Of a DNA stretch of 64,000 nucleotides, positions 1 to 64,000 are shown in pieces. The notes beneath the pieces were generated by a model that did not search any database, was not told the DNA's origin, and worked only from the letters and a program-made list of their open reading frames with translations. This stretch comes from Bacillus sp. 491mf (lineage in GTDB: Bacteria > Bacillota > Bacilli > Bacillales > Bacillaceae_G). Location: NCBI RefSeq assembly GCF_900112415.1, contig NZ_FOLV01000016.1, forward strand, positions 1 to 64,000. Reading direction: 5' to 3'. How positions within the stretch are numbered: position 1 is the stretch's first letter; every line of letters begins with the position of its first letter. The translations under genes were made by a program, and so were the position numbers.

Positions 1-190
1 CCTAACTTCTTAAGAAAAGCGGAAGCGGCTCGCTCAGAATCGCAGGACGCCCACGCCCCTGACAAAGAGGCGCTTTTTGCCTCGTCCGAGGGGGCGAAAC
101 GGCCGGAGATTCTAGCCGCTAGAGCTGGACAATGCTTTTACTGAATTTTGAGGCGGGAGTATTACTGCCCACGAATAGCGGGATAAAATT
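1..190. other. GC-rich structured element, unassigned
   Basis: This stretch is clearly richer in G and C than the AT-rich surroundings and no convincing protein is visible in it. It holds several possible hairpins: GAGGC/GCCTC around 67-84, CCTCG/CGAGG near 80-91, and AGTA/TACT inside a GGG/CCC pair near 155-172. It may be a structured RNA, a dispersed repeat, or the end of a feature lying upstream of the window. It is followed directly by a terminator, which fits the 3' end of a transcript. The identity is unknown. Confidence 0.35.
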
Positions 191-192
191 AT

Positions 193-222
193 AAAAAAAC
201 AGAGGCAATCCTCTGTTTTTTT
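193..222 (+). terminator. Rho-independent terminator
   Basis: An inverted repeat, ACAGAGG/CCTCTGT with a four-base loop, sits between an A run and a T run. It ends whatever is transcribed through the GC-rich element upstream and separates it from the glutamate synthase promoter region. Confidence 0.8.
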
Positions 223-340
223 ATTTTTACTATTTCATAAATTACACAACAATAGTATAATTATTCATAATTCTCTATCTTCAACCGATCATAAAGAGTT
301 ATCCTTCTACTCTTCAGCAGTGTTTCACTTTATTATCCGT

Positions 341-369
341 AATATTAGGTGTCGTACACCTTTAATATT
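341..369. promoter_or_regulatory. Palindrome upstream of glutamate synthase gene
   Basis: AGGTGT and ACACCT arms flank a CGT centre, and AATATT occurs again on both outer sides, giving an imperfect dyad of about 29 bp. It ends about 38 bp before the gltA start codon. The position suits an operator near the promoter. The regulator is not identified, and no gltC-like gene is in this window. Confidence 0.5.
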
Positions 370-406
370 TTGATTATTCTAAATCCAAACAGAGGGGGAT
401 TAGCGA

Positions 407-3400
407 ATGCCAGATACGACAAATAAATGGACACCATCTTTATTTCGAAATTATGCAAATGCAGAACATGACGCGTGTGGAATCGTTTCCGTAATGGAGA
501 AACGAAACATTCCGACGAAAGAAAACATCGATCTTTGTATACAGTCTCTTGTGAAAATGAATCACCGTGCTGGATTTATTAATAACGAAGGCGATGGAAT
601 CGGAATTCATATCGATCTTCCGAAAGCACTTTGGAAAGAGAAATTAATGAAAAATGGTTATAATCCAACATTAGTGGACCATCCTCACTTTATCGTTGGA
701 CATTTTTTTCTCCAGCAAAAACAAAGCACCCATGCCCTGCAAAATGAAATCCGCTCCTTACTACAAAAAGAGAATTTAGCGATTCTATTTGAAACTAGCG
801 CCGTAACTAACTCTGATGCCCTCGGACCTCTTGGTAAACAAGAAGAACCGCTATTTTGGCAAATTGCCGTTATCCCAGAAAATCAACATGAAAAGATTGA
901 CCAATTATTATTCTCCCTAACGATTGAAATCGAAAAAAATGAAGCAATTCATGTTGCGTCATTCAGTTCGGATTATGTTATTTATAAGGTACTCGGAGCT
1001 GGCGATACACTTGTATCCTATTATGATGATCTGCGTCATCCACTCATCGCATCTACAATGACACTTGGACATAACCGTTATTCTACGAATACATTATCTA
1101 ACTTTTTTCGCGTGCAACCATTTAGCATCCTTGGACATAATGGAGAAATTAATACGATTGCTAAGCTGCGAGATCAAGCTGAAATGATTGATGTGCCGCT
1201 TACAGATGGCGGCAGTGACTCGCAAGACTTAAACCGGACGCTAGAAACACTCCTCACCAATTACAACTATAACTTATTCGAAGCAATGGATATATTATTT
1301 CCACCAATCGTTAATGAAATAAAATTATACGAGCCACATATGCAAGATTTATATACGTATATCCGTGAAGCATGGGGGCATTTTGCGCAAGGGCCAGCTG
1401 GAATTATTTCACGCCATAAAGATGAGGCTGTTTTTAGCGTAGACTCCCTTGGTTTACGCCCCGTTTGGAAAGTAGAAACGGAAAGCTCTTATATTTTTTC
1501 CTCTGAACCAGGTGTTATTTCTCCAGCTGAATATGTTGCAGAACCAAAATCACTTGCTCCAGGGGAAAAAATAGGACTAAAGCGAGACCTAGAAGGTGAT
1601 CTTGTCTTATACGAATACGATGCATACCAAAAAGAAGTATATGCACGTATGAAACAACGAATGGAATGTACCGGCTATCGCAATCATCTATATGTTCCGC
1701 CAACAGGTGAATTAGATAACCTTGTTTCCATTACCGAAGTAAAAACGGAGCAATACGCGGCTTTCGGCTGGGACCGCGAACATATTCAGCTTCTCGAACA
1801 AATGGCTGAAAAAGGCGCTGAACCAATTCGTTCCCTTGGGCATGATGCTCCTCTTGCAGCACTCGATTCCAGGAGACGAAATGTTGCTGACTTTATAAAG
1901 GAAAGCGTTGCTGTTGTAACAAATCCTGCAATTGATCGAGACCGGGAAGTAGAACACTTTTCGACGCGTACAATTGTAGGAAAACGGCCAAATCTATATG
2001 CGGCAAATGAACAACCATTTATTGTAGAACTTCCAAGCCCTATCATTTTAGAAGGAGCATTGGGTCAACAAGCTTCCGGGCAGCAGAGCACAGTATCTTA
2101 CGAACAACTCATCCGTCTATTTTCTCTGCACAGCACTGTTTATAAATTATCCGGAACGTTTACAGAGGATGAAACTTTAAGTGCCGCACTGCATCGTCTT
2201 GGTGCAGAAGCTACACTAGCAATAAAAAAAGGCACATCGCTTCTTATCATTGATGATGCAAAAGCTCATCAAAACAACCAATTATGGATTGATCCGCACT
2301 TACTTACAGCCAAAATTCATCGAGAACTCGTCAAACATAACCTACGCCGTGATTGTGCAATTATCGTACGTTCCGGAGCAATTCGGTCTTTACACGACAT
2401 TGTAACTTTATATGGTTTAGGAGCAGATGTTATCAATCCATACCTTACATTTGCAACAGTAAACGATGGAACAGAAACGCCTCTTCTCAATTTATATAAC
2501 GCATTGAATAAGGGAATTGAAAAAGTGATTTCGACACTTGGAATCCATGAATTACGCGGCTATGGTCGCCTCTTCTCTTCTATTGGTCTACACGAAGAAA
2601 TTGCACAAATATTGGATATTACAAATTTCCTTGGATCTAGTGGGTTGGCTTTTTCGCTACAAGCACTAGCGGAAGATGCAAAAGCTAGGGCACTCGATTA
2701 TACAAATGAAAAAGCAAACATCCGAAAAACGTTTCATTTATTTCCGCGCATTTGGAAAGCGATTGGAGATATCGCCAAAGGAAATGCATACGATGACTAC
2801 CGTGAAAAACTGGATGAATTAGAAGAAAAAAATCCAACGGCAATTCGTCATCTTATCAAAACAAAAGAAACAGACGATAAAATGCCAATTGAGAAGGTTT
2901 CAATTGCGGTAAACAATCATAGCTTACCATTTATTGTTAGTTCGATGTCATTTGGATCACAAAATGAAATTGCCTTCCGTGCTTATGCTGAGGCTGCTGA
3001 CCGATTAAATATGATTAGTTTAAACGGTGAAGGCGGCGAGATTAAAGATATGATTGGTAAATATCCACATACACGCGGGCAACAAATCGCATCAGGACGT
3101 TTTGGGGTCAACGCTGAACTCCTGAATTCATCTAATTTAATTGAAATTAAAATTGGGCAAGGAGCAAAACCTGGAGAAGGCGGACATTTACCAGGGTCAA
3201 AAGTAACAGCAAAAATTGCAGAAGCGCGAAATGCAACAATTGGTTCGGATTTAATCTCCCCTTCCAATAATCATGACATTTATTCAATTGAAGATTTAGC
3301 GCAAATTATTACTGAAATTAAGACTGCCAACCAACATGCAAAAGTCGCTGTTAAAGTTCCTGTTGTCCCTAATATCGGAACTATAGCAGTAGGCATCGCC

Positions 3401-4846
3401 AAAGCGGGTGCTGACTTTATTAACATTAGCGGTTTTGACGGCGGGACAGGTGCAGCACGTATTCATGCCCTGCAGCACGTTGGTCTTCCTGTTGAAATTG
3501 GTGTAAAAGCTGCTCATAATGCCCTGTTAGAAGCAGGAATGAGAGGGTGTGTAGAAATTTGGGCTGACGGTGGCATCAAGAGTGCTGCAGATGTATTAAA
3601 AATTATGCTGCTTGGTGCAAACCGCATTGGCTTCGGGACACTGTCTATGATTGCGATTGGCTGTACAACATGCCGCGGCTGTCATTTAGATACTTGTCAT
3701 GTTGGGATTGCAACGCAAATTGAATCAGAAGTACAAGCGAAAGAACACGGCCTGCGCCGCTTCGTACCGCGAAATTTTGAAAGTGCTGTAGAAGGATTGT
3801 TACATTTATTCACAGCTTTTGGAACAGAACTAAAGCGATTAACGGCGCAGCTTGGTTATAGCAACTTACAAGAAATTGTCGGCCGTTCTGATTTATTAGA
3901 ACAAACGCAAGGACAGCATTTGCTAAATTTACATTACTTATTACAACCATTAGAAGATGTAGCGTGCAATACCGTGCAAACAGCAGTTCCTCAAGAATGT
4001 AGCAATGCTCATTATTCCATTACATCTAAAGAACTTATTCATGTTGGCGTCGATCAACGTGTAATGGGCGGTATGGAATCTTGCTATCGCACTCGCAGCA
4101 AACTGTATGAAAACCGTGTATTAGAACCACTCACATTAAAATATACAAACGGTTCTGTTCCTGGAAATGGACTAGGCGCCTATAATAGCGAAAACCTTTT
4201 TATTCATGTGAACGGCGGCGCACAAGATGGCATCGGAAAAACAGCTTTTGGCGGTGGGATTTATATTACAAAAACAAAAGGAAGGGATGAAAAATACTAT
4301 AACGGTTCTGTTGGAAAAGGATTCGGATACGGCGCACAAAAAGGATCATTATATGTACAAGGAAACGCTGACGCTAGAGCAGGCATTCGTCTCTCAGGAG
4401 CTGATATGATTATTGGCGGAAGAATGACAAAACCACTCCCGAAAGAAGAGCATGGAAATATCGGTGTTCACGCTAATATAAAAGGATTTGCCTTTGAATA
4501 TATGACAAACGGCCGCGCGCTCGTCCTCGGTGACCCCGGCCCGTGGATTTGTGCCGGAATGACGGGCGGAGTTGTCTACTTACGTCATCATCCTGATTTT
4601 GGCTTAACAGAACAATCATTAAAACGACGAATTGCAAAAGGAGCGAATGTTACGCTTCGCCCACTCAGCAAAATAGGAGAATCTGATGTGAAAGAGTTAT
4701 TATTAGATTATCTTCGTATATTAAATGAGCATGAACAATACAAAGAGGTTGCTCTTCTCTCACTTTTGTTATCCAATCTACATGCTCATTTCTACGAAGT
4801 AATTCCAACGAGAGAGCAAGCTGATCCATCTGTTTCAACAGAGTAA
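407..4846 (+). CDS. gltA: Glutamate synthase large (alpha) subunit
   Basis: This subunit makes glutamate from 2-oxoglutarate and glutamine-derived ammonia. The 1,479-residue length is normal for the family. After a short propeptide, Cys24 in the HDACGIV motif is the expected N-terminal nucleophile of the glutaminase domain. The central and FMN-binding synthase domains follow; the 3Fe-4S cysteines appear as C-x5-C-x4-C around residues 1085-1096, and the C-terminal glycine-rich beta-helix is complete. GAGGGGG precedes the ATG at a good distance. A terminator follows directly and no small (beta) subunit gene is adjacent, so the partner must lie elsewhere or be replaced. Naming follows Bacillus, where gltA is the large subunit. 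Confidence 0.96.
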   Translation: MPDTTNKWTPSLFRNYANAEHDACGIVSVMEKRNIPTKENIDLCIQSLVKMNHRAGFINNEGDGIGIHIDLPKALWKEKLMKNGYNPTLVDHPHFIVGHFFLQQKQSTHALQNEIRSLLQKENLAILFETSAVTNSDALGPLGKQEEPLFWQIAVIPENQHEKIDQLLFSLTIEIEKNEAIHVASFSSDYVIYKVLGAGDTLVSYYDDLRHPLIASTMTLGHNRYSTNTLSNFFRVQPFSILGHNGEINTIAKLRDQAEMIDVPLTDGGSDSQDLNRTLETLLTNYNYNLFEAMDILFPPIVNEIKLYEPHMQDLYTYIREAWGHFAQGPAGIISRHKDEAVFSVDSLGLRPVWKVETESSYIFSSEPGVISPAEYVAEPKSLAPGEKIGLKRDLEGDLVLYEYDAYQKEVYARMKQRMECTGYRNHLYVPPTGELDNLVSITEVKTEQYAAFGWDREHIQLLEQMAEKGAEPIRSLGHDAPLAALDSRRRNVADFIKESVAVVTNPAIDRDREVEHFSTRTIVGKRPNLYAANEQPFIVELPSPIILEGALGQQASGQQSTVSYEQLIRLFSLHSTVYKLSGTFTEDETLSAALHRLGAEATLAIKKGTSLLIIDDAKAHQNNQLWIDPHLLTAKIHRELVKHNLRRDCAIIVRSGAIRSLHDIVTLYGLGADVINPYLTFATVNDGTETPLLNLYNALNKGIEKVISTLGIHELRGYGRLFSSIGLHEEIAQILDITNFLGSSGLAFSLQALAEDAKARALDYTNEKANIRKTFHLFPRIWKAIGDIAKGNAYDDYREKLDELEEKNPTAIRHLIKTKETDDKMPIEKVSIAVNNHSLPFIVSSMSFGSQNEIAFRAYAEAADRLNMISLNGEGGEIKDMIGKYPHTRGQQIASGRFGVNAELLNSSNLIEIKIGQGAKPGEGGHLPGSKVTAKIAEARNATIGSDLISPSNNHDIYSIEDLAQIITEIKTANQHAKVAVKVPVVPNIGTIAVGIAKAGADFINISGFDGGTGAARIHALQHVGLPVEIGVKAAHNALLEAGMRGCVEIWADGGIKSAADVLKIMLLGANRIGFGTLSMIAIGCTTCRGCHLDTCHVGIATQIESEVQAKEHGLRRFVPRNFESAVEGLLHLFTAFGTELKRLTAQLGYSNLQEIVGRSDLLEQTQGQHLLNLHYLLQPLEDVACNTVQTAVPQECSNAHYSITSKELIHVGVDQRVMGGMESCYRTRSKLYENRVLEPLTLKYTNGSVPGNGLGAYNSENLFIHVNGGAQDGIGKTAFGGGIYITKTKGRDEKYYNGSVGKGFGYGAQKGSLYVQGNADARAGIRLSGADMIIGGRMTKPLPKEEHGNIGVHANIKGFAFEYMTNGRALVLGDPGPWICAGMTGGVVYLRHHPDFGLTEQSLKRRIAKGANVTLRPLSKIGESDVKELLLDYLRILNEHEQYKEVALLSLLLSNLHAHFYEVIPTREQADPSVSTE

Positions 4847-4910
4847 AGCAAAAGAATAACCGCTTTTTCATTGATGACCTTTCATTCTCATAGTACTGTA
4901 TAACAAATCA

Positions 4911-4941
4911 AAAAAACCTGCTGAAATTCAGCAGGTTTTTT
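4911..4941 (+). terminator. Terminator after gltA
   Basis: A near-perfect hairpin, ACCTGCTGAA/TTCAGCAGGT, is flanked by A and T runs. It lies about 65 bp after the gltA stop and indicates a single-gene transcript. Confidence 0.85.
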
Positions 4942-5035
4942 CATTAAAATACTACTTGCTAACATAAGTTAATGAATGTATAGTATCATATTGTACATTC
5001 ATTCTGACAAGAAAGAAAGGATATAAAAGAAAAGT

Positions 5036-6124
5036 ATGAAACTTGGTGCTCGCGTTTTAAAAACGGGTATTGCCATTACACTTGCTTTATTTGCATGTTT
5101 GCTGCTTGAATTACCGAGCCCTGTATTTGCGGGAATCTCAGCAATTTTTGCTGTACAACCTTCTGTGTACCGCTCGTATTTAACAGCGCTAGAACAAATT
5201 CAAGCAAATGTGATGGGGGCAATTTTTGCCATTGTCTTTGTGTTTGCTTTTGGAAGTAATCCTTTTATTATTGGATTAACGTGCATACTAGTTATTGCAC
5301 TTGCCTTAAAACTACATCTAGAAAATACAATCTCCATTGCGCTCGTAACGGTGATTGCCATTATGGAATATCAAGGAGCAAATTTCTTTGATTTTGCCCT
5401 ATTACGATTCGCAACAATTATGGTTGGAATTATTGCGGCATCTCTTGTAAATTTAATCTTTATGCCGCCAAAATACGAAACAAAACTCTATTACAAAATC
5501 GTGGATAATACAGAAGAAATTATAAAATGGATTCGAATGAGCAGTAGGCAAGCATCTGATTTCACAACATTGAAAGCAGATATTGATCGTATGAAAGAGA
5601 AAATGATTCGTCTCAATCATTACTACTTGTTGTATAAAGAAGAAAGAAGTTATACAAAAAAAGTACAACTTGCTAAAATTCGTAAACTAGTCCTATTTAG
5701 ACAAATGTTAGCAACAACAAGTCGTGCTTTAAGTACATTAAAGGCGCTCCACAAAGCAGAGAACGAGTTACGATATATGCCAGAATCATTTCAAGAATCG
5801 ATTCAAAATGAGCTGGATTCATTAACTCATTATCATGAGCAAGTATTACTCAAATTTATTGGGAAAGCAAAGAAACAGCAATCAGTTGAAATTCTTGACG
5901 AAGTTTCTATTGGTAAACAACAACTTATTGATATATTTATGAACTATCAAAATAAAGATGATGAAGAAAGCTATCGAATATGGCTTCACCTGTTTCCTCT
6001 CGTGTCAGCTATCATTAATTATAGCGAGGAAGTAGAACATTTAGATTTACTTGTAGACAGTTTCTATACGTATCATAACCCAGAAAATGAACTAAAAATT
6101 CAAGATAAACAAGAAGATGAATAA
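5036..6124 (+). CDS. ygaE: YgaE-type membrane protein (UPF0421 / aromatic acid exporter family)
   Basis: A 362-residue protein. Residues 1 to about 135 contain several hydrophobic helices, and the rest is a soluble, charged, helical domain. This is the layout of the UPF0421/FUSC-like family of putative aromatic acid exporters. Its place next to ygaD and ntdP matches B. subtilis ygaE. The substrate is not known. The ribosome-binding site is weak (GAAAGG about 15 bases upstream), so the start is less certain than the identity. The gene converges on ygaD and shares a bidirectional terminator with it. Confidence 0.8.
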   Translation: MKLGARVLKTGIAITLALFACLLLELPSPVFAGISAIFAVQPSVYRSYLTALEQIQANVMGAIFAIVFVFAFGSNPFIIGLTCILVIALALKLHLENTISIALVTVIAIMEYQGANFFDFALLRFATIMVGIIAASLVNLIFMPPKYETKLYYKIVDNTEEIIKWIRMSSRQASDFTTLKADIDRMKEKMIRLNHYYLLYKEERSYTKKVQLAKIRKLVLFRQMLATTSRALSTLKALHKAENELRYMPESFQESIQNELDSLTHYHEQVLLKFIGKAKKQQSVEILDEVSIGKQQLIDIFMNYQNKDDEESYRIWLHLFPLVSAIINYSEEVEHLDLLVDSFYTYHNPENELKIQDKQEDE

Positions 6125-6163
6125 AAAACGACCCTTTCTTATTACGAAGGGGTCGTTTCTTTT
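6123..6163. terminator. Bidirectional terminator between ygaE and ygaD
   Basis: Inverted repeat AACGACCCTTTC / GAAGGGGTCGTT with an A run on the left and T-rich sequence on the right. It serves both convergent genes and overlaps the end of ygaD. Confidence 0.8.
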
Positions 6164-7899
6164 ATATGTTGAATTTGATATAAATTATAATAATAACCGC
6201 ACTTTTGCATTAATTGCTGATGCGAACCCTGTTCTTTTATTTCGCCATCTTCTAAATAAATGATTGTATCTACGTGTGTAATTGTTGATAATCGATGCGC
6301 AATAATAATTGTAGTTCGATCAGCAGCTAACGTTTGCAGAGCCTCTTGAATATAACGTTCATTTTCTAAATCTAGCGCAGATGTAGCTTCGTCTAAAATA
6401 AGCAGTGAAGGATTTTTCAAAAATACACGTGCAATTGCGATGCGCTGCCTTTGCCCACCGGACAATTTCACACCTCTTTCCCCGACCACCGTTTCATATC
6501 TATCAGGCAAACTCATAATAAAATCATGAATATGTGCAGCTTTAGCTGCTTCTACTACTTCTTCTTCTGTTGCCTCAGGTCTTCCATATAAAATATTCGC
6601 TCCAACTGTATCGCTAAATAAAATGTTATCTTGCAAAACAAGACCGATATGACTACGTAAATTCCGCACATTATAATTTCTAACATCAATCTCATCTACA
6701 TAAATTGATCCTCTAGAAACATCATAAAAGCGAGGAATTAAACTTGCAAGCGAAGACTTCCCACCCCCGCTTAAACCGACAAGTGCTACTTTTTCACCTG
6801 GTGAAATAGACAAAGAAATATTTCGAAGCACATCTTGCTCATGCTCGTTATAACGGAATGAAACATTTTCAAATGTAATTTCACCGCGAAGTGACTTCTT
6901 AGTAATCGCATTTGGCGGATCAACAATATCATACTCTTCATCTAATAATTCAAACACACGGTCCATAGAGGCAAAAGCTTGTGTAAGTGTTGTCGAAGAG
7001 TTCACAAGGCGACGAAGCGGACTATATAAACTATCCATATATCCAATAAAAGCGACCATTGTGCCAAGTGTTAACGATCCATGAATAACTTCGTAAGCAG
7101 AAAAAGCAATTACGATCAAAGGTCCAAGATCCGTCAATGTGTTTACAGTAGAAAATGTCCTTGCTGTCCAGCTCGTATGCGTTAATGCCTTTGTTAAGAA
7201 TGCACTGTTCTTCTCTTGAAATTTCTCTTTTTCATACTCCTCTAACGCAAAGCTCCGCGTCACTTGCATACCTTGAATACGCTCATGTAAATAGCCTTGC
7301 ATCGTTGCCAGCGCTTGTGAACGCTCACGTGTTAATGTTCGAAGGCGACTGAAAAAATACTTAACTGTAACTACGTAAACAGGCAGTACAAGTAAGGAAA
7401 CGAGCGTTAATTTCACATTCATCGAAAACATAACTGTAATCGCAATAAAAATCGTTGCCGTATCAAGCCACACATTCATTAATCCCGTAATCACAAAATC
7501 TTTCGTCTGCTCAACATCATTGATTACACGAGATATAATTTCCCCCGTCTTTGTATTGGAGTAATAACGTAAGCTTAATTTTTGTAAATGCGCAAAAATA
7601 TGCTTTCTCAAATCATACAACACCGAGTTTCCAATACGCTGCGCAAAGTACTGACGATAATATTCAATCGGCGGACGTAATACTGAAAAAATAAACAATG
7701 CAATCCCGATAACCACAAATAATTGCGATGTTTTCTGTTCTAGTGAACTCCCGCCTTGAATAATATCATCAATAATATACTTTAATAGCCACGGCATAAT
7801 AAGCGGAATCCCAAATTTAATGAGACCGATTACGATCGTAATCGTAATGAGACACCGATACGGCTTTACAAATTGGACATACCGTTTTATCCCTTTCAT
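6142..7899 (-). CDS. ygaD: ABC exporter half-transporter, YgaD-like (membrane + ATPase)
   Basis: A 585-residue type IV ABC half-transporter. Six membrane helices occupy about residues 1-310. The nucleotide-binding domain follows, with Walker A (GLSGGGKSS, a variant with Gly-Gly before Lys), signature LSGGQ, Walker B LLILDEATSALD and an H-loop histidine in IIAHRLST. Such proteins usually dimerise and export lipids or drugs; the substrate cannot be read from the sequence. The start was set at the ATG six codons into the open frame because GGAGGG is well spaced from it. Gene order with ntdP and ygaB matches B. subtilis. Confidence 0.88.
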   Translation of the reverse strand: MKGIKRYVQFVKPYRCLITITIVIGLIKFGIPLIMPWLLKYIIDDIIQGGSSLEQKTSQLFVVIGIALFIFSVLRPPIEYYRQYFAQRIGNSVLYDLRKHIFAHLQKLSLRYYSNTKTGEIISRVINDVEQTKDFVITGLMNVWLDTATIFIAITVMFSMNVKLTLVSLLVLPVYVVTVKYFFSRLRTLTRERSQALATMQGYLHERIQGMQVTRSFALEEYEKEKFQEKNSAFLTKALTHTSWTARTFSTVNTLTDLGPLIVIAFSAYEVIHGSLTLGTMVAFIGYMDSLYSPLRRLVNSSTTLTQAFASMDRVFELLDEEYDIVDPPNAITKKSLRGEITFENVSFRYNEHEQDVLRNISLSISPGEKVALVGLSGGGKSSLASLIPRFYDVSRGSIYVDEIDVRNYNVRNLRSHIGLVLQDNILFSDTVGANILYGRPEATEEEVVEAAKAAHIHDFIMSLPDRYETVVGERGVKLSGGQRQRIAIARVFLKNPSLLILDEATSALDLENERYIQEALQTLAADRTTIIIAHRLSTITHVDTIIYLEDGEIKEQGSHQQLMQKCGYYYNLYQIQHIKETTPS

Positions 7900-7928
7900 T
7901 TCTCTCCCTCCAATCATGTTAAAAGGAT

Positions 7929-7959
7929 AAAACCTGCTGGATACCCTAGCAGGTTTTTC
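7929..7959. terminator. Terminator downstream of ntdP
   Basis: Hairpin AACCTGCT/AGCAGGTT between A- and T-rich flanks, placed just after the ntdP stop on the minus strand. It would also stop plus-strand read-through. Confidence 0.75.
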
Positions 7960-7960
7960 T

Positions 7961-8491
7961 TTAATCTCTATACATTAAATATCGTTCATACCACATATCA
8001 ATAAAATCAGGTGCAAACGGACCTTTTCGTTGATGAATCCATTGTGTTAAATACTCAACATTTCGTTTTAAAATCGTATCAATAACAGCTGGATAATTCA
8101 TAAGCTCACGATGGTTTTCGTACTCATCTTCATCCAACAAAGTATACGTCATATCAGGATACACTTTAATATCTAAATCATAGTCAATATATTTTAATGC
8201 TTCATAGTCATAGGCAAATGGCGAACTTAAATTACAATAGTAATACACACCTTCCTGCCTTAACATCCCAATAATATTAAACCAATAATTTGAATGAAAA
8301 TAACAAACAGCTGGTTCACGAGTAATCCACGTTCGTCCATCAGATTCTGTGACGACCGTGCGATCATTTGCCCCAATAACAACACTTTGTGTCCCTTTTA
8401 AAACCGTTGTCTCTTCCCATATTCTATGAATGAAACCATTATGTTTATAACTATGTATTTGTATTTTTTCTCCTTCTTTGGGAAACCCCAT
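7961..8491 (-). CDS. ntdP: Nucleoside tri-/diphosphate phosphatase (DUF402)
   Basis: A 176-residue protein of the DUF402 family, starting [15 protein letters not shown] and rich in Tyr, Asp and Trp. B. subtilis NtdP (YgaC) hydrolyses nucleoside tri- and diphosphates with divalent metals, and acidic clusters such as [11 protein letters not shown] here fit metal binding. The start was moved inside the open frame to the ATG preceded by GAAGGGAG. It lies between ygaD and ygaB, as in B. subtilis. A full-length family member with nothing unusual. Confidence 0.88.
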
Positions 8492-8644
8492 ACTTTCTCC
8501 CTTCTTTCGCCGTGAATGCTCTTCTAAGGTTGTTATTTGTGACACCGTTTGTTTTTTTTACCTCTTTTTCAAACATATTGAGCCGAATTCACTTTTCTTT
8601 TTATTATAACGGTTCTGTCGAAATTTTAAAACAAAAGAGCCGAT

Positions 8645-8905
8645 TCATGAAATCGTCTCTTCGTTTGGAAGTATCTTCTCGTTTTCAAAAGCATGAATTA
8701 CCGCCGTTGTTTGCTGCTCAAATTTCAATTGTAAACTTTTTAATGTTCTTCCTGTTCTTTGAATTTCTTGACGAATAAAATGGAGTTCTTTCGCATCTTG
8801 CTCATTCATTTCAAGATGTTGATATCTTTCTAAATGAACTTGTAACTTTAACAATTCATCCATCGTCCGCAATTGCTCTCCAACCAATTCATCAAACTGT
8901 TTCAT
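8645..8905 (-). CDS. ygaB: YgaB-like small coiled-coil protein
   Basis: An 86-residue, highly charged helical protein beginning MKQFDELVGEQLRTMDELL, with heptad-like leucines and no membrane segment. Position between ntdP and sspE and size match B. subtilis YgaB, whose function is unknown. AGGAGGG sits seven bases before this ATG, so the upstream in-frame ATG is not used. Confidence 0.75.
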   Translation of the reverse strand: MKQFDELVGEQLRTMDELLKLQVHLERYQHLEMNEQDAKELHFIRQEIQRTGRTLKSLQLKFEQQTTAVIHAFENEKILPNEETIS

Positions 8906-9007
8906 TAAATCCCTCCTAAAAATCCTATTACATATTTTCGAATAAAACCATTCCATCTCCTTTGACTATATTTGTTGACTTATTAGAAGTTATGTCGGCT
9001 CACACAA

Positions 9008-9045
9008 ACAAAAAACACTCCTCTTACAAGAGAAGTGTTTTTTGT
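9008..9045 (-). terminator. Terminator after sspE
   Basis: Imperfect inverted repeat AACACT-CTCTT / AAGAG-AGTGTT flanked by A and T runs, immediately after the sspE stop codon on the minus strand. Confidence 0.8.
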
Positions 9046-9057
9046 TATTAATTCATA

Positions 9058-9318
9058 CTAAGATTTTTTTGCAGCTGATTTTGCGTTTTGTTGTTTTACT
9101 GCTTGTACATTTGTTTCAGTTGCAAACTCTGTACCATAGCTAGCACCTGCACTTTGAGCGTTAGCGCTAGAAGCTTGAGATTTTTTAGCTTCTGCTTGTG
9201 CATTTTGTTGTCTTACTTCTTGTGCATTTGTTTCAGAAGCAAATTCTGTTCCAAAACCTGCGCTTTGAACGCTAGCACCAGAAGTTGTTTTACCAAAACC
9301 TTGTGATTTTTTGTTCAT
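9058..9318 (-). CDS. sspE: Gamma-type small acid-soluble spore protein
   Basis: An 86-residue protein rich in Gln, Ala, Ser and Asn with the two family repeats ([13 protein letters not shown] and [15 protein letters not shown]). The TEFA motif is the cleavage site of germination protease GPR in this family. Gamma-type SASP are amino-acid stores of the spore core and do not bind DNA. It begins at the ATG after GGAGGTGAG, not at the upstream GTG. Made only in the forespore, so a sigma-G promoter is expected; I did not assign its boxes. Confidence 0.95.
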
Positions 9319-9450
9319 CTTTCTCACCTCCACAACAAATAATGTAACCATCCTTAGCTGAATCTATCCGTTAAAAACTTAAAAAGAAAAATATTTTTTA
9401 CGTATACAGACAAAAACGTTCATTCAAACTAATGATGATGGAGGTGCTGC

Positions 9451-9678
9451 ATGATGTATGTTGGACGTGATATGACAGAGTTATCCATGACTCCAAAAGA
9501 TCAATGGAATCAAGAAGAACTCGCTTATTTTCATCATTCCTTACAACAAATGATGCCTTATTTAAATGTCGAAGGACAAACGGTTTATAAAGAGATTGTA
9601 AAAGAGATTGAATCACGTGGTGGTTTACAAAAAAACGAAGCTAGTTGGACCCATAGCACAAACATTTCTTACGATTAA
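9451..9678 (+). CDS. Small conserved protein, YfhS-like by position
   Basis: A 75-residue soluble protein (74 if the second of the two adjacent ATGs is used) with GGAGGT five to eight bases upstream. It lies between mutY and sspE, where B. subtilis has yfhS, a gene of about the same length. The sequence is polar with a central segment HHSLQQMMPYLNVEGQTVYKEIV, probably helical. No catalytic motif is visible and the function is unknown. Confidence 0.6.
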   Translation: MMYVGRDMTELSMTPKDQWNQEELAYFHHSLQQMMPYLNVEGQTVYKEIVKEIESRGGLQKNEASWTHSTNISYD

Positions 9679-9681
9679 GAG

Positions 9682-9710
9682 AAACGTGTTCCCTAACTTG
9701 GGAACACGTT
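9682..9710. terminator. Bidirectional terminator
   Basis: Perfect ten-base inverted repeat ACGTGTTCCC/GGGAACACGT with a six-base loop. It lies between two convergent genes and overlaps the last codons of the metallophosphoesterase gene. The T runs are poor, so its strength is uncertain. Confidence 0.6.
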
Positions 9711-12700
9711 CCATCTCCTACCTTTATTACCTGTTGTAAAGGACCAAATTGGTGAAGTCACTTGACCACCATATCGGTCTTCGACTTTCATATACCAGTA
9801 ATACGTCGTATTTTCCTTTAAATTCTCCAATTTCACTTTTGCGTTGCGCCAATTTGACACAAAATTATCTTTACCTATTACTTCGTTCGTGTACACGTTT
9901 ACTTCTACATAATCTGTTGCAACTTGTTTTATCGCAGGTTTCAAATCAACGTCTAATTCAAATTCATCTTTTCCTGGATACTCTTCTGGTTTATAAAAAT
10001 TATATTCATTTAAATATGGAGAGTACGTTTTGACATACATTTTATTCGCGGTTGTATCAAATTGCAAAAGACGCATATAACCTTGTCCACCCTCTGGGCC
10101 ACCTTGATAATCCGCTAACATTTGATATACTTTACGATCTGCGATTCCGTCCTCATTATCATCAATTTCATCAACTAATGTCTCACTATCATGATAATGT
10201 CCGCTCAACACAGCTAACACATTTTTATTCGGTTTAACTACTTCATTAAAAATTTTGTCGCCAATCGGACTACGATTACCTGATACAAGTAAATATTCAT
10301 GGAGCGATAAAATTGCTTTTCGATTTGGATATTTCTCCAATACTTCCTTCATCCATTGGATATCCTCATCTGTAACGCCCCATCCCATATACAGCATAAT
10401 AAAATCGTTACCTTTTGCTGAAATCAAATCATAGTGTCCACGGTTATCCTTATAACTTTCACCGTAAAATGACTTATCTTTAAAGCGCCAGTCCCCAAAA
10501 TATTTCGCGTATGCTGTATAGTCCTCATCTTTATGATTTACATCATGATTCCCAGCCAACACACCATACGGTACTTTCGCATTTTCAAGTACTTTCATAT
10601 ATTCATCTGCACGCTGCCATTGAAATTCTTGATACGACTTATCAACAAGATCTCCTGTATGGAATACATATTTAATATTCAATGCATCTTTTTGCGCAGC
10701 AATCCAGTCAACCTGGCTTTTATAAATATGTGGATAACTTTCAGAATAATACTGTGTATCCGACATCCATACAAATGTGTAATCAAATTTATTTGGTGAA
10801 CTTGGAATCTGATCTTGCACGATCACACTTACTTTTTGATCTTTTACATATTCTTTTGCTAATACAGCGCCTTTTAATTCAAAATCCTTATCTCCAGCAA
10901 TTTTCGATGTAAGCTCTGTCCACTTATTTGTCGTATAGTTCCAAGCATACATCGTAACTTTTCTTCCTTCTAGAGAACGTCCAAACCACTTTACTTCTAC
11001 CGTATCATCGTTTTTCACATCAGCAGCAACTGTTACATCAAAGCGATGGTACGGGAATTTCTCTGTTGATTCCGTCTTATAATATTTCCCGTCCTTTTTA
11101 CTAACTTTACTTAGCTGTTCTTGGTCAAAGCTTTTCTCACCATTTACAGCAAAAGCTTGTGGTGGTTCTTGTTCTATTGTATTTTCGGTAATTTTCATAC
11201 GATCCGTTTGATTCGGCTTATACACATACCCTTTATAAAATGTTGCCTTCATTGCATCATTTGTTGGATCAGTTACTTTTGCTTCAAGTGTCGGACTCGT
11301 ACTCACATTTTCCTCTCCATCTTTAGGTGCAATCGGAGTAGGATCTGTTGGATTTTCTGCCCAGGTTTCAAACATAACTGTCTTTTCTTGACGATTTCCT
11401 ACTTGATCTTCCGCCTCCACATGTAGTTCATGCTTTCCTGCTACTAATTGTGCAGATGACGTTTCGTATGGAGTTATAATCTCTTTACCGTCCAATATAA
11501 CTTTTTTATTTTTCACTCCTGCTATATCGTCCGTAACTGTTACATCGATTGGAATTTTCCCTTTGTACTTCTTTTCATTCTGTACTGTAGTAGAAATTTG
11601 TGGCGGTGTGTTATCAACTTTTACATTCGAGGCGACTTCTTTATTCACACCATCTTGCACTGCAATTCGATGATTTCCATCCTTTTCTTGTTTTGTATCC
11701 CATAAATACGCATTTGAAATAAATTTGTCTTCTGGAACTCGGAATCCGAACGTAAATACTGGTGTTGATGTATCTCCATCACCAACTGATAACTCCTGAT
11801 TTGGATTTGCAAAGTTCGGATCATATAAAGTCGTTCCATCTGCTAATACAAGGCGAACATTTTTTAAATAAAAGTCATCTTTGTTCTCTTCAACTCGATC
11901 ATCAAATGGAGACGTTTTTGTGCCAGATCGAATGTCAATTTTGAACGGTTCATTATATTTAATTTTTGATTGATCAATTTTTACAGTTAATGTGACATAA
12001 TCACTATACGTATCATCAAATACACGCAATACTTCATTTCCAATTGTAACTGCGTTTTTAAAATACAAGTCAGTTTGCTTCACATCGAAAGCAAAATAGG
12101 CAGGCTTCTCTAAAGCGCGATATGTATTCGTCTCTACTTTCTTTCCGTCCACTAAAAGAGAAAGTTGTTCAGACCCGGCCGACGAAGAGGTTCCTTTTAA
12201 TAAAACTTGATTTGCGACCACTTCATCATCTTTTACATTAAGACGAAGAGGGCCCTTATCTTTCTCACCAGCTATTTGCACTGCGTACATATTACTTTTT
12301 ACTACATGTAAACCATCAGAAGCTTCCAAGTAATATGTTATTTTCTCTTTCCCAATTAATTCAGGTGAGTAAATGGTATAATGATATTTTTTATCTACAC
12401 GATTCTCTACTAAATTTTCAACTTTATATTCTGCATTAGGATTCGTTTTGTAATATAATTTCACACTTTTAACTTGTTCATTATCAAGAACAGAAAAACT
12501 CAATTTATGGTCCTGAAATTCAGAAATTAGCCCCTCTGCCTGTTCATGTGAAATTGTCGGCGGAATTGCATCTGCCTTCAAAGCAACTCGTTCAGCCGGT
12601 ACTTGCCCTTCGAATACAGTTCCAGGAGATGCATTATGCTCTGCACTACTAATCTTTTGCATCATTTGTGAGCCATCTTGAGGGTAGCGATATAAAATTC

Positions 12701-14102
12701 CCTTATTCGCTTTCACATCAGCTTGGTTTGCTTGATCATTGTAGTAGGCAGCTGCAATTTCTTTCCCCGTCTTTGTTGCAACGACAATGCCACGTGCACT
12801 TCCATTCGCCATTCCATTTGAGTATATTCTAACAATATTTTTATTTTCTACTAAGTTCACTCCAAATTGTTTATTAAAATCAGCTACATTCTTCTCATTA
12901 TTTTCACCATTTATAATCCAAAATACGAGCGACTGCCCTGCTGGAATTACAACATCATCTGGAGTGGATCCCCAGATAAGATCCCCCTCTGCTCCTTCAG
13001 ATGGATAACGATAGCGAATTGTATAATCCTTAAAATTAAGATCCTTCTCGCTATTGTTATACACTTCAATAAATTCGTATCCATCTGCTTTCCCAACATT
13101 CGTCGTGTCTGGCGTCACTTCGGTAATTAAAAATGGCGGTACGCCTTGCGGATCTATTTTTTTATGTTCTACTTTTGTTTCATAGGATTTTTCAATCGTT
13201 TCTTGATTACCTTGCACGACAATTTTATAGAATAATGACTTCCCCCACAGCTCTTTTTGAGGAATTGTCACCTTATAAATATCGCTATTTCCTTCTTTAT
13301 TCATCTGCAATTTTTTGTGCGTCAATTTGCCATCTTGCGTATACAAAATGGCTACATTTTCCCCGCCTTTAATCGTTGCAGTAATAGTTAGATCCTCTGC
13401 CTCTGTATGGGTAGGTGATGCTGTATGCTCGATCGTAACGCCAACTTGATCTGATTGTTTTACTGGCTCTGACGGTACTTGAAACGGCTTTTCTTTTTGA
13501 TTATTATCTTTTTGTGCAGGCTCTAGCTGTTTGGAGTCTTCTTTTTGTGTGGATTCTGTAGTTTCAAATGTAGTATAAGTCCCAGGGGATGGTCTTTCAT
13601 TTTTTATTTCTTTCTTTGTTTCATTCCAAAAAGAATGAATTGATATATCTTTAGTCTCTTTTCTTGTTTCAATGACATCTAACATTTTATTTTTCTCATT
13701 CGCTACCTCAATCTTAATTTTTTCATCACTTAAATCCTCAGTAGCAAATAAAACTTGATCTTCTTTTATTTCTGTCTTATAGCGCTCATTCAGCTCATTA
13801 ACGGTTTTATTTCCAAATAAGATTAACTTCGTTTCTTTCGGTTGTACAAATTGCCTTTCATTTTTATCTTTAAGTTTTAGTACTTTTCCATTGACCTTCA
13901 GTTGAACATTTTTCATATCCATAACTTTCGCCGATGAGTTATACAACTCGATATAGCGTAGATCATCTGTATAATGAACTTCTGAAATGAGAGCTTGCTG
14001 ATTTTGTTCCTTCTCCTCAGCAAAAGTGACATAACCTGTCCCAGCCAATGTTTGAAACAAGAAAGTCGCTACAATTGCTGAACGGATTGCTTTTTTAAAC
14101 AT
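9693..14102 (-). CDS. Secreted lamin-tail-domain metallophosphoesterase
   Basis: A 1,469-residue exported protein. Residues 1-28 are a signal peptide ending near VTFAEE. Two lamin-tail domains follow (about 35-140, SEVHYTDDLRYIELYN; about 325-490, FIEVYNNSEKDLNFKDYTIRY), then several Ig-like or bacterial-surface segments. A calcineurin-type phosphoesterase occupies about residues 1105-1330: SDTQYYS near 1114, HTGDLVD near 1149, GNHDVNH near 1184 and SGHYHDS near 1302 are the metal ligands. An Fn3-like segment closes the protein. No LPXTG motif or SLH domain is seen, so it may be released or held by unrecognised domains. The substrate could be an extracellular nucleotide or a phosphate ester; it cannot be told apart here. 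The gene interrupts the yfhS-mutY order of B. subtilis. Confidence 0.88.
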   Translation of the reverse strand: MFKKAIRSAIVATFLFQTLAGTGYVTFAEEKEQNQQALISEVHYTDDLRYIELYNSSAKVMDMKNVQLKVNGKVLKLKDKNERQFVQPKETKLILFGNKTVNELNERYKTEIKEDQVLFATEDLSDEKIKIEVANEKNKMLDVIETRKETKDISIHSFWNETKKEIKNERPSPGTYTTFETTESTQKEDSKQLEPAQKDNNQKEKPFQVPSEPVKQSDQVGVTIEHTASPTHTEAEDLTITATIKGGENVAILYTQDGKLTHKKLQMNKEGNSDIYKVTIPQKELWGKSLFYKIVVQGNQETIEKSYETKVEHKKIDPQGVPPFLITEVTPDTTNVGKADGYEFIEVYNNSEKDLNFKDYTIRYRYPSEGAEGDLIWGSTPDDVVIPAGQSLVFWIINGENNEKNVADFNKQFGVNLVENKNIVRIYSNGMANGSARGIVVATKTGKEIAAAYYNDQANQADVKANKGILYRYPQDGSQMMQKISSAEHNASPGTVFEGQVPAERVALKADAIPPTISHEQAEGLISEFQDHKLSFSVLDNEQVKSVKLYYKTNPNAEYKVENLVENRVDKKYHYTIYSPELIGKEKITYYLEASDGLHVVKSNMYAVQIAGEKDKGPLRLNVKDDEVVANQVLLKGTSSSAGSEQLSLLVDGKKVETNTYRALEKPAYFAFDVKQTDLYFKNAVTIGNEVLRVFDDTYSDYVTLTVKIDQSKIKYNEPFKIDIRSGTKTSPFDDRVEENKDDFYLKNVRLVLADGTTLYDPNFANPNQELSVGDGDTSTPVFTFGFRVPEDKFISNAYLWDTKQEKDGNHRIAVQDGVNKEVASNVKVDNTPPQISTTVQNEKKYKGKIPIDVTVTDDIAGVKNKKVILDGKEIITPYETSSAQLVAGKHELHVEAEDQVGNRQEKTVMFETWAENPTDPTPIAPKDGEENVSTSPTLEAKVTDPTNDAMKATFYKGYVYKPNQTDRMKITENTIEQEPPQAFAVNGEKSFDQEQLSKVSKKDGKYYKTESTEKFPYHRFDVTVAADVKNDDTVEVKWFGRSLEGRKVTMYAWNYTTNKWTELTSKIAGDKDFELKGAVLAKEYVKDQKVSVIVQDQIPSSPNKFDYTFVWMSDTQYYSESYPHIYKSQVDWIAAQKDALNIKYVFHTGDLVDKSYQEFQWQRADEYMKVLENAKVPYGVLAGNHDVNHKDEDYTAYAKYFGDWRFKDKSFYGESYKDNRGHYDLISAKGNDFIMLYMGWGVTDEDIQWMKEVLEKYPNRKAILSLHEYLLVSGNRSPIGDKIFNEVVKPNKNVLAVLSGHYHDSETLVDEIDDNEDGIADRKVYQMLADYQGGPEGGQGYMRLLQFDTTANKMYVKTYSPYLNEYNFYKPEEYPGKDEFELDVDLKPAIKQVATDYVEVNVYTNEVIGKDNFVSNWRNAKVKLENLKENTTYYWYMKVEDRYGGQVTSPIWSFTTGNKGRRWNVFPS

Positions 14103-14201
14103 TTTCTATCCCCCTTTACATTTTTCATTACAACTTTCATTGTATTTGTCATTTGTTAAGGGAATATGAAATATTTGTAAGAGATTGTTATCTTTATGTC
14201 G

Positions 14202-14234
14202 AAAAAACTCCAACCGTTATGGTTGGAGTTTTTT
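14202..14234. terminator. Terminator after mutY
   Basis: Perfect inverted repeat AAAAAACTCCAACC / GGTTGGAGTTTTTT with a five-base loop, overlapping the mutY stop region. It can work in both directions. Confidence 0.85.
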
Positions 14235-15311
14235 GACACATTCTTCATAAATCGTTCGATGTGATTTCGAAATGGGTAATTGTTCAAACTCTTCGGTAGT
14301 AATAATTTTTAAATGGTCCGTTTCAACAATTGGTTGCAGCGCAGTGCCATAAAACACAAATATATCCCACGTCCGATGAGTAAACGTATGTTGCACATTT
14401 ATTGCATAGTCATCGATGGAAATAGACATCGCAAATTTCTCTTTCATATAATCAGTAAGCTGTTGTTTCTGATTTCGAATTCCTTCGCTAATTTCAACGT
14501 TCGGAAATTCCCACATGTTAGCAAGTAATCCGGTACTCGGTCTTTTATTAACAACATATTTTCCATCTTCCGTACGCAGGACACTGGCAACAAGCGGAAC
14601 CATTTTCGGGGCTTTTGCTTTACTTTTCACTGGTAATTCCTTTTGTACTCCTTCAGCAAACGCGCGGCAATGCTCCCGAACAGGACAGAGAAGACAAGAT
14701 GGATTTTTCGGAACACAAATAAGTGCCCCTAGTTCCATCAGCCCTTGGTTAAAATAAGATGGATTTTCTTTTGAGATGATTTGGCGAACAACATCTTCAA
14801 ATACTTTACGTGTTTTCGGTTTTGCGATATCATCCCAAATTGACAAAACACGTGATAATACGCGCATTACATTTCCATCAACAGCCGGCTCTGGAATCCC
14901 GTAAGCAATACTCAAAATGGCCCCTTTTGTATAAGGTCCTACACCTTTTAACTTTTCAATTTGTTTTACATCACTAGGAACTTTTCCGCCGTATTGTTCT
15001 TTTACTTCTTTTACGGCAGCATGTAAGTTACGTGCTCTTGAATAATAACCAAGACCTTCCCACGCCTTTAACACTTCTTCATCTTCTGCATCAGCTAATG
15101 CTTCTAATGTTGGAAACTTTCCCATAAAGTTTGCGTAATATGGTTTTACAGCTTCAACCCGGGTTTGCTGAAGCATAATTTCCGAAACCCAAACGCGATA
15201 TGGGTCTTTATTGATGCGCCATGGCAAATCACGCTGCTCTGCTTCAAACCAACTAATTAAATCATGTTGGAATTTTTCTATGTTAAAGTCATCTAATATT
15301 TCAAGCTTCAA
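14217..15311 (-). CDS. mutY: Adenine DNA glycosylase
   Basis: MutY removes adenine mispaired with 8-oxoguanine. In the 364 residues the helix-hairpin-helix ([15 protein letters not shown]) is followed by the catalytic aspartate in [10 protein letters not shown]. The 4Fe-4S loop is C-x6-C-x2-C-x5-C in [17 protein letters not shown]. The C-terminal Nudix-like domain that reads 8-oxoG is present. The start codon is TTG, preceded by AGGGGGA at a good distance. It occupies the B. subtilis yfhQ position next to yfhP. Confidence 0.96.
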
Positions 15312-15459
15312 ACTTGGTCCCCCTCATTTTTTTGCATATACGTACTATTATAAAGAATTTAGGAGAAAATTTAAGTAAGATGATGTAAGAAATAAAAGGC
15401 AAATGCCTTGTGATATAGAATAAAAAGAGTTACATTAATAAAAAACGGAGGTGGTTTTC

Positions 15460-16440
15460 ATGGACACAGCCACTCATCTTGTCATGGGCGTTACATTAGG
15501 AAGCTTAGCAACACTAGATCCAGCGCTCAGTCAAAGTGACTTCGGGCCACAAGCTGTGATGTTTGCAACAATTGTCGGTTCTAATGTTCCTGATATTGAT
15601 ACTGTTTTAAAATTAAGAAACAATGCAAAATATATTCGAAATCATCGCGGGATTACTCACTCCATCCCAGCTGTTATCCTTTGGTCATTTTTGGTTAGTG
15701 GGATTACTTTTGCAGTATTTCAAAGCCCGCCCTATCTTCACCTTCTTCTATGGTCATTTATCGCTGTATTTCTTCATGTCTTCGTTGATATTTTCAATGC
15801 ATACGGTACACAAGCACTGCGGCCCTTTACTAGGAAATGGGTGGCACTAGGCGTCATTAACACATTTGATGCCGTCATTTTCTTCATTCATACATTAGCG
15901 ATTGCATGTATGCTTGTCGGTGCAAATAAAGGTTATGCTGGAGTAGCTGCTTATATGTTAATGACCGTTTATTATATCGGCCGAATTATGATGCGCCAAA
16001 ATGTAAAAGGTGTCGTAAAGAAACGATTTCGTGACGTTGAACAAGTCATCATTTCACCATCATATCGCTTTTATCATTATCACTTAGCTATCGTTACAAA
16101 AGACCACTATTTTGTTGCCCGTTGGCATCGCGGTAGTATTATGGTTCATGATAAATTCGAGCGCATTCCATTACCTGATAACGATGTCATTCGTGCCGCT
16201 CAAAAAGATGAAAACATTTCAGCGTTCTTATCATTTTCTCCTGTCTATCGCTGGGATATTTTTGAATACAACGACTATTATGAAGTTAGATTTATAGATC
16301 TACGCTATCGCAGTAAAGATTATTATCCGTTTGTCGCAATTGTTCAGCTGAATAAAGAACTTGATATTATGAGTTCCTACACAGGATGGATTTTCAGCGA
16401 AGAAAAACTGCGCAAAAAATTAGAACTAATTCCGCATTAA
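15460..16440 (+). CDS. yfhP: Membrane-bound metal-dependent hydrolase family protein, YfhP-like
   Basis: A 326-residue protein of the DUF457/YdjM-like family. The N-terminal half has several membrane helices with conserved His and Asp residues (MDTATHLVMG, PDIDTVL, RGITHSIPA), which resemble metal ligands. The C-terminal half is a soluble beta-rich domain. GGAGGTG directs translation from the ATG at 15460 instead of the upstream GTG. B. subtilis yfhP is also beside mutY; there it has been reported as a negative regulator of yfhQRS, which I recall but cannot test here. Confidence 0.85.
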   Translation: MDTATHLVMGVTLGSLATLDPALSQSDFGPQAVMFATIVGSNVPDIDTVLKLRNNAKYIRNHRGITHSIPAVILWSFLVSGITFAVFQSPPYLHLLLWSFIAVFLHVFVDIFNAYGTQALRPFTRKWVALGVINTFDAVIFFIHTLAIACMLVGANKGYAGVAAYMLMTVYYIGRIMMRQNVKGVVKKRFRDVEQVIISPSYRFYHYHLAIVTKDHYFVARWHRGSIMVHDKFERIPLPDNDVIRAAQKDENISAFLSFSPVYRWDIFEYNDYYEVRFIDLRYRSKDYYPFVAIVQLNKELDIMSSYTGWIFSEEKLRKKLELIPH

Positions 16441-16468
16441 AAAAACGACCACAATTGGTCGTTTTTTT
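16439..16468. terminator. Bidirectional terminator between yfhP and yfhJ
   Basis: Inverted repeat AAAAAACGACCA / TGGTCGTTTTTT with a four-base loop, between two convergent genes. Confidence 0.85.
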
Positions 16469-16733
16469 AATGTTTAACATGATCGTCTTTATTAATTAAA
16501 TGACTATACTTTGGATTATTCGTTTGAATTTCATGCAAACGCGCCCCTTGGTTATTAATCCACGCTCGTACCACTTTCTCTGTCATTTCAGTCCCTTGAT
16601 ACGTTCCTACTTTTGCATATGTCGCACCAAAATCCTCCCATAACAACTCAATCCAAGTACGCGCTTGAGAATAAGAAAGAGAAGGATTTTTTTCAAGAAG
16701 TTCTTTCGTTAATTTTTCAAAAATATCGTTCAT
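16467..16733 (-). CDS. yfhJ: WVELL-type small protein YfhJ
   Basis: An 88-residue protein with the segment ARTWIELLWEDFGATYAK, the variant WVELL motif that defines the YfhJ family. It is soluble and helical, with the histidine-ended tail HVKH. AAAGGAGA precedes the ATG. The neighbourhood (yfhP, sspK) agrees with B. subtilis. Function unknown. Confidence 0.85.
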   Translation of the reverse strand: MNDIFEKLTKELLEKNPSLSYSQARTWIELLWEDFGATYAKVGTYQGTEMTEKVVRAWINNQGARLHEIQTNNPKYSHLINKDDHVKH

Positions 16734-16759
16734 ACTATGTCTCCTTTAATCGATTCATT

Positions 16760-16920
16760 TATTTTTTAACATATAAATCACAGCTATGCAAAACAAAACA
16801 TGACCTGCACTTGCTCTCTCCCTTTGTTTTAAATATTGCACGTGGCAGAAAAAGGCACTGACCGCTCCTACACATGGCCAGTTGCTCTCGTCCCCCCCAA
16901 AAAAGAAAAAGGTTTTCAAG
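16760..16920 (-). repeat. Dispersed repeat copy A (bcr-type)
   Basis: A non-coding repeat of about 150 bp. Diagnostic blocks, in this orientation, are ACATATAAATC, CCTCGCACGTGGCAGAA-like (here ATTGCACGTGGCAG), GGCACTGACCGCTCC, CATGGCCAG and CTCTCGTC. Related copies occur at about 19590, 22125, 22270, 29050, 30303, 33785, 35830 and 60045. Confidence 0.8.
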
Positions 16921-17019
16921 CCATTTTTTGTTTGTATTCCTCTAGAATATTTCCTCTCACATTGCACAATCTATAAGTGATACTTCATGTATCAAACTGT
17001 AACGAGGGGGGAGTTCCTC

Positions 17020-17178
17020 TTGGGCAAACAATCGGAAATTTGGTCTGAATCCAAAAACGACAGCAAAATCAACGGTCCTACAAAAGCAAAAGCTCGCTTT
17101 GCTTCAAAACGCCCTAACGGCACTATTAACACGCATCCACAAGAGCGAATGCGTGCCGCGAATCAAGAAGAAGCATAA
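17020..17178 (+). CDS. sspK: Small acid-soluble spore protein K
   Basis: A 52-residue protein with the conserved SspK core [18 protein letters not shown] and QERMRAANQ. It is a minor SASP found in forespores. The start codon is TTG at 17020, with GAGGGGGGAG seven to fifteen bases upstream; the earlier in-frame ATG has no ribosome-binding site. A small gene, the ypzG-like one, follows 38 bp downstream and is probably co-transcribed. Confidence 0.93.
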
Positions 17179-17216
17179 CAACTGTTTATCGATAACTTCT
17201 TATACGAGGTGATAAA

Positions 17217-17369
17217 ATGAGCTACCGCAATCATTTAGACCGTCGTTCTGAATTATTTAATCCCACGTGGGCTCGTCCAAAGCACGCAAAAGCACAAGTA
17301 AATGGACAAACGCAGCAAACGCAGTCTCTCATTATTTTGGCAAATGAAATGAAAAAACGCCAATTTTAA
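17217..17369 (+). CDS. YpzG-like small spore-associated protein
   Basis: A 50-residue protein beginning MSYRNHLDRRSELFNPTW and containing VNGQTQQTQ, the hallmark of the YpzG family. It is soluble, basic and polar. GAGGTG lies six bases upstream of the ATG. It follows sspK with a 38 bp gap and is closed by a terminator, so a two-gene sporulation transcript is likely. Molecular role unknown. Confidence 0.8.
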   Translation: MSYRNHLDRRSELFNPTWARPKHAKAQVNGQTQQTQSLIILANEMKKRQF

Positions 17370-17393
17370 GCGCCTACCTCCTTTAACAATTAC

Positions 17394-17442
17394 AAAAAGT
17401 GAAAACTAGAGCAGCCAAGGCTCTCTAGTCTTCACTTTTTTT
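17394..17442. terminator. Bidirectional terminator after the sspK pair
   Basis: Long imperfect hairpin AAAAAGTGAA-ACTAGAG / CTCTAGT-TTCACTTTTT between convergent genes. It overlaps the end of yfhH. Confidence 0.85.
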
Positions 17443-17752
17443 GCAATAATGAAATAGGAATACCAATTTCCTCTGTTTCATTTTGTTTATGTCCCCAAGC
17501 AAATACCCCGTTAAAATACGTAATGGTAAACGATGCACCTGGCTCTTCTACAAGTTCATATGTTTCGCCAATCTGAAATTCATTTATATCTGTCATATAA
17601 GCACGTGCCATCGCAATTTTCCTCATTAAAACATCAAATTCATTTACAATGCCAAGTTGTTCTGCTTTTACTGCCTGTTCTTTTAAAACGCCTATTTCTT
17701 CTCGCAATTCATGTGGTGTCATCTCACTATAGCGCTTTGGCATGTTTCTCAT
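17432..17752 (-). CDS. yfhH: YfhH family protein (DUF1811)
   Basis: A 106-residue protein. It has an N-terminal helical part (RYSEMTPHELREEIGVL, KIAMARAYM) and a C-terminal small beta domain (FTITYFNGVFAWGHK), as in the YfhH family. Function unknown. GAGGGAG supports the start at 17752, giving MRNMPKRY; the ATG three codons later is an alternative. Translation begins 12 bases after the recX stop, so the two are probably one transcript. Confidence 0.85.
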   Translation of the reverse strand: MRNMPKRYSEMTPHELREEIGVLKEQAVKAEQLGIVNEFDVLMRKIAMARAYMTDINEFQIGETYELVEEPGASFTITYFNGVFAWGHKQNETEEIGIPISLLQKK

Positions 17753-17763
17753 TTTTTTCTCCC

Positions 17764-18576
17764 TCATCCCTCTTCACGTTTCATTTGAATAAACACTTCT
17801 ATTTCATCAATCGAAAAACCCTTTCGATATAATGCTTGCTTTATCTTATTTTCATACGTCCAACCATCATATTTCTTATACTTTTCATGATATTTATTCC
17901 CATGATAGATAAGGGCTTCTTCTTGCTTTTTATCATCCTTTTCATCTTTTAGTTCTTCTAAACAAATTTGAATGATATTACGCCCATATCCTTTCCGCAC
18001 TAACATCTCTTCTAGTTTTTGTTTCATTTGTAGAAAAGAATGTTTTTGATAAGACTTTTTCTTTTTTTCTATAAGCACAAGAGCATTTTCAATTTGCTTC
18101 TCCTCGGGATACTCCTGTAAACTATGGGTAATCATTACATCCGTAATCCCTTTACTTAACAGTTCACGTCTAATGACAATTGGTCCTTTTTGGCTCACAT
18201 TACTATGCGTACGGACATATGCAATCGCATACTCTTTATCATTAATATAACGGTCATGTAATAGTTTTGAAACCACTTCAGAGATGATGGCTTGTCCAAT
18301 TTCCTTTTTCCGTAATTGCTCTTCTACTTCTTGCTTCGTTCTCATTTGATGCGATAAGTAAGTAATTGCATATAAATATGCCTTTTGTACTTCTTCATCA
18401 TATAAAACGTTTGCTAATTCAACATCATCAAATTCCAAGCCTTTTTGAAGCCCATGTTTGATTAAAGTCACTTGATCAACACTAAAACCATATTCTTCTC
18501 CATGACCTTTATCAATGTAAATGTTAAATCTTTCGTTCGTTCGTTTTTGTACTTCTATTTTCGTAATGACAGCCAT
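17764..18576 (-). CDS. recX: RecX, RecA modulator
   Basis: A 270-residue RecX. These proteins bind RecA filaments and limit recombination. Three-helix repeats are visible, e.g. YLSHQMRTKQEVEEQL, VVSKLLHDRYINDKEYAIAYV, GPIVIRRELLSKGI. It is of Bacillus length, longer than the enterobacterial form of about 165 residues. The second ATG (MAVITKIEVQ) is chosen because GAGGTG is eight bases from it and only two from the first. It is divergent from yfhF across 81 bp, which holds both promoters. Confidence 0.92.
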   Translation of the reverse strand: MAVITKIEVQKRTNERFNIYIDKGHGEEYGFSVDQVTLIKHGLQKGLEFDDVELANVLYDEEVQKAYLYAITYLSHQMRTKQEVEEQLRKKEIGQAIISEVVSKLLHDRYINDKEYAIAYVRTHSNVSQKGPIVIRRELLSKGITDVMITHSLQEYPEEKQIENALVLIEKKKKSYQKHSFLQMKQKLEEMLVRKGYGRNIIQICLEELKDEKDDKKQEEALIYHGNKYHEKYKKYDGWTYENKIKQALYRKGFSIDEIEVFIQMKREEG

Positions 18577-18657
18577 ACATTTCACCTCAACATCATTTTA
18601 ACATACTATGAAACAAATTTGAGTTTCTTGAATATACATAATGAGGAGGGGTTTCTT

Positions 18658-19563
18658 TTGGAAATCGCTATTTCTGGAGGAACAGGTTTTATTGGAAAAG
18701 CACTCACTTTATATTTAGCAAGTAAAGGACATATCGTATACATCCTGACACGTCAAGTAAGAGAAAATCATTCCCCTGCAAATATACACTATATACATTG
18801 GGATGCTGGCGCCTCAAAATTCCCACTCTCTTCCATTGATGTCATTATTAATCTTGCCGGAGAATCGATTAATAATGGTCGCTGGACGAAAAAACAGCAA
18901 GAAAAAATTATAAATAGTCGTTTACACACGACAAAAGGCTTAATTAAGCAACTCCAAACGTTACACACATACCCAAGCACATTTATAAATGCCAGTGCGA
19001 TTGGCTATTATGGTACATCAGAAATAGACACATTTACAGAAGAGCATCCTAAGAAAGGGAATGATTTTCTAGCCACTACCGTACAATTATGGGAAGAAGA
19101 AGCGAGTAAAGCAGCTGATCTTGGCATTCGAACGATTTATACGCGCTTCGGTATTGTTCTTGGAAAAAATGGAGGAGCACTGCCGAAAATGTTGCTTCCC
19201 TATCAATTGTTCATGGGAGGAACAATCGGCTCAGGAAATCAATTGTTGTCTTGGGTTCACCTTGAAGATGTTGTTCGAATGATTGATTTTGCAATTCACA
19301 CAAAAGAAGTAAGTGGCGCTTTCAATATTACAGCTCCTCATCCTGTAACAATGACGGAATTTGGAAGAACAATCGCGAAAGTGCTGCATCGACCACATTG
19401 GTTGCCAGTACCTGCGTTTGCGCTCAAAACTCTTCTCGGTGAAAAGAGCATCCTTGTGCTAGAAGGACAAAGAGTATTACCTCAAAAAGCAATACAACAC
19501 GGATATACACATTCCTATGCTACTTTAGAACATGCGCTTCAAAATATTGAATCGTACTCATAA
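18658..19563 (+). CDS. yfhF: Epimerase of the TIGR01777 / YfhF family
   Basis: A 301-residue extended short-chain dehydrogenase-like protein. GGTGFIG at residues 7-13 binds the dinucleotide. INLAGESI, the GYYG active-site tyrosine region (SAIGYYGTSE), RFGIVLG and the C-terminal DUF1731 segment (PVPAFALKTLLGE) are typical. Substrate unknown. The start is TTG at 18658 after GAGGAGGGG; the open frame further upstream overlaps recX and is not real. Confidence 0.9.
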   Translation: MEIAISGGTGFIGKALTLYLASKGHIVYILTRQVRENHSPANIHYIHWDAGASKFPLSSIDVIINLAGESINNGRWTKKQQEKIINSRLHTTKGLIKQLQTLHTYPSTFINASAIGYYGTSEIDTFTEEHPKKGNDFLATTVQLWEEEASKAADLGIRTIYTRFGIVLGKNGGALPKMLLPYQLFMGGTIGSGNQLLSWVHLEDVVRMIDFAIHTKEVSGAFNITAPHPVTMTEFGRTIAKVLHRPHWLPVPAFALKTLLGEKSILVLEGQRVLPQKAIQHGYTHSYATLEHALQNIESYS

Positions 19564-19589
19564 CTACTAAGCTCTTAAAAAATGACATA

Positions 19590-19705
19590 AAAACCCCTTC
19601 TTTTTTAAAGAGGAGACGAGAGCATCTGGCCGCGCATAGAAACGGTCATGCTGTATTCTTCTTAGCAGCGATTTATATGTTAAAAAATCAAAATGGATTT
19701 ATATA
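19590..19705 (+). repeat. Dispersed repeat copy B (bcr-type, short)
   Basis: A shortened copy in the opposite orientation to copy A. It keeps GACGAGAGCATCTGGCC, CGGTCA and AGCGATTTATATGTT but lacks the middle of the repeat. Confidence 0.65.
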
Positions 19706-19721
19706 AAACAAAGAGGTTCTT

Positions 19722-20846
19722 ATGAAAACATTATTTAAGCAAGCGACTGTTTACCCTATTACTTCCTCTAAATTTAAGGGGGATGTATTAGTAGAAAACA
19801 ACAAAATTGTTGCATTAGAACGATTTATTGAGTCTAGCAAGGATATGACCATTATTGATGCACGAGGTCTTCATCTTCTTCCAGGCTTTATTGATGTGCA
19901 TACACATCTCGGTTTATATGATGAAGGAACTGGATGGGCTGGAAATGATGCAAATGAAACAGCAGAAGTCCTAACCCCTCATATTCGTTCTTTAGACGGC
20001 ATTCATCCTTTTGATGTTGCTTTTCAAGATGCCCGGCAAAGCGGTATTACAACCGTACATGTCATGCCTGGAAGCCAAAATGTAATTGGCGGAACAACAT
20101 GCGTCCTCAAAACAGCAGGAACTAGTATCGATCATATGGTCATTCAAGAACCTGCTGGTTTAAAAATTGCGTTTGGAGAAAATCCAAAACGTATGCATAG
20201 CAACGGAAACAAAGAATCTATTACCCGTATGGGGATTATGGGAATGCTTCGAGAAGCATTTTATGAAGCAAAACACTATGGGAATGATACCGACTTTCGA
20301 ATGATTCCTATTATACAAGCGCTTCGCCGTGAAATTCCTATACGCGCCCACGCTCACCGTGCCGATGATATTTTAAGCGCTCTTCGCTTTGCTAAAGAAT
20401 TTAATCTCGATTTACGTATTGAACATTGCACAGAAGGACACCTTATTGCTGATAAATTAGCAGGTCACGATTTAAAAGTATCTGTCGGACCCACATTAAC
20501 ACGCCGTTCAAAGATTGAAATTAAAAACAAATCTTGGCAAACATATCATACTTTATCTACTCACGGGATTGAAGTTTCTATTACGACAGACCACCCCTAT
20601 ACACCCATTCAATATTTAAATATTTGCGCGGCTATCGCCGTCCGAGAAGGATTAGATGAACATAAAGCTCTAGAAGGAATTACAATTATACCAGCTCGCA
20701 ATATACGACTAGAAAAGAAAATCGGTAGCATAGAGCCTGAAAAAGACGCTGATCTTGTCCTATGGACTCACCATCCTTTTCACTATTTAGCCAAGCCTGT
20801 ATTAACAATGATAGATGGAAAAATTATCTACACAAAAAATTCATAA
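19722..20846 (+). CDS. Metal-dependent amidohydrolase
   Basis: A 374-residue amidohydrolase-superfamily enzyme, imidazolonepropionase-related in general appearance. The first metal ligands are His60 and His62 in DVHTHLG. Further ligand histidines appear as HAHRADD and RIEHCTEG, and the last aspartate as TTDHPY. The C-terminal beta-sandwich segment IEPEKDADLVLW is typical. No signal peptide, so cytosolic. The substrate cannot be named; neighbours give no pathway. AGAGGTT lies eight bases before the ATG. Confidence 0.85.
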   Translation: MKTLFKQATVYPITSSKFKGDVLVENNKIVALERFIESSKDMTIIDARGLHLLPGFIDVHTHLGLYDEGTGWAGNDANETAEVLTPHIRSLDGIHPFDVAFQDARQSGITTVHVMPGSQNVIGGTTCVLKTAGTSIDHMVIQEPAGLKIAFGENPKRMHSNGNKESITRMGIMGMLREAFYEAKHYGNDTDFRMIPIIQALRREIPIRAHAHRADDILSALRFAKEFNLDLRIEHCTEGHLIADKLAGHDLKVSVGPTLTRRSKIEIKNKSWQTYHTLSTHGIEVSITTDHPYTPIQYLNICAAIAVREGLDEHKALEGITIIPARNIRLEKKIGSIEPEKDADLVLWTHHPFHYLAKPVLTMIDGKIIYTKNS

Positions 20847-20862
20847 AAACTAGTTTATTTTT

Positions 20863-20893
20863 TTGACTAGATGAAGTATTATACGATTATAAA
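20863..20893 (+). promoter_or_regulatory. Putative sigma-A promoter of the tRNA-like RNA
   Basis: TTGACT at 20863-20868 is followed 18-19 bases later by TTATAA/TATAAA. It lies about 55 bp before the tRNA-like fold and directly after the amidohydrolase stop. Confidence 0.5.
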
Positions 20894-20945
20894 CTGAATG
20901 AAACCATAATCAATTTGTGTCGTGTTGAGTAATTTCAAATTGATG

Positions 20946-21017
20946 AATGGGGAAGGCAAATGGTGCGCCACCAGCATTATAGACTGGTTCTAGTGGGTTC
21001 GATTCCCACCCCGAAAT
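20946..21017 (+). ncRNA. tRNA-like RNA with degenerate acceptor stem
   Basis: A near-complete tRNA fold. The D arm is GGC/GCC with a nine-base loop containing GG (20955-20969). The anticodon arm CCAGC/ACTGG (four pairs plus C-A) has loop ATTATAG, putting TAT in the anticodon. The variable loop is five bases. The T arm is perfect, GTGGG-TTCGATT-CCCAC (20993-21009). The acceptor stem is poor (about four of seven pairs) and no CCA is encoded. A nine-base hairpin ATCAATTTG/CAAATTGAT precedes it. B. cereus is known to make a stationary-phase pseudo-tRNA called tRNA-Other that can be lysylated; this may be that gene, but I cannot confirm it from memory. A decayed tRNA gene is the alternative. Confidence 0.6.
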
Positions 21018-21061
21018 TTTTTAAAGTTTTATATAAAAATTTCGAGGGTGGGGTGTTTTTT
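21005..21061 (+). terminator. Terminator sharing its 5' arm with the tRNA-like RNA
   Basis: CCCACCCCGAAATTTTT pairs with AAAAATTTCG-GGGTGGG (about 17 pairs, one bulged A), followed by a T run. The left arm is the 3' half of the T stem and acceptor stem of the tRNA-like fold, so the two structures exclude each other. Confidence 0.8.
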
Positions 21062-21096
21062 GTTGTCATGCTGCCCTCTTTTTAGGAGGAGATAGT

Positions 21097-21654
21097 ATGT
21101 TAAAAAAACGTGACCTACATGACAGCCACGTTCTATATGATTTGATGATTCACCCTGATGTCTTCCCCTTTGTGCGTCAAAAGGCGTCTTCTTATGACGA
21201 ATTTTTGTTTTTGACAAAACAAACCGTTGAAGCGGAAGAGCGTGGAGAGTTAATTTCACGAACAATTGTTGATGAGTGGGGAAATCCAATCGGAACAATA
21301 ACCCTATTTGATATTCAAGAAAAAGCAGGCTTCCTTGGCACATGGCTTGGTAAACCATATCATGGAAAAGGTTATAATAAACCTGCAAAAGACGCTTTCT
21401 TTAGTGAACTTTTCTTTGAATTAGATATTGAGACTATTTTCATGCGAATTCGCAAATTAAATACTCGCTCTATTAAAGCTGCCGAAAAACTACCATACGT
21501 CAATCTAGCAAATGAAACACGTAGATGTGTATACGATCAAATTAACGCAAACGATGAAGTGTATAACTTATATGAAATTCCGAAAGATCAATACACACTA
21601 CACACAATGCGCGAAGCAACATTCCAAGACGCTCACCATTTAAAAGAAGCGTAA
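21097..21654 (+). CDS. GNAT acetyltransferase, RimJ/RimL type
   Basis: A 185-residue N-acetyltransferase. The acetyl-CoA loop is WLGKPYHGKGYNKPA near residues 88-102, followed by the SIKAAEKL helix typical of RimL-like enzymes. The family modifies protein N-termini or small amines; the substrate here is unknown. AGGAGGAG precedes the ATG. The start is only 36 bases after the terminator that overlaps the tRNA-like RNA, so read-through could control it. Confidence 0.85.
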   Translation: MLKKRDLHDSHVLYDLMIHPDVFPFVRQKASSYDEFLFLTKQTVEAEERGELISRTIVDEWGNPIGTITLFDIQEKAGFLGTWLGKPYHGKGYNKPAKDAFFSELFFELDIETIFMRIRKLNTRSIKAAEKLPYVNLANETRRCVYDQINANDEVYNLYEIPKDQYTLHTMREATFQDAHHLKEA

Positions 21655-21721
21655 TCTATGTATATCTCCCTCTGTCATTGGTAACGATAGGTAATGACTT
21701 TATGACACGAGGTGAACTGGA

Positions 21722-21844
21722 ATGGATAAGAGAAGACGTGAAAAAACGAAAAGTAAATTATCTAGCACACAAGAAGTTCTCTATCAACGTGAATTTAAAA
21801 GAGCAGATCGTGCAGCTGGGTATAAGCCAAAAGGGATTTTTTAA
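21722..21844 (+). CDS. yfhE: YfhE-like small protein
   Basis: A 40-residue basic protein, MDKRRREKTKS at the start, with the family core TQEVLYQREFKRADRAAGY. It matches the YfhE family and lies in the conserved yfh neighbourhood. GAGGTG is placed eight bases before the ATG. A strong terminator follows at once. No function is known. A longer open frame overlapping it in another reading frame is not coding. Confidence 0.8.
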   Translation: MDKRRREKTKSKLSSTQEVLYQREFKRADRAAGYKPKGIF

Positions 21845-21847
21845 CAT

Positions 21848-21883
21848 AAAGCTACCTCTTGTTCAGAAGAGGTAGCTTTTTTT
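21848..21883 (+). terminator. Terminator after yfhE
   Basis: Perfect hairpin AAAGCTACCTCTT / AAGAGGTAGCTTT with a short loop and a run of seven T. Confidence 0.9.
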
Positions 21884-22314
21884 GTGGAAAACTTTATCCA
21901 CAAAACCGTTGGAAATGTGTATAAATTCGAATATCTTTTCTATAAAAGAGGAATTTAACCACAGTGAGTTTGTTTGAATTGTGGATATATTCACTGAATT
22001 TTGTGGATATTGTGGATAGTTTTGTTAATATTTTAAGTTTACTGTATATTGAAAGCGGATTCGTTTGTGGATAAATTAATATTCTACAAGCAATTTCCCT
22101 TCCCTATACCATCTATAATATATAAAACCCCTTTAGCATCTGGCTGTGGATAGTAGCGGTCAGTTCCTGTTTCTACCACAGGTAATGTTTAAAACAATAG
22201 GAGCATGCTTGTGGAGAGCACGTTGGGGTTTTTGATAGCGGCGATTTATATGTGGAAACCGGTGTAAAAGACCTCTTTCTTTTTTGGACGACGAGAGCAT
22301 CTGGCTGTGGATAA
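21884..22314. other. Cluster of DnaA-box-like 9-mers
   Basis: Perfect TTATCCACA boxes, on either strand, lie at 21894-21902, 22066-22074 and 22306-22314. One-mismatch relatives (TGTGGATAT or TGTGGATAG) lie at 21980, 22002, 22011 and 22145. All but the first point the same way. The last two perfect or near boxes are inside the dispersed repeats. An AT-rich stretch lies between 22020 and 22135. No gene is present from 21845 to 22497. Confidence 0.5.
22125..22258 (+). repeat. Dispersed repeat copy C1 (bcr-type), tandem with C2
   Basis: Contains CATCTGGCTGTGGATA, AGCGGTCAGT, TTTCTACCAC, ATGTTTAAAACAATAGGAGC and GCGATTTATATGTGG. It is repeated almost unchanged directly downstream. Confidence 0.85.
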
Positions 22315-22425
22315 AAGCGGTCAGTCCCTATTTCTACCACGGGCTATGTTTAAAACAATAGGAGCATGCTTGTGGAGAGCACGTTGGGGTTTTTGGTAGC
22401 GGCGATTTATATGTGGGAACCGACA
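22270..22425 (+). repeat. Dispersed repeat copy C2 (bcr-type), tandem with C1
   Basis: The second, longer copy, which adds the GGACGACGAGAGCATC end. The block from TTTAAAACAATAGGAGC to CGTTGGGGTTTTTG is the same as in C1, which suggests a recent local duplication. Confidence 0.85.
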
Positions 22426-22497
22426 TATAAGCCTCTTTCGTTTTAAACGAAATAACGAAAAAAACCTCCTTCTACAGTTAGAAAAGAGGTTCTTATA

Positions 22498-23661
22498 TTA
22501 AGTAAAAGACTGTACAAGGGCTGGTGAACGTACCGGCGAATGTACCCGCACATGATTTTCCTCCAAAATAGAATCCACAATATGAAACGCTGGTTCCGGA
22601 CGATAAATGCGTTTCATCGCTTCTCTCATTTGCAATAACTTCATGTCATCTTGCAATAATTCTTTCGTTTTTGGAAAAATTTCATGATCTTCACGAATAA
22701 CAACTGCTGCACCTTGCTTTTCAAAATACTTCGCATTTTCATTTTCTTGTCCTGGTACTGGTTTATATAAAACGACAGGTACTTGCAAAGCTGCTGCTTC
22801 ACTTAATGTAATTCCTCCTGGTTTCGTGATCATACAAGAGGTAATACGGAACAGTTCATCAATATTCTCTACATAACCGAATACTCTTAATACATCTGGA
22901 TTGCTTTCTTGTAATTGTAGCAAATCCTCTTGCAATGCTTTATTTTTCCCACAAACTACAGCTATCTGCAGATTAGGAACTGATAGAAAGGACTGACATA
23001 ACTCTTTTACACTTCCTAACACCCCATGTGCCCCTGCCACTATAAGTAAAGTCTTTTTGTCGCGTGACAAATTATACTTATCATACAAGGATTCCACATT
23101 AACAGATGCTTCAAAGCTTTTCCGAATTGGAATTCCAGTCTCTACAATTTGCTCAGCAGGTACTCCTACTTCTATCATAATGTTCTTCACATAATCTGTT
23201 GCAACAAAATAACGATCCACTTCTCGGTGAATCCATATTTTATGCAAGCAAAAATCAGTAAGTACATTATAAACAGGAATAGAAATATCTGTTTGTTTTT
23301 TTAACTCCGGCACCGCAATGATTGGAAATGTATTAATAACAATATCGGGTTTTTCAGCTTGTAATATCGCTTTTAGACGTTTTCGTCCAAAATTGGCATA
23401 CCATGATGCGATTTTTTTATCGTAAATCTTCTCAACACCATAATAAAATAAGCGGTATAGCTCTTTCCCAATTGTATAGCTTTTTAAATATAAATATTTT
23501 GTAATGTCTGTTATGACAGGATGTGATTCACTAAAAAGATCGCATACAATTACATCCTTAAGTCCTCTTTGACGAAATGTTTGTTCTAATGTTTTTGCCA
23601 CTTGGACATGACCGTTACCGTAATGTGCTGTTAATATTAAAACCTTGGGGTTTTTAATCAA
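22498..23661 (-). CDS. ugtP: Processive diacylglycerol beta-glucosyltransferase
   Basis: A 387-residue GT28-family (MurG-like) glycosyltransferase that adds glucose from UDP-glucose to diacylglycerol, giving the glycolipid anchor of lipoteichoic acid. The N-terminal [19 protein letters not shown] and [21 protein letters not shown] match B. subtilis UgtP as I recall it. The C-terminal donor site has [20 protein letters not shown]. It is a peripheral membrane enzyme. In B. subtilis UgtP also ties cell size to UDP-glucose levels. GGAGTGGA lies before the ATG. A long upstream region separates it from pflA. Confidence 0.93.
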
Positions 23662-24049
23662 ACAAATCCACTCCTAGCTTTTTCGGTCCTTTATATTGCA
23701 TCTGTCACAATATAAAAAACAATTTCCTTATAATTTTGCAAGTTTGTATCCCAACGGTTTACCGCTGGATATGTACCTGTCGTGGATATACAAAGCATAT
23801 GTTATTGACCCCTTAATCCCATCTGCTCATATCTTAACATTATACTTTCCCATAACTGCTTTCGCAATAACTTGACGTGTCTCTATACTTCATGATACGC
23901 ACTACACTATTTCTTAATTCTTTCTATTGTTTCGTTTTCCCTTTACATTTTCGTAAATTTATCCATATCATTTCTTTACAAAAATAGTCATTATATAATA
24001 TAAGTATACTCTTTTCCTTATCTTTGCTCTACTATTTATCGAAAGAAAG
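23662..24049. other. Intergenic region upstream of ugtP
   Basis: About 390 bp without a gene. It must hold the ugtP promoter on the minus strand. A possible imperfect hairpin of TTTGTATCC and GGATATACAAA lies near 23740-23790. I see no known riboswitch. Confidence 0.4.
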
Positions 24050-24078
24050 AAAAAAGCCTAATCCACAATTGGATTAGA
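24050..24078 (-). terminator. Terminator after pflA
   Basis: CTAATCCA/TGGATTAG with a four-base loop, followed on the minus strand by GC and a T run. It overlaps the pflA stop codon. Confidence 0.75.
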
Positions 24079-24805
24079 CTGCTCCTAAAATATTCTTTGC
24101 TTTTTGAACGCTTTCTTCCGTTGGAGGCTCTACTCCTTCAAGAGGATACTTGTGACCTAGTGCCTCCCATTTATAAACCCCTAACTTATGGTATGGCAAT
24201 ACTTCTACCTTTTCCACATTACCAAGAGTTTGAATAAAGGCCGCCAATTTCTCTAGGTCTTCTGTACTATCAGTAACTCCAGGTACAAGTACATGACGCA
24301 CCCAAATTGGTTTCTTTTTATCTGATAAATAACGAGCAAATTGTAAAATATGTTCGTTCGGTTTGCCCGTTAATTTGCGATGTCTTTTTGAATCAATATG
24401 TTTTAAGTCAAGTAATACCAAATCTGTATATTCCATCAAAATATCTAGTTTTCTTTGGAATTCTTCATCTTCAGAATAACATCCTCCGGAAGAATCAATT
24501 GTCGTATGAATGCCGACCTCTTTACATTTCTTAAACAGTTCAATCAAAAAGTCTAACTGTAATAGCGGCTCACCGCCACTTACAGTAATACCACCGCCGG
24601 AAGCTTCCATAAAAGGAGTGTAACATGTAACATCCTGCATCACTTCTTCGACTGTTATTTCTTTCCCTTTACCAATTTCCCACGTATCCGCATTATGACA
24701 ATATTGACAACGTAGTAAACACCCTTGCGTAAAGATGATATAACGAATCCCTGGGCCATCAACAGTACCACAAGACTCAACAGAATGAATTCTTCCTTTT
24801 ACCAT
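24074..24805 (-). CDS. pflA: Pyruvate formate-lyase activating enzyme
   Basis: A 243-residue radical SAM enzyme. The 4Fe-4S cysteines are C-x3-C-x2-C in [13 protein letters not shown], and the glycine-rich SAM loop is SGGEPLLQ. It makes the glycyl radical on PflB under anoxic conditions. It lies 67 bp downstream of pflB on the same strand, with a small CCCTCTG/CAGAGGG hairpin between them that may lower its expression relative to pflB. GAGGAAGTAAC precedes the ATG. Confidence 0.96.
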
Positions 24806-24872
24806 GTTACTTCCTCCTCTATTAAAACAGCTCCCCTCTGCCCTGATGAAAAACAGAGGGAAACTTTTTTAC

Positions 24873-27122
24873 TTACATGCTTTCGTGCATTGTACGGTTA
24901 ATAACGTCAATTTGTTGTTCACGAGTTAACTTAATGAAGTTAACAGCGTAACCAGATACACGAATTGTTAATTGTGGATATTTTTCAGGATGTTCCATTG
25001 CATCCATTAATGTTTCACGGTTAAATACGTTAATATTTAAGTGATGTCCTTCTTTTATAGCATACCCATCTAACATAGATACTAAGTTGCGAATCTGTAC
25101 ATCTTCTTCTTTTCCAAGCGCTTTTGGAATAATAGAGAATGTGTTAGAAATACCATCTCTTGCCTCTTCATATGGTAATTTCGCAACAGATAATAATGAT
25201 GCTAGTGCACCTTTTGTATCACGGCCATGCATTGGGTTTGCACCTGGTGCAAACGGTTCGCCGGCACGACGGCCATCTGGTGTGTTACCAGTTTTCTTAC
25301 CGTATACAACGTTAGATGTGATTGTTAAGATTGACATTGTATGAACAGAGTTACGATATGTTTTATGTTTACGAAGCTTGTTCATAAATGTTTTTACAAG
25401 GTTTACTGCCATTTCATCTACACGGTCATCGTTGTTACCGTATTTAGGGAAATCTCCTTCAATTTCAAAATCAACAGCAAGACCATTTTCATCACGAATT
25501 GGTTTTACTTTCGCATATTTAATTGCACTTAAAGAGTCAGCTACTACAGATAATCCTGCGATACCTGTTGCCATTGTACGAATAATCTCTGTATCATGAA
25601 GTGCCATTTCGATACGCTCATAGCTATATTTATCATGCATGTAATGAATTACATTTAATGTATTTAAGTAAAGACCTGCTAACCATTCCATTGTCACATC
25701 GAATTTACGCATAACTTCTTCATAATCTAATACTTCAGAAGTAATTGGTGCATATTCAGGTGCAACTTGTGCTTTTGATTTTTCGTCTTTACCACCGTTG
25801 ATCGCATATAATAATGCTTTCGCTAAGTTTGCACGTGCTCCGAAGAATTGCATTTGTTTACCAATTCTCATTGCAGATACACAGCAAGCAATACCGTAGT
25901 CATCACCGTATTCTGGGCGCATAATGTCATCATTTTCATATTGAATTGCAGATGTTTTGATAGACATTTTCGCACAGTAGTTTTTAAAGCCCTCTGGTAA
26001 TTGTTTAGACCAAAGAACTGTTAAGTTTGGTTCTGGAGCTGGTCCTAAGTTATCTAATGTATGCAAGAAACGGAATGAGTTTTTCGTTACTAATGGACGA
26101 CCATCAAGTGAAATACCACCGATAGATTCTGTTACCCAAGTTGGGTCACCAGAGAATAATTCATTATAATCAGGTGTTCTTGCGAATTTCACAAGACGTA
26201 ATTTCATAATGAAGTGGTCAACAATTTCTTGTGCTGCTTCTTCTGTTAATGTACCGTTTGCTAAATCTCTTTCAACATAGATATCTAAGAAAGTAGATGT
26301 ACGGCCAAGGCTCATTGCTGCACCATTTTGCTCTTTAATTGCTGCAAGATAACCAAAATATAACCATTGGAATGCTTCTTGTGCATTTGTTGCTGGTTTA
26401 GAAATATCAAAACCATGAGAAGCTGCCATTTGTTTTAATTCTTGAAGGGCACGCATTTGCTCAGATAACTCTTCGCGTAAACGAATTGTCTCTTCGCTCA
26501 TTACACTGCTCGTTAAGTTTAAATCTGCTTTTTTCATTTCGATTAAACGATCAATACCGTATAATGCAACGCGGCGATAGTCACCAATAATACGACCACG
26601 GCCATATGCATCTGGAAGACCTGTAATAACGCCTGATTTACGAGCTGCTCTCATTTCTGGAGTATAAGCATCGAATACACCTTGGTTATGCGTTTTACGA
26701 TAGTCTCTGAAAATACGGCTTAGTTCTTTGTCCATTTCGTATCCGTAAGCTTCACAAGATAGCTCTGCCATACGAACACCACCGAATGGTTGTAATGAAC
26801 GTTTGAATGGTTTGTCAGTTTGGAAACCAACTACTTTTTCAATATCTTTATTTAAATATCCTGGACCATGTGATGTAATAGTAGAAACAATTTCTGTATC
26901 CATGTCAAGGACGCCGCCATTGTCACGTTCTTGTGTTGTTAAATCCATTACTTGATCCCAAAGTTGTTTCGTCGCTTCTGTTGCTTCAGCTAAGAAGGTA
27001 TCATCACCTTCATAAACGTTTATGTTATTTAAAATGAAGTCGCGAACATCAATCTCTGCTCTCCACTTTTCACCTTTAAAGTTTTCCCATGCGTTTTTTA
27101 CATTTTCTAATACTTCAGTCAT
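24873..27122 (-). CDS. pflB: Formate acetyltransferase (pyruvate formate-lyase)
   Basis: A 749-residue glycyl-radical enzyme that splits pyruvate with CoA into formate and acetyl-CoA. The adjacent active-site cysteines are in [12 protein letters not shown], and the radical glycine is in the C-terminal [20 protein letters not shown] supports the ATG of [12 protein letters not shown] five codons inside the open frame. With pflA it forms an anaerobic operon; regulation by redox or oxygen sensors is expected. Confidence 0.97.
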
Positions 27123-27222
27123 CCTAATCTCCTCCATTTTATGATTAGTACAGGACTAAGAATTTTTATATAACAGCTTACGTATTTAGGATACTACTTT
27201 TTTGAAAACATGAACGTTTAAG

Positions 27223-27245
27223 TTGTGACATGTTTGTGAATAATT
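27223..27245 (-). promoter_or_regulatory. Possible redox-regulator half-sites upstream of pflB
   Basis: TTGTGACA and TTTGTGAATAATT lie about 100-125 bp upstream of the pflB start. TTGTGA half-sites are used by Fnr and Rex, but neither repeat forms the full palindrome, so this is tentative. Confidence 0.3.
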
Positions 27246-27617
27246 GAGCATATCACTGCAATCGTAGTGGAAACTCTGTTGAAAACTTTGGTAAATCAAC
27301 CTCTCTTTTCATAATTTCATCTTTTTGGCATCTTAATCAGGAAATGTTTTCCTGTAACATAAAAGTCGTACCTATCACAAACTGTAATACTAATTCCTTA
27401 TATTCTGTTATAGTTTTTTTGGAACAGAATTAAAAAAGTTATACCTGTTTCGATACAACTTCTCCATTATGAAAACCACGTTCTTCTATATACATAGGAC
27501 TATATCCAAAAACAACACTTTTAACAGTAAATAATACAAATTACATACGTATACATGAAGTACACCTACAAGTGCAACATATTAAAATGAAGCTTCTATA
27601 AATAGGAGGAATTTGAT

Positions 27618-29033
27618 ATGCGAAAAACAAAAATTGTCTGCACAATTGGACCTGCATGTGAACAATACGAAACACTGCTCTCTTTACTAAAGTCTGGAAT
27701 GAATGTGGCTCGGTTAAATTTCTCTCATGGAACGCACGAAGAACATCAAGTTCGGATCAACACAATTCGAAAAGCTGCCACAGCCTCTCAAAATAACATT
27801 GCGCTCTTACAAGATATTAAAGGACCTAAAATTCGCACAGATGAATTTGAAGGTGGCCAAGCAGAATTACGGGAAGGAGAAACGGTTATTGTTTCCATGA
27901 AAAAAGTGCTCGGAACATCTCAACGTTTTTCTGTCACTTATGAAGGTCTATATGATGATGTAGAAATAGGATCGCATCTATTACTCGATGATGGATTATT
28001 AGAGCTAGAGGTAACAAAGAAAGATAATGGCGAATTACAAACGAAAGTTATACATGGTGGAATCATTAAAGATCATAAAGGTGTAAACGTACCAAATGTA
28101 AAAATCCGCCTGCCAGGTATTACTGAAAAAGATAAACAAGATATTCTTTTTGGCATAGGGCAACAGGTTGATTACATCGCAGTCTCTTTTGTACGTAAAG
28201 CTACCGACATTTTAGAAGTACGCGATATATTAGCAGCGTATAACGCCTCGCATATTCGTATCATCGCAAAAATTGAAAACCAAGAGGGAATTGAGAATAT
28301 AAAAGAAATTGTCGAAGTTACAGATGGGATTATGGTTGCACGCGGTGATATGGGGATCGAAATTCCGGCAGAATATGTACCAATCATTCAAAAACAATTG
28401 ATTCATACTTGCAATACGCTAGGAAAACCAGTCATTACAGCAACACAAATGCTCGATTCTATGCAAAGAAATCCAAGACCAACAAGAGCGGAAGCATCCG
28501 ATGTAGCAAACGCCATCTTTGACGGAACAGATGCGATTATGCTTTCTGGAGAGACAGCTGCCGGTGAATATCCAGTAGAAGCTGTACAAATGATGGATAA
28601 AATTGCTCTGCAAGTAGAAGAATCTTCTTTATTTCAAAACCAAAAGCAGTCTCTTCACAATGACCATAAACAAATAACAGAAACAATTGGAGCTGCTGCT
28701 GTCCAAGCAGCTTATTCTTTACAAGCAAAGGCAATTTTAACACCAACAAAAAGCGGTTATACAGCACAAATGATTTCAAAATACCGTCCGAATACACCAA
28801 TTATCGCAACAACATCTGAACAATCTGTTATGCAGCAACTCGCACTCGTCTGGGGCATATATCCACTTTTCACTCCCCAAAAACAAACGACAGATGAAGT
28901 AATTGAACAAGCAATAAGTAAAGCTAAAGAACGACAGCTTGTCTCTATGCAAGATATCATTATCGTAACAGCAGGTGTCCCTGTTAACGAACGTGGCACA
29001 ACAAATCTACTGAAAATTGAGGTTGTGAAGTAA
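27618..29033 (+). CDS. Pyruvate kinase, short isoform
   Basis: A 471-residue pyruvate kinase that converts PEP and ADP into pyruvate and ATP. Visible motifs are MNVARLNFSHG, DIKGPKIRTD, the catalytic lysine region RIIAKIENQEGIEN, MVARGDMGIEIP and the MLSGETAAGEYP loop. The usual Bacillus enzyme has an extra C-terminal PEP-utiliser-like domain and about 585 residues; this one ends after the normal C domain. It is probably a second isozyme. It is divergent from pflB across 495 bp, suggesting shared fermentative control. TAGGAGGA precedes the ATG. Confidence 0.93.
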   Translation: MRKTKIVCTIGPACEQYETLLSLLKSGMNVARLNFSHGTHEEHQVRINTIRKAATASQNNIALLQDIKGPKIRTDEFEGGQAELREGETVIVSMKKVLGTSQRFSVTYEGLYDDVEIGSHLLLDDGLLELEVTKKDNGELQTKVIHGGIIKDHKGVNVPNVKIRLPGITEKDKQDILFGIGQQVDYIAVSFVRKATDILEVRDILAAYNASHIRIIAKIENQEGIENIKEIVEVTDGIMVARGDMGIEIPAEYVPIIQKQLIHTCNTLGKPVITATQMLDSMQRNPRPTRAEASDVANAIFDGTDAIMLSGETAAGEYPVEAVQMMDKIALQVEESSLFQNQKQSLHNDHKQITETIGAAAVQAAYSLQAKAILTPTKSGYTAQMISKYRPNTPIIATTSEQSVMQQLALVWGIYPLFTPQKQTTDEVIEQAISKAKERQLVSMQDIIIVTAGVPVNERGTTNLLKIEVVK

Positions 29034-29049
29034 TAAAAAACGATAAATT

Positions 29050-29190
29050 CTTTTCTTTTTAAAGGGGCGAGAGAAGCAGACAGGACCTGTTCCCTGTTTT
29101 AAAACAAAGGTAGAAAACAAGAGCAGGTCTTGTTGCATTTTGCATAACCGCAATTTCTATGGTGAAAAACTTAAATGGATTCATATATAA
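29050..29190 (+). repeat. Dispersed repeat copy D (bcr-type, diverged)
   Basis: A diverged copy directly after the pyruvate kinase gene. It retains GGGGCGAGAG, CTGTTTTAAAACAAAGG and AGCAGGTCTTG and ends near TGGATTCATAT. Confidence 0.5.
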
Positions 29191-29231
29191 GATATTTCCC
29201 TACCCGCTAGTAAAGTAAAAAAGAGGATGTC

Positions 29232-29356
29232 CCAAAAGTTTCACCTTTCGGTACGATTCAGCTCAGTGAATCGACTGTTTATATGTCGAATATAGTCGAG
29301 AAGTCTTTAAATCGTGTCGAAGCGCCGATATATTGCAAAGAAAGGTCGATAACGTG
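29232..29356 (-). repeat. Second repeat family, uninterrupted copy
   Basis: Read on the minus strand it has TTATCGACC-TTCTTTGCAATATATC, GGCGCTTCGACAC, then TTTAAAG, ATATTCGACATAT and CTGAATCGTACC. The copy at 31831-32066 is the same but split by an insert. Confidence 0.8.
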
Positions 29357-29365
29357 AAAAAGGAA

Positions 29366-29399
29366 TGACCCAAAAAGTGCTTATATGTTTTTTGGGTCA
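29366..29399. terminator. Terminator after the tubby-like gene
   Basis: Perfect arms TGACCCAAAAA / TTTTTGGGTCA around an 11-base loop, 15 bp beyond the end of the minus-strand gene and downstream of the pyruvate kinase gene on the plus strand. Confidence 0.7.
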
Positions 29400-29414
29400 G
29401 CTCCTCCACCATAT

Positions 29415-30233
29415 CTAATTATTTTTCAACGTTAATATTGCGGCTACCGCATAATATAAAGCTTTCTCATACTTCGCATGTTCCACAACTGATAAATTAA
29501 CAAGCGAGCCACCACTAGCCGAAAAATACTCAATTGCTTCTACTGGAATCGCATCTTCTTTTACTTCAATAGCACTACCATCATTCCATTGTCCCTTTTG
29601 GATATTCGCATACAAATCTCCAGTAATCTCACCAATTTCTTCATCATGCTCAGACAGTAAGAACCACTTCAACTTTTTTAAGCTCAACATTTGTTTCAAC
29701 CCAGCGATCTTATTCCCTGCCAAGTCATAAAACGTATATGAAAAAGACATGCCTGCTTTTTGTTTTACAATCAGCATCGCCTCGCCCAATTCGTTATACA
29801 AAACAAAACGTTTTTCAATCAATGCGCTCAAAAAAAACGATACGAAAATCTTCCATAGCCTTTGCAGTTTTGTTTCATATTCTTCTCTTAAAATCCCCAT
29901 TGTATTTCCATCCATCGAAAAGTATGTAACTGTAGTCACGTAAGATACTTCTCTTCGCACAACGAATCGCTGGTGTTGTAGCATCGACGCGGCCCCTTCG
30001 ATCCGAATTGTTGCGCCAATTTTCTTCGCTCTCCCTCTTTCTACAAAACTATAAATCATAAACAGGCAGGCTGTTACTATCATGCTAACAAAGGGCATTG
30101 TATCTTTGTTCCACTGGAAATGCGGCGTTCGAACATACTCAAGGATAAACGCTATAATAGCAAGTAAAAATATAAAAATAGAAAAAAGAAAAAACCGTTT
30201 TCCATTCCTGGCATGATGCTCATGGATCCCCAT
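29415..30233 (-). CDS. Membrane protein with tubby C-terminal-like domain
   Basis: A 272-residue protein. Two membrane helices (about residues 12-32 and 45-62) are followed by a beta-rich domain of repeated strand pairs (e.g. RFVLYNELGEAMLIVKQK, SFSYTFYDLAGNKIAGLKQ, WFLLSEHDEEIGEITG), which resembles LURP-one/tubby-like scramblase folds. Function unknown; a lipid-related role is only a guess from the fold. AAGGAG six bases upstream supports the internal ATG of MGIHEHHARNGK. Repeats flank the gene on both sides. Confidence 0.6.
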   Translation of the reverse strand: MGIHEHHARNGKRFFLFSIFIFLLAIIAFILEYVRTPHFQWNKDTMPFVSMIVTACLFMIYSFVERGRAKKIGATIRIEGAASMLQHQRFVVRREVSYVTTVTYFSMDGNTMGILREEYETKLQRLWKIFVSFFLSALIEKRFVLYNELGEAMLIVKQKAGMSFSYTFYDLAGNKIAGLKQMLSLKKLKWFLLSEHDEEIGEITGDLYANIQKGQWNDGSAIEVKEDAIPVEAIEYFSASGGSLVNLSVVEHAKYEKALYYAVAAILTLKNN

Positions 30234-30302
30234 ATTTATCTCCTTATTTTTTACATTTTTTATCATTATCTCATGCTTTTCCAAAGATTTAAATTTATTT
30301 TA

Positions 30303-30432
30303 ATTTCCCAACATAGAAGTCGAGGCTATGCAGACCTGTTCTCGCTTCCTCCCTTTGTTTCAAACCTCGCACGTGGCAGAAACAGGCACTGACCGCTTCT
30401 ATACATGGCCAGGCATAGAAAAGTTTTTTAGG
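30303..30432 (-). repeat. Dispersed repeat copy E (bcr-type)
   Basis: Blocks GAGGCTATGCAGACCTG, ACCTCGCACGTGGCAGAAAC, AGGCACTGACCGCTTC and CATGGCCAGGCA match copies A and F. Confidence 0.8.
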
Positions 30433-30468
30433 TTTTGTTTTTCACAAAAATCCCCATATAAAACTACA

Positions 30469-30496
30469 AAAAAAGCTATCTCGTAAGATAGCTTTC
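30469..30496 (-). terminator. Terminator after the beta-lactamase-like gene
   Basis: Perfect hairpin AAAGCTATCT/AGATAGCTTT with a four-base loop, next to the stop codon of the minus-strand gene. Confidence 0.8.
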
Positions 30497-31674
30497 TAAC
30501 CTTCCTCATGCCGTACCATCGTATAAATATCATTACTTACAACGCCAAACGACTTAATATTATTTTGAATATTTGATAATAACACAACATATGTATTTCC
30601 ATCTTTACTAAAACTATTTAAACAATTCCATCCTGGCATAACACCATGATTTGAATAACTGCCAGGGTTCACATACCAACCAAAACCATACTCCTTTTTA
30701 ACTGCGGTAAACATTTGTTGATAACTATCGCTTGAAATCAGCTTTCCTGTAAACAAAGCTTGATCAAATAAATATAAATCATATGCAGTCGTGTATATAT
30801 CACCGCAGCCAAATAATTGCGACATACTCGGTACAGCTGGTGTTGTCATTTTATTGTCTACTATTTTATAACCAGTAGATGGATATTTTCCTTGTTGAAA
30901 CTGATCACCAAATCCGGAATGTTTCATACCGACAACTTCAAAGATATTCTTTTGAATATAATCTTGAAGGGATTGTCCACTCACTTTCTCGGCAATATAC
31001 GCAAGCACGGAATAGTTAGAATCGGAGTATTTCCATTGTGATCCGGGCGGGAATGCCAACTTTTGCTTTCCTATTCTTCTAATTAATTCCTCATGGGTGA
31101 TGCTCTCTGATCCCTCGCTGTACTCCGGGATCCCTGATGTATGTGTAAGAAGATGCACTAATTTAATCTCTCCACCTCTTGGAAAATCAGGAATATATTT
31201 CGCGACCGTATCTTGTATGTTTAATTTATTTTGTTCTTTCAATTGCATAATTGAAGTTGCGACAAAAGCTTTTGTAATAGAACCAATATAGTAGGATGTC
31301 TCTGAATTATTAGCAACTTTTTTTTCTTGATTGGCAAGTCCATACCCTTTGTTTAAAAGAACCTCTCCATTTTTCACAACAACCGCTGTGCCGCTAAAGT
31401 TTTTACTCTTCATATACTCATCTAATTGAGCATGATTATTAATTTCTTGCGGAGGTTGCTCAGCTACCACTTCTTCTTTCTTTACTTCTTCTTTCTTTAC
31501 TTCTTCTTTCTTTACTTCTTTTTTCACTTCTTTTTCTTCTTCTTTCATCGCTTGCAAAGTTGCCTTTTCTTTATCATGGGAAGTAATTTTCGCATACCCC
31601 CAATATACCAAGGCAAACAACAGACTAAGAATAATCGTTCGTTTTACATATACAATTGGTTCGCGAGTTTTCAT
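30496..31674 (-). CDS. Beta-lactamase-fold serine hydrolase, membrane anchored
   Basis: A serine beta-lactamase/PBP4*-like protein of about 392 residues. An N-terminal membrane anchor (TIILSLLFALVYWGYA) is followed by a Lys/Glu/Val-rich linker made of KEEVK repeats. The hydrolase domain has the catalytic Ser-x-x-Lys in GSITKAF, Tyr-Ser-Asp in KYSDSNYS (Asp where class C enzymes have Asn) and NHGVMPGWN near the third motif. It may be a DD-peptidase, esterase or related hydrolase outside the membrane. The start is uncertain: 31674 has AAAAGGCAGG upstream, while another ATG lies at 31710. Confidence 0.75.
   Translation of the reverse strand: MKTREPIVYVKRTIILSLLFALVYWGYAKITSHDKEKATLQAMKEEEKEVKKEVKKEEVKKEEVKKEEVVAEQPPQEINNHAQLDEYMKSKNFSGTAVVVKNGEVLLNKGYGLANQEKKVANNSETSYYIGSITKAFVATSIMQLKEQNKLNIQDTVAKYIPDFPRGGEIKLVHLLTHTSGIPEYSEGSESITHEELIRRIGKQKLAFPPGSQWKYSDSNYSVLAYIAEKVSGQSLQDYIQKNIFEVVGMKHSGFGDQFQQGKYPSTGYKIVDNKMTTPAVPSMSQLFGCGDIYTTAYDLYLFDQALFTGKLISSDSYQQMFTAVKKEYGFGWYVNPGSYSNHGVMPGWNCLNSFSKDGNTYVVLLSNIQNNIKSFGVVSNDIYTMVRHEEG
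31471..31515. repeat. 15-bp tandem repeat coding KEEVK units
   Basis: Three perfect copies of TTCTTCTTTCTTTAC followed by degenerate ones. Each copy encodes one five-residue unit in the linker of the beta-lactamase-like protein, so copy changes keep the frame. Confidence 0.85.
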
Positions 31675-31830
31675 AACAATAAAAACCTGCCTTTTCACAT
31701 AGTTGCTCATTTCACATCTTACTTTATCACGCAACCAATGTTTTACCAATGCTATGTACAAAAAAATAAAAATGAGCACCCAAAATGCAAGATAGCCGTT
31801 ACATTTGTAATGAAAAAACGAAGCTGACTT

Positions 31831-32066
31831 CTGTTATCGACCGTTCTTTGCAATATATCGGCGCTTCGACACAATATAAAGTGAAACTTCCATCAGTGAC
31901 GCCTTTCTTACTGATGGAAAGCTCTCACCAATCGGGCTTTTACGGGCAGTTTTCTTCCTTGCCCTTCCCCACCTTTTACTGCCCGTTAATGCGGGATAAA
32001 GACCATTCGATGATATTCGACATACAAGTAGTCGCCCCCGCTGTGCTGAATCATACCAAAAAGTGA
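31831..32066 (+). repeat. Second repeat family, copy split by a bcr1-like insert
   Basis: The outer parts (31831-31875 and 32001-32066) match the copy at 29232-29356: TTATCGACC, TTTGCAATATATCGGCGC, then GATATTCGACATAC and CTGAATCATACC. The insert lies between 31881 and 31995. Confidence 0.8.
31881..31995 (-). mobile_element. bcr1-like element with ATAAA (TTTAT) target duplication
   Basis: An insert of 115 bp flanked on each side by ATAAA (31876-31880 and 31996-32000). The other copy of the host repeat has only one such site (TTTAAAG). bcr1 elements of the B. cereus group are known to be flanked by TTTAT, the reverse complement. Internal inverted repeats, CATCAGT.../ACTGATG and ACGGGCAGT/ACTGCCCGT, suggest stable folds. 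No protein is encoded, so it would move in trans. Confidence 0.75.
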
Positions 32067-32068
32067 AA

Positions 32069-32104
32069 GGCTCTGACTAATAAGTGGACTTTTTAGTCAG
32101 AGCC
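32069..32104 (-). terminator. Terminator after nagP
   Basis: Perfect 12-base arms GGCTCTGACTAA/TTAGTCAGAGCC just downstream of the nagP stop codon on the minus strand. The T tract is weak on that strand. Confidence 0.65.
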
Positions 32105-32114
32105 TTCATATTCC

Positions 32115-33611
32115 TTATACGTGCTTCTTCATATCATCAGCAACAGACTCAACGTTTGTTCCAACGATAACTTGTACACTTGTATCACTTAATTTCATAA
32201 CACCTTTTGCGCCGGCACGTTTTAATGCTTGTTCATTTATTAAACTTGCATCTTTCACTTGTAGACGAAGACGAGTAGCACAGTTGTCAATAACAGCTAA
32301 ATTGTCTTTTCCGCCTAACGCTGCGACATAAGCTTCACCGATAGAACCAGATTCACCTACTGCAATTGTTCCCTCTTCTAATAACTCATCATCTTCACGA
32401 CCAGGCGTTTTTAAGTTTAACTTCTTAATTAAGAAATAGAATACAAAGAAGTAAATTGCGGCATAAACTAAGCCTACACCTGCTAATAATACTGGCTTTG
32501 TTGCAATACCGAAGTTAATACCGTAGTCAATTGCACCTGCACTAAATGAAAAACCATCGTGAATGCCAAGCTTTGTTGTTATAAATAAAGAAAGACCTGT
32601 TAATATAGCATGAATCCCATATAATACTGGAGATAAGAACATAAATGAGAATTCAATTGGTTCTGTAATACCAGTTAAAAATGAAGTTAACGCAAGACCA
32701 ATTAACATACCTGTAACTGCTTTACGCTTTTCTGGCTTTGCTGCTGCGATCATCGCAAAACATGCTGCTGGTAAACCAAACATCATGATTGGGAAGAAAC
32801 CTGTCATAAACATACCTGCACTTGGATCTCCTGCAAAGAAACGAGCAATATCGCCATTTACAACCGCTCCTGCTGTGTTTGTAAATTCACCAAATACAAA
32901 CCAGAAGTACGTATTCATTACATGGTGTAAACCAATCGGGATCAATAAACGGTTTAATAAACCGAAAAGCCCTGCACCAATTGCTCCTAAGTTAACGATA
33001 CCATGTGCTACCGCATCGATACCGCTTTGAATTGTTGGCCAAATTTCTCCAAATACTAAACCTAACAGAAGCATCACTACAGATGTAATAATTGGAACGA
33101 AACGTTTACCAGCAAAGAATCCTAACCATTCTGGTAATTTAATTTTATAGAATTTGTTATATAGTAATCCCGCAACAATACCAGCGATGATACCACCTAA
33201 AATGGCCATATTAATTTTTGGTGCTAACGTCGCCGCTTTAGAAATCTTTCCTAACGTATCTGCTACTTTAGATGGATCTACAGAACCCACTAAATCTTGA
33301 ACACTTTTCAACTTATCGTTTAACTCTGCCGCTGAATACCCTTTACTTAAAGTATCAGTCGTATTTTTCAAAATAAGATAACCAATCGCACCGGCCAAAC
33401 CTGCGGCACCGCTGCCATCAACAGACAAACCAACTGCAACACCAATTGCAAAAATAAGTGCTAAGTTATCAAAAATTGCTGCACCGGCTTGTGCCATAAC
33501 AGGAATATTAAATACGTCAGGTTGCCCTAAACGAAGCAATAGACCGGCTGCTGGTAGTACCGCAATTGGGAGCATTAACGCTTTACCAATACGTTGTAAA
33601 AACTGCAACAT
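32115..33611 (-). CDS. nagP: PTS permease EIICB, N-acetylglucosamine (or glucose) type
   Basis: A 498-residue phosphotransferase permease. The EIIC membrane domain (about residues 1-385) starts MLQFLQRIGKALMLPIAVLPAAG and has HHVMNTYFWFVFGEF, and the EIIB domain has its phosphorylated cysteine in VIDNCATRLRLQV near residue 442. There is no EIIA domain, so a separate EIIA (e.g. from PtsG) is needed. The length and sequence fit GlcNAc-specific NagP; glucose cannot be excluded. AGGGGGAA precedes the ATG, and a CcpA-type site lies upstream. Confidence 0.88.
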   Translation of the reverse strand: MLQFLQRIGKALMLPIAVLPAAGLLLRLGQPDVFNIPVMAQAGAAIFDNLALIFAIGVAVGLSVDGSGAAGLAGAIGYLILKNTTDTLSKGYSAAELNDKLKSVQDLVGSVDPSKVADTLGKISKAATLAPKINMAILGGIIAGIVAGLLYNKFYKIKLPEWLGFFAGKRFVPIITSVVMLLLGLVFGEIWPTIQSGIDAVAHGIVNLGAIGAGLFGLLNRLLIPIGLHHVMNTYFWFVFGEFTNTAGAVVNGDIARFFAGDPSAGMFMTGFFPIMMFGLPAACFAMIAAAKPEKRKAVTGMLIGLALTSFLTGITEPIEFSFMFLSPVLYGIHAILTGLSLFITTKLGIHDGFSFSAGAIDYGINFGIATKPVLLAGVGLVYAAIYFFVFYFLIKKLNLKTPGREDDELLEEGTIAVGESGSIGEAYVAALGGKDNLAVIDNCATRLRLQVKDASLINEQALKRAGAKGVMKLSDTSVQVIVGTNVESVADDMKKHV

Positions 33612-33663
33612 CTGAATTCCCCCTATCCTAATTATGAAATCGTTACCAAATACAAATATGTTT

Positions 33664-33679
33664 TAGAAAACGCTTTCTA
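33664..33679. promoter_or_regulatory. Catabolite-response (cre-like) site upstream of nagP
   Basis: TAGAAAACGCTTTCTA is a near-perfect palindrome matching the CcpA consensus WTGNNARCGNWWWCAW at all but two positions. It lies 53 bp before the nagP start, consistent with glucose repression. Confidence 0.65.
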
Positions 33680-33784
33680 TTACAGGAACATAATAACATA
33701 TAGTTGTATAGATGTGTAGTTATTATGATTGGTTTTTTTATAAATTTATGCTCGTTTATTTAATTCTATGTATATTCATTTAAA

Positions 33785-33935
33785 TTTTCCGACACATAAG
33801 CCGCTGCTATACAGAAAAAAAGATGACCTGCACTGGATTTAAAACCTCGCACGTGGCACAAACAGGCACTGACCGCTCCTATGCACAGCCAGACACTCTC
33901 GACCACCCTAAAAGAAAAAGGTTTTTTTGGCATTT
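33785..33935 (-). repeat. Dispersed repeat copy F (bcr-type)
   Basis: Contains GACACATAAGCCGCTGC, ACCTCGCACGTGGCACAAAC, AGGCACTGACCGCTCC and CAGCCAGACACTCTCG. It lies between the divergent nagP and glsA promoters. Confidence 0.8.
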
Positions 33936-34064
33936 TTTCATTTTACATACCCAAGAAGTAAATAGAAGTTGCATTTCATCATTCCTCGATTTCATGTTAT
34001 TATTTACTTCCACACTTGCCTCGCAAGTTAAGCTTAATCACTAATACAACTAGGGGTGTTTATT

Positions 34065-34994
34065 ATGCAGTGTATCGAGACGAACAACTTACAACAATTA
34101 TTAGATCGAGTTCAGCCCTATACGAAACAAGGTAAGCTTGCAACGTATATTCCTGAGTTAGGAAATGCAGATCCTAATGATTTAGGAATTGCGATTTTTC
34201 ATAAAGACGACCATTACGTTCATGCTGGAAAATCCCAGACACTCTTTACACTTCAAAGTATTTCGAAGGTAATTACACTTGCACTCGCACTTTTAGATTG
34301 CGGTGAGGAGTACGTATTTTCGAAAGTTGGCATGGAACCAACTGGTGATCCTTTTAATTCTATTATTAAGCTAGAGACAACAAGCCCATCTAAACCATTA
34401 AATCCAATGATTAATGCCGGGGCATTAGCGATTACGAGTATGATTGCCGGAAATTCTAATGAAGAGAAAATGGAGCGTATCCTTCACTTTGTGCGTGAAA
34501 TTACAGCTAATCCTTCCATTAACTATTCTTCTAAAGTGGCCATCTCTGAATTAGAAACAGCTTATTTAAATCGTTCTCTTTGCTACTATATGAAGCAAAA
34601 CAACATCATTGATGGGGATATCGAAGAGTTAATGGACCTATACACACGTCAATGCGCAATCGAAGTAAACTGCATCGACTTAGCTCGTATTGGACTTATC
34701 TTTGCAATGGATGGTTATGATCCATATTATAAAAAGCAAATTATCCCAAAACACATTACGAAAATTTGTAAAACCTTTATGGTCACATGTGGTATGTACA
34801 ACGAATCTGGAGAATTTGCAATTCGCGTTGGGATTCCAGCGAAAAGTGGTGTAGCTGGCGGAATTTTAGGATGTGTAAAAGGTGAAATGGGTATTGGTAT
34901 TTTTGGTCCTGCACTAGATGAAAACGGAAATAGCATTGCTGGATTTAAAATATTAGAATTACTTTCTGAACAAGAAGGTTGGAGCATTTTCTAA
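34065..34994 (+). CDS. glsA: Glutaminase
   Basis: A 309-residue serine-dependent beta-lactamase-fold glutaminase that releases ammonia from glutamine. The catalytic Ser-x-x-Lys is in LQSISKV near residues 61-66, with [10 protein letters not shown] and the tyrosine region of SLCYYMKQN further on. AGGGGTG directs the start at 34065, giving the standard GlsA length. A terminator follows directly. Confidence 0.95.
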
Positions 34995-35020
34995 AAAGCG
35001 TCTGAAACGACGCTTTTTTC
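34993..35020 (+). terminator. Terminator after glsA
   Basis: AAAAAGCGTC/GACGCTTTTTT hairpin overlapping the glsA stop codon. Confidence 0.85.
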
Positions 35021-35182
35021 AATATAATTGTGCATATTCACCATGTACCCTTGAATAGTATAGTACAAGTACAGCCTAGGTTTTATAAAAGGAAACTTCA
35101 GTTTAGAGAATACATTTCGCTCTAAATGGTTAACTAATCAACTCTTACAGACGGTAAGCCGTTGAGGAAGATGGAGGTGCTC

Positions 35183-35524
35183 ATGAAACTCATCCTTCAA
35201 ACAGAAGATCAGGCAGTTCTTGAGAAGACGATCCTTCTTTTTGTATTAAGTATCGTTGAAAGTTTAAAATTAAAAGTTGTTTCCCTTGATGAAGCCTATC
35301 GATACATATTTAATCTAGATGTTCTGGAATTGTTAATGGATCGAAGTATTGATGACAAAGTATTAGAAATCGTCCATTTTGGCATCGAATTAGAAGACAT
35401 TCAAAATCTAATCCCTGAAGACTTAGAACAAAATATCGAAGAGCTAAAATGGCGCTGTATTCAAGTACTAAGCGACTATGAAATGTATGAAGAAACGGAA
35501 CAATTATTTGAAGACATTCGGTAA
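35183..35524 (+). CDS. Small acidic protein, DUF3969-like
   Basis: A 113-residue acidic, helical, soluble protein beginning MKLILQTEDQAVLEKTILL. The pattern of an N-terminal strand followed by two helices and LDEAYRYIFN resembles the DUF3969 family, from memory only. GGAGGTG is five bases before this ATG; the two ATGs upstream lack a site. Function unknown. It is monocistronic, ending in a bidirectional terminator. Confidence 0.65.
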   Translation: MKLILQTEDQAVLEKTILLFVLSIVESLKLKVVSLDEAYRYIFNLDVLELLMDRSIDDKVLEIVHFGIELEDIQNLIPEDLEQNIEELKWRCIQVLSDYEMYEETEQLFEDIR

Positions 35525-35547
35525 AGTGAAACGTCCATTACATGTAG

Positions 35548-35573
35548 AAAAAGCACCTCTTTAGGTGCTTTTT
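35548..35573. terminator. Bidirectional terminator
   Basis: AAAAAGCACCT/AGGTGCTTTTT hairpin between two convergent small genes. Confidence 0.85.
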
Positions 35574-35730
35574 AATGTTTTTTCAAACTATTTTTATACG
35601 TTTCAATATTTACTGGTAATTCTTCCTCTTCTAACGTATGTTCATTTACATCTTTATGAATATACGCACCTTTTGGAGGTTGATGATCATGACCTTTTTT
35701 CTTATGATCAAAGGATTTACCGCGTCCCAT
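35572..35730 (-). CDS. Small His/Lys-rich hypothetical protein
   Basis: A 52-residue protein starting MGRGKSFDHKKKGHDHQ, followed by PPKGAYIHKDVNEHTLEEEELPVN. It is soluble, with a basic histidine-rich head and an acidic centre. GGAAGGTG lies eight bases before the ATG and a terminator follows, so it looks like a real gene. The family and function are not recognised. The HDH cluster might bind metal, but that is only a guess. Confidence 0.65.
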   Translation of the reverse strand: MGRGKSFDHKKKGHDHQPPKGAYIHKDVNEHTLEEEELPVNIETYKNSLKKH

Positions 35731-35829
35731 ACTAACACCTTCCTTTACCTAAATTCTATGTTAGTATAAATAAAATGTCGTCGACATATGCAATGGTTTG
35801 TTGTATTTCCGAGGAAATGCTAGAAATTT

Positions 35830-35970
35830 GTTTTTCTCTATACTTACTGCTACGCAGAATACATCATGACCGCTACTTGCTTTCTCCTTTTGTTTTCATT
35901 CTCGCACGTGGCAGGAATAGGCCCTGGTCGCCTCTATGCACAGCCAGACGCTCTCGCCCTCTCTAATTTT
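35830..35970 (-). repeat. Dispersed repeat copy G (bcr-type)
   Basis: Contains CTGCTACGCAGAATACATC, TTCTCGCACGTGGCAGGAA, GGCCCTGGTCGCCTC and CAGCCAGACGCTCTCGCC, close to copies E and F. Confidence 0.8.
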
Positions 35971-35977
35971 ATATCTT

Positions 35978-36586
35978 TCACAAAACTTGATTAACTGCAA
36001 TGATAATAAGCAAAGCTCCAGCAATGATCGTTGCCCATTTCCCTAAATACAGCGCTAAGTATTTTTTACCGATATAAGAACAGAACCTCACACATAAGAA
36101 GCTAAAGCAGCCCGAAATAATAGCGGTCATCCACAAATTCAAATTTGTCACACCTGCATCAAAACCACCCGCAATGTTATTAATGGATAATGCAACGCCA
36201 AGCACAATTGCTTCTGAAAAGCCAATTGTTTTAGACTCATCAAAATCGGCGGCTTCTGGATTACGTAAAATACGCATCAATACATTACCTTGCTTTCTCT
36301 CATCTACCGCTTTACTAAGCATCGGCTGGCATAATACCAATACGCCAATACTCCCCAATACGATAGCACCAATCACATTAGCTGTAACATCTGAAATAAA
36401 CAAAGAAATCCAATTCCCGAAAAATCCTGCCAACAGTGTAAAGAAAAAGCCGAAGAAAGCTATGATAAAATTATTGGACCATGAGATATGGATCTTCCGA
36501 ATTCCATAAGCAATACCTACACCTGCATTATCTAAATTTGAAGCTACCCCAATAAAAAGAATGGAAAGAAAACTTGTTATATACAT
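35978..36586 (-). CDS. ytaF: Sporulation membrane protein YtaF (MntP-like fold)
   Basis: A 202-residue protein with about six membrane helices. The two motifs VASNLDNAGVGIAYG and GVALSINNIAGGFDAG are the paired repeats of the YtaF/MntP family, whose Asp and Asn residues line an ion path in MntP. In Bacillus YtaF is a sporulation-associated membrane protein of unclear function. The start is the ATG after GGGAG, one codon inside the open frame. Confidence 0.88.
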   Translation of the reverse strand: MYITSFLSILFIGVASNLDNAGVGIAYGIRKIHISWSNNFIIAFFGFFFTLLAGFFGNWISLFISDVTANVIGAIVLGSIGVLVLCQPMLSKAVDERKQGNVLMRILRNPEAADFDESKTIGFSEAIVLGVALSINNIAGGFDAGVTNLNLWMTAIISGCFSFLCVRFCSYIGKKYLALYLGKWATIIAGALLIIIAVNQVL

Positions 36587-36713
36587 CAATAAGCACTCCC
36601 TTATTGCTTTTTTTATTGCATCGTATGCAAATATTGAGCAATTGTGCCTGTCTGTTTCATATACTTTTAATAAAATATCAACATTTCAGAAACAAAAAGG
36701 AGCGCCTAAACCT

Positions 36714-37382
36714 ATGTCTATTCAGAATATAAATCATCAACTCGGTACGGTATTAAAGGAATTGTTACAAGAGCGTTCACTATCGATGCGACAATTTGGA
36801 ACGCTAACCAATATTGACCCTTCCACCATTTCACGAATTATTAATGGAAAGCAACAAGCGAAGAAAAAGCACCTTCAAAAATTTGCAGAATGTCTCCAAA
36901 TTCCTATACAGTTCTTATATGATGCAACGTACGCCAAACAGCCTCACCAAACTACTGAACCCCAGACTGAAATATATACATCAATTGATGCCATTCAAAA
37001 CATATTACAATCCTCTAACGTATTTGATTACAAGTACACAACAACTCGTGTAAAACAAGAGCTTGAAAATTACGAACGCTATGCGAAAACAACAGAAGGC
37101 ACACGCCTTATTCATGAAGGATTCCTAGCAAAATTGCAACAGCTTGATAGTACAGGTCCTTTCATTGATCAACTCACAGATATGTATCATCAATTTTGCA
37201 ACGAAACGATTACATCGCAAGAACGAGCAATTATCGGAAGTGCCTTGCTTTATTTCGTTTTATCAACAGATATTATTCCAGATTACATATTTCCCATTGG
37301 ATACTTAGATGATGCAATTGCGGTAGAATTAGTAAAGGAAAAATTAATTGCGATGAAAAACAAATCAGCGAAAGAAGAATAG
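36714..37382 (+). CDS. XRE-type HTH regulator fused to DUF1232
   Basis: A 222-residue protein. The N-terminal helix-turn-helix (about 8-65) reads SMRQFGTLTNIDPSTISRIINGKQQ. The C-terminal part (about 165-215) has FVLSTDIIPDYIFPIGYLDDAIAV, the DUF1232/YkvA signature of short membrane-associated proteins. The fusion may link a transcription factor to the membrane. AAAAGGAG is 11 bases before the ATG, a little far. Target genes are unknown; ytaF is divergent across 127 bp. Confidence 0.8.
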   Translation: MSIQNINHQLGTVLKELLQERSLSMRQFGTLTNIDPSTISRIINGKQQAKKKHLQKFAECLQIPIQFLYDATYAKQPHQTTEPQTEIYTSIDAIQNILQSSNVFDYKYTTTRVKQELENYERYAKTTEGTRLIHEGFLAKLQQLDSTGPFIDQLTDMYHQFCNETITSQERAIIGSALLYFVLSTDIIPDYIFPIGYLDDAIAVELVKEKLIAMKNKSAKEE

Positions 37383-37393
37383 CGCATTCCACA

Positions 37394-37441
37394 TAAAAAA
37401 CAAAGAAAATCGGCGCAGCATGCACCGATTTTCCTTGTTTT
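37394..37441. terminator. Bidirectional terminator
   Basis: AACAAAGAAAATCGG / CCGATTTTC-TTGTTTT with an 11-base loop, between convergent genes. Confidence 0.85.
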
Positions 37442-37443
37442 CA

Positions 37444-38859
37444 TTATAAGCTATGTACTTCTTTTGCATTTGTTTCTTCAGTCTGTTTCATTTTTTTATT
37501 CTTAGAAAAATGATAAAACAGTAAGCAAGCAAGCAGAAACGGAATACCACAATACAATGCCATACGTTGATCTGGAATAAAAGCCATGCTCACAATTACA
37601 GCCATATTCAATCCGAAACAAAGGAGTGGCACAACGGGATACAACGGCGTTTTAAATTTCAGATCCTTAATATCCCCGCCTTGCTTTATGTACGTTCTTC
37701 TACTAAGAAGATTGGATAAACCAATCGATGCCCAGACTAGTATTCCACCGAATCCTGCAATAGAAAGAAGCCATAAATAAACTGTATCCTCTGCATATAT
37801 ACCAGATAATAAAGAAAGACAACCAAAAATCATACTTGTAATTAATGCATAAATAGGAACACCCTTTTTAGATAACTTCCCAAAAATTGGACTAATCATC
37901 CCTTGATTCGACATAGACCAAAGCATACGAGAAGTTGCATATAAGCCCGAATTTGCTACTGATAACACCGCTGTAATAATAACAAAGTTCATAATATCTG
38001 CAGCATATGGAATCCCAATTTTATCAAATACAACTACGAATGGACTTTCTACTAATCCCGCTTTTTCCCACGGGAATAACCCAGCGAGTATGAACATAGA
38101 AAGTATAAAGAAAACCAATATACGCCAAGCTGTATTTTTAATTGCTTGCGGAATGGCTTTCTCCGGATTTTCACTCTCACCGGCCGCAATCCCAACAATT
38201 TCGGTCCCCTGAAAGGAGAAATTAACGGCAATCATTGTAATTAGAACCGCTGTCAGTCCATTCGGGAACAGTCCCCCGTGATCAGTAAAGTTTGAAAGTA
38301 TCGGTGCTGCTTCATTTCCTTTCATATGTAAAAATCCGAACATCGCTGCCCCGCCTAAAATAATAAATGCAATAATCGTAATGACTTTAATGCCCGCAAC
38401 CCAAAACTCAACTTCCGCAAAACTCCGTGATGATAATGCATTAATCGAAAAAAGAAGGACTGCAAACACGACGCACCATATCCAAGATGGTACATGAGGA
38501 AACCAGCGCTTCATTAAAATGCTTACTGCAATCAACTCAATCCCTATCGTAGCAGCCCAGTTTAACCATGACATCCAACCAACTACATAACCTACCGCAG
38601 GCGAAATATTCTTTGCAGCATACATTTGATAAGATCCTGCATTCGGCATAGCAACTGCTAATTCGCCAAGGCAGAGCATCGTTAAATACATAACAAAGCC
38701 CCCAACAAGATACGCAACAAGTGCACCGCCTGGTCCGGCTTCATGAATTGTATAGCCAGATCCTAAGAAAAGCCCTGTACCGATAACCCCTCCAAGTGCA
38801 ATCATAAATATGTGCCGACTTTTTAGCTCTCGCTTTAACTCCTGGTTTTGCTTTTCCAT
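37444..38859 (-). CDS. Amino-acid permease, APC superfamily (AAT family)
   Basis: A 471-residue permease with about 12 membrane helices. The conserved opening is MIALGGVIGTGLFLGSGYTIHEAGPGG, followed by the AAT-family segments NFSFQGTEIVGIAAGESENP and ANSGLYATSRMLWSMS. The range is probably cationic or branched amino acids; specificity cannot be told. GGGGGA supports the ATG of MEKQNQELKREL 23 codons into the open frame. It lies downstream of the biotinyl-like gene on the same strand, near a RocR-like regulator, which hints at amino-acid catabolism. Confidence 0.88.
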   Translation of the reverse strand: MEKQNQELKRELKSRHIFMIALGGVIGTGLFLGSGYTIHEAGPGGALVAYLVGGFVMYLTMLCLGELAVAMPNAGSYQMYAAKNISPAVGYVVGWMSWLNWAATIGIELIAVSILMKRWFPHVPSWIWCVVFAVLLFSINALSSRSFAEVEFWVAGIKVITIIAFIILGGAAMFGFLHMKGNEAAPILSNFTDHGGLFPNGLTAVLITMIAVNFSFQGTEIVGIAAGESENPEKAIPQAIKNTAWRILVFFILSMFILAGLFPWEKAGLVESPFVVVFDKIGIPYAADIMNFVIITAVLSVANSGLYATSRMLWSMSNQGMISPIFGKLSKKGVPIYALITSMIFGCLSLLSGIYAEDTVYLWLLSIAGFGGILVWASIGLSNLLSRRTYIKQGGDIKDLKFKTPLYPVVPLLCFGLNMAVIVSMAFIPDQRMALYCGIPFLLACLLFYHFSKNKKMKQTEETNAKEVHSL

Positions 38860-39093
38860 ATGAATCCCCCTTGCCCAAAGATGTAAACGCCTTAAAAATA
38901 ATGTAAAAAAATAAAAGTGCATTCTCATTATTACTATAAATTTGTAACAGGAGGGAGATGTTTCAAAAGAAACTCTCCCAATCCAAGGAAATACCGATAA
39001 CCCGATAGATAGTTGCTACGAAAATTTCTTTATCATTTACTACAATTGTTTAAAAGACTCTTAGAAAACGGTACATTATCTAGAAAGACTGTA

Positions 39094-39348
39094 TTAATCA
39101 CTTCCTGTGATCAATAAATCATCTCTAACTGATATTAATAATGTTTCATTCGTGATAGCTTGTCCTTCTTCTACTTCTAGCAATTCCACATAGCCGCTAA
39201 TTCCCACTTTTACTTCTACTTTCCGCTCATCCATCGTTTCAATTAAAGCTAATTTCTCCCACTCATAAACATAGGAGCTTTCGTTAATAAATAATTTCGC
39301 AACTTTGCCATAACAAGGACTGTACACGTTTTCTATCACTGTTTTCAT
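39094..39348 (-). CDS. Biotinyl/lipoyl-like domain protein without the target lysine
   Basis: An 84-residue single-domain protein. YSPCYGKV, a central IETMDERKVEV and the mirror half GISGYVELLEVEEGQAIT follow the biotinyl-domain fold (canonical EAMKM). The modifiable lysine position is Asp40, so biotin or lipoate could not be attached in the normal way; Lys43 is three residues away. A sigma-54 promoter lies upstream on its strand, and the RocR-like activator gene is divergent. GAGAGG precedes the ATG. Function unknown. Confidence 0.75.
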   Translation of the reverse strand: MKTVIENVYSPCYGKVAKLFINESSYVYEWEKLALIETMDERKVEVKVGISGYVELLEVEEGQAITNETLLISVRDDLLITGSD

Positions 39349-39429
39349 CTTTTAAACCTCTCTCTCTTATGAATTGCGCATGTAACCCCTTTAACCCACC
39401 TCCAAATTGCTAGAATTCAACTATTATTT

Positions 39430-39447
39430 ATGCAAGATGTATACCAA
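39430..39447 (-). promoter_or_regulatory. Sigma-54 (-24/-12) promoter of the biotinyl-like gene
   Basis: On the minus strand TTGGTATACATCTTGCAT has GG and GC exactly ten bases apart, and agrees with TTGGCAC-N5-TTGCAT at all but two informative positions. It lies about 80 bp upstream of the start codon. Confidence 0.65.
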
Positions 39448-39552
39448 CCTAATTTTTTTACTTGGATTTAAGAGTTCGTACTGAAAACATCTGCATTTTA
39501 CACAAACTCTTTCTTCTCTTTGACAAATTTTTAAGGTTAAAAACGCAAATTT

Positions 39553-39572
39553 TTTTTGCATACTTGCAAAAA
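39553..39572. promoter_or_regulatory. Palindrome, candidate activator (UAS) site
   Basis: Perfect arms TTTTTGCA/TGCAAAAA around four bases. It lies about 105 bp upstream of the -24/-12 promoter and 58 bp before the activator gene, so it could serve activation of one gene and autoregulation of the other. Confidence 0.55.
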
Positions 39573-39630
39573 TTTTATTAAAATTAAGAAAAATCAGTCT
39601 TCATAGAGTATAACGAGGAGAAGATGAAAC

Positions 39631-41031
39631 ATGCATACAGAAGAAATCAATTTCAAAAAATTAGTTGAAATGAATTCGTTATATGAAACTTTACTGAATG
39701 AAATTGATATTGGGATTCACATGATTAACGAAGAAGGCAAAACGATCATCTATAATCGTAAAATGATGGAAATTGAATCGATGGATCATAAAGATGTACT
39801 CTATAAAAATCTTTTAGAAGTATTTGCATTTGAAGAAAATCAAAACAGTACTCTTATCGAGGCGTTAACACTTGGAAAAGCAAAGAAAAATATCAAACAA
39901 ACGTATTTTAATAATAAAGGACAAGAGATTACAACGATTAATGATACCTTTCCGATCGTGAAGAACGGAAAAATCAAGGGCGCTGTTGAAATCGTAAAAG
40001 AGTTTCCTCCATTAAAACAAATGAGTAAAGGAAACGCCATGCGAGTGCATCATACGAAATTTACCTTCGATCATATAATAGGGAATTCTAGCGCTATTCA
40101 ATCGGTTATTACAGAAGCGAAAAGAGTAACACGGACCTCTTCCTCTGTACTGATCGTCGGAGAAACAGGAACCGGAAAAGAATTATTTGCACAAAGTATT
40201 CATCATGAAAGCCAGCGTGCCGGAAAGCCTTTTATCTCGCAAAATTGTGCAGCCATTCCTGAAACTTTAATGGAAAGCTTATTATTCGGTACAAACAAAG
40301 GAGCTTTTACAGGAGCAATCGATAAACCTGGTTTATTTGAGGAAGCGCATGGAGGAACTTTATTATTAGATGAAATTAACTCATTAAGTCCAGCACTGCA
40401 AGCTAAATTATTGCGTGCCATCCAAGATAAAACAATCCGAAGAATCGGCGGAACACAAGAAAAAGAAGTAGACGTTCGCATCATAGCTACAATTAATGAA
40501 GATCCAATTGAAGCTATCACGCACAATCGCTTACGAAAAGATTTATATTACAGATTAAGCGTCGTTACTTTATTTCTCCCATCTTTACGGCAGCGTAAAG
40601 ATGACATTTTACCGCTTCTTCATCGTTTTATTGAAAAATATAATATGCAGTTTGGCTTACAAGTACAAGGTGTGGATGACAACGTAATCGACTTTTTCTA
40701 TCAACACGATTGGCCCGGAAATATTCGCGAGTTAGAGCACATCATTGAAGGTTCTATGAACTTAATTGAAGATGAGGAAATGATTACAACATCCCATATC
40801 CCAACCCGTCTTTATGAGCTAACAAAAAATGAATGCTCTATTCAACCTCCCCTGGCTAGATGGGAAAGCAATCAATCGAAAACTTTAAAGAACACAATGA
40901 AAGACATGGAAAAAGAATATATCATTGAAATTCTTAGCGAGCATAATGGAAATATCTCGCAAGCCGCGAAGTATTTAGGATTAAGTAGGCAAAACTTGCA
41001 ATATCGGTTGAAAAAGTATGGGTTGAACTAG
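39631..41031 (+). CDS. RocR-like sigma-54-dependent transcriptional activator
   Basis: A 466-residue enhancer-binding protein. A PAS domain occupies about residues 10-115. The AAA+ domain (about 140-365) has Walker A GETGTGKE, the sigma-54 contact loop GAFTGA near residue 225, and Walker B LLLDEIN. The Fis-type HTH is at the C-terminus (NISQAAKYLGLSRQNLQYRL). The sequence resembles B. subtilis RocR, which drives arginine and ornithine catabolism with SigL. Whether it is RocR itself or a paralogue is open; no roc enzyme gene is in the window. GAGGAGAAG precedes the ATG. Confidence 0.88.
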   Translation: MHTEEINFKKLVEMNSLYETLLNEIDIGIHMINEEGKTIIYNRKMMEIESMDHKDVLYKNLLEVFAFEENQNSTLIEALTLGKAKKNIKQTYFNNKGQEITTINDTFPIVKNGKIKGAVEIVKEFPPLKQMSKGNAMRVHHTKFTFDHIIGNSSAIQSVITEAKRVTRTSSSVLIVGETGTGKELFAQSIHHESQRAGKPFISQNCAAIPETLMESLLFGTNKGAFTGAIDKPGLFEEAHGGTLLLDEINSLSPALQAKLLRAIQDKTIRRIGGTQEKEVDVRIIATINEDPIEAITHNRLRKDLYYRLSVVTLFLPSLRQRKDDILPLLHRFIEKYNMQFGLQVQGVDDNVIDFFYQHDWPGNIRELEHIIEGSMNLIEDEEMITTSHIPTRLYELTKNECSIQPPLARWESNQSKTLKNTMKDMEKEYIIEILSEHNGNISQAAKYLGLSRQNLQYRLKKYGLN

Positions 41032-41095
41032 TAGCCTTATATGTATTCTAGAGACCTTTGCTTATATTCGATGTTTATAGATAGGTGGTTTGCAA

Positions 41096-41974
41096 ATGGA
41101 TAAGCTGGAACAAGTCATAGAAAAATTCAAACTACACGTATTAATAATTGAAGATGTTCCTCAATCTTTTAGTTCAACAGTTTATAAAATCAAGTTAATC
41201 AATCAACGTACAGTTTATGTTAAGATTCCTTCTTCTAAAGTAAAACTTGAACGTGAATATACCATACTTGATCGATTACCCCATGAGTTATCCGTACCAC
41301 AAGTATTAGATTATTGGGGAGGAAATGAGGAATGTAGCGGTGCATTGTTATTATCCGCAATCAACGGTGTACCGGCTACAGAGAAGGTAGATGCCAAATT
41401 AGCTTATGATATCGGAGTGCAACACGCTACGTTGCATGCAATTATTCCGAATGAGCAAGACTTCAAAAGTTCCATTCCCAATGTGTATAATCAATGGTCT
41501 GCGTTTATTCAGCAATTTTTTTATTCCTTTACAAAATATGCAAAAGAAGTAATCGACCCACATTTATACGAACAAAGCTTGCAATATTTTGAACATCATT
41601 TGAAATTACTTCCGTCTCCAGACGGACCTAGTTTTATACATATGGATTTTCGCCCTGGTAATATTTTAGTTTATGAAAATCAAGTAGCGGGTATCATTGA
41701 CTTTGAAGGTACCCGCATCGGAGCAACCGAAATAGATTTCACAAAAATCAATCGTGATATCTTTATAAAATATCCCGGCACAATGGAAGCTTATCAACAA
41801 GGCTACGAGTCCGTTCGCCCTCTTATTAATTTACAGGAAGTTTTACCATTTTATCGCTTTATGGATGCATTTAACTCAATTGGTTGGTGTAAAAAAAGAG
41901 GCATTGAAAAACATCAAACCTTTTTACAGGAGAATTTAGCAATTCTAAACACGTTTTTTTCAAACGTGCGATAA
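41096..41974 (+). CDS. Phosphotransferase of the aminoglycoside-kinase (APH) fold
   Basis: A 292-residue kinase-fold protein. The catalytic loop is FIHMDFRPGNILV (a variant HxDxxxxN) and the metal-binding region is IIDFEGTRIG. Members phosphorylate antibiotics, choline, sugars or other small molecules; the target is unknown and resistance should not be assumed. AGGTGG before the ATG at 41096 fixes the start two codons after the TTG of the open frame. Confidence 0.8.
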   Translation: MDKLEQVIEKFKLHVLIIEDVPQSFSSTVYKIKLINQRTVYVKIPSSKVKLEREYTILDRLPHELSVPQVLDYWGGNEECSGALLLSAINGVPATEKVDAKLAYDIGVQHATLHAIIPNEQDFKSSIPNVYNQWSAFIQQFFYSFTKYAKEVIDPHLYEQSLQYFEHHLKLLPSPDGPSFIHMDFRPGNILVYENQVAGIIDFEGTRIGATEIDFTKINRDIFIKYPGTMEAYQQGYESVRPLINLQEVLPFYRFMDAFNSIGWCKKRGIEKHQTFLQENLAILNTFFSNVR

Positions 41975-41978
41975 ATTT

Positions 41979-42022
41979 GCCCCCAATTCAAAGCTAATGT
42001 GTTTTGAAACGGGGGCTTGTTT
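41979..42022. terminator. Bidirectional terminator
   Basis: GCCCCC/GGGGGC arms with an inner TCAAA/TTTGA pair, between convergent genes. Confidence 0.65.
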
Positions 42023-42025
42023 AAA

Positions 42026-42763
42026 TTAAAAATCAACTTTCTCCAAATACAATCCACTTGCCTCCGCAAGACAATTGATTTGATTTCGTTGTTTTCCCTC
42101 TAAAATTTGTGGTATTGCTTCAGCGTCTAACTGGCCTAATCCGACTTCTATTAACGCTCCAACAATTTTTCTCACCATATTGTGAAGAAATCCGTTTCCG
42201 CTTACTCTAACTTGAACGAAGCCATCCTGTTCCATTACATCTAATGAATAGATTTCACGAACCATTGATTTTTTCTTCGACTTCGCATTAGAGAAAGCTG
42301 TAAAATCATGCGAACCGATAAAATATTGAGCTGCTTTTCTCATGCTTTCAATATTCAACTTTTTTCCAACATGCATGCTATACTTTCGCATAAACGGATT
42401 CGTATGTTCTTCATTCCAAATCTTATATAAATACGTTTTCGCTTTCGAATTGTAGCGAGCATGGAAACGCTCCGAAACTAATTCCACATCAGTAATACTA
42501 ATATCATTTGGTAAGTATTGATTTAAACTTTTTTTCACTTTATGCTCCGTCAAATTCTCATCAATCTTAAAGTTAGCTACTTGATTCAAAGCATGCACAC
42601 CCGCATCTGTTCTGCTGCAGCCGATAATTTCAATTTCTTTTCCGAACATTTCAGATAATACATTTTCTATTTTTCCTTGAATGGTATTCTCGCTATTACC
42701 AAGACGCTGCCAGCCTTTATAGCGGCCGCCGTCATATTGAATTGTTAGTTTGTAGTTGTTCAT
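42026..42763 (-). CDS. truA: tRNA pseudouridine synthase A paralogue
   Basis: A 245-residue TruA-family enzyme that makes pseudouridine at positions 38-40 of the anticodon stem-loop. The catalytic aspartate is in CSRTDAGVHAL. YDGGRYKGWQR and GNGFLHNMVRKIVGALIEVG are typical. Bacillus genomes keep the main truA beside the ribosomal-protein cluster, so this separate copy is probably a second truA of the B. cereus group. It is monocistronic here. Confidence 0.9.
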   Translation of the reverse strand: MNNYKLTIQYDGGRYKGWQRLGNSENTIQGKIENVLSEMFGKEIEIIGCSRTDAGVHALNQVANFKIDENLTEHKVKKSLNQYLPNDISITDVELVSERFHARYNSKAKTYLYKIWNEEHTNPFMRKYSMHVGKKLNIESMRKAAQYFIGSHDFTAFSNAKSKKKSMVREIYSLDVMEQDGFVQVRVSGNGFLHNMVRKIVGALIEVGLGQLDAEAIPQILEGKQRNQINCLAEASGLYLEKVDF

Positions 42764-42850
42764 TATTTTCTGCTACTAAAGTTATTCTGTTTTAGTAACA
42801 GACTCACCGCCTTTCTTTTACCTGTACCTAAATATACACCTTCATATGAA

Positions 42851-42883
42851 AAAATACCACGCTACAGGGTACCGTGGTAGATT
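42851..42883. terminator. Isolated hairpin between truA and dinB genes
   Basis: TACCACG/CGTGGTA arms with an 11-base loop. There is an A run on the left but no T run on the right, so termination is uncertain. It lies about 137 bp before the DinB gene end. Confidence 0.4.
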
Positions 42884-43019
42884 ATGAATACAAAATCGGT
42901 CTCTTGTATTCGGTATTATAGGAGTAATCACAGGGTCTTGTTGTAGACCGCAAAGTAATTATTCATATCTAAAAATATAGAAGTCAATTCACAGGAAAGG
43001 GTTCAACCAATAACCTTGT

Positions 43020-43517
43020 TTAGACCGGATATCCACCTGTTGGCGGTGGCCAAGCACTAAATAATCTGCGAATCAGTACAATTTCTCCTAAATGGTAGGA
43101 GTTGTGAGATGCAATATTGCGTAGCACACCGCCTCGGGTTTCACCAGGCCAGCTCTCCAATGGTTCGTCCAATTGAGCAGTTTGGGCAATCATGCATGCC
43201 TGCTCAATCCCCTGAAGAAAATACTGAATCGTCTGTTTCCACTCTTCCTCACTGCCAGGACATTCTCCTTCAGGCCAGCTCTCTCTTACATGAGCAGGCA
43301 GTGCAGGTTTTTCCCCCTGAGCAGCTAATAAGAGAAAGTCTTGCCAGTAGGTCATGTGTTTCACTAATTGATAAATAGAATAAGGTAGTTCCTCTCTGCG
43401 TTTTCCCGCAAGAGCCACGTCTATATCCGACAAAGCATTCTTGATGGGAAGATGTCCTCGTTCTCCCCTTAACGATTTTACTAATGCCTCGCTAAACGCT
43501 TTATTTGATTGCTCCAT
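43020..43517 (-). CDS. DinB-family four-helix protein
   Basis: A 165-residue DinB/YfiT-like protein. The three metal-ligand histidines are recognisable: QLVKHMTYWQDFLL, and NIASHNSYHLGEIVLIRR near the C-terminus. These enzymes are often thiol (bacillithiol) transferases or of unknown role. It begins MEQSNKAFSEAL. GATGTGAG before the ATG is a modest ribosome-binding site. Confidence 0.85.
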   Translation of the reverse strand: MEQSNKAFSEALVKSLRGERGHLPIKNALSDIDVALAGKRREELPYSIYQLVKHMTYWQDFLLLAAQGEKPALPAHVRESWPEGECPGSEEEWKQTIQYFLQGIEQACMIAQTAQLDEPLESWPGETRGGVLRNIASHNSYHLGEIVLIRRLFSAWPPPTGGYPV

Positions 43518-43710
43518 AATAATCGACTCACATCCTGTTTTATTTTCTAATTTGCTAATTTTATTGTTCTGTTTCTTTTATGAACATTACAAGAAACAAA
43601 ATATCAAGAATCATCGACTTTTTAACGTACAGGAAATCGGTGATTTTTATTTAAATGGTACCTTAACATACAATTTTCTTGTTTTGTTCGTATCAGAACT
43701 ATATTTCAAA

Positions 43711-44556
43711 TTATTCTACTGTTTGGAATGGCTTTGTTTGAGTTACTTTCATCATTTTCATACGAGCAAATCGCTCATCTAAATTATTTTCAAGTACCCA
43801 TTCATGATGTGTTTCCGCAACCATCGGTTTATCATCAACAGAAATACCTTCCCATTCAAAATCTACGGAAACATTTATCGTGTTATCCGCATTTTCTGTA
43901 ACTGAGAAATTTTTCGGATAATGTCCGCTTTGTTTCACTTGATTTGAAATGGTTGCCAACCATTCGTTAAATCCTTTTAATGTATCGATTTTAGAACCTG
44001 TACTTAAATTCAATTCAAATTGTTCCGCTAGTAGTTCTTTGAATTTATCACCGTCCACAGATACCGTTTCCATTAAATATAACCAGTAATGCATAAATGA
44101 TTTTGCTCTATTGTCTGCATAGGCCGATGTAAATTGCGGATTTTCTACATTACCGATTGGTTTTAAATGAACCTTTGTAAAAAGAGGCAAGTCATTCTCT
44201 CTAAGTGTCAAAATTGTTGAATAATGAATTTTGTAGCTGTATCTACTATTATCTGGGCGTATATTTTGATAAAGAATATCTGCTTCTAATGAAAGTTCCT
44301 CATCGTTCAACTGTTTGATTGATGTGTTTTCAACATGATGTGCATTTTGCCATCCTTCAAACATTTTTAATTTATCTTCTATACCCATTTTCCCTTTCGT
44401 TGTTCCAATTTGCGATGAAATGTCGATTTCTTCCGCTAAAATATCTAACTGATTGTCAATACGTGCTTTGTTAAATGGAGCTTCATATACTTGATACCAA
44501 CGATGATATTGTGTTAATACTAAATGATTATTTTGAATGTCTTTAAATTTGTTCAT
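43711..44556 (-). CDS. NTF2/SnoaL-like protein, probably two domains
   Basis: A 281-residue soluble protein. Two segments of similar layout are seen (about 1-135 and 140-281), each with helical openings and long beta strands ending in FTKVHLKPIG and FARMKMMKVTQTK. This suggests tandem NTF2-like cone folds. No catalytic residues are obvious. AAAGGAG lies nine bases before the ATG. It stands alone downstream of the aldo/keto reductase gene. Function unknown. Confidence 0.6.
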   Translation of the reverse strand: MNKFKDIQNNHLVLTQYHRWYQVYEAPFNKARIDNQLDILAEEIDISSQIGTTKGKMGIEDKLKMFEGWQNAHHVENTSIKQLNDEELSLEADILYQNIRPDNSRYSYKIHYSTILTLRENDLPLFTKVHLKPIGNVENPQFTSAYADNRAKSFMHYWLYLMETVSVDGDKFKELLAEQFELNLSTGSKIDTLKGFNEWLATISNQVKQSGHYPKNFSVTENADNTINVSVDFEWEGISVDDKPMVAETHHEWVLENNLDERFARMKMMKVTQTKPFQTVE

Positions 44557-44698
44557 GTTTTTTTGCTCCTTTATGATCTAACATTTCAAATTGGGTACAC
44601 AAAATCATTTTATTATTTATATTTATATATAGATAAAACATATTTATTAATTCGAAGTCATACGTTTCTCTATTTGATTTTTCATATGATTATCAATC

Positions 44699-45667
44699 TT
44701 AATATCGATTACCAATCGTACCGCCAATTGGCGCAATCGTGTTTAAATATGCTAGTTCTTCTTCTGTTAAAGTTACTTCAAGAGCTGCTACATTTTGTTC
44801 TAAATACTTCACTCGCTTTGTACCCGGAATTGGCACGATTCCTTCGCCTTGGGCAACAACCCAAGCAAGTGCTAATTGTGCAGGCGTGCATTCTTTCTTT
44901 AGCGCAAGCTGCTTAATTCCTTCGACAATTTTCATATTCGAAGCAAACGCTTCTTCTGAAAAACGTGGATTATAATATCTCCAATCATCAGGTGTTAATT
45001 GATCACGACTTGTTAAATTTCCTGTTAAAAATCCGCGGCCAAGTGGACTATACGGAACGAATCCAACGCCTAATTCACGGCAAACTGGTAAAATATCTTT
45101 CTCTGGATCGCGTGACCAAAGAGAATATTCTGTTTGAACAGCTGAAATTGGATGAATTGCATGAGCTGTTTTTAATTGCTCACCTGTTACTTCAGACAGT
45201 CCAATATAACGTACTTTTCCTTCTTGCACTAACTTTGCCATTGCCCCTACAGTTTCTTCAATTGGTGTATTTGGATCAACTCGATGTAAATAATATAAGT
45301 CAATGTAGTCTGTTCCTAATCTTCTTAAACTTGCTTCACATGCTTCCTTCACATATTGAGGAGAACCGTTATATCCTAGTGATTTTGTTTCATTTCGCAA
45401 CGCTCCGAACTTCGTTGCAATTTTCACATCATACCGAACCTTTTGTAACGCTTTCCCTACTAGTTTTTCATTTGTTCCCATTCCCTCTTCATCATATCCA
45501 TAAATATCCGCTGTATCGAACATTGTAATTCCAAGTTCAAAAGCACGATGAATTGTTTTTGTCGCCTCTATCTCATCTGTTTGACCATAAAATTCAGACA
45601 TCCCCATACAACCTAATCCGATTTCCGCTACTTCTAAACCTTGTGAACCTAGTTTCTTCTTTTTCAT
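44699..45667 (-). CDS. Aldo/keto reductase
   Basis: A 322-residue NADPH-dependent reductase. The motifs are MFDTADIYGYDEEG (catalytic Asp and Tyr), IATKFG (catalytic Lys), YLHRVDPNTPIEETV (catalytic His) and IPGTKRVKYLEQN (cofactor site). The substrate is unknown. AAGGGGA supports the ATG of MKKKKLGSQGLEV. A TetR-type gene is divergent across 150 bp and probably controls it. Confidence 0.92.
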   Translation of the reverse strand: MKKKKLGSQGLEVAEIGLGCMGMSEFYGQTDEIEATKTIHRAFELGITMFDTADIYGYDEEGMGTNEKLVGKALQKVRYDVKIATKFGALRNETKSLGYNGSPQYVKEACEASLRRLGTDYIDLYYLHRVDPNTPIEETVGAMAKLVQEGKVRYIGLSEVTGEQLKTAHAIHPISAVQTEYSLWSRDPEKDILPVCRELGVGFVPYSPLGRGFLTGNLTSRDQLTPDDWRYYNPRFSEEAFASNMKIVEGIKQLALKKECTPAQLALAWVVAQGEGIVPIPGTKRVKYLEQNVAALEVTLTEEELAYLNTIAPIGGTIGNRY

Positions 45668-45817
45668 AAGTTCCCCTTCTTTCGAAAAGATAATGTAAAA
45701 AGAGAATAACACACAAAAAATAACAAGTAAACTGTTTTTGTGTTTTTAGTTCAATTAGTTTAATTTGTATAAATCCATAAACTAGCCTATAATAAAATGA
45801 ATGCAAGGAGGGTTGTT

Positions 45818-46483
45818 ATGTTAAATAACAATATCGATAATCAAGCAGAAATGAGAAAAAAGCTCATTTTTAAATTATTACCGATTGTAAAAAAACAAGG
45901 TATAAGCCCATTACGAACAGATGATATTGCTCGTTATATGGATATTAGCAAAGCAACTATGTACAAGTATTTCTCATCAAAAGATGAGATTATCCAATAC
46001 ATCGTCAAGATTTATGCCGAATATATTACTAGTATCGATCAAACCATTTTTGAAGAAACAGTCCCGTTCGGAGAGCGTTTTCAAAAAACATTTGAGCAGT
46101 CATTACTCATTGCTTTTTATATATCTGATACTTTTATATTAGATTTAAAGCATAGTGCTCCTGTACTATACGAGCAAATCGTACAAGCTCAAAACGAACG
46201 AAATAATAAATTAAAAAAATTCTATGAAAAACATATAAAAACAGAAGTGTTCAACACGATAAACCCTGCACTCATCCTTATCCAAGACGATATACTACTG
46301 CGGAAGCTCTTTGAACCTACAATCTTAATTCAAAACAATATGACTTTATATCAAGCACTTTTTGATTATTACATTCTTAAAAAGCAACAAGTCATTCATC
46401 ATAAATATAAGGACGAGATAGATGATTCGAAAATGGAATCCACAATACAGTATATTGTTCAAAAAGTATCGAATTATATATAG
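45818..46483 (+). CDS. TetR/AcrR-family regulator
   Basis: A 221-residue protein. The N-terminal HTH (GISPLRTDDIARYMDISKATMYKYF) is of TetR type and the rest is an all-helical ligand domain. AAGGAGGG precedes the ATG at 45818. It is divergent from the aldo/keto reductase gene, suggesting local repression relieved by an aldehyde or ketone; the ligand is unknown. Confidence 0.88.
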   Translation: MLNNNIDNQAEMRKKLIFKLLPIVKKQGISPLRTDDIARYMDISKATMYKYFSSKDEIIQYIVKIYAEYITSIDQTIFEETVPFGERFQKTFEQSLLIAFYISDTFILDLKHSAPVLYEQIVQAQNERNNKLKKFYEKHIKTEVFNTINPALILIQDDILLRKLFEPTILIQNNMTLYQALFDYYILKKQQVIHHKYKDEIDDSKMESTIQYIVQKVSNYI

Positions 46484-46589
46484 ACAGGTTACCAACTAAC
46501 ACTTGTTTCACATTTATTTCTTTCAACATTTAAAGACCTTATAGGGGGCACGATATTTCCATCAAGCTAATCCCCCTAAAATGAACAAT

Positions 46590-46633
46590 ACGCTATCCTT
46601 TCCATAGAATCATAAGAAAGGATAGTGTTTTTG
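46590..46633 (+). terminator. Hairpin with T run
   Basis: Perfect arms CTATCCTTTC/GAAAGGATAG with a 13-base loop and GTGTTTTTG after it. It could end the TetR transcript, or be left over from the insertion sequence whose remnant follows. Confidence 0.65.
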
Positions 46634-46634
46634 T

Positions 46635-46685
46635 ATGTCAATTTCTATATCTGATGAATTACAATTATTTGCTCAAAAGACTTAA
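46635..46685 (+). pseudogene. Remnant of an IS231/IS4-type transposase N-terminus
   Basis: ATG followed by SISISDELQLFAQKT and a stop. This resembles the start of IS231-family transposases (SIQDELQLFSEEL, as I recall). In another frame the next bases read SKDLKLFISKYLQNLGEI, which could be frame-shifted continuation. The rest of the element is gone. Confidence 0.5.
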
Positions 46686-46739
46686 AGCTTTTCATCTCTA
46701 AATACTTACAAAACTTAGGAGAGATATAGACCGTTAAAG

Positions 46740-48668
46740 TTAATCTCCAAAACTTAACCACAATTCCATCGCCGAATCTAGTTCATGATTTAATTCAAGT
46801 TTCCTACCATATAGCTGATTGAGTTCCTCATACTCGATAGGATCAGCAGCCATAGCTATATCTAGCTGTCTTATTTCCTCTTCAAGCCTTTCAATCTTCA
46901 CTAGTGCCTTAGTCTTTACTGCTTCCCCCTTTATATCGTCCGCATCATTTCTTTGTTTCTTCACCTTCACGCTCTTTTTAACCGGTTCCTTCACATTCTT
47001 CAGGCTTAACTCCTCTTTTACGCTTTTATAATAATCGTAATTTCCAAGATAGCTTTTACAGGAGTGATCCTCAATATCAATTACTCTTTCACCGATTTTA
47101 TTAATAAAATATCTGTCGTGAGAGATAAAAAATATAGTTCCCTTAAAATCCTCTAAAGCTTCCTCAAGAGTCTCTATCGAATCAATATCCAGATGATTGG
47201 TCGGCTCATCCAGTATTAATAAATTTACATCTTGATATAACAACATACCAAGTTTGAGTCTAATTCTTTCCCCACCTGATAAATGCTTTACTTTTTTGAA
47301 GACGCTATTTTTATAAAACATAAACTTTGATAAATATTCCCGTGCTTTTCCCTCCAGTATCGAGATATCCTCTCTAAAGCATTCCAGTACCGTAAGTTCT
47401 TCACTTTTAAAAGTAATTTTCTGCGGTAAATATGCCGCCATTACATTAGCACCTAATTCCACTACACCTTGATCCGGCTGCTCTTCCCCTAAAAGCATCT
47501 TTAAAAACGTGGTTTTCCCGCTGCCATTAGAGCCGATTAGCCCCACTCTTTCCCCGTAATGAACCATTACATCAGCATCCTTAAAAATTACTTTATCTCC
47601 ATAGCTTTTAGAAAGTCCTACTGCTTTAATGGTTTCATTTCCGGATCTTTGCGCAGCCTTTACATGTAGCTTCATATTTTGTCTCTCAAACACCGGCTTT
47701 TCAATCCGCTCCATTTTATCGAGCTTTTTTTGTATACTAGCAGCTCTTCTAAAGAACTTGTTATTATCGGCTCTCATAGCCCAATCTCTCAAATCCGTTA
47801 CGGTCTTTTCCATGGAATTAATCTTTTTTTGCTGCTCTCTAAAATGCTCATACTGAATGCGTAAATTCTCTTCCTTTTGATTCACATAAGATGAATAGTT
47901 CCCCTTGTAGGTGATAGACTCCATATCCTCTATTTCTACAATTTTTGTGACTACATTGTCTAAAAAATATCGATCATGGGATACGATAATGACAACTCCC
48001 TTATAGCTCTTCAAATAGCCCTCGAGCCATTCAACGGAATCCATATCTAAATGATTGGTCGGCTCATCAAGCAACAATATGTCTGGATCATGAATCAGTA
48101 GTTTCCCAAGTACAACGGTCGTTTTTTCACCGCCGCTCAATAAATCAAAATCCTTGTTTAAAAAGCTCTCATCAAATTTCAGCCCTGTGCAAACCTTGCC
48201 TAATTTTTCTTCTATATCATATCCGCCCTTCGCTTCATATAATTGAACTAAATCACTATACTTTTGCAGGGCTTTTTCTAACGCGGCATCTTCTAACGTC
48301 TTCATTTGCCCTTCTAATACACGCATTTCTTTCTCTATACAATGAACTTCCTCAAAAGCCATGTTTAAAACATCAATCACCTTTAAACCTTGTGGATACG
48401 AAGGCGTTTGCTCGAGATATGCACAAGTTGCCCCTCTCGGAAAGTGAATAAGACCTTCATCATATCCAGAGCTTGAGGTTTGTGGATAACCTGGATAATA
48501 ATGCATAGGCTCTATCCCCGCAATTAACTTTAGGATCGTGCTCTTTCCGCTGCCATTTGCGCCAACAACCCCAACCTTCTCTCCTGCATAAACCTCAAAA
48601 CTTATATTTTTAAGAACAAGTGTAGCATCCATATATTTCTTAATACCATTTAACGTTAATTCAAACAT
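46740..48668 (-). CDS. ABC-F family ATPase (possible ribosome-protection protein)
   Basis: A 642-residue soluble protein with two ABC domains and no membrane segment. Walker A motifs are GANGSGKST and GSNGSGKTT, signatures LSGGEKTTV and LSGGERIRL, with Walker B LLLDEPTNHLD/LILDEPTNHLD. A charged linker (about 240-320) would reach the ribosome, and a Lys/Glu-rich tail follows the second domain. ABC-F proteins act on the ribosomal E site as translation factors or antibiotic-protection proteins. The first domain has an unusual insert (HYYPGYPQTSSSGYDEG). Which role applies is unknown. GAAGGGAA supports the internal ATG. Confidence 0.85.
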   Translation of the reverse strand: MFELTLNGIKKYMDATLVLKNISFEVYAGEKVGVVGANGSGKSTILKLIAGIEPMHYYPGYPQTSSSGYDEGLIHFPRGATCAYLEQTPSYPQGLKVIDVLNMAFEEVHCIEKEMRVLEGQMKTLEDAALEKALQKYSDLVQLYEAKGGYDIEEKLGKVCTGLKFDESFLNKDFDLLSGGEKTTVVLGKLLIHDPDILLLDEPTNHLDMDSVEWLEGYLKSYKGVVIIVSHDRYFLDNVVTKIVEIEDMESITYKGNYSSYVNQKEENLRIQYEHFREQQKKINSMEKTVTDLRDWAMRADNNKFFRRAASIQKKLDKMERIEKPVFERQNMKLHVKAAQRSGNETIKAVGLSKSYGDKVIFKDADVMVHYGERVGLIGSNGSGKTTFLKMLLGEEQPDQGVVELGANVMAAYLPQKITFKSEELTVLECFREDISILEGKAREYLSKFMFYKNSVFKKVKHLSGGERIRLKLGMLLYQDVNLLILDEPTNHLDIDSIETLEEALEDFKGTIFFISHDRYFINKIGERVIDIEDHSCKSYLGNYDYYKSVKEELSLKNVKEPVKKSVKVKKQRNDADDIKGEAVKTKALVKIERLEEEIRQLDIAMAADPIEYEELNQLYGRKLELNHELDSAMELWLSFGD

Positions 48669-49130
48669 GCAATTCCCTTCTTTCATCCATAATACAAGTT
48701 ACGCATTTTATGGACAGGACAAAGAAGACCTTCATTACTATTTTATTGTTAAAAATAAAAAGACCATAAGAAGATGATCTCTTCTTACAGTCTAAATAAT
48801 CTGTGTAATATAATTTATGAAACTGTATACAAGCAGAAAATGTGTACGTCAAAAACACATTGTTATGCCTATACACTTCGCCTACTAAACAGAGGCGAAC
48901 AATTTCAAAACAACTTTTGAAATATGTTATAAATTATAATCTCGATTTTAGTAAAGTAAGTTACCTTCTACATTGCCTTGATTCCATAAAGAGCATAACC
49001 AAATAAACCTAGTAAAATTAGGAAAATTAATACTCATTATAAAATCCCTATTAATTTTAATTTAAAATCAATATTAGCAATTAGTTGGTGTCATAACTTA
49101 CTTTCCCCCTTCGGAATTTTCTTTATTATC
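48669..49130. other. Intergenic region, very AT-rich
   Basis: About 460 bp with no supported gene. It must hold the ABC-F promoter. A 21-residue hydrophobic reading frame (near 48970-49040, minus strand) has no start codon. An inverted AACAATTTCAAAA / TTTTGAAAT pair lies near 48898. Confidence 0.4.
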
Positions 49131-50015
49131 TCACTTTTCGATATTTTTGTAAATACAATTAATGGAATTTCCAGTTCGCGGATGCCAACCATGTTCCTGC
49201 AAGAACTTCTGCAATTCTTCTTCAGACGGTACATTTTTCTCCCACTCTTCGCACTCCTTTAGAAACTCCTCAGTCTCATGAACGACAGAAGGTTCCTTCT
49301 TCCGAAACCGTACTGCTGCTTCCTCTACTTCACTAAGCTTCGTATATCCTCTCTCATGCCAGTCCCGTAAAATGCCTTTCACATAAGCAAGCGTATGCTT
49401 GTTATTTTCATGGGCAATCTGGAGTGCTTTCCATACAAGTTCATCTGACAAATCATTCATCCACGTATTCAGTTCCTCCTTCGTATACGGTGACAAGCTG
49501 CCAAAGTTTTGTTCATAAAACGTGAATACATCGCTATCTGGAGTCATTCCTTCATCTGCTTCACAGCTTTCAGCATCGGCTTGAGAATCCTTAACTGGTA
49601 CGCCAAAATGCTCTAATAATAATGGAATATTCATCTCTTCCTCCAAACATTTTTCCAAAAACATGTGTACAAACTTTTTGCTTTTCACAGTCTTTAACTC
49701 ACGCAACACACATTTTTCGATGTTCGTATTCGTAACCGGGTTATAGCGTAACCAATTTTTGATGTATAACTCCTTCGTTTCTGCATCATATACTATTTTT
49801 CCATAGTCGATGAACCGCTGCAGCAGCTTCTCAACAGTCTCTCGGTTATAACCTGTTTCCATCTCCGCTAAACGCTTCGGCAAGGAATAAATGCCGCATT
49901 GCGTCGTTTTAGAACATGTCAGCAAGTATATGTAAAAGTATCGTTCCTCTGGCGTTAACTCCAATACAAAATCATCCTGCCAAAAATCCACCTGTACATT
50001 TCGGTATACCGCCAT
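49131..50015 (-). CDS. DnaD-domain replication-type protein
   Basis: A 294-residue protein. The N-terminal part (VYRNVQVDFWQDDFVLELTPEERYFYIYLL...) is a winged-helix of the kind seen in phage and plasmid replication initiators. The C-terminal part has the DnaD/DnaB_2 motif (YTKEELNTWMNDLSDELVWKALQIAHENNKHTLAYVKGILRDW). Such proteins help load the helicase. It stands alone, with no phage genes beside it. GGAGGAAT supports the ATG of MAVYRN. Confidence 0.82.
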   Translation of the reverse strand: MAVYRNVQVDFWQDDFVLELTPEERYFYIYLLTCSKTTQCGIYSLPKRLAEMETGYNRETVEKLLQRFIDYGKIVYDAETKELYIKNWLRYNPVTNTNIEKCVLRELKTVKSKKFVHMFLEKCLEEEMNIPLLLEHFGVPVKDSQADAESCEADEGMTPDSDVFTFYEQNFGSLSPYTKEELNTWMNDLSDELVWKALQIAHENNKHTLAYVKGILRDWHERGYTKLSEVEEAAVRFRKKEPSVVHETEEFLKECEEWEKNVPSEEELQKFLQEHGWHPRTGNSINCIYKNIEK

Positions 50016-50106
50016 ATTAATTCCTCCCATCTTTGATGACACATATGAGATTTCCGTCTCCTTAATAGATATAAGGACAAAAGAGGAGATTTGGTAATTT
50101 GATTTT

Positions 50107-50175
50107 CAAAAAAATGACTACTACGGTTTTAGTTCTTTCGGGGGTGATTCTTGTAGTAGTAGTTTTTTATTTTGT
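50107..50175. terminator. Terminator-like hairpin
   Basis: ACTACTAC/GTAGTAGT arms with a loop of 28 bases, preceded by an A run and followed by long T runs. It lies between the divergent DnaD and L,D-transpeptidase genes, where no transcript should need ending, so its role is unclear. Confidence 0.4.
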
Positions 50176-50198
50176 TTTTTTAATGATTTATTACTTAT

Positions 50199-50238
50199 AA
50201 GGGGCTTTTAAGGGGCTTTTAAGGGGCTTGCAAGGGGG
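50199..50238 (+). repeat. Four 11-bp-phased direct repeats next to a TATAAT box
   Basis: GGGGC recurs at 50201, 50212 and 50223, and GGGGG at 50234, each separated by TTTTAA-like hexamers; the period is exactly 11. TATAAT lies at 50240-50245, with no clear -35 box at the normal distance, as at activator-dependent promoters. Confidence 0.6.
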
Positions 50239-50405
50239 TTATAATGGGCTATTCAGTGTCATTCTATTTAAAAAAATCCAAATTTGTCCAATTTAGAACA
50301 ATAAAATCTAGTCAAAAGTAATGAAAATTTAAGAAGAATAAGGTACACTAATCAATGGTTTTAGTTTAAAATCGATTGACGTTGATATATACGGAGGAAT
50401 AGTTT

Positions 50406-51854
50406 ATGAACAACAACACAATAAATGAATCAGTTGAAGAAGTTGATAAAAAACGGTCAAGATCAAGCAAACGCTCTACAAATTGGAAACTTATCACAGC
50501 GGGCGGCGTTGGTATTATCGCGCTTCTTATTGGGGGAGTGAGTTATTATCAGACAACCCACTTCAATTCACAGATTACGATTAATGACACAAAAGTCGGT
50601 GGTATGACTGCTGATCAGGCAATCCAGAAATTAAAAGTATCTGGATTAGAAAACAAGGTCTATGTCGGAGAGAAACAAATTTTAGATGAAAAAAATACAC
50701 AAACGGAACTTACAGAAAAAGATTTGCCTAAAGTTAAGGAACTATTAAAAAGCCAGTGGACATTTTTCCCTTCTTCAAAGGGAAAAAATTATTCACTGCT
50801 ACCGAAAAATGCGGATCAGTATCGAAGCGAAACGCTGAAAAAACTTGTAGAAGAAAAGCTCATCTCTATGAATGAAGATTTAAAAGCGCCTCAAGATGCT
50901 ATGGCGAAACTCGAACAAGGTAAAGTTGTTATTTCAAAAAGCGTTGACGGAAAACAGTATGACGTTGCTAGTCTATTAAAAGATTACGACAAGCAGAAGT
51001 ATAAAAGTGAAATTCATTTGAAAACTGTATACATAAAGCCTATTAAAGAAAACGATTCGATTGTTAAAAAAGAAGAACAAGCACTACAGAATCTTCTTCA
51101 ACAAACCATTGATTATAAGGTACAAAATAAAGTGCACTCTTTAAAAGCTAAAGATTTAATTAAAAACGCCTCTATGTCAAAAGATATGAAGGTTACAATC
51201 GACGCAAGTGACATTAAGAACAAGATTGCTGAAATTAATAATTCTCAATCAACATTAACTAAAAACTTCACATTTAAAACCCATTCTGGTTCGGTCATAT
51301 CAGTAAGAGGACAAGGCTATGGCTGGGCAATAGATATTGAAAAAGAAGCAAAACGCGTCAAAGAAGCCTTCGAAAAAGGGGAAAAATCGCTTTCTGCTTC
51401 TCATATTTACGGAAATGGCTGGAATAATGAAGGCATCGGTTATGAAACAACAGCGAATAACGGCATTGGAGACACGTATGCGGAAGTGTCAATTGCTGAA
51501 CAGCAAATTTGGATTTACAAAGATGGACAATTGGTAGTCACAACGAATGTAGTAACTGGTAAACATAGCACGAGTGAAGATACATCACCAGGTGTATGGT
51601 ATATCCTTTATAAACGAACACCGTACACACTAAAAGGCAGTGCAGTAGGTAAACCCGATTATTCCGTTAATGTGGATTACTGGGCTCCATTTACAAACGG
51701 CGGACAAGGATTCCACGATGCCGGCTGGCGAACAAACTGGGCAAATAATGCCTATTTAACTGGAGGTTCGGGCGGATGTGTTAACCTCCCTCCTAGTATT
51801 GCGAAAACTGTGTATGATAATCTTAGTACTAATGAACCGGTTGTTGTGTACTAA
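50406..51854 (+). CDS. Membrane-anchored L,D-transpeptidase (YkuD) with putative peptidoglycan-binding region
   Basis: A 482-residue protein. A short cytosolic basic segment and one membrane helix (about 27-50, ITAGGVGIIALLIGGVSYY) are followed by two PG_binding_4/VanW-like segments (about 60-320). The YkuD domain spans about 355-482, with the catalytic histidine in GFHDAGW and catalytic cysteine in GGSGGCVNLP. It would cross-link peptidoglycan stems (3-3 links) or anchor proteins outside the membrane, independent of penicillin-binding proteins. ACGGAGGAA precedes the ATG. Confidence 0.9.
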   Translation: MNNNTINESVEEVDKKRSRSSKRSTNWKLITAGGVGIIALLIGGVSYYQTTHFNSQITINDTKVGGMTADQAIQKLKVSGLENKVYVGEKQILDEKNTQTELTEKDLPKVKELLKSQWTFFPSSKGKNYSLLPKNADQYRSETLKKLVEEKLISMNEDLKAPQDAMAKLEQGKVVISKSVDGKQYDVASLLKDYDKQKYKSEIHLKTVYIKPIKENDSIVKKEEQALQNLLQQTIDYKVQNKVHSLKAKDLIKNASMSKDMKVTIDASDIKNKIAEINNSQSTLTKNFTFKTHSGSVISVRGQGYGWAIDIEKEAKRVKEAFEKGEKSLSASHIYGNGWNNEGIGYETTANNGIGDTYAEVSIAEQQIWIYKDGQLVVTTNVVTGKHSTSEDTSPGVWYILYKRTPYTLKGSAVGKPDYSVNVDYWAPFTNGGQGFHDAGWRTNWANNAYLTGGSGGCVNLPPSIAKTVYDNLSTNEPVVVY

Positions 51855-51869
51855 CAATATTTTCTTTAT

Positions 51870-51920
51870 AAAAACAAAGAAGCAGGAAATCTTAAGTGAT
51901 TGTCTGCTTCTTTGTTTTTT
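51870..51920. terminator. Bidirectional terminator
   Basis: AAAACAAAGAAGCAG/CTGCTTCTTTGTTTT arms of 15 bases with a T run, between convergent genes. Confidence 0.85.
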
Positions 51921-51964
51921 ATTATTTATGCCATGTACTTATGGTACGGTTCAGCGTAATTCAT

Positions 51965-53350
51965 TTACTTTTCTTTTCTAACAAGCCTAACAACATTCTC
52001 CACATGCGCCGTATGCGGGAACATATCAACTGGCTGTACATACTCCACGTCATAACTCTTCATTAACGTTTTCACATCACGCGCTAATGATGACGGGTTA
52101 CAAGATACGTACACAACCGTTTCCGGTTTTACTTTTAAAATCGTTTCAAGTAGTTTATCATCACAACCAGTGCGCGGCGGATCCACAACGATGACATCTG
52201 GACGCCAGCCTTCTTTTACCCATTTTGGCAGCCATTGTTCCGCTTTTCCAGCCTCGTACTTTGTATTTGTGAAACCGTGACGCTTTGCATTTTTCTTCGC
52301 ATCTTCAATCGCTTCTGGAATAACATCCATACCGCGCACTTCTGCTGCATCTTTTGCAAGCCACAGTCCGATTGTTCCAACGCCGCAATAAGCATCTACA
52401 ACTTTTTCAGTTCCTGTTAAAGCAGCTGCTTTTTTCGCCTCGTTATATAACACAACGGTTTGCTCAGGATTTAACTGGAAGAATGCGCGTGCAGATAATT
52501 CAAATGATAAATCCCCGAGTGTTTCTTGAATTACTTCTTTTCCAGCTAAGCGGAATGTTTTATCGCCGAAGATGACTGATGTTTTACGCCAGTTCACATT
52601 TTGCATAATCGATTTTACAGACGGCATTTGTTTTTGCACTTCTGCAATAAACTGTTCTTTATTTGGCAATTCTTCTTTTGTCGTAATTAATGTAACTTGC
52701 ACTTCCCCTGTTTGCACTGCAGCACGCGTTACAATTGTACGTACAAGACCTTTTTGTTTTCTTTCATTGTAAATAGAAATGTTCAGTTTTTCTAATATAC
52801 GTCTTACAACTTTTGTTGCTTCGTTCGTTGCTTTATGTTGAATCATACAATGCGAGATATCAATTAAGCGATGTGAGTTTTGTTCGTATAATCCTGTGAT
52901 GACCTTTTCATCTTTACGTCCGACTTGCAGTTGGCTTTTGTTACGATAATGCCATGGGTCTTCCATACCAAGCGTCTGACGAATCTTATCTTCCATACTG
53001 CCGTTCATATACTTCTCAAATGCTTGTACAACGATGTCACGTTTTTGATTTAATTGTTCTTGATAATCTAAATGCTGAAGCTGACAACCGCCGCATTTCT
53101 CATAAACAGCACATGGCGGCTTCAAGCGATGCGGGGAAGCTTTACGAATTTTTTTCACTTTTGCTTCTGCAAAGCCACGCTGAATTTTCGTTGTTTCTGC
53201 AACAACTTCTTCTCCTGGTAGTGCTCCTGGAATGAAGACAACCTGGCGCTTAAAGTAACCTACGCCCTCTCCGTTAATCCCAAGACGCTTAATTGTCACA
53301 GGAAATGTTTGACCAACTTCTAACTTACTCTCATGTTGTTTTTGTATCAT
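51965..53350 (-). CDS. 23S rRNA (uracil-5-)-methyltransferase, RlmCD/YfjO type
   Basis: A 461-residue SAM-dependent RNA methyltransferase. A TRAM domain ([30 protein letters not shown]) opens the protein. The 4Fe-4S cysteines are in [14 protein letters not shown]. The Rossmann motif is [14 protein letters not shown] and the catalytic cysteine is in [13 protein letters not shown]. Gene order with yfjP and pdaA matches B. subtilis yfjO; a paralogue (RlmCD/YefA) normally exists elsewhere, so the target uracil is uncertain. Confidence 0.9.
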
Positions 53351-53360
53351 TGTTACACCT

Positions 53361-54224
53361 CTACTCTATACTTTTCCATAAATATAATGATGCATAACTG
53401 CAATATGGTTCACACTCTTGTTTCATTCGTTCTAAAAATACGTCATCTGGCTTTTGTTCTAATTGAAATAGCTGTTGAAGTGCACGTTGAATCCCAATAT
53501 CAGCTTTTGGAAACATATTTTGACGTCCAAGAGCAAATAGTAAGAAATTTTGTACAGTCCATGCCCCAATACCTCGCACTGGTAATAGCACCGCTGCAAC
53601 TTCTTCGTCTGTTTTCTCCTCTAACTCTTCTAAGTTTAGCTTTCCGTCCACAATATGTTGTGCAAGTCCAATGATATACTCTGCTTTACGCTGACTAAAT
53701 TTTTGATTTCTTAATTCTTCTACTGTAATATTTGCTACTTGTTCAGGCGTCGGAAAAAAGAAAACGCCTTTTCTTTCTGTTCCATATGTTTTTACAAATT
53801 GTTCTGTCAGTGCTGTCGCAAATTTCAGGTGAACTTGTTGATGAATAATACAGCGAAGAAGACAAGCAAAATAATCGAACTCTAAAATAATTGGAGTATA
53901 TGCAAATGTTTCAAAAAGCGGCCGTAACGATGTGTTTAAAAAATGATGCTGAATCTCATGAAAAGGTTGATTCCATTGAAAAATAGAAGAAATACGCTTC
54001 ATAATTTCATCTTGTTTATCGCTTTGGCTAGAAATCCAAAATTGCGGTGCTCCAGTTGTCCCCTTCCCTTGTACACGGACAATAACTTGCTTTCCATCTA
54101 GGGTAAGTGGGACATGAATGGTTTTATCTTCTAAATGAATGATATTTAACGGGTCAAAAGATAAACGTTTTAATACTTCTTCAAAACGATACGGATAATC
54201 TAACGTAATTTGTTCACTCCACAT
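53361..54224 (-). CDS. yfjP: HhH-GPD DNA glycosylase, YfjP type
   Basis: A 287-residue AlkA-like DNA-3-methyladenine glycosylase. The N-terminal beta domain is followed by the helix-hairpin-helix [24 protein letters not shown], with the catalytic aspartate in [12 protein letters not shown]. It removes alkylated bases. AGGAGATG-like GGATGAGGAA lies before the ATG of [12 protein letters not shown]. It starts after pdaA on the same strand with a 58-bp gap, and ends 10 bp before the yfjO start, so it is in one operon with yfjO. Confidence 0.88.
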
Positions 54225-54263
54225 GCATTCCTCATCCTTTTTACACATCATTATAGCATGAGA

Positions 54264-54291
54264 AAACCGCAAGCATACATGCTTACGGTTG
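54264..54291 (-). terminator. Hairpin at the end of pdaA
   Basis: AACCG-AAGCAT/ATGCTT-CGGTT arms overlap the pdaA stop codon; a short T run follows on the minus strand. It may partly separate pdaA from yfjP. Confidence 0.65.
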
Positions 54292-55065
54292 ATTGCCTTT
54301 TACTAAATCATCTAAGCTTTTAAAATGATACCCCTTCTCGCGTAAATCATCAATGATTTTCGCAAGTGCTTCTGTGTTATCTTTCGAAATAGCGTGCAGC
54401 AAAATAACTGCTCCAGGGTGAATCATATTCATTACATTATTATGAGCATATTGCCATCCTCTTTGCTCGTCTACTTTCCAATCGAGAAAAGCAAGTGACC
54501 AAAAGACATTATAGTAGCCCATATCTTTTGCAAGCGCTAATGTACGTTCACTAAAAATACCGCGCGGTGGCCTTACATATCGTACTTCTTTTTGTCCTGT
54601 CACCTTTTTAATTTCGTCTGTTACAATTTGCAATTCCACGCGAAGCTTTGCATCATGTACCGTTGTAAAATCGGGATGACTCTGTGAGTGATTTCCAACA
54701 ATATGTCCTTCATTCACCATTCGTTTTAATAAATCTGGTTGCGTTTTAATATAGTGTCCTGTCACAAAAAACGTTGCTGGGACTTTCTTTTCTTTTAACA
54801 CATCAAGAATTTTTCCGGTAAAGCCATTTTCATATCCATTATCAAACGTTAAATAAATATCTTTTTTCTTTGTATCCCCTAAATAAAATCCTCCGTTTTT
54901 CTGCAGCAGCTCTGTAAATTTTTGACCAGCATCCGGGGGAGTTTCATTTTTCGCGCGTGGAATTCCCCAATGATTTGGTGTATTCACATAAGCAAGCACA
55001 GAAGTCGGAACAAGTACCATCATAATTGAAAAGATAATACCAATGTATAACCAATTACGCTTCAT
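54283..55065 (-). CDS. pdaA: Peptidoglycan N-acetylmuramic acid deacetylase (delta-lactam synthesis)
   Basis: A 260-residue polysaccharide deacetylase with an N-terminal signal or anchor (IGIIFSIMMVLVPTSVLAYV). NodB-type motifs are TFDNGYENGF, HSQSHPDF and RPPRGIFSE. PdaA removes acetyl groups from muramic acid on the way to muramic delta-lactam, needed for cortex lysis at germination. Length and place next to yfjP fit B. subtilis PdaA. AAGGAGCTT precedes the ATG. Mother-cell or forespore control during sporulation is expected. Confidence 0.93.
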   Translation of the reverse strand: MKRNWLYIGIIFSIMMVLVPTSVLAYVNTPNHWGIPRAKNETPPDAGQKFTELLQKNGGFYLGDTKKKDIYLTFDNGYENGFTGKILDVLKEKKVPATFFVTGHYIKTQPDLLKRMVNEGHIVGNHSQSHPDFTTVHDAKLRVELQIVTDEIKKVTGQKEVRYVRPPRGIFSERTLALAKDMGYYNVFWSLAFLDWKVDEQRGWQYAHNNVMNMIHPGAVILLHAISKDNTEALAKIIDDLREKGYHFKSLDDLVKGNQP

Positions 55066-55173
55066 TGTATAAGCTCCTTTTCCTATATAATCGTACTTGT
55101 AGTTTCTGTGTCTATAATTTTTTCATGCCGAACACGTTTTTCCATTTATACCAATACAAAGAAACCAATATAT

Positions 55174-55220
55174 CGGCTCTTTTTTTACGTTCGACGCACC
55201 GAACGCAAAAAAAAGAGCCG
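55174..55220. terminator. Long bidirectional terminator
   Basis: CGGCTCTTTTTTT-CGTTCG / CGAACG-AAAAAAAAGAGCCG arms (about 20 pairs) with a six-base loop, 22 bp downstream of the fumarase stop on the minus strand. Confidence 0.8.
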
Positions 55221-55241
55221 ACAAACGTCAGCTCCTCATTC

Positions 55242-56768
55242 TTATTTAAAAACTGGTTCTTTAAACGATGCTAACTTCTCTAAAGATGATTTATCTACAT
55301 CAGCATGTAAGCTATTACCGTGAGAATCCATCGTTACAACCGCTTTAAATCCTTCTATACGTAAATGCCACATTGCTTCTGGAATACCAAATTGTAAGAA
55401 ATCAACGTCTTTTACTTCTTTAATGCACTCTGCGTAGTACTGTGCTGCACCGCCGATTGCATTTAAGTATACGCCGCCATGTTCATTTAATGCCGCCAAT
55501 GTTTTCGCACCCATACCACCTTTACCGATAACAGCGCGAATACCAAATTTCTTCATAATATCGCCTTGGTACGGTTCTTCACGAATACTTGTTGTCGGTC
55601 CTGCCGCTTTAATTTTCCAATTGTCGTTTTCATCTTTTACAACAACTGGTCCGCAGTGATAAATAACTTGTCCATTTAAATCAACTGGGCAATCGTTATC
55701 CATTAAATGTTTATGAATTGCATCGCGGCCTGTATACATCATACCGTTGATCGTTACAACGTCACCAACGCGAAGTTCGCGAATTTGTTCCTCAGTAATT
55801 GGCGCCTGTAAGACGATTTCACGTTGTGTATTTGCTTCTTCGTTTGCTTCCTCGTGTTTTAACGTGTCTTCACCTTCTTGGTATAACCAGTCAATAATTT
55901 CACCTGATTCTGGGTGAATCGTTACACCTAGGCGGCGATATGCCCAACAGTTATACGCAACAGAAACATAGAAGCTAGCTGGAAGACGGTTGTATACACC
56001 GATTTTGCAGCCAAGTAATGTTGTTTCGCCGCCAAATCCCATCGTTCCAATACCAAGCTTATTGGCATTTTCCATAATATAATCTTCAAGTTGCTTCAAT
56101 TCTGGAATTGAATTTTCATCATCTAATGAACGGAACAATTGGTTTTTCGCAAGTTCATAACCTGACGTGCGATCTCCTCCGATACCAACGCCAATTACGC
56201 CGGCGCTGCATCCTTGCCCTTGTGCTTGATATACCGCATGAAGAAGGCATTTACGAATTCCTTCTAAATCACGGCCAGCTCGGCCTAGTCCTTCAATTTC
56301 ACAAGGTAAGCTGTATTGAATATTTTTATTTTCACAGCCACCGCCTTTTAAAATAAGGCGTGCATCAATATAATCTTTTTCCCATTGCTCAAACTTAATG
56401 ACAGGTGTTCCTGGTCCTAAGTTATTTCCGCTGTTATCACCAAACAGAGAATCTACAGAGTTCGGGCGAAGCTTCCCGTCTTTCGTTGCTTGTTCGATTG
56501 CTTTGTAAATTGCTTCTTTAATTTGCAGTTGGTTTACACCAACTGGTGTGTACACTTTAAAAGTTGGCATCCCTGTATCTTGGCAAATTGGCGAAATATT
56601 ATCATCAGCCATTTTAATGTTATTTGTAATTGTGCCAAGTGCCATCGCAGAACGAGTTCCTGCATTTTCTCGTTCCTTCGCTTGTTGAATTACACGCCTT
56701 ACATCTTTCGGTAAATTCGTTGACGTTTCAACAATTAGTTGATACATGCTTTCTTGAAGCTTTTTCAT
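55242..56768 (-). CDS. Class I fumarate hydratase
   Basis: A 508-residue iron-sulfur fumarase that interconverts fumarate and malate in the citric-acid cycle. The alpha part has the cluster cysteine in ISPICQDTG, further cysteines in GGGCENKN and the MGFGGETTLLG segment. The beta part (about 330-508) has NGMMYTGRDAIHKHL and GPTTSIREEPY. Oxygen-sensitive class I enzymes differ from the class II FumC usually found in Bacillus. GAGGGGGAA supports the ATG of MKKLQESMYQL. Monocistronic. Confidence 0.93.
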   Translation of the reverse strand: MKKLQESMYQLIVETSTNLPKDVRRVIQQAKERENAGTRSAMALGTITNNIKMADDNISPICQDTGMPTFKVYTPVGVNQLQIKEAIYKAIEQATKDGKLRPNSVDSLFGDNSGNNLGPGTPVIKFEQWEKDYIDARLILKGGGCENKNIQYSLPCEIEGLGRAGRDLEGIRKCLLHAVYQAQGQGCSAGVIGVGIGGDRTSGYELAKNQLFRSLDDENSIPELKQLEDYIMENANKLGIGTMGFGGETTLLGCKIGVYNRLPASFYVSVAYNCWAYRRLGVTIHPESGEIIDWLYQEGEDTLKHEEANEEANTQREIVLQAPITEEQIRELRVGDVVTINGMMYTGRDAIHKHLMDNDCPVDLNGQVIYHCGPVVVKDENDNWKIKAAGPTTSIREEPYQGDIMKKFGIRAVIGKGGMGAKTLAALNEHGGVYLNAIGGAAQYYAECIKEVKDVDFLQFGIPEAMWHLRIEGFKAVVTMDSHGNSLHADVDKSSLEKLASFKEPVFK

Positions 56769-56879
56769 AATTACTTCCCCCTCAATTGTGAACGCTACCA
56801 AAACGCATTTCAAAATTTCACAATATGATTATACTCTTTTTTTTCCATTCCTTCTATTTTCAATAGCGTCTTAATGAGA

Positions 56880-58136
56880 TTATATTTTTTTGTATCTTTT
56901 TAAATATGCTTGTACATCATCATATGCACCGCTTTCATTTGCATATTTAATATAATTTTTAATTGTACGGAACCACTCTAACGTAGATGGCTTTGTTTCT
57001 ACTATGGCATCGGTTAAATCCTTCATTGTAATCATTCGCTCTATGCCCGTTGTCATAATTTCTTCTAAAACATTTTCTAAAGCTAGCTCCACTACATTCT
57101 CAATATCAGCACCAGAATAGAGTTCTGTTTCTTTCGCTAGCAAATCGTAATCTATTGTTGAAATCGGTTTGCCTGCCAACTTAATTTTAAAAATACTGCT
57201 CCGTGCTTCTAAATCGGGCGGTGAAACAAAAATCATTTTGTCAAAGCGACCTGGTCTTTTAAATGCAGGATCAATATCCCACGGCATATTTGTCGCACCA
57301 ATTAACAATAGTTTATCTGTATTCGTATCAATACCTTCGATTTCTGTTAACAATTGATCTATAACTGTTCTTAGTGTCGGATGCCCTGATGCTTTACTCC
57401 GGTTAAATCCAAGCGCATCCATTTCATCTAGAAATAAAATACATGGTTTTTTGGAACGAGCATATTGGAAAATTTCTCGTATGTTTTGTTCACTTACGCC
57501 AACATACGGATCAAGAATATCAGTAATACTCATTGTCGTAAAATGCGCTCCACATTCTCCCGCAGTTGCTTTTGCAATATATGTTTTACCGCAACCAGGA
57601 GGGCCATATAATAAAATACCGCCACCAACTTTTTTCTTAAACCGTTCAAATAACCCGGGTGAAGTAAAGGGTTTTATAATTTTCATTTGGATCGCTTTTT
57701 TCACATCATGCAAACCGCCGACATCCTGAAATGTAATCTGATCTTGTTCATATTTTTGTTTGCTTCTCCCGCCTTGAAGCACATTCATCGGAATCACATT
57801 TTCTTCCGCGTTTTCATTTACATAAGCTGTATGTAACTGTTTTTCTTTTTCAGGAGATGGCTCTACTACGTAATGCTCGTTTTTTTCAAAATGGCTCTCT
57901 TCTTCAGTTACATGTGGTGCTTCTTTCGGATTTGTAAGCGCCTGTGATAAAGCTGCGAGTTCAGCAGCAATTTTATCCTTCCATTCTTGATCACCATACT
58001 GAAGGGCTTTCGATAAAGCTTGCAGCGCATTTGCTATCTCTCCCTGCTCTTTATACTCTACCCCAATCAAATACCAAATCAATCCATTTTCTTCATCTTG
58101 TGCTATTACTTGTTTTAACACATCTATTTTATTCAC
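56880..58136 (-). CDS. AAA+ ATPase with N-terminal TPR-like helices
   Basis: A 418-residue protein. Residues 1-60 form TPR-like helices (LIWYLIGVEYKEQGEIANALQALSKALQYG), then an acidic linker. The AAA+ domain (about 130-360) has Walker A LYGPPGCGKT, Walker B CILFLDEMDAL, and the arginine-finger region NMPWDIDPAFKRPGRFD, as in Cdc48/FtsH-like unfoldases. No protease domain is present. The GTG at 58136 has GGGAGA upstream; the ATG at 58154 overlaps the previous gene's stop but has no ribosome-binding site. Last gene of a three-gene operon; target unknown. Confidence 0.82.
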   Translation of the reverse strand: MNKIDVLKQVIAQDEENGLIWYLIGVEYKEQGEIANALQALSKALQYGDQEWKDKIAAELAALSQALTNPKEAPHVTEEESHFEKNEHYVVEPSPEKEKQLHTAYVNENAEENVIPMNVLQGGRSKQKYEQDQITFQDVGGLHDVKKAIQMKIIKPFTSPGLFERFKKKVGGGILLYGPPGCGKTYIAKATAGECGAHFTTMSITDILDPYVGVSEQNIREIFQYARSKKPCILFLDEMDALGFNRSKASGHPTLRTVIDQLLTEIEGIDTNTDKLLLIGATNMPWDIDPAFKRPGRFDKMIFVSPPDLEARSSIFKIKLAGKPISTIDYDLLAKETELYSGADIENVVELALENVLEEIMTTGIERMITMKDLTDAIVETKPSTLEWFRTIKNYIKYANESGAYDDVQAYLKRYKKI

Positions 58137-58150
58137 CCTGCGCTCTCCCA

Positions 58151-59032
58151 TCATGATCTTTTTATTTTTTTATATAACTTGTACATCGGTGTAGATAACC
58201 AACTCCATATACAAATGATAATATAAAATAAAAGTCCAGCTCTCAGTATAACGTCCGAATGTAACGTAGCTAATAAGCCCATCGTTCCGACACCTATTGC
58301 CCAAAAGATAAGCGGACCACCTATTTTATCGATGAGAACATTCGGAAAGAAAATAGGATGAATCAGCTCTTCTGCTTCTTCTAAAATTTCAAGTAAATCT
58401 TTATTATTAGGCGCCAACAAGAACGCTTGTCGATAATATTTGTATGCTTCTCTATACCTTTTCTTTGATGATGCATGGAGTCCTAACTTCACTAAAAAAT
58501 TTACCTCATTATCTGATACATAATAATTATCTTTTAAAGATTCCTCTATTTCTTGTTTCGTTCCTATTGCGAGTAATAAAATAAATTGATAATGAAGAAC
58601 GGTAGGATGGTTCGGATTAACTTCTACCGCCTCTTTTATGAGTTGCTTAGCTTTTTCAATATGACCTGTTTTTAATAAAATATATGCATATTTCGCCATC
58701 GCTTGCGCATTGGAAGGGTCTGAATACAGCACATTCAAAAAACTTTGCTCCGCTTTTTCAAGTTCATTCGTATATGTATATATATGTCCAAGTGTATAGT
58801 ACACTTCTTCTGGGTCATAACCATGTTGCAAAGCTGATAAGCAAATCTCTTTTGCTTCATCATATTGTTCTAAATCTGCATAACAGCATCCCAAAAAGTA
58901 CAATGCTCCCGCATGCTGCGGATTATGAGAAAGCAACGTTTCCAATTTCCGCTGTGCTATTTCAATATGACCAATCTCGTAATAATGCAACGCTTCTTGC
59001 CACAACATCGTTTCACTGTGTGAAGTTGACAT
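58151..59032 (-). CDS. TPR-repeat membrane protein
   Basis: A 293-residue protein. About five TPR units fill residues 1-200 (e.g. AGALYFLGCCYADLEQYDEAKEICLSAL, EVYYTLGHIYTYTNELEKAEQSFLNVL). Two membrane helices close it (IFWAIGVGTMGLLATL and GLLFYIIICIWSWL), with a basic tail KKIKRS. It probably holds protein partners at the inner face of the membrane. It overlaps the gene before it by 20 bp and abuts the AAA+ gene after it, so the three are co-translated. GGAGGGGAG precedes the ATG. Confidence 0.8.
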   Translation of the reverse strand: MSTSHSETMLWQEALHYYEIGHIEIAQRKLETLLSHNPQHAGALYFLGCCYADLEQYDEAKEICLSALQHGYDPEEVYYTLGHIYTYTNELEKAEQSFLNVLYSDPSNAQAMAKYAYILLKTGHIEKAKQLIKEAVEVNPNHPTVLHYQFILLLAIGTKQEIEESLKDNYYVSDNEVNFLVKLGLHASSKKRYREAYKYYRQAFLLAPNNKDLLEILEEAEELIHPIFFPNVLIDKIGGPLIFWAIGVGTMGLLATLHSDVILRAGLLFYIIICIWSWLSTPMYKLYKKIKRS

Positions 59033-59465
59033 GGAGCATCTCCCCTCCTGCTATCAATGCCGCTTGGGCCATGATACCAACTATTCCAACGATTAAACCG
59101 ATCCGATGTAATGACTCTACATTTTCATTTACTAAATTATGAATTCGAAACCGTTCCCGCAGCGCATATACATACACACCTGTTACAACTACAGCAGCTA
59201 TTCGAGAAGCAATCTTTAGCACATATATATCACCAATTAGAGCGGCAAAGATGAACATTGCTAATAAAGTCATTATTCCTATCATAAGAAGTATATATAT
59301 TTTCTTTTTGGACTCTTTTAACCAAATCGCATTGCAAGTTCCTAAAATCATAATCGGAATAATCCCAAAAATAAGTCCAATAACAAAAAAATTATAAATA
59401 TTATACGTTTTTGTTTCTCTCGCTTGTTTCCCTTGTAATACAGGTTCCATTAAGTTGCGTGACAT
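59013..59465 (-). CDS. Small four-helix membrane protein
   Basis: A 150-residue protein with about four membrane segments (VIGLIFGIIPIMILGTCNAI, ILLMIGIMTLLAMFIFAALI, IASRIAAVVVTGVYVYAL, IGLIVGIVGIMAQAALIAGG). No catalytic or transport motif is recognised. It is the first gene of the operon with the TPR and AAA+ genes. AAGGAGGAAG precedes the ATG. Function unknown. Confidence 0.75.
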   Translation of the reverse strand: MSRNLMEPVLQGKQARETKTYNIYNFFVIGLIFGIIPIMILGTCNAIWLKESKKKIYILLMIGIMTLLAMFIFAALIGDIYVLKIASRIAAVVVTGVYVYALRERFRIHNLVNENVESLHRIGLIVGIVGIMAQAALIAGGEMLHVNFTQ

Positions 59466-59528
59466 ATACTTCCTCCTTTTCCATATTTACATTATAAAGT
59501 ATATTTTCATCCTATTTACAGCGAAAAT

Positions 59529-59560
59529 AAAAAAGTCGACAACATTTGTTGTCGACTTCT
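59529..59560 (-). terminator. Terminator after the SE1561-type gene
   Basis: Perfect arms AAGTCGACAACA/TGTTGTCGACTT with a two-base loop, just downstream of the minus-strand gene, with T run on that strand. Confidence 0.8.
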
Positions 59561-59562
59561 GA

Positions 59563-59745
59563 TTACTCACTCTTTTTAAATTGCTCACATTTAAACTCAA
59601 TATCATCTAACATTTCAAGAAGGCGATCTACATCTTCTAGTTCCACGTCTTCTGGTTCAATTGTATCAATAACCTCTATAAACATATTTAAACGTTCTTT
59701 CAAATATACTAATTGTGAATCTTTATCATAAGTAGCATTTCCCAT
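59563..59745 (-). CDS. SE1561-type small acidic protein
   Basis: A 60-residue, very acidic, helical protein starting MGNATYDKDSQLVYLKERL, with EPEDVELEDVDRLLEMLDDIE. This is the pattern of the SE1561 family found across Bacillales; its function is unknown. GGAGAGAG precedes the ATG. It ends in a terminator. Confidence 0.8.
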   Translation of the reverse strand: MGNATYDKDSQLVYLKERLNMFIEVIDTIEPEDVELEDVDRLLEMLDDIEFKCEQFKKSE

Positions 59746-60044
59746 AGGTGCTCTCTCCTTTTTGTGCGAGTTATCTTGATTATTTCTTAAAAGATATAAG
59801 TATTCCTACATATTTGCAAAAAATAATACACTTATATAACCCGATTGCTTCGACTCATACTAAGCATACTCATTCGTTTGCTTGTTGAATCTTTATTTTA
59901 TTATACAGTAAAAATGATTACCACGGACATGAATTTTTGCATTAATTTGAGTAAAATGATATGTTCCGCTATTCCTCCACCTCAAAATTCAAGGAAAATC
60001 GCAGAAGGTTCAACTAGATGAATCCATTTTAATTTTTCAATATG

Positions 60045-60160
60045 TAAATTGCTGCAATGCAGAAAAAGGATCCTTCTCTCGCTTTATTTAAACTTCGCAT
60101 GTGGCAGAACTTCTATGTATGACCAGATGCTCTCGCCCATCTAAAAAGAATGGTTTTTCT
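60045..60160 (-). repeat. Dispersed repeat copy H (bcr-type, partly deleted)
   Basis: Contains TGCTGCAATGCAGAAAAAGG, ACTTCGCATGTGGCAGAAC, TATGTATGACCAGATGC and TCTCGCCC. The GGCACTGACCGC block is missing. Confidence 0.75.
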
Positions 60161-60248
60161 TCAGTGGGGATAACTGTCCGTAAAAGCCCGATTGGGTGGG
60201 CTAACCATCAGTAGGGATGAAAAAACTCCCCACTGATGGAAGTTTCAC
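60161..60248 (+). mobile_element. Partial bcr1-like element
   Basis: CCGTAAAAGCCCGATTGG and CTGATGGAAGTTTCAC match the element at 31881-31995, and TTTAT follows at 60249-60253. The 5' part, with CCCGCATTAACGGGC, is missing. TCAGTGGGGA/TCCCCACTGA form a ten-base inverted repeat across it. Confidence 0.65.
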
Positions 60249-60325
60249 TTTATTAAAAAGCAATCTTCTTCTATCATAGAGGATGGACAAATTGTTATTT
60301 CAATAGTCAAAGGAGTATTTCATAA

Positions 60326-61453
60326 ATGAATACATCACAAAAAATGAAGCCGATTACTCCTTCTTATGATCCATGGGAAGCTTATATGGATTTTGAAGAG
60401 TATGGCAAATTATTATTAACAAACGTTGAGTTTACAACGACAACATTATGCAATATGCGCTGTGAACATTGTGCTGTTGGTTATACACTGCAGCCAAAAG
60501 ATCCAAATCCACTTCCGCTTGATTTACTATTACAACGATTAGATGAAGTTCCACATCTACGTTCTTTAAGCATTACAGGCGGTGAGCCGATGCTTTCTAA
60601 GAAGTCTGTTGATAACTATGTAACACCGCTCTTAAAATATGCTCACGAACGAGGCGTTCGCACCCAGATCAACTCTAACCTAACTATAGATTTAGCTCGT
60701 TATGAACAAATTATTCCTTATCTCGATGTTTTACACATTTCTCATAACTGGGGAACGATTGATGATTTCGTCCAGGGCGGATTTGCGATGATGGAACGCA
60801 AGCCGTCATATGAACAACGTGCTAAATTATTTGAACGAATGATTTCAAATAGTAAAGCATTATCAGAGGCAGGCGTTCTTGTTTCTGCTGAAACAATGCT
60901 CAATAAGCGTACACTTCCGCATATTGAACATATTCACCGTCAAATTGTTGAAGAGATGGGCTGTAAACGTCATGAAGTACATCCAATGTATCCAAGTGAT
61001 TTTGCGAGCAATCTTGAAATTTTAACGAAAGATGAAATCCGCAGTGCCATTTCACGCCTTCTTGATATTCGAGATGAAAATGTGTGGATGCTATTTGGAA
61101 CATTGCCATTCTATGCATGCAGCGATGATGAACGTGATTTAGAAATATTCAAGAAACTGCATGCAAGTAAAAATGTCACAGTACGTAATGACCCAGACGG
61201 TCGTTCTCGTTTAAATGTAAATATTTTTGACGGCAGTATTATTGTTACAGATTTCGGTGACATTCCAATGCTCGGAAATGTCCAAACGAATACATTACAA
61301 GAAGCCTATGACAAGTGGAGTGCCTCAAAAACAGCAAAAGAATTAAGCTGTCATTGTCCAGCTGTAAAATGTCTTGGGCCAAACATTCTTGTAAAAAATA
61401 GTTATTATCCCACAGAAAATTTCTTAACAAAACAAGCAAACATCACATTATAA
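60326..61453 (+). CDS. yfkAB: Radical SAM protein YfkAB with CxCxxxxC motif
   Basis: A 375-residue radical SAM enzyme. The SAM-cluster cysteines are C-x3-C-x2-C in LCNMRCEHCAVG, SITGGEPML is the SAM loop, and the C-terminal LSCHCPAVKCLG is the CxCxxxxC motif that defines YfkAB. The product and substrate are unknown. It is adjacent to yfkD, as in B. subtilis. AAAGGAG precedes the ATG. Confidence 0.92.
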   Translation: MNTSQKMKPITPSYDPWEAYMDFEEYGKLLLTNVEFTTTTLCNMRCEHCAVGYTLQPKDPNPLPLDLLLQRLDEVPHLRSLSITGGEPMLSKKSVDNYVTPLLKYAHERGVRTQINSNLTIDLARYEQIIPYLDVLHISHNWGTIDDFVQGGFAMMERKPSYEQRAKLFERMISNSKALSEAGVLVSAETMLNKRTLPHIEHIHRQIVEEMGCKRHEVHPMYPSDFASNLEILTKDEIRSAISRLLDIRDENVWMLFGTLPFYACSDDERDLEIFKKLHASKNVTVRNDPDGRSRLNVNIFDGSIIVTDFGDIPMLGNVQTNTLQEAYDKWSASKTAKELSCHCPAVKCLGPNILVKNSYYPTENFLTKQANITL

Positions 61454-61454
61454 G

Positions 61455-61490
61455 AAAAAACGTCAGCGTACTATCATGCTGACGTTTTTT
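61455..61490. terminator. Bidirectional terminator
   Basis: AAAAAACGTCAGC/GCTGACGTTTTTT arms between convergent yfkAB and yfkD. Confidence 0.85.
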
Positions 61491-61500
61491 GTATGAACAT

Positions 61501-62298
61501 TTACTTTGGATCAGAAGACGGAATAAACTTAAAAGAGATATGATCTTGAATTGGTATGGATGCTCCAATTCCTTGTGATGTAATATTTTTAATCATCAAT
61601 TTTCGCTGATTCCCTTTTAAAACAAGATATACCTCACCAAATGTTACTTTTCCTTTTTCGTTAACGGCTGGCGTATACGCATATAAATATCCAAGTTGTT
61701 TCGGACTAATATTATATACTCGTTCATGCTGGGTTCCATAACCAATGATTGTTTTAAACGAAAGAGGTAAACGTACTTTTTCCATCGCTTTTAGCAGCAT
61801 CATCTTCTTCACATCTTCTGCATCCTTAATGTAAGAAGTAAGCCCACCTTCTACTAGTTTTTGTGCCTCTTGTCTATAGCGAAGTGGATAATATCCCTGT
61901 CCACCGCGATTATCATGAACATTCCGATTGACTTGCCTGTATTCCCAGTTCATTGTTGTTTCAGTCGATTCATAATTTAAAGGCCATTGTCCTAAATAAA
62001 TTTTCGCACGGTATCCAACTGCAAGTGGTGCATTAGAAATGGATGTTTCATTAAACATCCGAATTAAATCCGGATTTTCAATCTTTATTGGCGATGTCTC
62101 AAGCAACGCTTTTGCTAATTCGCTCGGTTGTAAGCGCGGCAAGTCCTGCGTTGGATTTGGATACGTATTTTCTTTTGAAATGTTTAAAACAGATGGTGGA
62201 ACCTTTACATTCAATTCTGTCTTCGCAAAGCTACTACAAGGAAATAAAAAGATAAACGAGAACATAATGGTGATATAAATATTGCACACTCGTTTCAT
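61501..62298 (-). CDS. yfkD: YfkD-like exported protein
   Basis: A 265-residue protein with an N-terminal signal peptide (VCNIYITIMFSFIFLFPCSSFAK). The cysteine just before the predicted cleavage region is in PCSSFAK, which is not a clear lipobox. The rest is the soluble YfkD domain (RAKIYLGQWPLNYESTETTMNWEYRQVN). Function unknown. Next to yfkE as in B. subtilis, with a 72-bp gap on the same strand. Confidence 0.88.
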   Translation of the reverse strand: MKRVCNIYITIMFSFIFLFPCSSFAKTELNVKVPPSVLNISKENTYPNPTQDLPRLQPSELAKALLETSPIKIENPDLIRMFNETSISNAPLAVGYRAKIYLGQWPLNYESTETTMNWEYRQVNRNVHDNRGGQGYYPLRYRQEAQKLVEGGLTSYIKDAEDVKKMMLLKAMEKVRLPLSFKTIIGYGTQHERVYNISPKQLGYLYAYTPAVNEKGKVTFGEVYLVLKGNQRKLMIKNITSQGIGASIPIQDHISFKFIPSSDPK

Positions 62299-62370
62299 CC
62301 GTAAAGCTCCTTCCTAATGGGACTATACGGTTATATTCTTTTCCCTGCTCTCTATTGTTATCCAAACTTT

Positions 62371-63426
62371 TTATAATAAATAAAAACCGATTCCCATAAT
62401 GAGATATGCGGCAAGTAATGTTAAACCTTCAAACCAGTTCGTATCGCCATCATTTGCTATAGCAATTGTCAAAAATACAGCTGTAATCATTGCGACTAAT
62501 TCTGGAATCGTAAATACAAGAGGCATATTTACCGCGGAGAACATCGAAATAATGACAAGTACAGGCGCAACAAACATGGCAATTTGTAATGTTGAACCAA
62601 CTGCAATTTCAACAGCGATATTCACTTTATTTTTATAGGCCATAACTATAGCCGATGCATGCTCTGCTGCGTTTCCAACAATCGCCACAATAATAATCCC
62701 GATAAATAATTCACTCCAGCCAAATGTTTTAGCGACAGTTTCAATCGTATGTACAAGTGCCTCTGATACATAAGCAACCGCTATTGTTGCAATTGCCAAA
62801 ACAAGCAATGCTTTTCCTTTTGACCATTCCGGTTCTTCATCATGCTCTACTACTTCGTCTTTATGCTGGTATACACCGCGATGCGTGACAAGTTTGAAAA
62901 ACAATGCCGCTAAATATAAAACAATCATAATAATAGAAATGCCGACGCTAAGTTGGAATGTTTTTCCTACGTTCATGCTTTTTGAAAATATTTCAGGAAT
63001 GACAAAAGCAACGACAACCGCAAAAATTAATAAAGCTGAATTATGGCGCGCGTCATATACATTGAAGCTTTGACGTTTATACTTTAGACCCCCTACAAAG
63101 AATGAGAGTCCACCCACTAGTAATAGGTTCCCAAGAACAGAACCTGTTAACGAAGCGAGTACGACTTCTGTTAACCCAGCTTGCAATGCAAAAATTGAAA
63201 TAATAAGCTCAACTGCATTACCAAATGTTGCGTTTAACAAGCCTCCTATACGAGGTCCTGATACAACCGCCAAACTTTCCGTTGCTCTCCCCATAAAACC
63301 GGCCAGTGCGATAATTGTAACGCAATAGACAGCAAACATAATTGTTTGTGGCCAATGCATTACGTTACCAAGAACAGAAAGCGGTACACCAATGACTGCA
63401 ACAAATAAAAAAATCTTATTAAACAT
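62371..63426 (-). CDS. chaA: Calcium/proton antiporter (CAX), YfkE/ChaA type
   Basis: A 351-residue CaCA antiporter with about 11 membrane helices. The two alpha-repeat motifs GGLLNATFGNAVELIISIFAL and IVGNAAEHASAIVMAYKNKV carry the ion-binding glutamates. An acidic loop (KDEVVEHDEEPEWSKG) divides the halves. It exports calcium in exchange for protons. The ATG of MFNKIFLFVAV, three codons inside, is best spaced from GGAAGG and gives the B. subtilis YfkE length. Confidence 0.92.
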   Translation of the reverse strand: MFNKIFLFVAVIGVPLSVLGNVMHWPQTIMFAVYCVTIIALAGFMGRATESLAVVSGPRIGGLLNATFGNAVELIISIFALQAGLTEVVLASLTGSVLGNLLLVGGLSFFVGGLKYKRQSFNVYDARHNSALLIFAVVVAFVIPEIFSKSMNVGKTFQLSVGISIIMIVLYLAALFFKLVTHRGVYQHKDEVVEHDEEPEWSKGKALLVLAIATIAVAYVSEALVHTIETVAKTFGWSELFIGIIIVAIVGNAAEHASAIVMAYKNKVNIAVEIAVGSTLQIAMFVAPVLVIISMFSAVNMPLVFTIPELVAMITAVFLTIAIANDGDTNWFEGLTLLAAYLIMGIGFYLL

Positions 63427-63600
63427 CCTTTTCATCCTTCCATTTCTTTCTCAATCACTCTTTATATTACCATTATTATTCTTCTAATTTACCCAATTTT
63501 TATCATAATTACGTTTAAAAAAGAGCATTGTAGAAAAAAGTAAGAGCGAGTAAAAAAATATGAATGTTAAGTATGAGATACTCGAAAGGAGCAGAAACAA

Positions 63601-64000
63601 ATGCATCTAAAAGAAAAAATAGAAAATATTATTCAAAGCAAACGCATTGGTGTCCTAGCAACAATGCGTGACAACAAACCGTATAGCTGTTTTATGATAT
63701 TTTTTCACGAAGATTTCGTATTGTACGCTGCAACAGATCAGCAATCCAAAAAAATAGCAGATATCAAACAAAATGCGAATGTTCATGTTTTACTTGGTCG
63801 CGAGGGAAAAAAATGGGACGAAGAATATCTTGAAATAGAAGGTATTGCTTCTATTGAAGAAGACAGCACGCTAAAAAATAAATTTTGGACAAATAGTTTA
63901 AAACGCTGGTTACTTGGTCCTGAAGATCCAAATTACGTGTTAATAAAAATCAATCCTGACACCATTTATTACATTGATCATACTGGTACAGCACAACCAG
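63601..64000 (+). CDS. Pyridoxamine-5'-phosphate oxidase-fold protein (partial)
   Basis: The first 133 residues of a gene running off the right edge. It begins MHLKEKIENIIQSKRIGVL, followed by TMRDNKPYSCFMIFF and YAATDQQSKKIADIKQN, the split-barrel flavin-binding fold of general stress protein 26-like proteins. The cofactor may be FMN or another flavin; the role is unknown. GAAAGGAGC precedes the ATG. No stop codon is seen, consistent with truncation by the window. Confidence 0.85.
   Translation, partial: MHLKEKIENIIQSKRIGVLATMRDNKPYSCFMIFFHEDFVLYAATDQQSKKIADIKQNANVHVLLGREGKKWDEEYLEIEGIASIEEDSTLKNKFWTNSLKRWLLGPEDPNYVLIKINPDTIYYIDHTGTAQP

What the first reader, a model, noticed from the sequence alone, without database searches (positions are those of the whole stretch)
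20863..21097. tRNA-like RNA whose 3' side is also a terminator arm, in front of an acetyltransferase gene
Seen: a promoter-like TTGACT/TATAAA, a nine-base hairpin, then a tRNA-like fold with perfect T arm, D arm, anticodon arm (TAT) and five-base variable loop, but a weak acceptor stem and no CCA. Its last 13 bases (21005-21017) are the left arm of a 17-pair terminator, so tRNA folding and termination exclude each other. Known: B. cereus has a stationary-phase pseudo-tRNA, tRNA-Other, that can be lysylated. Inference: this may be that gene, and folding could let transcription read into the GNAT gene 36 bp on.
Basis: partly seen in the sequence, partly recalled or inferred. Interest (0 to 1): 0.85.

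Follow-up and report, generated by a model that had tools for sequence, protein, structure and literature searches.

The report
tRNA-shaped switch before an acetyltransferase gene
The stretch of RNA just ahead of an acetyltransferase gene is shaped like a transfer RNA, is kept almost letter for letter in many Bacillus-like bacteria, and probably acts as a switch that opens or hides the gene's ribosome landing site; what it senses is unknown.

Summary
The tRNA-like fold is real and deeply conserved, but it is very unlikely to be tRNA-Other. A covariance model finds it in 225 of 299 genomes of one order (one copy each among the rows shown, except one genome with three) and in 34 of 398 of the class. 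A GNAT gene follows it in 108 of 108 loci reached through the RNA, and 44 of 44 loci reached through the GNAT carry it. D, anticodon-like and T arms covary in 87 distinct copies. The anticodon-like loop is free, no CCA follows, and no Rfam family reaches its cut-off on it.

What is conserved is a translation switch: the tRNA-like fold frees GAGGGUGG, which pairs with CUGCCCUC and releases the Shine-Dalgarno sequence. Predicted Shine-Dalgarno exposure is higher in that state in 122 of 126 leaders, beyond shuffled controls.

It works like the yjdF (azaaromatic) riboswitch without matching that family. Signal, expression and sign are untested. Best label: a tRNA-like orphan riboswitch candidate, undescribed in what I searched.

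The parts
20877..20882 (+). conserved -10-like box (GTATNAT, here TATTAT) with A/T tracts upstream; promoter class unknown
   Evidence: 71 of 99 distinct upstream regions have GTATNAT, shuffles mean 11.9, max 19; the -10 role is inferred
20909..20944 (+). 9-bp hairpin between promoter and element; not conserved
   Evidence: fold; 1 of 44 named relatives has a perfect hairpin of 8 bp or more there
20950..21013 (+). tRNA-like domain: 3-bp acceptor, invariant or nearly invariant AA junction, D arm, anticodon-like arm with free loop, 4-nt variable loop, canonical T arm; presumed sensor
   Evidence: in relatives
21013..21043 (+). P5: A/U-rich hairpin GAAAUUUUU / AAAAAUUUC directly after the acceptor strand; formed in both predicted states
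   Evidence: 1206 of 1235 cells paired, 7 of 10 pairs with changes on both sides
21005..21052 (+). OFF hairpin: T-stem 3' strand and acceptor strand pair with GAGGGUGG beyond P5 (17 pairs); followed here by UUUUUU, so possibly a terminator in this genome
   Evidence: 934 of 1000 cells paired; for the U-run
21044..21051 (+). GAGGGUGG (X box, anti-anti-SD): pairs with 21005-21012 (OFF) or with 21071-21078 (ON)
21071..21078 (+). CUGCCCUC (anti-SD): pairs with the SD (OFF) or with the X box (ON)
   Evidence: 848 of 955 cells paired with the X box, slid controls 50-59%; 516 of 598 cells paired with the SD
21084..21089 (+). Shine-Dalgarno AGGAGG
   Evidence: predicted unpaired 0.88 in the tRNA-like state, 0.08 otherwise
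21097..21654 (+). GNAT acetyltransferase (185 aa), the gene presumed to be controlled
   Evidence: PF13302, 45.7 bits

Best explanation
A cis-acting leader RNA that works as a translational switch, ON when its tRNA-like domain is folded. ON: cloverleaf-like fold plus P5 form; GAGGGUGG is free and pairs with CUGCCCUC; the Shine-Dalgarno sequence is exposed and GNAT is made. OFF: the T-stem 3' strand and acceptor strand pair with GAGGGUGG, and CUGCCCUC pairs with the Shine-Dalgarno sequence. In this window a U-run after the OFF hairpin may add a transcriptional layer. Something that stabilises the tRNA-like core sets the balance: most likely a small molecule bound in the core, as in yjdF, less likely a tRNA-binding protein or enzyme. 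Shown by computation: the fold and its covariation, linkage to GNAT, mutually exclusive pairings. Inferred: sign, translation as output, ligand.
For: Fold: 99.5% of cells paired and 26 two-sided changes in 87 distinct domains; 0 of 500 shuffles reach this. Linkage: GNAT downstream in 108 of 108 loci found with the RNA model (10 of these repeat named loci); element upstream in 44 of 44 GNAT loci; of 74 genomes without the element 70 have no GNAT match at E 1e-25. More conserved than the protein: the 20-mer GGGAAGGCAAATGGTGCGCC is identical in 44 of 44 named loci whose GNATs are 62-78% identical to the window's. Not coding: the anticodon-like arm changes length by single bases. Switch: Shine-Dalgarno predicted more exposed in the tRNA-like state in 122 of 126 leaders, mean 0.58 against 0.25; in 44 non-redundant leaders the mean gain is 0.32 against 0.096 in shuffles, highest of 30 shuffled sets 0.153. 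Pairings: X box with anti-SD 848 of 955 cells, slid 50-59%; P5 covaries. Individual leaders keep both pairings when letters change: L044, L167, L168 have GGGGCAG and CUGCCCC; L110 has GAGGGUG and CACCCUC. L090 lacks the anti-SD and its G-run itself seems to be the ribosome site, which gives the same sign.
Against: No expression, probing or binding data. The acceptor stem never varies, so it has no covariation support. Two-sided changes in X box/anti-SD (5 cells) are not above the slid controls (0-16 cells), so that helix rests on the share of cells paired and on single cases. 4 of 126 leaders show no predicted gain (L036, L088, L097, L129), and only 14 of 44 exceed 95% of their own shuffles. 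Some members have another or no X box (L129, L134, L135, L136, L141). 4 of 74 element-free genomes have the GNAT without the element. The leaders are related, so the counts are not independent. Secondary-structure energies ignore the tRNA tertiary core.
Confidence: 0.72

Rival explanations
1. Transcription attenuator: the hairpin 21005-21052 plus U-run is a terminator and the tRNA-like fold is an antiterminator.
For: In the window the hairpin is strong (17 pairs) and followed by GUGUUUUUU.
Against: A U-run of at least 6 T in 8 is found in 11 of 121 leaders assessed, while anti-SD and SD pairing is common to most. The simple terminator scan does not list this hairpin (its loop limit excludes it).
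Confidence: 0.12
2. tRNA mimic read by a protein or processing enzyme: the elbow is bound or cut by a tRNA enzyme (RNase P, RNase Z, TruB, TrmFO, Dus) or by the GNAT itself, and this sets GNAT expression.
For: Elbow letters (GG in the D loop, TTCGATT in the T loop) are invariant in 87 of 87 domains, as tRNA enzymes would require (general knowledge).
Against: 3-bp acceptor stem and no CCA make a poor substrate for RNase P or RNase Z (general knowledge). A GNAT without the element exists in 4 of 74 element-free genomes. No direct evidence.
Confidence: 0.15
3. tRNA-Other, the stationary-phase pseudo-tRNA of B. cereus.
Against: Different anticodon, neighbours and transcript layout; this element is tied to a GNAT in many genera.
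Confidence: 0.01
4. A decayed tRNA gene or an integration-site remnant.
For: tRNA-like with 3-bp acceptor and no CCA; the next-best matches of the model are true tRNAs (tRNA-Gly, tRNA-Met, tRNA-Sec).
Against: Conservation, covariation and fixed place before one gene; exact patterns not in viral contigs, no match in phages, one match in plasmids, on a 690-kb Cytobacillus replicon that also carries the GNAT.
Confidence: 0.01

Closest known systems
yjdF (azaaromatic) riboswitch, RF01764
   Same: tRNA-like fold in an mRNA leader with D-loop and T-loop equivalents; translational ON switch; the T-arm strand is what pairs with the ribosome site in the OFF state; single associated gene; natural ligand unknown (abstract and passages of PMC9142559; passages of PMC10987639 and PMC4793209).
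   Different: Does not match RF01764: not listed for the window at E up to 10 nor for ten relatives at E up to 0.5; the one RF01764 hit over cut-off in 20 genomes lies at another place than the element. The junction is 2-3 nt (AA or AAA) instead of a long purine-rich J1/2, the T loop is canonical, the gene is a GNAT, and the T strand acts through an extra X box/anti-SD relay instead of pairing directly with the ribosome site (except L090).
tRNA-Other of B. cereus ATCC 14579
   Same: Pseudo-tRNA inside longer RNAs (PMC3399842, parts 1-2 of 6 and passages).
   Different: Trp anticodon, other neighbours, studied as a regulatory RNA beside a genomic island; here a leader of a GNAT gene.
Guanidine-IV riboswitch and its Gd4v variant with GNAT genes
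   Same: Leader RNAs that control GNAT acetyltransferases; the Gd4v ligand is unknown (passages of PMC9788692).
   Different: Another RNA structure and class; control by transcription termination in that paper; no match in Rfam searches here.
T-box leaders
   Same: Leader RNA that switches an expression platform, with tRNA involved.
   Different: A T-box binds a tRNA; this leader is itself tRNA-like. No T-box match.

Membership tests
yjdF / azaaromatic riboswitch (RF01764) | match to the Rfam covariance model | tested here: not met
   (not listed); only hit over cut-off in 20 genomes (G070:C1:360993) is not the element (G070:C6:104861)
yjdF / azaaromatic riboswitch (RF01764) | T-arm strand complementary to the ribosome-binding site of the next gene | tested here: inconclusive
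   the T strand pairs with an X box that resembles the SD and controls it indirectly; direct only in L090
yjdF / azaaromatic riboswitch (RF01764) | binds azaaromatic compounds | not testable with these tools
   needs in-line probing
tRNA (RF00005) | score above the Rfam cut-off; 7-bp acceptor stem; 7-nt anticodon loop; CCA end | tested here: not met
   24.8 bits against 29; ARAGORN 0 in the window and 0 in 20 of 20 loci scanned; acceptor 3 bp, arm of 11-28 nt with free loop; no CCA
tRNA-Other | Trp anticodon; thioesterase ORF immediately upstream | tested here: not met
   with features; no sequence comparison was possible
riboswitch | conserved structured leader sensor that excludes an expression-platform pairing | tested here: met
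   (computational)
riboswitch | direct binding of a ligand that changes expression | not testable with these tools
   no ligand known
intrinsic terminator / attenuator | stable hairpin followed by a U-run, kept in relatives | tested here: not met
   the hairpin is kept (934 of 1000 cells); U-run in 11 of 121 leaders assessed, present in the window

The most novel reading that the evidence does not exclude
An undescribed orphan riboswitch class whose sensor is a true tRNA fold and which reads the state of the translation machinery (a core-binding antibiotic or metabolite, or free tRNA-binding enzymes or ribosomes), controlling a GNAT that acetylates an aminoacyl-tRNA, an aminoacyl-nucleotide or a translation inhibitor. 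The only hint for the last step is weak profile similarity of the GNAT to MccE.
Probability: 0.2. Interest if true: 0.92.

Novelty: new variant of a known kind. Interest (0 to 1): 0.78.

Why it matters
tRNA-like leaders as gene switches rest so far mainly on yjdF, whose tRNA likeness was inferred by scattering and probing and seen only in part in the crystal structure (passages). Here is a second, sequence-unrelated case with far closer tRNA likeness (canonical T loop, D-loop GG), deep covariation, one dedicated gene and many genera. It offers a direct test of how cells turn a tRNA fold into a sensor, and an orphan ligand to find. Knowing the signal would also name the function of a widespread acetyltransferase.

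Tried and rejected
Rejected: tRNA-Other (see above); decayed tRNA or integration site; small upstream ORF through the element (arm length changes by single bases); yjdF membership; a conserved terminator; defence gene (PADLOC, no match); the upstream 9-bp hairpin as a part.

Led nowhere: GNAT naming by NCBIfam (no family over cut-off) and by solved structures (single sequence: 3 weak matches; profile: 8gxk, 8gxf and MccE 3r95, best E 9e-6). Structure prediction of the GNAT never ran. Genomes of the window's own group: no whole genome is held, and I recognised no B. cereus-group organism among the 44 titles, so conservation of the U-run among close relatives was not tested. Two literature searches gave only papers that do not describe this element, as far as titles and abstract starts show. 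In one search the only listing, tmRNA 12.8 bits (cut-off 47) in L133, overlaps the element and is far below cut-off.

Searches behind 'not found in print': by words and by sequence strings; open-licence PMC papers only, so subscription papers are not covered.

Full report
What is there. The window holds at 20950-21013 a cloverleaf-like RNA: a 3-bp acceptor stem, AA junction, 3-bp D stem with the loop AAAUGGUGC, a 5-bp anticodon-like stem, a 4-nt variable loop and a T arm with the canonical loop UUCGAUU. tRNA programs do not accept it (ARAGORN 0; Rfam tRNA 24.8 bits under a cut-off of 29). No Rfam family reaches its cut-off in the window. In six relatives the one hit over cut-off, Bacillaceae-1, lies elsewhere in L044.

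How widespread. A search by the GNAT protein gave 44 loci. All 44 carry GGGAAGGCAAATGGTGCGCC 139-154 nt before the GNAT start. The record titles name Neobacillus, Mesobacillus, Metabacillus, Cytobacillus, Peribacillus, Lederbergia and unnamed Bacillus species; two titles name Pseudomonas and Chryseobacterium, which I take for mislabelled records (L014, L040). A covariance model of 24 of these 45 sequences (R1) gives one strong match in each of 10 genomes (92-106 bits); the next-best matches are at most 28 bits, and the four of them that I fetched are true tRNAs (Gly twice, Met, Sec). It matches 225 of 299 genomes drawn from the order of G001 (one genome, G083, has three matches on three contigs) and 34 of 398 of the class (the class sample includes genomes of the order sample). 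The window's own genome is not held.

Link to one gene. In 108 of 108 loci taken from the RNA matches a GNAT homologue follows on the same strand (68, of which 10 repeat named loci; 40). Not all 225 genomes were looked at. Of the 74 genomes of the order sample without the element, 4 have a GNAT match at E 1e-25 or better (51-59% identity), and their 350-nt upstream regions show no element by eye. Neighbouring genes differ: the amidohydrolase upstream in the window is found in 36 of 44 named loci, and the further neighbours in at most 4 (examples).

The fold is under selection as RNA. On 87 distinct domains (A4) the 16 pairs hold in 99.5% of cells; 7 pairs have changes on both sides, 26 cells in all, against 2.1 in shuffles; no slid version exceeds 54% paired. 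Two-sided changes occur in the D stem (1 pair), anticodon-like stem (4) and T stem (2). The acceptor stem shows none. The junction is AA in 85 and AAA in 2 of 87, and the variable loop has 5 forms. In contrast the anticodon-like arm runs from 11 to 28 nt. So the elbow and core are fixed and the 'anticodon' is not.

The switch. P5 (21013-21043) follows the acceptor strand without a gap and covaries (1206 of 1235 cells paired, 7 of 10 pairs with two-sided changes). Beyond it GAGGGUGG can pair back with the T-stem 3' strand and acceptor strand (934 of 1000 cells), or forward with CUGCCCUC (848 of 955; slid controls 50-59%); CUGCCCUC can pair with the Shine-Dalgarno sequence (516 of 598). These counts come from one MAFFT alignment of 126 distinct leaders. 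Two-sided changes in the forward helix (5 cells) do not exceed the slid controls (0-16), so I lean on the paired share and on single cases: L044, L167 and L168 have GGGGCAG with CUGCCCC, and L110 has GAGGGUG with CACCCUC.

Predicted effect. I folded all 126 leaders twice, once with acceptor, D and T stems forced, once with the 5' strands of acceptor and T stem kept unpaired. Shine-Dalgarno exposure is 0.58 against 0.25 on average, higher in the tRNA-like state in 122 of 126, by more than 0.2 in 72 and by more than 0.5 in 40. The window gives 0.88 against 0.08. The four without gain are L036, L088, L097 and L129. The states differ by 2.5 kcal/mol on average in favour of the unfolded one. With the linker shuffled, the mean gain in 44 non-redundant leaders falls from 0.32 to 0.096 (highest of 30 shuffled sets 0.153); 14 of 44 leaders exceed 95% of their own shuffles. 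Hence the sign: tRNA-like fold = gene on. In L090 the anti-SD is missing and the G-run after P5 sits 7 nt before the start codon, so the T strand would hide the ribosome site directly, with the same sign.

Terminator or not. The window's hairpin has 17 pairs and a U-run. A run of at least 6 T in 8 bases occurs in 11 of 121 leaders assessed (L077, L129, L134, L140, L141 not assessed). Transcription control may exist here, but is not the shared output.

Promoter. GTATNAT stands in 71 of 99 distinct upstream regions (113 of the 153 leaders then in hand were used) against 11.9 in shuffles; it follows phased A and T tracts and no clear TTGACA.

Relation to known systems. The closest is yjdF. Its abstract states that ligands stabilise a tRNA-like fold and outcompete a state in which the T-loop pairs with the Shine-Dalgarno element; a later crystal structure sees similar helix positions but no direct L2b-L4 contact in one species (passages). 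The element here does not match RF01764. So: works like yjdF, not shown to be a member. GNATs under other riboswitches are known (guanidine-IV and Gd4v, passages). tRNA-Other is a different locus, though I had no sequence of it to align.

What it senses is open. The most likely kind is a small molecule bound at the core (analogy to yjdF, inference). The GNAT belongs to Acetyltransf_3, with profile matches to RimJ/RimL-like chains and, more weakly, to MccE; this is a lead only. Confidence: cis-regulatory RNA with a tRNA-like fold about 0.9; translational ON switch as described 0.72; ligand class unknown.

Noticed in passing
window 20830-20882: Phased A and T tracts followed by GTATNAT before the leader are shared by many relatives, with no TTGACA; promoter class or activator unknown.
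   Followed up: partly
L090:1509-1564 and downstream: A short leader (96 nt to the start codon) without the anti-SD; the G-run after P5 seems to be the ribosome site itself.
   Followed up: partly
L129, L134, L135, L136, L141: Members with a standard or near-standard tRNA-like domain but another expression platform, without GAGGGUGG.
   Followed up: no
L117-L120: GNAT relatives (51-59% identity) whose leaders lack the element; whether another regulator replaces it was not studied.
   Followed up: no
genome G083: Three element matches on three contigs, in contrast to one per genome elsewhere; possibly a mixed assembly.
   Followed up: no
L121 (G070:C1:360993-361097): A true yjdF/azaaromatic riboswitch (97 bits) in a genome that also has the most divergent element fetched (60.9 bits, L134).
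   Followed up: no
L044:15323-15389 (-): Bacillaceae-1 RNA (RF01690, 79.7 bits).
   Followed up: no
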